Origin: a virus
Reading direction: 5' to 3' (one strand)
Virus record (IMG/VR): IMGVR_UViG_3300047476_001325
Span: 1 to 27,988 of that record
DNA: 27,988 bases
Shown: positions 1-27,988 of the stretch, piece after piece
Position numbering within the stretch: the first letter of the stretch is position 1
Layout of the letters: each line of letters opens with the position of its first letter
Position numbers and translations under genes: made by a program
The notes under the pieces: model-generated
What the model was told of the DNA's origin: nothing
The model's database searches: none
The model's input: only the letters and a program-made list of their open reading frames with translations

Positions 1-990
1 GAAGCAACTTCTGAATATGGTGCTCAAGTAAATCAATTCAATATTAGAAATAATTTGTTCTTATTAAAAGGACAAGATAATTCAAATTCATTTACTCAAA
101 AATTAGTAGATGGAGCTGGATTATCAACAATTTATAGAATAGCACAAGGATATGGTTCTTTAGCTGGAGTTGGTGGTGATGTTAGTATTAAAAAAGCATA
201 CATCAATCTTACACCAAATGTTCAAAAATATGATTTATCGACAGCACTTTATAGTGCAGAATCGGCATCTTATGGAACTGCTTTGAGTGGTGGAGTAAAA
301 AGAGATATCGTTAGAGTATTTTATGAAGCAACTCCTGCAATTACAAGATTTTTTGACCCGTATTCGGTTGGTGCACAGGGTACATTAAATTTGATGAGTG
401 AGTTGGGATTTGGTAACTATTCTCCAGCAGCACAATTTTTATTAATGCCATTATATGAAGATGTAATGAGAATGCAACAAATTGAATTCAATGATGCTAT
501 TAGAAAATCTTCACATACTTTTAATATAGTAAATGATAATATTGAAGTATTTCCAGTTCCATTTACTGGTGGATTGCAAAAAATGTATGTTGAGTATTTT
601 GAAAGAGAAGAATTTGATAATAATTCAGCAGTAGTTAAATCCGATGTTGTTGCCGATTACTCAAATATTAAATATGATTTCATACCATATAATGATATAA
701 ACGAAGTTGGTAAACAATGGATTAGAAAATACACTTTAGCACTTGCAAAAGAATTATTAGGTGCAATTAGAGAAAAATATTCTACAATTCCAATTCCGGA
801 TGCAGAAGTATCGTTAGATGGTGCTGCATTGAGAGCAGAAGCACAACTTGAAAAAGATACTTTAATAGAACAATTGAGAGAAAACTTAGAAGAATTGAGT
901 AGAAAAAATCAATTCGAAATTCAAAAAAATAGTGCGGATTATCATCAAGATATGTTGAGAAAAGTTCCGTTAAAATTATATGTAGGATAA
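1..990 (+). CDS. 13: T4 gp13-like neck protein (5' truncated by window edge)
   Basis: The reading frame is open from base 1, so the gene starts upstream of the window and the TTG at 55 is not a credible start; 329 codons are visible. The C-terminal third shows the pattern I recall for T4 gp13: a tryptophan followed by a helix of the form YxLALAKELLG (nt 718-765), then a segment with VSLDG and EAxLEKDTLxEQL, ending in LYVG where T4 gp13 ends in ILVG. A hydrophobic helix around nt 430-480 also fits. Between the LEKD helix and the end there is about 35 residues of charged insert not present in T4 gp13 (309 aa). In T4, gp13 and gp14 form the neck that seals the DNA-filled head and receives the tail. 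The downstream gp14-like and gp15-like genes are in T4 order, which supports the call. The identification is from remembered sequence patterns, not a search. Confidence 0.8.
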   Translation, partial: EATSEYGAQVNQFNIRNNLFLLKGQDNSNSFTQKLVDGAGLSTIYRIAQGYGSLAGVGGDVSIKKAYINLTPNVQKYDLSTALYSAESASYGTALSGGVKRDIVRVFYEATPAITRFFDPYSVGAQGTLNLMSELGFGNYSPAAQFLLMPLYEDVMRMQQIEFNDAIRKSSHTFNIVNDNIEVFPVPFTGGLQKMYVEYFEREEFDNNSAVVKSDVVADYSNIKYDFIPYNDINEVGKQWIRKYTLALAKELLGAIREKYSTIPIPDAEVSLDGAALRAEAQLEKDTLIEQLRENLEELSRKNQFEIQKNSADYHQDMLRKVPLKLYVG

Positions 991-991
991 T

Positions 992-1447
992 ATGCCAAAG
1001 TTTATATCACAAAGAGATGTAACATTTTTTAAACACATTGCAAGGGAAGCTGTTGATGCTGTTGTTGAAAATGTTTGTGTTTTATACAAAATTAATTTAG
1101 CAGATACCAAAATTAATATCTATGGTGAAGCTATTGGTAAAACATGGCATCCTGGTGTCGAATTGAATGTTTTAATAAACAAATCACAACAAGCTCAAAA
1201 TTACGAAGGATTTGGACCTAATACAAATCAAAATGTTCAATATAATTTTGATAGATTTATGTTAGAAGAAAAAGGAATTTATCCTGAAGTTGGTGATATC
1301 ATATACTTTGATACTGCTTATTATGAAATTAATAATGTTAACGAAGTTCAGTATAGTGGTGGTTTACCACAATTTAACTTTAGTGTTGTTTGTGAAACAT
1401 TTATGGTTTCTAAATCATTACTTAACATAGAAGAAAGAATAAAATAA
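992..1447 (+). CDS. 14: T4 gp14-like neck protein
   Basis: 151 aa, starting one base after the upstream stop (TAATATG junction), with a weak AGGA at 984-987 as possible ribosome site. The second half matches the pattern of T4-type gp14: a YPEVGDIIYFD segment (compare RPNEGDLIYFP in gp14), then YYEINNVNEVQY, then a beta segment ending in FSVVCETF (gp14 has LRCELF). An YGEA motif near residue 45 also recalls gp14. The family forms the second ring of the neck between portal-proximal head proteins and tail terminator. At 151 aa it is much shorter than T4 gp14 (about 256 aa), so it is a minimal version. It lies between gp13-like and gp15-like genes, the same order as in T4, which raises confidence beyond the short motif match. 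Confidence 0.72.
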   Translation: MPKFISQRDVTFFKHIAREAVDAVVENVCVLYKINLADTKINIYGEAIGKTWHPGVELNVLINKSQQAQNYEGFGPNTNQNVQYNFDRFMLEEKGIYPEVGDIIYFDTAYYEINNVNEVQYSGGLPQFNFSVVCETFMVSKSLLNIEERIK

Positions 1448-1448
1448 T

Positions 1449-2564
1449 ATGTCTACAAATCCACTAAGACCAGACTTAAACAGAGCAAAGCAAATTAAAT
1501 CCGAAACGGGAGATATAAAACAAAGTATCACCCTTTTTGATATCGATTATGCTATGATGTCTTATTTAGAGGACACGGTTTTACCAACATTAGATGATAA
1601 TGGTAAAGCATTAAAAATTCCTGTTATATATGGTAATTCCGAAAGATGGAATGGTTCACGTAGACAAGGTGTTTATAGAGATGCAAAAGGTAAATTACAA
1701 TTACCTTTAATGATGATTAGAAGAAATACGGTCGCAAAAGATGAAACAATGCCATTTTTGAGAAGAGGTGTTTATTATCAAACAATTTCTAAATATTCAA
1801 AAGATAATCGTTATGACCATTTTAGCCTTTTAGGTGGTGCAGTAAAACCAAAAAGAGAATTATATAATATTTTAATGCCAGAGTTTGTAGAAATAACTTA
1901 CGAATGCATGGTATGGACTGCATACACAGAACAATTAAATGAAGTAATAGAAGCATTAAATTTTACAGGACAATATTGGGGTGATAAAGACAAATTTAAA
2001 TTCAGAACACAAGTTACCGATTATAATGTTATAAATGAAGTTGGTGATGGAACTGAGAGAATTAATAGAGTTGAATTTAGTTTGGTTACAAAAGCATACT
2101 TACTTCCAGAAAAATTCGATGGAGAATCTCCAATTAAAAAATCTATGTCCGTAAAAAGAGTTGTTGTTGCAACGGAAGTGGATGTAACTGGAAATGGTAG
2201 ATTGGAAGGATTATTAACAACTCCATCTCCGTACTATGATAATAAAGATTTGATTGATTTTTTATCTTTAAATAATAGTACAACTCAAAATCCTACAACA
2301 AACAATACAATAACTTTTAGTAATATTAAATTAATAAAAACACCGGTATCACTACAATCGGTTATAGCATCTGCATTGACGGATGGTGATGACTCATATG
2401 ATGTTAAAGTTTATATAAATGGTGTTAGATATTATTTTAATACACATTTTACAATAAGTTTAACTACATCATCTTTCACAATTGATTTTGATAGTGGTGC
2501 ACTAGGATTTACCGTAGATTCTGGAGATGAAATTGCAATTACAGGTAAATTTATTGATTTATAA
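1449..2564 (+). CDS. 15: T4 gp15-like tail terminator/sheath-stabilising protein with C-terminal extension
   Basis: 371 aa. Residues about 25-230 follow T4 gp15: an IDYAMMSYLED helix, then KIPVIYGNSERW (gp15 has VPITYAS), a LPLMMIRR strand, a segment starting VEITYECMVWTAYTEQLNEV (gp15 has a similar MIYELSIFTRYEDDMFQIV), and a closing strand INRVEFSLVTKAYLLP (gp15: RRIEWSLTFEVNGWMYPP). In T4, gp15 forms a hexameric ring that caps the tail tube and sheath and joins the neck. T4 gp15 is 272 aa; the excess of about 100 residues is a C-terminal beta domain (about residues 285-371) with a VKVYINGVRYYF strand and DSGDEIAITGKF near the end, similar to the two small proteins that follow. The gene begins one base after gp14 ends, and its stop overlaps the next start (TAATG at 2562-2566). 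Confidence 0.77.
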   Translation: MSTNPLRPDLNRAKQIKSETGDIKQSITLFDIDYAMMSYLEDTVLPTLDDNGKALKIPVIYGNSERWNGSRRQGVYRDAKGKLQLPLMMIRRNTVAKDETMPFLRRGVYYQTISKYSKDNRYDHFSLLGGAVKPKRELYNILMPEFVEITYECMVWTAYTEQLNEVIEALNFTGQYWGDKDKFKFRTQVTDYNVINEVGDGTERINRVEFSLVTKAYLLPEKFDGESPIKKSMSVKRVVVATEVDVTGNGRLEGLLTTPSPYYDNKDLIDFLSLNNSTTQNPTTNNTITFSNIKLIKTPVSLQSVIASALTDGDDSYDVKVYINGVRYYFNTHFTISLTTSSFTIDFDSGALGFTVDSGDEIAITGKFIDL

Positions 2565-2893
2565 TGAAAAGAAGTTTATTAGACATAACTCAAACGATGT
2601 TTAGAAAGCCGGGCAATGTAATTTTAACTCCAAAAGATTTAAATAATCCTACTTATTGGATTTTTGAAGCAAAGGGTTGGAAATTTGTAGAATTATTGAG
2701 AGAAATTGAATATAGAGTGGAGCAAGATAGAGTAAGAGTATACATAAACACACAAAATATTTCAGCAAAAGATTATATTATTGAACTGGGTGATAGTGGT
2801 TTATTATTTAAATTTATTAAAAGTAGATTTGAATATAATTTAGATGAAAATGATTTTATTGAAGTAAAAGGTGATATAGAACAATATGCTTAG
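2564..2893 (+). CDS. Small virion-associated protein, beta-domain, function unknown
   Basis: 109 aa. The ATG shares its A with the stop codon of the gp15-like gene, and its own end overlaps the next gene by 8 bases, so it is tightly coupled within the neck/tail cassette. I do not recognise it as a named T4 protein. Residues 15-45 include NVILTPKDLNNPTYWIFEAK and an amphipathic stretch. Residues about 55-105 have the layout of a small phage beta domain: RVRVYINTQNIS, then DYIIEL, then a strand, then ENDFIEVKGDIE. The same layout (V-VY-NG, DYTI, D-I-V-G) closes the gp15-like protein and the next gene. A role at the tail/fibre junction is an inference from position only. Confidence 0.6.
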   Translation: MKRSLLDITQTMFRKPGNVILTPKDLNNPTYWIFEAKGWKFVELLREIEYRVEQDRVRVYINTQNISAKDYIIELGDSGLLFKFIKSRFEYNLDENDFIEVKGDIEQYA

Positions 2894-3437
2894 ACAATTT
2901 AATTCAAATGCAAGAAAATTGAATAGAGTGATTCCTGCAAGAATCAATCCGGAAAATCTTGCGAATTTGGATTTAACAGGAAGCTTACAAAATATTGAAG
3001 CACCAACTACAAATAAATTTAATTCAAATACTCGTTCTAATCCAAATCCAATAAAATTAGTAAATAACAAAAATACAATATCTTCATTTCATCAAGAAAT
3101 TTTGGAACATAGTGCAAGATATGTTAGTAGACAAATTGATACATTTGATAATTCCGAAAATACACTTACAATTTATAATGTTAGATTAGATTACGGAACG
3201 GAAGGTGCATCATCGGATAACTTTGAAGTTTTAGTTTATGGTTTACATATTCCTGGAGATTATACCATTACTGAAATTGGAAATAATGTAGTTGTAAAAT
3301 TGAATGATGAATATATTGATTTTGATAATGTAACAATAAATGATATTTATGTTATAGGTAAATTGGTAGAAATACCGATTGCTTCAGAAAACAACATAGT
3401 TTTATCAACTGAAAACGATTTAGATTTAATTATATAA
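2886..3437 (+). CDS. Small protein with beta domain, probable tail/baseplate or connector component
   Basis: 183 aa, overlapping the preceding gene by 8 bases in a different frame. The first 60 residues are Asn-rich and low in hydrophobics, probably extended. Residues about 62-85 form a possible helix with EILEHSARYVSRQID. Residues about 95-165 form the recurring beta domain: FEVLVYGLHIPGDYTITEIG, a VVVKL strand, then INDIYVIGKLVEI. The tail ends in Asp/Leu/Ile. No named family is recognised. It precedes the first large fibre gene by one base, so it could be the adaptor that links fibres to the tail, but this rests only on order. Confidence 0.55.
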   Translation: MLRQFNSNARKLNRVIPARINPENLANLDLTGSLQNIEAPTTNKFNSNTRSNPNPIKLVNNKNTISSFHQEILEHSARYVSRQIDTFDNSENTLTIYNVRLDYGTEGASSDNFEVLVYGLHIPGDYTITEIGNNVVVKLNDEYIDFDNVTINDIYVIGKLVEIPIASENNIVLSTENDLDLII

Positions 3438-3438
3438 G

Positions 3439-6066
3439 ATGGCAACAGCAAGAAAAAGAATATCGGAATTAACCGCATTAACATCGGCATCATTAGATAC
3501 GGTGATAGTTGGTGTAGATAATGGTACAACCTATAAAATAGAATTGGATGTTCTTGCAGATGCAGTTACTTCCAGAGTAAATACATTGGATAGAGAAAGG
3601 TTATCATCTTTAGAGTCCGTAACATCTTCTTTTGAAATTAAAGGTAGAAGTGTTGTAAGTTCATCCGTGCAAATAACTGGATTAGGATTTACAACAACAT
3701 CTTCATTTCAATCATTCAGTTCATCGGTTCATTCGGAAATACTTGCAGCAACTAACGAACAAGATTTAACACCATATGTTACTGAAATAGTGTATGGTGT
3801 ATTAAGTGGAAGTGTTGATAGTAGATTGGATAATGTGGAAACATTTACTCAATCAATAGATAATAGAGTTGATAGTTTAGAAAATTGGAGTTCATCTTTA
3901 ACAGATACATTTGCAACCGATTTGGAAGTTTCAATTATAAGTAGTTCAGTAGCTGCAACAATTGGTATCGTATCTCAGCAAACTGGTTTAGTAACAACTT
4001 CATCTTTTAATGATTATACCGCATCACAATCTACATCATCATTGGTAAATAGATTAAACGCAATTGAAAGTGTAAGTGGTAGTTGGATTACTGAAAGTGA
4101 AACTGGTTCATTTTTGACAAATTTGAATGGAGCAATAAGTTCTTCATCTCAATTAACATCATCATTTGATACCCGATATACAATAAGTGGTAGTGTAGGA
4201 GCAACTCCATTAGGAACTATTAGTGGTTCTGCTCAAATAACCGCATTTGGATTCATAAGTTCTTCGGATAGTACAACCGCATTAAATTTATATACGGCAT
4301 CATTGAATAATGCAATTGAATTGACGGGTTCAACTGTTTCTTTCTTAGGAAATATTGTTGTATATGGAACTCAATCGGTAATTAGTTCACAAAATGTTGA
4401 AATTAGTGATAATATTCTTTATTTATCACCAACTGCATCTACCGATAATGATTTGGGTATAGTTGGTCACTATAACGATGGAACTTATAGACATGCTGGT
4501 ATCTTTATGGATGCAAGTGATGGGCATAGTTGGAAAGTATTTAACGGATTGCAAACCGAAACAACTGCAATTGTTGATACATCTGGTACTGGATTTACAT
4601 TAGCAGATTTCAAAGCAGGAGTAATTACAGGTACTTCATTCAATGGTGTAATAAATGCAACAAATGGTGTGATTAGTGGAAGTTCACAATTAACTTCTTC
4701 ATTTGATACGAGATATGCAATATCGGCAAGTTATTTAACAAGCCTGAATGGTGCAATTAGTTCATCATCACAATTGACAGGTTCGTTTGATACACGATAT
4801 GCTTTGAGTGGAAGTGGTGGTTCTTTACCATCAGGTTTAATTAGTGGTTCTTCACAATTAACTTCTTCATTCGCTACAACTGGTTCAAACTCTTTCAACG
4901 GAAACCAAACAATAACGGGTTCATTAATAGTAAGTTCAGTAGCAGTTGTAAATGGTGGAGTGACAATACCAACCGGTTCAATTATATCTTTGACAAGTGG
5001 TAGTAATCTTTTTGTAGATGCAAGTGGTGGAATTACGGGTTCATTAAGTGGTTCAGTTTTTGGAATTGGTGATGTAGTTGCATTTAGTTCTTCTGTTAAT
5101 ACAAGAATTAATAATATTGTTTCTGCACCTGCAGGAACTATTAGTGGTTCTTCACAATTAACATCTTCATTTGATGTTCGATATGAAACAATCGGTAGAG
5201 GAATTGTTAGTGGGTCATCACAATTGACAAGTTCATATGATAGTAGATATACATTAACATCATCATTTAATTCGTTTACAGCATCTGCACAAGCAGTAAC
5301 AACTGGTTCAAATACATTTAATGGAACACAAACAATTACTGGTTCATTAAACATTACTAATGGAAATATTGTTGCATCCCAAATAACTGCAAATACTGCA
5401 TCACTTTATTTGACAAGTGGAAGTAATTTAATTGTTCAAAATAATGGATTAGTAGAAATTACCGGTTCATTAGTTGTAAGTGGTTCAGTAAATATCGTAA
5501 CAACATCTCCATTACAAATCGGAACTGGTAGTGGTGATGAAGGTGGTGAAATTTTGTTAGCAAAATCAGCAACAAATTCAACTTTAACTGGAAGTGGTAT
5601 CACAATAGATTCATACAGAGATAGATTACGAATATTTGAACAGGGTGGTGATGCAAGGGGTGTTTATATTGATTTAGCTAAAACTCCAACAGGTGTTTCG
5701 GGTGAATTGATATGGAAAGCATCTGGAATCGTAAACGCAGGAACATTTGTAACTTTGGATAATATCAAAGCAACTCTAACATCAAGTAGTAATAGAGGAT
5801 TGAGTGTTGCCGCAGTATCAACAAATTTTAGTGCAAACATATCCGCTTATCACGCATATTCTGGTGGTATTGCAGGTATTAGTGCAAATAACCAATCAAT
5901 AACAACCACCCCAACAACTTCTTTATTTGGTTGGAATTTCCCAGCGGAAGCAGATGGTTCGTATTATAACATATTGGATAAAACAAACAATAGATTTTAT
6001 CGTATTACATTAATGATAGGAGCATCATTCAACAATAACTTTATTTCAATAGAAAGATTATATTAA
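3439..6066 (+). CDS. Large modular tail-fibre/adhesin protein
   Basis: 875 aa. Residues 6-35 (KRISELTALTSASLDTVIVG, then NGTTYKI) match the short ISEL-type N-terminal segment common on phage fibre proteins. Residues 45-215 are Ser/Thr-rich heptads with RhxxhE motifs (RLSSLE, RLDNVE, RVDSLE, RLNAIE). Residues about 232-605 carry seven copies of an S(G/S)SSQLTSSFDTRY-type linker. A beta display module sits at about 292-397, and GSNxFxGxQTITGSL units at about 482 and 623. Residues about 705-875 form the C-terminal region, ending with FYRITLMIGASFNNNFISIE, a pattern seen at the tip of other phage fibres. No S74 chaperone is present. Composition and modular layout indicate a trimeric fibre. Which fibre it is cannot be told. 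It starts one base after the previous stop and is followed one base later by a LamG gene. Confidence 0.82.
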   Translation: MATARKRISELTALTSASLDTVIVGVDNGTTYKIELDVLADAVTSRVNTLDRERLSSLESVTSSFEIKGRSVVSSSVQITGLGFTTTSSFQSFSSSVHSEILAATNEQDLTPYVTEIVYGVLSGSVDSRLDNVETFTQSIDNRVDSLENWSSSLTDTFATDLEVSIISSSVAATIGIVSQQTGLVTTSSFNDYTASQSTSSLVNRLNAIESVSGSWITESETGSFLTNLNGAISSSSQLTSSFDTRYTISGSVGATPLGTISGSAQITAFGFISSSDSTTALNLYTASLNNAIELTGSTVSFLGNIVVYGTQSVISSQNVEISDNILYLSPTASTDNDLGIVGHYNDGTYRHAGIFMDASDGHSWKVFNGLQTETTAIVDTSGTGFTLADFKAGVITGTSFNGVINATNGVISGSSQLTSSFDTRYAISASYLTSLNGAISSSSQLTGSFDTRYALSGSGGSLPSGLISGSSQLTSSFATTGSNSFNGNQTITGSLIVSSVAVVNGGVTIPTGSIISLTSGSNLFVDASGGITGSLSGSVFGIGDVVAFSSSVNTRINNIVSAPAGTISGSSQLTSSFDVRYETIGRGIVSGSSQLTSSYDSRYTLTSSFNSFTASAQAVTTGSNTFNGTQTITGSLNITNGNIVASQITANTASLYLTSGSNLIVQNNGLVEITGSLVVSGSVNIVTTSPLQIGTGSGDEGGEILLAKSATNSTLTGSGITIDSYRDRLRIFEQGGDARGVYIDLAKTPTGVSGELIWKASGIVNAGTFVTLDNIKATLTSSSNRGLSVAAVSTNFSANISAYHAYSGGIAGISANNQSITTTPTTSLFGWNFPAEADGSYYNILDKTNNRFYRITLMIGASFNNNFISIERLY
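4312..4629 (+). repeat. Shared beta display module, copy in 875-aa fibre
   Basis: Residues 292-397: ELTGSTVSFLGNIVVYGTQS, DNILYLS, DLGIVGHYNDGTYRHAGIF, FTLADFKAG. Counterparts occur in the 865-aa fibre (14334-14681) and the 1389-aa fibre (21120-21380). Twenty-six bases at 4342-4367 are identical to 21153-21178. Confidence 0.88.
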
Positions 6067-6067
6067 A

Positions 6068-6796
6068 ATGAGTATAACATTTTCAAAAGGATTTAGTATA
6101 TTACCAATACCTACATTTGTAAGTAGTGGATTGGTATTACATTACGACCCATCTAATGTTGCATCATATCCAGGAAGTGGAACAACTATTACGGATTTAA
6201 GTGGAAATGGTAGAAATGGAACAATGTCAAATTTATCCTTTACATCTCCATACTTTACATACAATGGTTCTTCTTCACAAATTTCGGTTGCAGATAATGC
6301 ATTGTTAGAACCAGGTAGTGGTGATTGGACAATAGAAGTTTGGGTAAATCAATCAGTAGTTGGAAATGATGTGGTACTTGGTAAATTTAATACAGGTGGG
6401 TTGGCATCAAATGTAAGTTATAGTATTAGAACTACATCTTCAACATATTATGCACAATTTGGGTCGGGTACCGGTTCAGGTTCTACATTATATCAAAATA
6501 GTTCAAATCATGTTGGAACACTTAATACTTGGTATCAGATAGTTTATGTATTTACTAATATTGCAACTAACACACTTGAAACATTTGTGAATGGTAGTAG
6601 TATAGGTAGTGTAGGACATAGTTTGGCTAGTTTATTAAATACAACTACAAATTTATACATTGGTTCATACAATGGTGGTGAATACAATCAATGGTTTGAT
6701 GGTAAAATTGGTATAACAAGATTATATAATAAAGCATTGACTGCATCCGAAGTTTTAAATAACTACAATGTAGATAAATCTAAATACGGATTATAA
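6068..6796 (+). CDS. LamG/concanavalin A-like jelly-roll adhesin
   Basis: 242 aa. Almost the whole protein is a LamG-type beta sandwich (about residues 20-240): GLVLHYDPSN, TDLSGNGRNGTM, a FTYNGSSSQI strand, DWTIEVWVN, TWYQIVYVF, ETFVNGSSIG, then FDGKIGITRLYNKALTASEV and the closing YNVDKSKYGL. These are the usual landmarks of the phage and bacterial LamG_3-like fold. Such domains bind carbohydrate or protein and are common at phage fibre tips. The protein lacks the Mtd-type anchor of the larger fibres; its N-terminus is only about 18 residues (SITFSKGFSILPIP). It sits one base after the 875-aa fibre and may be its tip or a partner; this is inferred from gene order. No signal peptide or membrane segment is seen. 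Confidence 0.85.
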   Translation: MSITFSKGFSILPIPTFVSSGLVLHYDPSNVASYPGSGTTITDLSGNGRNGTMSNLSFTSPYFTYNGSSSQISVADNALLEPGSGDWTIEVWVNQSVVGNDVVLGKFNTGGLASNVSYSIRTTSSTYYAQFGSGTGSGSTLYQNSSNHVGTLNTWYQIVYVFTNIATNTLETFVNGSSIGSVGHSLASLLNTTTNLYIGSYNGGEYNQWFDGKIGITRLYNKALTASEVLNNYNVDKSKYGL

Positions 6797-6797
6797 T

Positions 6798-7904
6798 ATG
6801 GCAATAGAATTCAGAGGAGGTAATATATCAATTGGTTCAACGGCTTTGTATCCGTTTACATCTTTTACGTTTACAACGGCTGGGGCTAGTGGTTCATTAG
6901 GCCCATCAGGTTCTGCAATATTGTCATCTTACACCGGTTCTTCATCTGGAAGTTATTTTTCAAATCCAACATATTTCACAACGGGTTCATTTCAAGGTTA
7001 CCAAATATGGACTGTTCCTGAAACGGCAACCTACGAAATTCAAGCAGCAGGCGCGAGGGGTGGAACTGCACCTACCTATTCCGGTTCATTGACTTGGGGT
7101 AATGGTGCAATTATTAGAGCAAGAGTTCCTTTAACACAAGGACAAAAAATAATGATGGTTATTGGCCAAGTTTCTGATGCATTTGGTGCAAACGTAAACC
7201 AATATGGTTCATATCAAGGATTTGGTGGAGGAGGTGGTTCATTCGTAACTATTTCAGGCTCATTACCAACTCCATTAGTAGTAGCCGGTGGTGGCGGCGG
7301 TAGTGCTAGATATGCATCATATAATGGTAATAGTGTTCAAATTGGTAGAAGTGGTTCAACATCAACATCTGGTACTCCATCGGTATTTGGAGCAACAGGT
7401 GGTAGTGGAAGTTTAGGAGGTCGTTCTCATATTAGTGGTTCAACCATATCTGCAAACGCATATGATGGTGGTGCAGGTGGTGGATTTTTAGGAAATGGTG
7501 AAAATGGTAACGGAACTCTTACAAGACCATTCATTGGTGGAACATACGGAGAAGGTGGTAACGCTTTTGTAAGTGGTTCTAAAGGTGGTAATGCTTCTAC
7601 ATCGTGGGGTGCACCACCAACATATCCTGCTTCGTGGGGTGGATTTGGTGGAGGTGGTTCTGGTAATGGTATCATCGCTGGTGGAGGTGGAGGTGGATAC
7701 TCCGGTGGTGGAGGTGGATATACTGCAACATCTCCTGGTGCAGATGGTGGTGGAGGTGGTGGTTCATTTGTTTACACTTTGGCATCATCGGTAGCAACAT
7801 CAAATGGATTGTATGATGGATTATCTACATTTAGTGGAAGTGCAATTACAAATCTTAATTCATACAATAGTGGAAGTGGATATATACGAATAACTAAATT
7901 ATAA
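6798..7904 (+). CDS. Glycine-rich (ALK/LTK-like) domain adhesin
   Basis: 368 aa. Residues about 22-80 read FTFTTAGASGSLGPSGSAIL followed by a segment ending IWTVPETATYEIQAAGARGG, the lead-in of the glycine-rich domain known from many phage and bacterial surface proteins and from ALK/LTK receptors. RARVPLTQGQKIMMVIGQ follows at about 107-124. Residues 140-325 contain many poly-glycine runs (GGGGGSFV twice, VVAGGGGGS, GGGGGGYSGGGGG). Such runs may pack as polyglycine-II helices, as reported for the T4-type adhesin gp38 of phage S16; that structural analogy is an inference. The ending SGYIRITKL is the typical closing strand. It lies between a LamG gene and a coiled-coil gene, so a host-binding role is likely. 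Glycine codons are nearly all GGT or GGA, matching neighbouring genes. Confidence 0.85.
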   Translation: MAIEFRGGNISIGSTALYPFTSFTFTTAGASGSLGPSGSAILSSYTGSSSGSYFSNPTYFTTGSFQGYQIWTVPETATYEIQAAGARGGTAPTYSGSLTWGNGAIIRARVPLTQGQKIMMVIGQVSDAFGANVNQYGSYQGFGGGGGSFVTISGSLPTPLVVAGGGGGSARYASYNGNSVQIGRSGSTSTSGTPSVFGATGGSGSLGGRSHISGSTISANAYDGGAGGGFLGNGENGNGTLTRPFIGGTYGEGGNAFVSGSKGGNASTSWGAPPTYPASWGGFGGGGSGNGIIAGGGGGGYSGGGGGYTATSPGADGGGGGGSFVYTLASSVATSNGLYDGLSTFSGSAITNLNSYNSGSGYIRITKL

Positions 7905-7906
7905 GA

Positions 7907-7914
7907 TATTTATA
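7907..7914 (+). promoter_or_regulatory. TATTTATA element in intergenic gap
   Basis: TATTTATA lies between the glycine-rich gene and the next start codon at 7919. It is one of seven TATTTAT sites near fibre gene starts in this window. At only 4 bases from the ATG it is too close to serve as an ordinary promoter for that start unless the mRNA is leaderless or the site belongs to another process. Confidence 0.3.
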
Positions 7915-7918
7915 GGAT

Positions 7919-8818
7919 ATGGCAAGTTTAATTAGATTAAAACAAATAGAAAGCGGTTCTGCATTGGAAACATCTGCACAAGTAGGTTCGGATTTTAGTG
8001 GTGCTGTATACGAAATCATAGATGGTGCAGGATTAATATCTTCATCTGCACAAGTTGATTTAGTACAAGCATCCAACTACGATGGTTTTGTTGTTCAATT
8101 AGATTTGACAATGAGTAGTGATTTGGAAAGAAATATTGTAAGTGCATCTATATCACAATCGATTTCTATACTTTCTCAAACATATGTGACAACTGCTTCA
8201 TTATTTGATTTAAGTTCTTCGATTGCAACAACGGATAGTGCAAGTCAACATTTGATAGCACAGTTGAGTTCATCCGTTCAAGCAACAACTGGTGACTTTA
8301 GTGCATCGGTTGCTCAACAATTTAGCAGTTCTTATGCAACAATTTACTCAATCAGTTCTTCAATAGATACAACAATAAACAATTTAAGTTCTTCTGTTGC
8401 AACATTATTGAGTGCATCGGAAGCAAATATTATTTCAATCAGTTCTTCTATCAACACATCAATTAGTAGTAGTGATGCAACATTTGCAGCATTTAGTAAT
8501 TCAATTGATGATACAATATTGAATAAGATGAATGTAGTAGGTGTAATTAGTTCTTCTGCACAATTAACAGGTACAACATTGAAGGGTATTACAATCGCAC
8601 CAGTAGACTCAGATTCTTACTCATTAATTATAAGTGGTGCATTGGCAGTTGTAAATGCAACTAATTTAACAGATGGTGGATTTGGAGATAATGATGCAAC
8701 GGTTCCGGCCCAAATTTATTTAGATGGAAACCCAACAACGGCATCTGCACCACCACCTCCAGACCCATCTACAAACAATCAACCTAATTCAAATATGATA
8801 GATATGGGTGAGTTTTAA
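7919..8818 (+). CDS. Ser/Thr-rich coiled-coil fibre protein
   Basis: 299 aa. The N-terminus MASLIRLKQIESGSAL resembles the short anchor found on the other fibre genes here (hydrophobic residues, then Lys/Arg). Linker motifs GLISSSAQVD (about 38-47) and GVISSSAQLTG (about 208-218) bracket a long segment (about 85-200) of Ser-rich heptads such as SSSIDTTINNLSSSVATLL, likely a coiled-coil shaft. Residues about 218-265 are a small beta region (SLIISGALAVVNATN). The end is Pro/Asn-rich (APPPPDPSTNN) and finishes with MIDMGEF. There is no recognisable receptor-binding domain or S74 chaperone, so it may be a shaft or connector. A gap of 95 bases follows. It begins 14 bases after the glycine-rich gene's stop. 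Confidence 0.78.
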   Translation: MASLIRLKQIESGSALETSAQVGSDFSGAVYEIIDGAGLISSSAQVDLVQASNYDGFVVQLDLTMSSDLERNIVSASISQSISILSQTYVTTASLFDLSSSIATTDSASQHLIAQLSSSVQATTGDFSASVAQQFSSSYATIYSISSSIDTTINNLSSSVATLLSASEANIISISSSINTSISSSDATFAAFSNSIDDTILNKMNVVGVISSSAQLTGTTLKGITIAPVDSDSYSLIISGALAVVNATNLTDGGFGDNDATVPAQIYLDGNPTTASAPPPPDPSTNNQPNSNMIDMGEF

Positions 8819-8869
8819 TATAATAAAAAAAATATAACAAAAAAAATCGGTATTAGATAACAAAAATCA

Positions 8870-8877
8870 TATTTATT
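8870..8877 (+). promoter_or_regulatory. TATTTATT element in the 95-base gap before the 1061-aa fibre gene
   Basis: The gap 8819-8913 is A-rich and contains TATTTATT 36 bases before the ATG at 8914. A small inverted repeat, TCGGTA at 8847-8852 and TACCGA at 8877-8882, encloses the stretch that holds the element. No T-tract follows, so it is not a standard terminator. A late promoter or an RNA-processing site is possible. Confidence 0.32.
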
Positions 8878-8913
8878 ACCGAATAACCTTAATTAAGAGA
8901 ATAATATTACAAT

Positions 8914-11900
8914 ATGGCACAAATCATTAGACACAGACGTGGTAGTTTGGAAAGCCTTTCGGCAGCAACCTCATCGTTTCAAAAAGGTGAATTAATAATC
9001 GTATCGGGTTCTTCAAACATCACCGCAACAAATGGTTCCGGTATGGTGTTTGCAGCCGTAGAAAGTGGTTCAATACAGGCAGTAAACAGATTTATTGTTG
9101 GTGATAATGCCCCTAATACATTCGCTGCAGGAACTTATAACGGATTGGTAAAGGGTGTACCTTACTACGCAAGTGGTAGTTCAACTTTATATTTACTTGG
9201 TTCTGACGGAAATGATATTCCAGATTTAACAGGTAACATTACAAACTTTAGTGCATCGGTTGTAACATCATTCTCAGCAAGTAATGCAAGTATAACAGCA
9301 TTATCCGCTTCAGTTGCATCTGTAACTGGTGATTTTAGTTCTTCAGTAGCAACTTCATTCTCAGCAAGTAATGCTAGTATAGTTGCGTTATCTGCTTCTG
9401 TTGCATCTGTAACGGGAGATTTCAGTTCTTCAGTTGCAACTTCATTCTCAGCAAGTAATGCAAGTTTGACTGCATTATCTGCTTCGGTTGCATCGGTAAC
9501 AGGAGACTTTAGTGCTTCAGTTGCTCAAACATTTACAACTCAAAGCCAAAGAATTTCTTCATTAGAATCATTTAGTGGTTCGCAGTTAACTCAAAATACC
9601 GATTTAGCAACTATTACTGGTTCTTTGATTAGTTCTGCATCGACTGCAAAATCTACAAACGATACACAAGATGGTAGATTAGATAATATTGAATTATTTA
9701 GTGCGAGTGTAAATACATCGGTTTCTAACTTAAATTCAACAACTGCAAGTTTAAACACTTCGGTTGCAAACATAAATTCATTTACATCATCTCAATTAAC
9801 TCAAAATACCGAATTAGCAACGGTTACGGGTTCATTGATATCTTCAGCTTCAAATGCAGCAATCGCAATTGCAAATTTAAATGCAAATAGTGGTTCTTAC
9901 GCATTATTAAGTGGTTCGAACATATTCTACGGCACTCAGGTAATTACAGGTTCAATGTATATTACACAAGACTTAGTGGTATATGGTTCATCATCTTTAT
10001 TTAATGTAACCGCATCTGCGTTAGATATCGGACAAAATACGATTGTATTAAATACAGCAACACCTGCAGTTAGATTTGGTGGTATTTCGGTAGCAGATAG
10101 TGGTTCGGGAGCAGGAGCAAGTGGTTCATTATTCTGGGATTCCGTAAATAACCACTGGTTGTATCAACACCCATCTGGTGGTGCTGAATCATATAATTCT
10201 GCTAGATTAATTGCTGGACCTGAAAATAGTGGTTCATTAGGTAATGAGGCTGGATTAACGATTGGTAAAATTACATTAGCAACCGGTGAAGACCATATTA
10301 GTGATTCAATCATAACACAATCACCTGATAATGGTACAATTTCAATAGATGGTGATTTAGATGTAACCGGTTCTGTAACTGCAACTTCATTTAATGGTAC
10401 AATTAACTCAACAAATGGTGTAGTTAGTGGTTCATCTCAAATAACAATTTCTGACACAACCGGATATGGTGACTTTAGTGGTTCTATATCTGCATCAATT
10501 GCAGCAGTAGTTGCAAATGTTGGTAGTGGTGTAGGGGTTTCAATAACAAACCTAAACTCATTTACATCTTCTCAATTAACTCAAAATTCAGACTTAGCAA
10601 CTTATACTGCAAGTGTTGAAACGAGATTAACTGAAATAGGCACAGTAAGTGGTTCATTGATTGCTTCGGCATCAACTGCTAAAACAACAAATGATACACA
10701 AGATACTAGATTAACTAATATCGAATCATTTAGTGCAAGTGTTAATACTTCAATTAGTAATTTAAATAGTACATCCGAAAGTGTAAATACATCGGTAGCA
10801 GCATTAAATAGTTCATCAGCATCTCAACAAGTTAGTATAGATGCATTGAATACGGTAAGTGGTTCAAATTTAATTAGATTAACAAATTTAGAATCAACTT
10901 CTGCAAGTGTAAATACTTCTATAACTAATATAAACTCATTTAGTTCTTCTGTATTAACACAATTAACTGAAATTGGAGTTGTAAGTGGTAGCTTGATTGC
11001 ATCGGCATCAACAGCAAAAACTACAAACGATACGCAGGATGGTAGATTGGGTGAATTAGAATCCAAATCAGCAAGTGTTGATATTTCAATAGCAGCATTA
11101 AACTCATATACATCTTCAAATACTTCTACAAACGCATTGAATGCATTTACTGCATCTGCGGAAACTAGATTTACTGAAATCGGAGTTGTAAGTGGTTCAT
11201 TAATCGCATCAGCATCTGCAGCAAAAACTACAAATGATGCACAAGATGTTTCAATAACTAATTTGAATACATTTAGTGCAAGTGTTAATACATCAGTATC
11301 AGCATTAAATAGTTCATCGGCATCTCAGCAAGTAAGTATTGATGCATTAAACACAGTGAGCGGTTCAAACTTAATTAGATTATCTAATTTAGAAAGTACA
11401 TCTGCAAGTGTTAATACATCGGTATCTAATATTAATACATTTACAGCATCGGCTGATATTAGATTAACAAATTTAGAATCAACTTCTGCAAGTGTTAATA
11501 CTTCAGTAAGTAATTTAAATTCAACAACCGCTAGTTTAAACACTTCGGTATCAGAATTAAACTCTTACTCATCTTCATTAAAAACTGCATTTGAATTTAC
11601 TGGTTCTAATGTTGTAGTATTAGGTGATTTGACCGTAAAAGGAACAACTACATCAGTAGAATCTACAACTATCCAATTAGGTGATAATATCATCGAATTA
11701 AATGGTACAGGAGTCGCAAACGGTGGTTTATTGGTTAAAGACCCAACTGCACCTAATACGGTAAGTGGTTCTTTACTTTGGGATTCTACAAACGATTATT
11801 GGAAAGCTGGAGCAGCTGGAGCTGAATCTAAAGTTCTTTTAGCAGCTGGTGATTCGGTAGTAAGTGGTTCATCTCAAATTACAATTAGTGATACAACTGG

Positions 11901-12099
11901 GTTTGATACATTTAGTGGTTCAATTGCAACTTCAATAAGTGCATCGGTAGCAGCATCAACTTGGGAAAACTTAAATGGTAAACCAGCTGGTATAGTAAGT
12001 GGTTCATCTCAAATTGATATAACTGCAACTGATGGATTTACAACATTTAGTTCATCAATTGAAACAAGAATTTCATTAATAGACGGAGGAACATATTAA
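8914..12099 (+). CDS. Large coiled-coil/beta modular fibre protein (1061 aa)
   Basis: The N-terminus MAQIIRHRRGSLESL, followed by FQKGELIIVSG, is of the Mtd_N-like type used by phage receptor-binding proteins to dock on the particle. Residues 113-199 are three tandem 29-residue repeats (87-nt units). Residues about 210-310 and 545-890 are Ser/Thr/Asn-rich heptads, such as SASVNTSVSNLNSTTASL, with RhxxhE trimer motifs (RISSLE, RLDNIE, RLTNIE, RLTNLE twice, RLGELE, RLSNLE). Two beta display modules are at about 355-500 (TIVLNTATPAVRFGGISV) and about 892-985 (DNIIELNGTGVANGGLLV). SGSSQI linkers lie at about 505, 985 and 1030. The gene lacks a C-terminal S74 domain and ends in RISLIDGGTY, so it probably needs a partner such as the following gene. 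The ATG at 8914 follows the 95-base gap; the in-frame anchor motif supports this start. Confidence 0.82.
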   Translation: MAQIIRHRRGSLESLSAATSSFQKGELIIVSGSSNITATNGSGMVFAAVESGSIQAVNRFIVGDNAPNTFAAGTYNGLVKGVPYYASGSSTLYLLGSDGNDIPDLTGNITNFSASVVTSFSASNASITALSASVASVTGDFSSSVATSFSASNASIVALSASVASVTGDFSSSVATSFSASNASLTALSASVASVTGDFSASVAQTFTTQSQRISSLESFSGSQLTQNTDLATITGSLISSASTAKSTNDTQDGRLDNIELFSASVNTSVSNLNSTTASLNTSVANINSFTSSQLTQNTELATVTGSLISSASNAAIAIANLNANSGSYALLSGSNIFYGTQVITGSMYITQDLVVYGSSSLFNVTASALDIGQNTIVLNTATPAVRFGGISVADSGSGAGASGSLFWDSVNNHWLYQHPSGGAESYNSARLIAGPENSGSLGNEAGLTIGKITLATGEDHISDSIITQSPDNGTISIDGDLDVTGSVTATSFNGTINSTNGVVSGSSQITISDTTGYGDFSGSISASIAAVVANVGSGVGVSITNLNSFTSSQLTQNSDLATYTASVETRLTEIGTVSGSLIASASTAKTTNDTQDTRLTNIESFSASVNTSISNLNSTSESVNTSVAALNSSSASQQVSIDALNTVSGSNLIRLTNLESTSASVNTSITNINSFSSSVLTQLTEIGVVSGSLIASASTAKTTNDTQDGRLGELESKSASVDISIAALNSYTSSNTSTNALNAFTASAETRFTEIGVVSGSLIASASAAKTTNDAQDVSITNLNTFSASVNTSVSALNSSSASQQVSIDALNTVSGSNLIRLSNLESTSASVNTSVSNINTFTASADIRLTNLESTSASVNTSVSNLNSTTASLNTSVSELNSYSSSLKTAFEFTGSNVVVLGDLTVKGTTTSVESTTIQLGDNIIELNGTGVANGGLLVKDPTAPNTVSGSLLWDSTNDYWKAGAAGAESKVLLAAGDSVVSGSSQITISDTTGFDTFSGSIATSISASVAASTWENLNGKPAGIVSGSSQIDITATDGFTTFSSSIETRISLIDGGTY
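9250..9510 (+). repeat. Three tandem 87-bp coding repeats
   Basis: Residues 113-141, 142-170 and 171-199 of the 1061-aa fibre are near-identical 29-residue units of the type SFSASNAS-ALSASVASVTGDF, only differing at a few positions. Twenty-nine residues is four heptads plus one, so the unit may be a mixed heptad/hendecad coil. Tandem copies in frame can expand or contract by slippage without breaking the gene. Confidence 0.9.
10618..10920 (+). repeat. Internal duplicated coil segment, copy 1
   Basis: Residues 569-669 of the 1061-aa fibre. It starts with ETRLTEIG and SGSLIASASTAKTTND and runs through QQVSIDALNTVSGSNLIRL to NLESTSASVNTS. The second copy at 11161-11421 has the same order of motifs but lacks 14 residues, which is exactly two heptads. 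Confidence 0.85.
11161..11421 (+). repeat. Internal duplicated coil segment, copy 2
   Basis: Residues 750-836 of the 1061-aa fibre, matching 569-669. It begins ETRFTEIGVVSGSLIASAS and ends NLESTSASVNTS. The length difference of 14 residues keeps the heptad register. Confidence 0.85.
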
Positions 12100-12126
12100 T
12101 AAAAAATAAAGAATAAATAGAAATAT

Positions 12127-12687
12127 ATGGCAACAAATAATCCAACTTCATCGATTTTACTGAAACGTTCAGGGGTAGCCGGTTCAGTGCCTACAACGAC
12201 ATCGTTGCAGGTAGGTGAAATAGCTTTAAATACCTATGATGGTAAAGCGTTTTTACACAAGTCTGGTTCAACTGATGAGGTAGTAGAAATCGTAGTTGCC
12301 GGTGCAAATGTAACCGGGTCAATTAGTCTTACTGGAGCAGTTAGTGCATCAATAGTATCCGCATCTACATTTATAGGTAGTGGTGCTCAATTGACGGGTG
12401 TAACCGCATCTATGAGACCGGATGATTTTGATTTCAATTCTGACCCATTTGCAGGAACAATGGGATATATTCAAGGTAGTGGTTCTCTTTATAAAGTAGC
12501 AACTACTGATAACCAAATTGATTTCAGATATAATGATGTAACAATTGCAACTATTACAACTGCAAACGGATTTAGTGGTTCATTATTTGGAATTGGTGAT
12601 GTGTTAGCATTTAGTGGTTCGGTAGCAGATAGATTATATAGTTTAGAAATTTCAGCATCATTTGGACCAGATGCAGGCCAGTTCTAA
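12127..12687 (+). CDS. Short fibre-type protein with Mtd_N-like anchor
   Basis: 186 aa. Residues 8-55 show the anchor found on several neighbours: SSILLKRSGVAGSVP, then LQVGEIALNTYDGKAFLHKS, the same as the start of the 865-aa fibre (GELAVNTYDGKIYFKKSGS). A short beta region follows (IGSGAQLTGVTASM, about 82-96), then FDFNSDPFAGTMGYIQGS, and the connector FGIGDVLAFSGSVADRLYSL (about 154-173) that elsewhere joins a beta module to a coiled coil. It ends at SASFGPDAGQF. Here there is no coil or tip after the connector, so it looks like a truncated fibre or a minimal docking subunit. The strong terminator at 12709 lies 22 bases past its stop, so it closes a transcription unit. The start at 12127 is preceded by an A-rich leader. 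Confidence 0.75.
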   Translation: MATNNPTSSILLKRSGVAGSVPTTTSLQVGEIALNTYDGKAFLHKSGSTDEVVEIVVAGANVTGSISLTGAVSASIVSASTFIGSGAQLTGVTASMRPDDFDFNSDPFAGTMGYIQGSGSLYKVATTDNQIDFRYNDVTIATITTANGFSGSLFGIGDVLAFSGSVADRLYSLEISASFGPDAGQF

Positions 12688-12708
12688 AATTCAACAAAAT
12701 TATAGTAG

Positions 12709-12737
12709 AAACCCCTCATAGTAGGGGTTTTTCTTTT
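12709..12737 (+). terminator. Intrinsic terminator
   Basis: An 8-bp stem, AAACCCCT at 12709-12716 and AGGGGTTT at 12723-12730, with a 6-base loop CATAGT, followed by a T-rich tail (TTCTTTTT to about 12738). It is the clearest factor-independent terminator in the window, between the 186-aa gene and the 865-aa fibre gene. Confidence 0.9.
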
Positions 12738-12744
12738 TATAATA

Positions 12745-12752
12745 TATTTATG
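12745..12752 (+). promoter_or_regulatory. TATTTATG element after the terminator
   Basis: TATTTATG lies 48 bases before the ATG at 12801 and directly after the terminator, which is where a promoter for the next unit would be expected. Spacing matches the element before the 878-aa gene (also 48 bases). Confidence 0.38.
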
Positions 12753-12755
12753 TTC

Positions 12756-12769
12756 GTAGTATATACTAC
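12756..12769 (+). promoter_or_regulatory. 14-bp perfect palindrome, possible operator; overlaps a TAnnTTTG box
   Basis: GTAGTATATACTAC is a perfect 14-base inverted repeat, a form typical of a dimeric repressor site. It overlaps TACATTTG (12767-12774), which fits the Bacteroidota -7 consensus TAnnTTTG. No matching -33 TTG is seen at the right distance, so the promoter call is weak. Confidence 0.35.
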
Positions 12770-12800
12770 ATTTGTTGTTAAATAACTTAAAATACGCCAT

Positions 12801-15398
12801 ATGGCATCAATTGTTCAACTGAAACGCTCTGCGTTATCGGGAAAGGTACCTGATACAGGTTCACTAAATTTAGGAGAATTAGCGGTAAACACTTACGATG
12901 GTAAGATTTACTTTAAAAAATCAGGTTCAATTGAATCGGTTGAAAGTGTAGTAACAACAAATTCGGTAGTAACTGGCTCTATTAGATTAGAAGGAACCGG
13001 TTCTTTTGGTTCTTTACAAGTAAACGACACACTTACAGTCAATCATGGTGTAAGTGTAATAAGTGGTTCATTGGGAATCACATCCGATTTGACGGTTTTA
13101 GGTCAAATCAATGCAAGACAATTTAATATTGCAATCATATCCTCTTCGACATTATTTGAAAGTGGTTCATCCAATTTCGGTAATAGTTTAGATGATACAC
13201 ATACATTTACGGGTTCAGTAAACATAACGGGTTCATTTTTATTAAATGGACAAGAAGTAGGTGGAGGAACAACAACCGGTTCATTTACGGGTTCATTTAC
13301 TGGAGATGGTAGTGGATTAAGAGGTGTCGTTAGTGATGATTTACCGATAGATGGTTGGGATTATGAATCAAATAGTTCAGCATCGATTAGTGAATTTAAT
13401 AATGAATCTAAAAAATATATAATAGATTTTCAATGGGAACAAGAAGTCGGTACACCAATTGGATTTAAAACATTCATTTCAAATGTAACGGGTAGTTCAC
13501 AAATCGTTCCAACCGAAGAAGGAATTAAATTTATTGTAGCAAATCAACAAGTTGCATTGGTAGGACCTAATGGTATTGAATCTGTGCCACCTGCAGGAAC
13601 TGTTAGTGGTTCTTCTCAATTAACATCTTCATATGATGAAAGATATGTTTTAAGTGGTTCGATAACGCAAACTACTTGGGATAATATCGCTTCAAAACCT
13701 ACCGGAATAATAAGTGGTTCATCTCAATTAACTGCATCAGTATTAGCAACAACAGGTTCGAATACATTTGTAGGAACACAAACTTTAAGTGGTTCTATCA
13801 TACCAGCAATCGATAATACCTATGATTTAGGTTCTGCAACTTACCAATGGAGAGACATATATGTTTCGTCTGGTTCATTGTATATAGATGGAACAAAGGT
13901 TTTGGGTTCTACTGGAAATGAATTACAAATTACAACAGATGAAGGGCAATCAATAAAAATTTTAGAAGCAGGTAGTGATAGTATTATTTTACAATCTGCA
14001 GATGGTGATATTCAGTTAAAAACTTCAGGTGGTGGTAATTTATTATTTGACCCTACAACCGGTTTAATTGATGTCAGAGGAACATTCCAAATACAAGATG
14101 GATATAAAGTAACATCTTCCGGAGGAAATGGTATTGTTTTTGGAAACAATGTAGTAGTTAGTGGTTCATTGGAAAGTACGGGAAATGTAACCGGTGCAAA
14201 CATATCAAATTTGCAATCAACATTCAATACATTTACGGGTAGTTCAAATACATCTTTAAATGTATTAAATACATATACCGCGTCAAATGAAATTAATATT
14301 TCAAATTTACATTCATATACATCTTCTGTTAAAAATGCAATAAATGTAATCGGACAAGGAACTTCATCGGTGACTACAATATATGGTAATTTGGTTGTAG
14401 AAGGAACAACTATTACGGTTAGTGCATCTAATTTGGCAGTTGCGGATAATATGATATATCTAAATGACGGAAACGAAATAACTGACCCGGATTTAGGTAT
14501 TGCAGGTAATTATAACGATGGAACATATCATCATACTGGTATATTTTCTGATGCATCGGATAGTCATACTTGGAAAGTTTATAAAGGATATACACCAGAA
14601 CCATCGCAATCAATAGATACAACGCATGGTTCATTTACATTGGCAGATTTCCAAGCAGGAACATTAAAAGGTGCAATTGCGGCAACAAATGGGGTAGTTT
14701 CGGGTTCATCCCAAATTGATGCAACTTCAACTACGAATTGGTCAACTGGTATTAAAACACAATTAAATAGTAACACCGTTATTTCGGGTTCATCACAAAT
14801 TGATGTAATGTCTACTACAAACATTGCAAGATTGGCAACAACCGGTTCAAATACATTTACTGGAACAATTTCAATTAATAGTGGTACTACTGGATTTTTA
14901 ACATTAGGTGCAAGTGGTTCTTATGGTAGTATATCTAGTGGAGGTGGTGGTGGAACGATTTACCTAAATGGTTCAACTAGAGGTGGTTCAACAACAGCTG
15001 CTTCTAATACGGTAGTAGTTGCAACCGATGGTGAATTTTATATAACAAATGGTTTATCAAATTCTACTAAATTTCTTGTTGCAAGTAATGGAAATACTAC
15101 GATATCCGGTACATTTACGGAAAACTCATCAATACGATACAAAGAAAATGTTGAAACTATAAAATATGGTTTAGACAAAGTTCTTCAAATGAGAGGAGTA
15201 ACATACGATAAGAAAAATACAGGTGTAAGAGAAGTCGGTGTGATTGCAGAAGAAGTTTATGATGTTTTACCGGAAGTAGTTTTGAAAAATGAAGAAGGTG
15301 AAATCGATTCAGTTTCTTATGGTAGAATAGTTGGTGTATTAATTGAAGCAATAAAAGATTTAAAGAAAGAAATTGAAGATTTAAAATCAAATAGATAA
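12801..15398 (+). CDS. Modular fibre protein with C-terminal S74 self-cleaving chaperone
   Basis: 865 aa. The anchor at residues 1-45 (IVQLKRSALSGKVP, LGELAVNTYDGKIYFKK) nearly matches the 186-aa protein upstream. Beta modules follow: FTGSFTGDGSGLRGV (about 162-176), a YDLGSATYQWRDIYVSSGSL block (about 341-360), and the display module at about 512-627 (DNMIYLND, NYNDGTYHHTGIFSDASDS). SGSSQ linkers are at about 270, 305, 635 and 663. Residues 776-865 are an intramolecular chaperone (peptidase S74): SSIRYKENVE, GVIAEEVYDVLPEVV, then a coiled coil LIEAIKDLKKEIEDLK. The family releases itself by a Ser/Lys dyad spaced five apart; here Ser776 and Lys781 fit, although the usual Asp after Ser is Ser. 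The protein probably trimerises with this domain and then sheds it. The stop overlaps the next ATG (TAATG). Confidence 0.87.
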   Translation: MASIVQLKRSALSGKVPDTGSLNLGELAVNTYDGKIYFKKSGSIESVESVVTTNSVVTGSIRLEGTGSFGSLQVNDTLTVNHGVSVISGSLGITSDLTVLGQINARQFNIAIISSSTLFESGSSNFGNSLDDTHTFTGSVNITGSFLLNGQEVGGGTTTGSFTGSFTGDGSGLRGVVSDDLPIDGWDYESNSSASISEFNNESKKYIIDFQWEQEVGTPIGFKTFISNVTGSSQIVPTEEGIKFIVANQQVALVGPNGIESVPPAGTVSGSSQLTSSYDERYVLSGSITQTTWDNIASKPTGIISGSSQLTASVLATTGSNTFVGTQTLSGSIIPAIDNTYDLGSATYQWRDIYVSSGSLYIDGTKVLGSTGNELQITTDEGQSIKILEAGSDSIILQSADGDIQLKTSGGGNLLFDPTTGLIDVRGTFQIQDGYKVTSSGGNGIVFGNNVVVSGSLESTGNVTGANISNLQSTFNTFTGSSNTSLNVLNTYTASNEINISNLHSYTSSVKNAINVIGQGTSSVTTIYGNLVVEGTTITVSASNLAVADNMIYLNDGNEITDPDLGIAGNYNDGTYHHTGIFSDASDSHTWKVYKGYTPEPSQSIDTTHGSFTLADFQAGTLKGAIAATNGVVSGSSQIDATSTTNWSTGIKTQLNSNTVISGSSQIDVMSTTNIARLATTGSNTFTGTISINSGTTGFLTLGASGSYGSISSGGGGGTIYLNGSTRGGSTTAASNTVVVATDGEFYITNGLSNSTKFLVASNGNTTISGTFTENSSIRYKENVETIKYGLDKVLQMRGVTYDKKNTGVREVGVIAEEVYDVLPEVVLKNEEGEIDSVSYGRIVGVLIEAIKDLKKEIEDLKSNR
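14334..14681 (+). repeat. Shared beta display module, copy in 865-aa fibre
   Basis: Residues 512-627: NAINVIGQGTSSVTTIYGNL, DNMIYLND, DLGIAGNYNDGTYHHTGIF, FTLADFQAG. Same order of landmarks as the copies at 4312 and 21120. Confidence 0.85.
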
Positions 15399-16237
15399 TG
15401 GCAAATCTTATAAATCTTACAATAAATGATACTGGTTATATAGGTTTACCATCAGGAACTTTAGCACAAAGACCGGTAACTCCATTGACGGGTTATACAC
15501 GATTTAACACAACATTAGGTGCGATAGAAACTTATAATGGTTCGGTTTGGATTAATCCTGCAACCAATTTAGCAGTTGAAGGCCCAATAATATCGACAAA
15601 TATGTTATTTCATGTTGATGCAGGAAATCCATTGAGCTTTAGAAACACAAATAGAATATGGCATGATATAAGTGGAAATGGTGCACATTTTTTATTTGGT
15701 GGTTCATCATCATTTAATTCATCAAATGGTGGTTCAATCGATTTTGGTGCAGGTGGTGGATATGCATATCGTGCCAATGGTATGAATTTACAACAAAATT
15801 TTACATTAGAAATTTGGTGTTATATAACTGCAAATAGTGCAGGACTTTTTGGACAAGGGCCAACCAATACATCACAAGGATTACACATATTATGGAATTC
15901 ATCTGCAAGTAGAGGTATTGTTTTTGGTCTATATTCAAATGATTTGGATACACCATCTTATAATTTATCATTTAATACATGGCATCAATTTGTATTTACA
16001 CATAATAGTAGTACTTCCGTAAAACAATTTTATGCAGACGGTTCTTTGATAAATTCACATACCGGTTCGGCTTCGTATGGTGGTAGTGGGCAATTTAATA
16101 TTGGAAGTATATATAGTAATCCTATATATGCGAATATGCAAGGAAGAATATCAATAGCAAGAGGATATAGTACTGTATTATCTGCAAACGATATATTACA
16201 AAATTTTAACGCACAAAGAAGTAGATATAATTTATAA
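15398..16237 (+). CDS. LamG-type adhesin with IGLPxGT-type anchor
   Basis: 279 aa. Residues 1-55 (LTINDTGYIGLPSGTLAQRP, then GYTRFNTTLGAIETYNGSVW) form an N-terminal segment shared with the next two genes and widely seen on phage proteins. Residues about 68-279 are a LamG jelly roll: NMLFHVDAGNPLSF, WHDISGNGAHF, NFTLEIWCYI, TWHQFVFTH, QFYADGSLI, the closing GRISIARGYSTVLSANDILQ and NAQRSRYNL. This fold in phages usually contacts host glycans. The start overlaps the upstream stop and the stop overlaps the next start, both as TAATG, so the three IGLP genes and the S74 fibre gene are likely translated together. Confidence 0.85.
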   Translation: MANLINLTINDTGYIGLPSGTLAQRPVTPLTGYTRFNTTLGAIETYNGSVWINPATNLAVEGPIISTNMLFHVDAGNPLSFRNTNRIWHDISGNGAHFLFGGSSSFNSSNGGSIDFGAGGGYAYRANGMNLQQNFTLEIWCYITANSAGLFGQGPTNTSQGLHILWNSSASRGIVFGLYSNDLDTPSYNLSFNTWHQFVFTHNSSTSVKQFYADGSLINSHTGSASYGGSGQFNIGSIYSNPIYANMQGRISIARGYSTVLSANDILQNFNAQRSRYNL

Positions 16238-16944
16238 TGGCAACATTTAAAAATTTAACAATAAATGATACTGGATACATTGGATTACCAACGGGTAGTA
16301 CTGCGGAACGGCCATCCGCATCCAATGGATATTTAAGATATAATACCAGCTTGGGTAGACCTGAAATTTATGCTGGCGGATGGGTTAATCCTGCACAAAG
16401 AAATGAAAGTTATTTGTATTACTATGAAGGTAGAGATGCAAACTCATATACTGGAAATTGGAATAATACAACAACTTATTCAATGTTAAATTTTGGTGGA
16501 TTGGGACATGTAACTGCACATGGTTGGTCTACCGGTCCTGCAACATATACTTTAACATTAAATTCAATCCCAACACATACACAAGTTAGGTATGTTGTAT
16601 TTTGGCATTTGGTTGATTCATTGGACACAGAAACGAGTAATTTATATTTAATGAACTCTGGAGGAACTGAAACTGAATTTTGGAGATTTACAAAAACATA
16701 TAACACAGACCCATCAACATCGGTATTACAATCAGGTGCAACTGCAACTTGGAGTGGCCCAAAATCATATACTTATAGACCTTGGGGTGGTGGAACATAT
16801 AATAAAGATGGTTATGTAGTTTTTGATAGTGGATATTATGACCACACATCAACATCATTTACTGCAAGACATGTGTGTGGTGCAGACCAAGCACAAGCCG
16901 ATGAGGCAATGTATCTTTCACACGTTCAATTATGGATAAGATAA
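16237..16944 (+). CDS. IGLPxGT-anchored protein with unrecognised beta-rich C-terminal domain
   Basis: 235 aa. Residues 1-52 repeat the anchor of the preceding gene almost exactly (FKNLTINDTGYIGLPTG, RYNTSLGRPEIYAGGWVNP). Residues about 58-235 hold a domain with many aromatic residues: SYLYYYEGRDAN, TYTLTLNSIPTHTQVRYVVF, WHLVDSLDTETSNLYLMNSG, TYNKDGYVVFDSGYYDHTST and SHVQLWIR at the end. The spacing of Thr-rich strands suggests a beta sandwich, perhaps a lectin-like tip, but I cannot name a family. The end SHVQLWIR parallels ARVEVYIR of the next protein, which may show that both tips end in the same strand. Position within a set of three anchor-sharing genes supports an adhesin role. Confidence 0.68.
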   Translation: MATFKNLTINDTGYIGLPTGSTAERPSASNGYLRYNTSLGRPEIYAGGWVNPAQRNESYLYYYEGRDANSYTGNWNNTTTYSMLNFGGLGHVTAHGWSTGPATYTLTLNSIPTHTQVRYVVFWHLVDSLDTETSNLYLMNSGGTETEFWRFTKTYNTDPSTSVLQSGATATWSGPKSYTYRPWGGGTYNKDGYVVFDSGYYDHTSTSFTARHVCGADQAQADEAMYLSHVQLWIR

Positions 16945-16945
16945 T

Positions 16946-18604
16946 ATGGCAACACTTAAAAATACACAAATAACAAGTAATTCTGGGTATATCGCATTAC
17001 CATCAGGAACAGGTACACAAAGACCATCACCATCAACTGGTATGTTGAGATATAATTCATCTCGTTCTGAAACCGAAGTTTATGATGGTAGTAAATGGAT
17101 AAGTGCTCAAAAGAAATCGGAAAGATATAACACATCTGGATTGGTATGTTTTATAGATGCAGGAAATCCACAATGTTATAGTGGTAATGGAACTACATTA
17201 ACGGATTTATCTGGAAACGGAAATAATTTAACTTTACCTGGTTCAGGTGTAACTTTTAATACAAATAGTGGTGGTTCATTGTATTTTGATGGAACTGCAA
17301 GAGCAAATGTTGCACATCATAGTTCTTTGGATTTTACATCTACACAACAATATACTGCATTAATTTGGGTAAATCCATCATTGGGTGGAGGAACTTGGCA
17401 CGGTTTAATTAGTAAAGGAAATTCACAACAATATGCAGCAACTTTAAATAGTCCAAGTAAATATATACATTATGAAACCAATTATTCATTAGGTCCAATA
17501 AATACACCTACAAATTCAATTGAAGGAAGTAAATGGCAACAAGTTGTAATTAGACACGATGGTTCTTCAAAGGCAACATTTATTAACACAATAAGATGTT
17601 CATATGTAACGGGAACAGTCAGTTCTACTACAAATACCGAAACTTTAAGATTTGGTGAAGGAAATGATGGTGAGTTATTGATTGGATATTTGGGTGCTGT
17701 AATGGTTTATAATAGAGCATTGAGTGATGAAGAAATTGGAATGATATTCAATGAACAAAGAGGAAGATATGGAGTTGATGCACCTTTGGGTTCAGCGTTC
17801 AATCCAGCAGACTCTGCAGCAACTATCAAAGCAATGAATACAAATGCACCGGATGGTGTGTATTATATAAATCTACCAACGGCTGGCCCGACTAAAACAT
17901 ATTGTATTATGGATAGTGCATATGATGGTGGTGGTTGGATGTTGACAATGAAAGCAACAAGAGGAACTACTTTTAATTATGGTGCAAGTTATTGGACAAC
18001 CAGAAACACATTGAATCCTGCTAATTTAAATTTAGACGATGGTGATGCAAAATACGATGCATTCAACTATTTTCAAGGTTCAGATTTGATGGCAAGATGG
18101 CCAGATATTAGTGCAGGTGGTAGTATATCCGGAGTAGGTGTTTGGACATGGTTGGAAAAAAGTTTTAATAGTGGTAGAGCTAGTTCCAGAACCGATTTAG
18201 TAGATTTTTTTACTAATGCGGGTACATATGAAAGTGGGGATGGTGGAACTTATGGTGGATATTTTATCAGAGATGCAAAAACATTTACCGGATGGGCAAG
18301 TGGAGTGTTCTCAAGTCAGGTAGATATTAGATTTTATGGATTTAATTTTAGAAATAATCCATTATATTTTGGTACAACCGATGCTAAAGTAAGATGGGGA
18401 TTTGGTTGGAATGAGAATGGTGAAGGTTTGTATTCATCTCCATCCACATTGGCAGTTGGTCCATATAGAGGTTCGGATGATGTGAGTGGTGGTATTGGTA
18501 TGGATAGTAGATATGGAAACTATTCGGGTGGTGATATGATTGGGTGTTGTCAAGATACAACTGGTATCAATAGAAGTGCAAGAGTAGAAGTCTATATTAG
18601 ATAA
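16946..18604 (+). CDS. IGLPxGT-like anchored LamG plus fibrinogen-like double adhesin
   Basis: 552 aa. Residues 1-55 are the third copy of the anchor (SGYIALPSGTGTQRPSPSTG, RYNSSRSETEVYDGSKW). Residues about 63-275 are LamG: GLVCFIDAGNPQCY, TDLSGNGNNLTL, LYFDGTARANVAH, ALIWVNPSL, KWQQVVIRHD, LIGYLGAVMVYNRALSDEEI, NEQRGRYGV. Residues about 283-552 resemble the fibrinogen-related domain used by phage and animal lectins: NPADSAATIKAMNTNAPDGV, then TYCIMDSAYDGGGWMLTMKA (the GGGW signature), TFNYGASYWTTRNTLNP, KVRWGFGWNENGEG and a final GIGMDSRYGNYSGGD, CCQDTTGINRSARVEVYIR. The protein carries two candidate binding domains in tandem. The start follows the previous stop by one base. A 49-base gap with a TATTTATA element follows. 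Confidence 0.83.
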   Translation: MATLKNTQITSNSGYIALPSGTGTQRPSPSTGMLRYNSSRSETEVYDGSKWISAQKKSERYNTSGLVCFIDAGNPQCYSGNGTTLTDLSGNGNNLTLPGSGVTFNTNSGGSLYFDGTARANVAHHSSLDFTSTQQYTALIWVNPSLGGGTWHGLISKGNSQQYAATLNSPSKYIHYETNYSLGPINTPTNSIEGSKWQQVVIRHDGSSKATFINTIRCSYVTGTVSSTTNTETLRFGEGNDGELLIGYLGAVMVYNRALSDEEIGMIFNEQRGRYGVDAPLGSAFNPADSAATIKAMNTNAPDGVYYINLPTAGPTKTYCIMDSAYDGGGWMLTMKATRGTTFNYGASYWTTRNTLNPANLNLDDGDAKYDAFNYFQGSDLMARWPDISAGGSISGVGVWTWLEKSFNSGRASSRTDLVDFFTNAGTYESGDGGTYGGYFIRDAKTFTGWASGVFSSQVDIRFYGFNFRNNPLYFGTTDAKVRWGFGWNENGEGLYSSPSTLAVGPYRGSDDVSGGIGMDSRYGNYSGGDMIGCCQDTTGINRSARVEVYIR

Positions 18605-18626
18605 TTAAAGAAAAAAGATATTATTA

Positions 18627-18634
18627 TATTTATA
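18627..18634 (+). promoter_or_regulatory. TATTTATA element before the 1389-aa fibre gene
   Basis: TATTTATA is 19 bases before the ATG at 18654 in a 49-base A/T gap. The spacing equals the last element in the window (27783-27790, 19 bases before an ATG). Confidence 0.35.
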
Positions 18635-18653
18635 AGAAACATAAAAGAATTAA

Positions 18654-21600
18654 ATGGCAGCGATATTTCAATTAAGAAGAGGTTCGGGTTCAGTATCTTT
18701 GGTAGATGGTGAATTGTATGTTAATAAAGGACCTGATTCGTTACAATATGCGGTAGGCGATAGAGAAATTACTTTAGCAAAATTAGATGAGTCAAATACG
18801 GGTTCATTTAATTTGAGTGGAGATATTACAGCATCTAATGCATATTTTACAAACAATGTTAAAATTGATGGTAAAATTACTGTCGGTAATGAAACGGGTG
18901 ATACACTTAATATCGTAGCAAGTTTAAGTTCTTCTTTAATTCCAAGCGGTTCCAAATTATTTGATTTAGGTAGTCAAACAAATTATTATAAAACTTTATA
19001 TGTAGAAACAATATCATCATCTTTCATTTCGGGTTCTATTGCAGGTGTTGGAAATATAGAATTATTTTCATCATCAATAGATAATAGAGTTGATAGATTA
19101 GAGGCATCATCATCTTTATATGATAATGCAATGTCTGGTTCAAAGAGATTATATGTTTCTCCAAGTGGTAGTGATAGTAACGATGGTTCTGACCCATCTG
19201 TTCCATTTAGAACAATTAAAGCAGCAGTTGAATCATTGGGTTCAGCAGTTTTTTCAAATGTAAAGAGATATACGATATTTGTAGGTAGTGGTGAATATAC
19301 TGAACAAAACCCAATCGCAGTTCCTCCTGGAGTTGCAATTGTTGGTGATACATTAAGAACGGTAAGATTAACTGCAGCAAATCCAACAAAAGATTTCTTC
19401 CATTGTCACGATTCAAACTATTTTTATGGTTTGAGATTTTTAGATTTAAAACATCCTGCATTCGCATTTTCATTTCCAGCATCTACTGCAACTTCAACAA
19501 TAAGTGGTGGTAGTATAAATTCTATTTCAGTTGTTCATTCTTTAAGTGGATATACCGATGGAACTGGACAAGATTTAGGAATTATTATAGAAGGACCGGA
19601 TAATAGTGGAAGTATAGCAACTGCAACAGCAGATGTTGCCGGTGGTATTATTACTCAAATAAACATAGTAAATGCCGGAACAAACTATTCAGCAAACGAA
19701 AAACCACACATTTCAATACCTGCACCTGTTGCACAAAGACCGGTAATTACAACATCACCATATGTTCAAAACTGTTCTTCAATCACAGGTCCTTTCAATA
19801 CATCCGGTGTTAAAGTTTTACAAGCTTTACCTTATGATGAAGCAACTTTTAATATTGATGAGCAAGGAGCCGGTGGTGGTATTAGAATAGATGGTAATTT
19901 AGTTCATCCAAATTCACCATTAGAATCATTTGTAGCAGATGCATTTACACAAGTTAATCAGGGTGGACCTGGTCATTTAGTAATTAACAAAGGATATGCA
20001 CAATTTGTATCTTGTTTTACTACATTCTGTACTTATGGTTTTAAAACTGCAAATGGTGGTTTTGCAAATATTTCAAATTCAGTAATAGATTTCGGTAAAT
20101 ATGGTTTAGTATCTAAAACTTATTTCCCTCAAACATATAATACAGGCTCATCTTTAGAAACAAAAACTTCGACAGTAAGTGGTTTCGTGATTGATGAAAA
20201 TGGAGCAGGATATACAGGTTCAATTGCAGGAGTAACAATTTCTGGTGGTGGAGCAAGTGTTCAAGCAACTGCAGAAGCAACCGTTAATGCAAATGGTTCA
20301 ATTGATGAAATCGTATTATTAACTGCTGGTAGTGGATATACATCACAACCATCGGTAACAATTGATGCACCAACAGGTGGTGGAGCAATACAAGCTACAA
20401 CTGTTGCTGGTAAAGCATTGATTAGTGGAGTTAGTGAAATATTAATCGGATTGGATAGTGGTAGTAGAGGTGTTGATATTTCTTCAAATATGATTTTAAA
20501 TGGTGTTGATTATTTGGTAACCGATGTACAAGAAGTAAGTGGACAACCAAGTAGAAGGAGAGTAACAACATATCCAGCACCACCATCAGTACAAACAAAC
20601 GACCAAATTAAATTCCACCAATTATCAAACATCTCAACGGGTGGATTGGTAATGGAATATGTTGGTAGTGGTGTAACATACAACGCACTTCCAAAATATG
20701 GTGGAGTTCCTGTTAGAACAAGAGAGATAAACGAATTTGCACCTGGTAGAGTATTTTATTCGACAGTAGATAATATAGGTAATTTAAAAATTGGTGATTT
20801 CTTTTCAGTTAATCAATTAACCGGTGAAGTTACAATTGATGCAAACTCATTTAATCTTTCAGGACTTAACGCAATTGGGCCATTTAGAAGAAATGGTGTA
20901 GCAGTTGGTGTAGTATTACAAGAAGTAAGTAATAATACTACATTATTAAATTCACAAGGTTTATATGGTGAAGATACCGTACCAACACAATACGCAGTTA
21001 AAGAATATGTAAATGCATATACTGCATCTACAAATATTCGTTTAGATAATTTAGAAATAACATCGGCTAGTGTAAAAACATCAGTAGCAGAATTAAATTC
21101 TTATACTGCATCATTAAAAACCGCAATTCAATTAACAGGTTCGACTGTTTCATTCTTAGGAAATATTGTTGTATATGGTACACAATCTATAATTAATTCA
21201 GAAAACTTAGCAGTTGCTGATAACTTAATTTATCTTAACAACGAATCGGCTGTAACAAATCCTGATTTAGGTATTGTTGGTAATTATAATGATGGAACAT
21301 ATGCACATACAGGTATATACAGAGATTCATCGGATGGTATTTGGAGAGTATTTAAAGGGTATACTGCAGAACCAAGTGGTAATATAGATTTAAATGAAGC
21401 ATCTTATAGATATGCTGATTTTTATGCAAATGAAATTAGTGCATCTTCATTGGTTGGTATTGGAAATATAACCACATATTCAACTTCGGTAGATAGCAGA
21501 TTGGATAGTTTAGAAACAAATTCAACAAATGTTGGTGTTTCAATAGATAGTTTAAATGAATTTAGTGCAAGTGTAACATCTTCATTAGAAAAAATATATC

Positions 21601-22823
21601 AAACAACATCTTCATTAAACGCATATACAGAAAGTGTATCATCTTCAATCGGTTGGTTAAATCAACATTCCGAAAGTTTAAATATATGGAGTGGTAGTAT
21701 TAATAGTTTTAGTGGAAATGTAAATACAAGATTTGATAATTTACAAACATATACTACATCGGTAGATGGAAGATTTACAACTTTAGGAACTTATACTGGT
21801 TCCGTTGATACAAGATTTACAACATTACAACAAGTAACTGCATCGTTACTATCATATACGGCATCGGCAAACGAATGGAGTGGAACAATTGATACAAGAT
21901 TTACGACATTACAACAAGTAACATCATCAATTTTACAATATACTGCATCTGTTTCGGAAAGTGTTAGAAATTTAAATATTTTCTCAAGTTCTTATTATGT
22001 TGATAGTGCAAGTTTTGATTACAGAATATCAATTTTAGATCCAGGTAACTTAGATGATGTATTATTAGGATTGAATCAACATACTGCATCGGCTAATACA
22101 AGATTTACCGAAATTGGTATCGTAACTGGTTCATTGATAAATTCTGCTTCTAATGCTTCAACTAGATTGACATCATTAGAAACTGAAACATCGAATTTAG
22201 AATTATACACTCAATCGGTAGAAAATAGATTTACAAATTTAGCTTCATACACAGGAAGTGTAAATAATACAATTGCATCATTAAACTTATTTACTGAATC
22301 TGCAGATGTTAGATTAGATAATATTGAATTATTTACATCTTCTATTAATACAACTATTAAAGCAAAATTAGATGCAGATGGTGTGTTAAGTGGTTCTGCT
22401 CAAGTATTAGGAAATTCAACAATACATAGTGGTTCTATTGGTAATTATCAATTTAATTCGATAGGTGTTGGAACGGAATCTTCGACTGTTGCGGGTGAAA
22501 TTAGAGCTGCAGGTGATGTTACTGCATATTACTCATCGGATATCAGATTAAAAGAAAATATTAATCCAATTGATAATGCATTGACAAAAGTTGAAATGAT
22601 TAGTGGTAATACATATGATTGGAAAGAAGGATTCGAACAAATACATTCTAATAAAGGAAGAGATGTGGGAGTAATAGCGCAAGAATTAGAAAAAGTATTA
22701 CCAGAAGTAGTTACCGAAAGAGAAACTGGATATAAAGCAGTTAATTATGAAAAAATTGTTCCACTTTTAATTGAAGCAATAAAAGAATTATCTGCAAAAA
22801 TTCATAGATTGGAAAACAAATAG
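18654..22823 (+). CDS. Giant beta-helix fibre/spike with coiled-coil shaft and S74 chaperone (1389 aa)
   Basis: The anchor at residues 1-50 (AIFQLRRGSGSVSLVDGELY) is Mtd_N-like. A connector at about 128-150 ends in RVDRLE. Residues about 165-480 read as a right-handed beta-helix: LYVSPSGSDSNDGSDPSVPF, FRTIKAAVESLG, VGSGEYTEQNPIAVPPGVAI, SPYVQNCSSITGPFN, DAFTQVNQGGPGHLVINKGY. Two modules of the GSGY type lie at about 283-360 and 505-585. Residues about 655-765 resemble the domain following such helices in T4-like cyanophage proteins (GGLVMEYVGSGVTYNALP, GRVFYSTVDNIGNLKIGDFF). A display module is at 823-909, then heptad coils with RLDSLE, RLTSLE and RLDNIE. Residues 1295-1389 are S74: SDIRLKENINPIDNALTKV, GVIAQELEKVLPEVV, with Ser1295 and Lys1300. 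This is the largest and most domain-rich gene and may be a tail spike or long fibre. Confidence 0.87.
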   Translation: MAAIFQLRRGSGSVSLVDGELYVNKGPDSLQYAVGDREITLAKLDESNTGSFNLSGDITASNAYFTNNVKIDGKITVGNETGDTLNIVASLSSSLIPSGSKLFDLGSQTNYYKTLYVETISSSFISGSIAGVGNIELFSSSIDNRVDRLEASSSLYDNAMSGSKRLYVSPSGSDSNDGSDPSVPFRTIKAAVESLGSAVFSNVKRYTIFVGSGEYTEQNPIAVPPGVAIVGDTLRTVRLTAANPTKDFFHCHDSNYFYGLRFLDLKHPAFAFSFPASTATSTISGGSINSISVVHSLSGYTDGTGQDLGIIIEGPDNSGSIATATADVAGGIITQINIVNAGTNYSANEKPHISIPAPVAQRPVITTSPYVQNCSSITGPFNTSGVKVLQALPYDEATFNIDEQGAGGGIRIDGNLVHPNSPLESFVADAFTQVNQGGPGHLVINKGYAQFVSCFTTFCTYGFKTANGGFANISNSVIDFGKYGLVSKTYFPQTYNTGSSLETKTSTVSGFVIDENGAGYTGSIAGVTISGGGASVQATAEATVNANGSIDEIVLLTAGSGYTSQPSVTIDAPTGGGAIQATTVAGKALISGVSEILIGLDSGSRGVDISSNMILNGVDYLVTDVQEVSGQPSRRRVTTYPAPPSVQTNDQIKFHQLSNISTGGLVMEYVGSGVTYNALPKYGGVPVRTREINEFAPGRVFYSTVDNIGNLKIGDFFSVNQLTGEVTIDANSFNLSGLNAIGPFRRNGVAVGVVLQEVSNNTTLLNSQGLYGEDTVPTQYAVKEYVNAYTASTNIRLDNLEITSASVKTSVAELNSYTASLKTAIQLTGSTVSFLGNIVVYGTQSIINSENLAVADNLIYLNNESAVTNPDLGIVGNYNDGTYAHTGIYRDSSDGIWRVFKGYTAEPSGNIDLNEASYRYADFYANEISASSLVGIGNITTYSTSVDSRLDSLETNSTNVGVSIDSLNEFSASVTSSLEKIYQTTSSLNAYTESVSSSIGWLNQHSESLNIWSGSINSFSGNVNTRFDNLQTYTTSVDGRFTTLGTYTGSVDTRFTTLQQVTASLLSYTASANEWSGTIDTRFTTLQQVTSSILQYTASVSESVRNLNIFSSSYYVDSASFDYRISILDPGNLDDVLLGLNQHTASANTRFTEIGIVTGSLINSASNASTRLTSLETETSNLELYTQSVENRFTNLASYTGSVNNTIASLNLFTESADVRLDNIELFTSSINTTIKAKLDADGVLSGSAQVLGNSTIHSGSIGNYQFNSIGVGTESSTVAGEIRAAGDVTAYYSSDIRLKENINPIDNALTKVEMISGNTYDWKEGFEQIHSNKGRDVGVIAQELEKVLPEVVTERETGYKAVNYEKIVPLLIEAIKELSAKIHRLENK
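21120..21380 (+). repeat. Shared beta display module, copy in 1389-aa fibre
   Basis: Residues 823-909: LKTAIQLTGSTVSFLGNIVV (starting at 821), DNLIYLNN, DLGIVGNYNDGTYAHTGIY, WRVFKGYTAEP. Closest at DNA level to the copy in the 875-aa fibre, 17 kb away. Confidence 0.88.
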
Positions 22824-22824
22824 A

Positions 22825-22832
22825 TATTTATA
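22825..22832 (+). promoter_or_regulatory. TATTTATA element before the 878-aa fibre gene
   Basis: TATTTATA begins 2 bases after the stop of the 1389-aa gene and ends 48 bases before the ATG at 22881. The rest of the gap is T-rich then A-rich (AGTAAAAAAAGTAAAATAG) with no clear Shine-Dalgarno sequence. Confidence 0.37.
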
Positions 22833-22880
22833 AGGGTATATGGGATTTTTCTGTATTTTAAAGTAAAAAAAGTAAAATAG

Positions 22881-25517
22881 ATGGCACTTAAATTTAGACG
22901 TGGGACAACTGCACAACAATCAGGTTCGTTGGTATTTGGTGAACCATATGTAAACACCACACTAGGAACATTGATAGTTGGTGGACAAAACGGAGATATC
23001 GTACTATCGACATCTGGTACAGGAAGTACAGGTAATTTCGGAGCAATCTCAGGTTCTGGATTAGATATTACCGGAAACGCAAATATAGGTGGTAATTTGA
23101 ATTTAGGTGGACAATTAACAATCGGTGATAATACTTCTGACACCGTTAATGTTGTGGCATCTTTGAGTTCTTCACTTATTCCACAAACAACTAACGCATT
23201 TGATTTAGGTTCTGTCGATAAAATTTGGAGAGACCTTTACATCTCAACAGGTTCAATTAAAGTTGTTGCAAATGGTGCAGTTGTATCGACACTATCTACA
23301 AATGCGGATGGTTCTCAAAATTTTCCAAATGGTTTGAATATATCAGGTTCTCTAATCGTAACAGGTTCGATTAGCACAACGGCTGATAGAATTAATATAG
23401 GTCCAGGAATCGGAAGCCCTGCAACTTATTTTCAAGTAGGTAGAGTTGGTGGTGTAAATATGGAAACCAACACATTGTTAGGTTTTAATGCAATCACATC
23501 ATCCGATGCATCTCTCTCAAACGATACGGCTATTGGTTATAATGCATTAAAGTCAATTACACAGGCTACTAGTAATACTGCAGTAGGTGCCAATGCTGGA
23601 ACAAATTTAGTAAATGGTAATTATAATACACTTATAGGAGTTAGTGCTGGACATTGGCTTTCTGAACAAGAATTCGCAGTAATACCCACAGATAATACTT
23701 ACATGGGTGCATCTGCCGGAAGAAACCATAGAACAGGAAGTCAAAACGCAGCTTTTGGAGCTTATGCATTATATGGTAATGTTAGTACAAAAGATTCAAA
23801 TAAGTTTGATAATAACACAGCAATAGGTCGAGCAGCGGGTAATAAAATAAACGGAGTTTCTTCTAATAATATATACATTGGTGCATCTGCAGGACCCACA
23901 ACTTACACAGAAGAAAGTTATAAATTTTATGTAGGTAATGGTGATAGTGACCAACAACCATATATGTTTGGTAATATGACCAATGCAAGCAGAAGTTTAG
24001 ATATTAACGCAGGATTAAAAATATCAGGTTCATTGGTTGTATCTGGTTCTACATTTTTTAAACAAAAAGTTAGAATAGGAAACAATATCGGTAATAGTTT
24101 AAATTCACAGTTTGATAATGCATTAGAAATAGGTAGTAATCCTGATATTAATGCAGGTGGGGCAATTTTCTTAGGCAATAACATTGGAACATCTACGTGG
24201 GCAATTTTATCCGATACAACCAATGATTTTCAAATTGCAAATAATAATTCATTTAATACTAGAGCAATAATATTATCTAATACTGATAATAAAGTAACAT
24301 TTTTATACAGTGGTTCATTAGCTGATGAAGGTGCCGGATTTCATAATATTAGATTTGATGAAAATGGAATTATACCATATGCTGCAAATCAATATGATTT
24401 GGGTTCTGAAACTAATTATTTTAGAGATTTATACATCTCAACGGGTTCAATTAAAGTAGTAGCAAATGGCGCAGTTGTATCGACACTATCTACAAATGCG
24501 GATGGTTCTCAAAATTTTCCAAATGGTTTAAGTGTAACGGGTTCACTAAAAGTGAGTGGTTCAGTTAAAATAGGAGAGGCGGGATACATAAAAGATACTT
24601 TAGGTAGTATTCATATGTACACATCCGGTGCAAACTATAATAATGGTGGTCAAATACAATTTGGAGGAATATCAGGAAGTGCAGCAACGGGAGTAGACAA
24701 CTACATTAGTTTCAATGGTGCACCAACTACTGCAGCTTCTAATACATCGGTTACTATATGGGGAGATAATTCAGGCGGTGGTGCAGCCCTTTTCTTAAAT
24801 AGAAAAAGTTCTCAAGGTGTAGAAAGTTGGGGATATACCCCATGGACAATTGGTGTGGACTTAGGTGCTACATCAACACCTAACGGATTATATATAGGTA
24901 CAGGAAACACATTTTTAAATAGGTCGATAGAATTTAATTATAAAGGATTAACGCCAAACATTTTATTTTCAGGGTCCGGTATTATACCAGCTGAAGCTAA
25001 TATTTACGATTTAGGAACTCCAACAAAACCTTGGAGAGAAATATATGTTTCAACTGGTTCAATTAATTTTGTAAATAATGGAACAGTTGTATCTACATTA
25101 TCTACTAATCCGGATGGCTCTCAAAATTTTCCAAAAGGTTTGAATATATCGGGTTCTTTAATCGTAACCGGTTCAATCACTGCTACGGGTGATGTAGTAG
25201 CTTACTCAACTTCAGATAAAAGACACAAAAATAATATCGTTGTAATTTCAGATGCTTTATCAAAAGTAACTAAATTAAATGGTGTAACTTGGGAATGGAA
25301 TGATGATGTTGATGTAATAACTAAAGAAACACCTAAGACTGGTTTGATTGCACAAGAAGTGCAAGAAGTTTTACCGGAAGTGGTGAAAGAAAGAGAAGAT
25401 GGTTTCTTAGCATTAGATTATTCAAAAATGATGGGTTTAATGGTAGAAGCAATCAAAGAACAACAAGAACAAATTAATTCTTTATTAACAAAGATAAACG
25501 AATTGGAAAATAAATAA
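22881..25517 (+). CDS. Fibre with YadA-like head repeats and S74 chaperone (878 aa)
   Basis: Residues 1-60 (MALKFRRGTTAQQSGSLVFG, EPYVNTTLGTLIVGG) closely match the Mtd_N docking domain. Three module copies of the form FDLGS-WRDLYISTGSI-VVSTLSTNADGSQNFP lie at about 98-163, 497-562 and 701-766. Residues about 198-355 hold NTAIGYNAL, NTAVGANAG, NTLIGVSAG, NTYMGASAG, NTAIGRAAG and NIYIGASAG, a beta-roll repeat like the heads of trimeric autotransporters such as YadA. Residues 778-878 are S74: SDKRHKNNIVVISDALSKV, GLIAQEVQEVLPEVV, then a coiled coil. Ser778 and Lys783 fit the cleavage dyad. The start codon at 22881 is confirmed by the anchor motif. A paralogue with the same first 32 bases follows at 25572. 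Confidence 0.88.
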   Translation: MALKFRRGTTAQQSGSLVFGEPYVNTTLGTLIVGGQNGDIVLSTSGTGSTGNFGAISGSGLDITGNANIGGNLNLGGQLTIGDNTSDTVNVVASLSSSLIPQTTNAFDLGSVDKIWRDLYISTGSIKVVANGAVVSTLSTNADGSQNFPNGLNISGSLIVTGSISTTADRINIGPGIGSPATYFQVGRVGGVNMETNTLLGFNAITSSDASLSNDTAIGYNALKSITQATSNTAVGANAGTNLVNGNYNTLIGVSAGHWLSEQEFAVIPTDNTYMGASAGRNHRTGSQNAAFGAYALYGNVSTKDSNKFDNNTAIGRAAGNKINGVSSNNIYIGASAGPTTYTEESYKFYVGNGDSDQQPYMFGNMTNASRSLDINAGLKISGSLVVSGSTFFKQKVRIGNNIGNSLNSQFDNALEIGSNPDINAGGAIFLGNNIGTSTWAILSDTTNDFQIANNNSFNTRAIILSNTDNKVTFLYSGSLADEGAGFHNIRFDENGIIPYAANQYDLGSETNYFRDLYISTGSIKVVANGAVVSTLSTNADGSQNFPNGLSVTGSLKVSGSVKIGEAGYIKDTLGSIHMYTSGANYNNGGQIQFGGISGSAATGVDNYISFNGAPTTAASNTSVTIWGDNSGGGAALFLNRKSSQGVESWGYTPWTIGVDLGATSTPNGLYIGTGNTFLNRSIEFNYKGLTPNILFSGSGIIPAEANIYDLGTPTKPWREIYVSTGSINFVNNGTVVSTLSTNPDGSQNFPKGLNISGSLIVTGSITATGDVVAYSTSDKRHKNNIVVISDALSKVTKLNGVTWEWNDDVDVITKETPKTGLIAQEVQEVLPEVVKEREDGFLALDYSKMMGLMVEAIKEQQEQINSLLTKINELENK
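23277..23335 (+). repeat. 59-bp perfect direct repeat, copy 1
   Basis: Identical over 59 bases to 24471-24529, inside the first and second module copies of the 878-aa fibre. It begins GCAGTTGTATCGACAC and ends CCAAATGGTTT. The copies lie 1194 bases apart (398 codons), in the same frame. Confidence 0.95.
24471..24529 (+). repeat. 59-bp perfect direct repeat, copy 2
   Basis: Second copy of the 59-base repeat. A third, diverged copy of the same protein module lies at about 24981-25178. Confidence 0.95.
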
Positions 25518-25526
25518 ATATTTATT
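25513..25526 (+). promoter_or_regulatory. Palindrome containing TATTTATT element before the 408-aa fibre gene
   Basis: AATAAATATTTATT is a perfect 14-base palindrome that overlaps the stop of the 878-aa gene. TATTTATT (25519-25526) ends 45 bases before the ATG at 25572. Because it is palindromic it also reads AATAAATA, close to the T4 late promoter TATAAATA, on both strands. Confidence 0.35.
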
Positions 25527-25571
25527 GTTATAATAAACATTTTTAACCGTACTAAAAAAAAGGTAAACTAG

Positions 25572-26798
25572 ATGGCACTTAAATTTAGACGTGGGACAAC
25601 CGCACAGAAATCAGGTTCGTTGGCATTCGGAGAACCATATGTAAACACTACATTAGGAACTCTACAAATCGGTGGACCTACCGGTGATATCACGCTAAGT
25701 TCAACGGGTACAGGAAGTACGGGTAATTTTGGAGCAATTTCCGGCTCTGGATTAGACATTACCGGAAACGCAAACATTGCAGGTAACTTAACATTGGGTG
25801 GACAATTGACAATAGGAGATAATACATCCGATGTTGTTAATGTTGTAGCATCTTTGAGTTCTTCTCTTATACCATCTGAAACAAATGTGTTTGATTTGGG
25901 TTCTGCAACAAAAATTTGGAGAGACCTTTATATTTCAACAGGTTCAATTAAATTAGTAAACCCAACAAATAATACGGTTGTTAGTACAATTTCCACAAAT
26001 GCAGATGGAACAACTAGCTTTGATGGGTTGGTTCGTGCAAATCAAGGTATATTCATACCAAATAGTGTACAAGTAAGTGGTACAGGTGGTTTGGGCATTG
26101 GTGGTTATGGTGATAGATTGATGTTAGGAACTTCTGGTAGTGCAGGAGTGGGACAACAAAGTTTGATTTTTGCGGATACTAATAGTCACGCATACACATT
26201 CCCAGCAGCAGATGGTACTATTGCTTTAACAACGGATTTAAGTTCAGGAACAACTTCAGTTTCTAACTTAAACTCATTTAGCTCTTCAGCTTTAACTAGA
26301 TTTGGTAATTTAGAATCTATATCAGCAAGTTTATTAGTTGAAACTGCAAACTTGGAATTGTTTACTGCAAGTTTAAGTACAACTTCTAATGTAAGATTTG
26401 GTTCATTGGGTATTGGAATGGTAGCAAGTGGTACAAGTGGTAGAATAGATGCAGCAAATGATATCGTAGCATTTTCAACTTCAGATGTTAGATTAAAAGA
26501 AAATATCGTTGCAATTCCAAACGCAATCGACAAAATTAGAAAGATTAGTGGTAACACTTATGATTGGAGAGCAGAATTGAAAGATGTTCATGGATATGAA
26601 GGAAATGATGTGGGAGTTATTGCACAAGAAGTTGAAGCAGTATTACCACAATTAGTACAAGATAGAGATAACGGATATAAAGCCGTAAAATATGACAAAT
26701 TAGTTGCATTATTAATCGAAGGTATTAAAGAGCAACAACAACATATCGATAATTTAACAATTCAAGTAGAAGAGTTAAAGAAACAAAAAGGTTTATAA
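25572..26798 (+). CDS. Short S74 fibre, paralogue of the 878-aa protein (408 aa)
   Basis: Residues 1-125 match the start of the 878-aa fibre at most positions: MALKFRRGTTAQKSGSLAFG, TGSTGNFGAISGSGLDITG, NVVASLSSSLIP, IWRDLYISTGSIK. After one display module (VVSTISTNADGTTSF) the protein goes to GLGIGGYGDRLMLGTSGSAG (about 174-193), TFPAADGTIALTTDL, a short coil with RFGNLE, and S74 at 304-408: SDVRLKENIVAIPNAI, GVIAQEVEAVLPQLVQ, then a coil ending in KKQKGL. Ser304 and Lys309 fit the dyad. It lacks the YadA-like head and the extra module copies, so it looks like a duplicated and trimmed (or ancestral short) version of its neighbour. The next gene, a glycosyltransferase, begins 4 bases later. 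Confidence 0.87.
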   Translation: MALKFRRGTTAQKSGSLAFGEPYVNTTLGTLQIGGPTGDITLSSTGTGSTGNFGAISGSGLDITGNANIAGNLTLGGQLTIGDNTSDVVNVVASLSSSLIPSETNVFDLGSATKIWRDLYISTGSIKLVNPTNNTVVSTISTNADGTTSFDGLVRANQGIFIPNSVQVSGTGGLGIGGYGDRLMLGTSGSAGVGQQSLIFADTNSHAYTFPAADGTIALTTDLSSGTTSVSNLNSFSSSALTRFGNLESISASLLVETANLELFTASLSTTSNVRFGSLGIGMVASGTSGRIDAANDIVAFSTSDVRLKENIVAIPNAIDKIRKISGNTYDWRAELKDVHGYEGNDVGVIAQEVEAVLPQLVQDRDNGYKAVKYDKLVALLIEGIKEQQQHIDNLTIQVEELKKQKGL

Positions 26799-26802
26799 TT
26801 TA

Positions 26803-27798
26803 ATGTATGATGTTTACTACACCACCGCTGGAGGACCTTGGTTTAACAGCGGTGCTGATATATGGGTAACTGAATGGATAAAAGAAGTGGCACCTCACTT
26901 AGAAGTAAAGCCACTTTTACTTTTCCATAGAAAAAAACCTGTAAATTACGAAGAATTTCCAATTGATATTGACCATATTTGGGAAACCAACGAAGATGAA
27001 ATTATTAAAATCTTTGATGGTGCCAGAAAAATACACATTCTTCATGGTCATTACACACCGACAAAAGCTGTTTATCAAAATTTGGATAAGATTGATTCTA
27101 TTGTTTTCCATAATCTTACTAAAGTTTCTTTAATTGCACAAATGCAAAAGGAAGAATATTTGCATTGGTATGGTAATTGGGAATATGAAAGTGAATTGAT
27201 TAATAAAATCAAAAATAAAATTTGGGTAGGGTTATATCATTTTCCATATGAAACGGAAAATTTACATCATATTCCAAATTCTTATGAGTTTACAGAAAAT
27301 AAACAATTAATAGATTCGTTTAATGTAGGATTTGCAGCTAGAGCAGAAGGTAGAAAAAATCCAGAATATATGGATGGTTTGCCAAGTTTTATTTCCACTA
27401 ATTCGGAAACATTTAATAAATATTACAAACAAAAATACGGATATAAATTTGAAAAATCGAAAATATATAAATTTGATTTTAAATTCAAAAATAGATTTTA
27501 TGGACTTGATTGGGGGATATCTCATTCTTGCTTTGAATATGAACCATTTGGATATGGGATATTTGAAGCAGTGGATTGGGGTAAACTTCCGATATTACAT
27601 GAAAAATGGCACGTTCCTCTTGATTACAAATATAAAGCAGATAGTGCCGAATCATTTAAACAAACATACGAAACAATTTGTAAAGATGATTATGAAACCC
27701 GTAAAGAGCAATTTAATAAATTAAAAAATTGGATGAAAACTCATTTTTCAGACAAACAATTGTGGAAACAAAAACTTTTAGATATTTATAACAGATAA
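26803..27798 (+). CDS. GT-B fold glycosyltransferase (GT4-like)
   Basis: 331 aa. The N-terminal half has a GGPWFNSGADIWVTEWIKEV start (a glycine loop and helix such as open GT-B enzymes) and KIHILHGHYTP, then SIVFHNLTKVSLIAQMQ. The C-terminal half has FNVGFAARAEGRKNPEYMDG and, at about residues 246-265, EPFGYGIFEAVDWGKLPILH. That EPFG-x4-EA-x3-G-xPI pattern is the donor-sugar binding motif of GT4-type transferases. The sugar donor and acceptor cannot be read. It has no signal peptide or membrane helix, so it acts in the host cytoplasm. Its place right after Ser/Thr-rich fibre genes suggests virion-protein glycosylation, but modification of a host glycan or DNA base is possible. The codon usage is like its neighbours. 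It is the only obvious enzyme in the window besides the S74 domains. Confidence 0.78.
   Translation: MYDVYYTTAGGPWFNSGADIWVTEWIKEVAPHLEVKPLLLFHRKKPVNYEEFPIDIDHIWETNEDEIIKIFDGARKIHILHGHYTPTKAVYQNLDKIDSIVFHNLTKVSLIAQMQKEEYLHWYGNWEYESELINKIKNKIWVGLYHFPYETENLHHIPNSYEFTENKQLIDSFNVGFAARAEGRKNPEYMDGLPSFISTNSETFNKYYKQKYGYKFEKSKIYKFDFKFKNRFYGLDWGISHSCFEYEPFGYGIFEAVDWGKLPILHEKWHVPLDYKYKADSAESFKQTYETICKDDYETRKEQFNKLKNWMKTHFSDKQLWKQKLLDIYNR
27783..27790 (+). promoter_or_regulatory. TATTTATA element within the end of the glycosyltransferase gene
   Basis: TATTTATA in the last codons (Asp-Ile-Tyr) of the glycosyltransferase, 19 bases before the ATG at 27810. Because it is coding sequence it could be chance, but the spacing equals that at 18627. 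Confidence 0.25.
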
Positions 27799-27809
27799 CT
27801 TATACTATT

Positions 27810-27988
27810 ATGGCAAGAACCAATTTATCATTAGGAAATTTATATAGAGCAGTAAGTGGTTCGGTAAGAACAGGCGCTGTTTCTTTGGGTGGATTAAATG
27901 GAGGTACATCAAATACAAATATGCAAGGATTCTCATTTGATTCCGTTGTAGTAACCGTTCCAACATTTACATATATTGTAGAAAGCAC
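27810..27988 (+). CDS. Probable virion structural protein (3' end beyond window)
   Basis: An ATG 11 bases after the glycosyltransferase stop opens a frame that stays open for 59 codons to the window edge. The product starts MARTNLSLGNLYRAVSGSVR, continues with Gly/Ser/Thr-rich sequence (GAVSLGGLNGGTSNTN) and then SFDSVVVTVPTFTYIVES, which looks like a beta strand region. The style (SGS, Ser/Thr/Gly richness, no Cys) matches the preceding virion genes. No family is assigned. Confidence 0.65.
   Translation, partial: MARTNLSLGNLYRAVSGSVRTGAVSLGGLNGGTSNTNMQGFSFDSVVVTVPTFTYIVES

Follow-up and report, generated by a model that had tools for sequence, protein, structure and literature searches.

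The window analysed here, an IMG/VR virus record classed as linear, is a stretch of 27,988 bases. Many of its PHROG matches are to T4-type fibre and baseplate families. Because of these matches, and of a tail-sheath-like protein recognised in the translation downstream in the related locus L022, the window probably belongs to a contractile-tailed phage. Fibre genes with an S74 domain start in tandem at 18654, 22881 and 25572; they match tail-fibre PHROGs, and their order is kept in many relatives. No tRNA was found in the window.

The second and third of these genes encode proteins of 878 and 408 amino acids, and their domain order (Table 1) was derived from profile searches. As in the fibres with S74 (endosialidase-type) intramolecular chaperones, a Peptidase_S74 domain closes both proteins. 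It scores above the curated cut-off of 22 bits in each, with 56.3 bits in the 408-aa protein. The start of the anchor of the 878-aa protein is weakly Mtd_N-like (20.9 bits, under the Pfam cut-off). The first-pass annotation called the head domain (HEAD) YadA-like. NTAIG-type repeats are visible in it, but it has no match to the Pfam YadA models, so that label is not confirmed. The structure model of HEAD is of low confidence (pLDDT 59), with no match in the PDB at E ≤ 0.001, and the model of D1-M2-D2-M3 was unusable (pLDDT 37).

Table 1. Features of the two fibre genes and of the repeat within the larger one (positions in the window).
Feature	Positions	Strand	Basis
878-aa fibre gene, anchor-M1-HEAD-D1-M2-D2-M3-S74 (type A)	22881..25517	+	ORF, tail-fibre PHROGs, profile map
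Conserved N-terminal anchor, aa 1–97	22881..23171	+	alignment with 7 relatives
Joint module M1, aa 98–164	23172..23372	+	
59-bp exact repeat, copy 1 (M1 core)	23277..23335	+	
HEAD domain, NTAIG-type repeats, aa 168–378	23382..24014	+	
Domain D1, aa 396–495	24066..24365	+	homologues in L032 gene 1 and L022
Joint module M2, aa 496–562, best read as chimeric (M2-type front, M1-type back)	24366..24566	+	
59-bp exact repeat, copy 2 (M2 core)	24471..24529	+	
Domain D2, aa 563–699	24567..24977	+	IMG/VR: no relative found
Joint module M3, aa 700–766	24978..25178	+	
S74 chaperone type A, aa 767–878	25179..25514	+	Pfam Peptidase_S74, 61.8 bits
408-aa paralogue, anchor-M-short shaft-S74 (type B)	25572..26798	+	
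Joint module of the 408-aa gene, aa 98–166, diverged core	25863..26069	+	

The element that recurs between these domains is a 67-aa module, M, with the consensus SLIPxxxNxxDLGSxxxxWRDLYISTGSIxxVxNGxVVSTLSTNADGSQNFPxGL. It consists of a DLGS...WRDLYISTGSI half, a VVSTLSTNADGSQNFPNG core and an SGS-rich tail. The 878-aa gene has three copies of it and the 408-aa paralogue has one. In the DNA of the larger gene the copies are seen as a 198-nt repeat starting at 23176, 24370 and 24982, and a fourth, shorter match lies inside the 408-aa gene.

The first-pass annotation had drawn attention to a perfect 59-bp repeat in the larger gene. Its two copies are indeed 100% identical, with the bases on either side differing. 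They are spaced by 1194 bp, a multiple of three, and begin at codons 133 and 531 of the reading frame. This pair is the longest exact repeat within the window. It is far beyond chance: when the codons of the gene were shuffled 300 times, the maximum exact repeat length had a mean of 12 nt and did not go above 17 nt. The exact identity is the core of the longer repeat, which extends over 198 nt at 79%; identity is 72% in the 100 nt upstream of the core and 64% in the 39 nt downstream. The third copy, M3, is in frame and keeps 52 of the 59 core bases; the first-pass annotation described the other two copies only. Predicted DNA folding of the repeat and scans for promoters and terminators gave nothing unusual. 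Long in-frame repeats are not peculiar to the 878-aa gene. Of the 76 genes of the family, 33 contain exact repeats of 24 nt or more, in phase in every case, and since such repeats are common the 59-bp repeat is not exceptional in this respect.

Alignment of the anchor yielded 80 loci, with 76 distinct genes that carry it. The relatives are uncultured virus contigs throughout, and alignments of such diverged fibres are approximate. In most of the 76 genes a recognisable M directly follows the anchor. At the score used, eight genes have two or three copies of M, and HEAD is present in 13. Of 2824 gene pairs whose DNA homology begins in the anchor, 2473 lose it within M1, mostly in its 5′ half; the pairs are not independent, so these counts are a description and not a test. 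In a subset of pairs, the 59-bp core is an additional shared stretch. The module and its reading frame are established, as is its place where the anchor meets the variable body, and M is usually the boundary between the two. Several architectures of the family were found again in independent contigs; the window's own, with three copies of M, was found in one contig only, the window. Searches of IMG/VR with single-sequence patterns for HEAD alone or D2 alone gave no confirmed relative. In bacterial or archaeal genomes, no relatives were confirmed. Among named phages there was no close DNA relative; the best matches fell mainly in the S74 end and were all below 60% identity.

The domains of these fibres are distributed as a mosaic, both between phages and between paralogues. 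G002 (locus L032) has two adjacent fibre genes, and the gene that follows them is the one found there in the window too. Its first gene, anchor-M1-D1-M2-S74A, is orthologous to the 878-aa gene but lacks HEAD and D2, and a related head sits in its second gene, anchor-M1-HEAD-S74B. In the window, by contrast, the head is in the first gene and the second has none, and in L036 both genes bear heads. The first gene of L036 has aa 1–410 (anchor-M1-HEAD) in common with the second gene of L032, at 95.9% DNA identity, but ends in S74A. Against the first gene of L032, its anchor-M1 part (aa 1–154) is 91% identical and its S74A 92%. The head has therefore moved relative to the chaperones.

Other loci show joints of the same kind. 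In L058, aa 1–387 match the first gene of L035 (87% at the DNA level), and M2-HEAD (aa 395–652) matches M1-HEAD (aa 109–366) of the second gene of L035 (83%). The L058–L061 locus has one fibre gene where L035 has two. The single gene of L022 has the front of a first gene (M1-D1) and the back of a second gene (an M2 like the M1 of other genes, and S74B), joined at M2. Both L022 and L058 thus have the appearance of two paralogues fused at M. Comparison points to domain exchange with joints at M in L022, between both genes of L032 and the first gene of L036, and between L058 and both genes of L035. In L040 and L083, too, M2 and the sequence downstream of it match M1 and the downstream sequence of other genes. 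A length difference is visible at another motif. In the parts that they have in common, the fibre genes L074:7812–9629 and L076:1112–3157 are 99.4% identical. What sets them apart is a 228-bp segment that keeps the frame, with its junction in an exact repeat of 12 bp inside the shaft motif NGVVSGSSQ. Repeat-associated in-frame length change therefore occurs in this fibre family, at a motif other than M.

The relatives also bear on the origin of the identical cores in the window. Between M1 and M2 of the 878-aa gene, synonymous differences are absent from the 19 core codons but affect 9 of the 23 immediately upstream (p = 0.002). M1 of L022 and M1 of the first gene of L032 each have a core that is 97% identical to this one. 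The M2 core together with its 3′ flank matches M1 of L032 at 90.7% over 172 bp. In the 3′ flank, 12 of 15 residues are identical to L032 M1, with no synonymous differences among them, and this flank matches M1 of its own gene poorly. Over core and flank, 1 of 30 codons for identical residues differs synonymously from L032 M1, compared with 33 of 85 between the anchors of the 878-aa gene and the first gene of L032 (p = 0.0001). M2 is chimeric, because its 5′ half follows D1 as it does in L032 and L022, while its 3′ half matches M1 of L032. It is best read as an M2-type front with an M1-type back, the structure expected if an M1-D2 allele had been joined at M2. The exact identity over 59 bp most likely marks the event that joined the M1-type 3′ half to the M2 5′ half.

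The 59-bp repeat is the core of this reiterated module, and we consider it probable that M is a shaft joint at which recombination has stacked and swapped fibre domains in the course of evolution. M links a conserved tail-binding anchor, interchangeable domains that are probably receptor-binding, and the C-terminal S74 chaperone. Homologous recombination between copies of M could take place between phages in mixed infection, between neighbouring paralogues or within one gene. M is a short, conserved module whose reading frame is the same at every occurrence, so the resulting fibres would stay in frame while domains are exchanged, stacked or lost. The 878-aa gene has stacked three copies. The mosaic among the relatives suggests that recombination at M produced it, and the domain changes may alter host range. 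These comparisons are between diverged genes, and no pair that differs solely by an M-M event was found among them. A stronger proposal is that M is a dedicated, homogenised joint at which receptor-domain cassettes are added and removed at appreciable frequency within a population, so that sibling virions vary in fibre length and specificity. We regard this as unlikely.

The absence of synonymous differences between the two cores, set in flanks of 64–72% identity, is also what recent gene conversion within the gene would leave, if the M1 core had overwritten that of M2, or the reverse, with no domain gained or lost. Such conversion, suggested in the first-pass annotation, is possible, though the less likely candidate. 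It is not required, as two other phages have nearly the same core in M1, and past the core the 3′ flank of M2 resembles M1 of another phage and not M1 of its own gene. Gene conversion and cross-gene joining are hard to separate with the present data, and both are recombination at M. Constraint on the protein would instead account for the identity by a shaft joint that must keep its sequence, with recombination playing no role. The amino acids of the core are conserved among several relatives, and such constraint could explain part of the conservation. As the whole explanation it is improbable. Synonymous differences in the core are also few, at 1 of 18 in one comparison (anchor: 33 of 85, p = 0.005) and 2 of 19 in the other (anchor: 31 of 88, p = 0.05), and the 408-aa gene of the same genome has a diverged core, with 13 of 19 residues identical.

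The first-pass annotation read the repeat as a route for switching between long and short fibres, with M1-M2 recombination in the living population recurrently removing 398 codons. A long, perfect, in-frame repeat is consistent with this, and the deletion would indeed fall in frame at a module boundary, removing D1 along with the head. Length change at a repeat is seen in L074 and L076, and in passaged phage PP01 deletions of 579–686 bp in gp37 arose repeatedly (PMC6027323). PP01 remained viable after losing about 600 bp from this gene and adsorbed faster; the accessible part of that report states no repeat-mediated origin of the deletions. We nevertheless hold such a switch to be very unlikely. 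A segment deleted between direct repeats cannot return by the same route; for a switch it would have to be regained by exchange. No recombinase was present among the proteins scanned, which were a subset of the ORFs of a record that may be a fragment, and no inverted repeats were found in 18000–27988 at the settings used. The predicted product, anchor-M1-D2-M3-S74 (480 aa), was not found in IMG/VR with exact patterns; this is weak evidence because no relatives of D2 were found at all. The pattern joining sequence upstream of M1 to sequence downstream of M2 occurred in L023/G002 only, and not as a deletion form. Head-less forms do exist in related phages, as had been proposed, in the first gene of L032 (G002) and in L022. 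The G002 orthologue, however, lacks the head while keeping M1, D1 and M2, so its boundaries differ from those of an M1-M2 event and not all rearrangements use M. Long in-frame repeats are, moreover, widespread in the family. Nothing in these data points to reversible alternation or to alternation within a population, and the first-pass interpretation stands in so far as recombination at M fits the mosaic seen in the relatives.

The 408-aa gene had been taken for a version of the larger gene without the head. It was rejected as a deletion derivative, since its S74 is of a different type (45% identity), and its module core and gene position differ as well. It occupies the second fibre position, which bears a head in other phages.

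Assemblers are often run with a k-mer size slightly below 59 bp, and metagenome assemblies can create chimeras at repeats. The window is an IMG/VR virus contig and alone has the full architecture with three copies of M, as might result if two alleles or paralogues of the fibre gene had been merged during assembly at the 59 bp that they share. The chance of this appears slight. The frame is open across all three modules, M3 lies outside the exact repeat, and the order D1-M2 is the same in L032 and L022. Other lineages, too, have genes with several copies of M, and one of these was found in four contigs (L058–L061).

The preferred reading, M as a recombination joint, places this gene within a kind of diversification that is already known, the modular shuffling of T4-like fibres, of which it is a well-resolved further case. 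A 1998 study reportedly identified short conserved motifs flanking variable receptor domains as sites of exchange in the fibre locus of myoviruses. As in this shuffling of the T4 gp37/38 type, a conserved motif here flanks variable domains and probably acts as a place of exchange. The present case differs in that the motif is a shaft module of 67 aa, with as many as three copies in one gene, and in that the exchange involves tandem paralogues that carry S74 chaperones. Tetart et al. are said to have found in 1996 that duplications of a small adhesin domain in the tail fibre broadened the host range of T4. Here too the duplication is inside a fibre gene, but the duplicated element is the joint between domains and, as far as can be told, not the part in contact with the receptor. 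For T4-type fibres, exchange at conserved motifs and domain duplication are established, through work whose titles are cited in two reports (PMC6027323, PMC6957217). Smug et al. 2023 described recent domain shuffling in the tail fibres of different phages and wide mosaicism of receptor-binding proteins (PMC10684548); theirs is a survey of protein families, and module M does not appear in its accessible part.

The 878-aa gene and its relatives provide a clear natural case of how a fibre gene can grow and shrink in frame by means of one short module joining anchor, variable domains and chaperone. The head can be traced in either tandem paralogue, with either chaperone type, across related environmental phages. 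Should M1-M2 recombination products appear in population data, they would allow the rate of fibre remodelling to be measured directly.

Some neighbouring genes are also of interest. Positions 26803–27798 encode a 331-aa protein without a Pfam match, and a homologue of it lies directly 3′ of the fibre genes in all 23 of the 23 tabulated loci. A 552-aa protein (16946–18604) has a concanavalin-like (Laminin_G_3) domain and a further C-terminal region, and is possibly another binding protein. In the tail cluster of L022, the protein at 8333–9304 contains a Hint/intein-like stretch, LLFGTKV...VEDL.VGD.I...THPVFAYD, recognised by eye only; a similar ORF is present in L032. A preceding fibre gene of 934 aa in L005 (642–3443) has an exact in-frame repeat of 103 nt, at codons 535 and 743, longer than that in the window, and several more of 39–46 nt.
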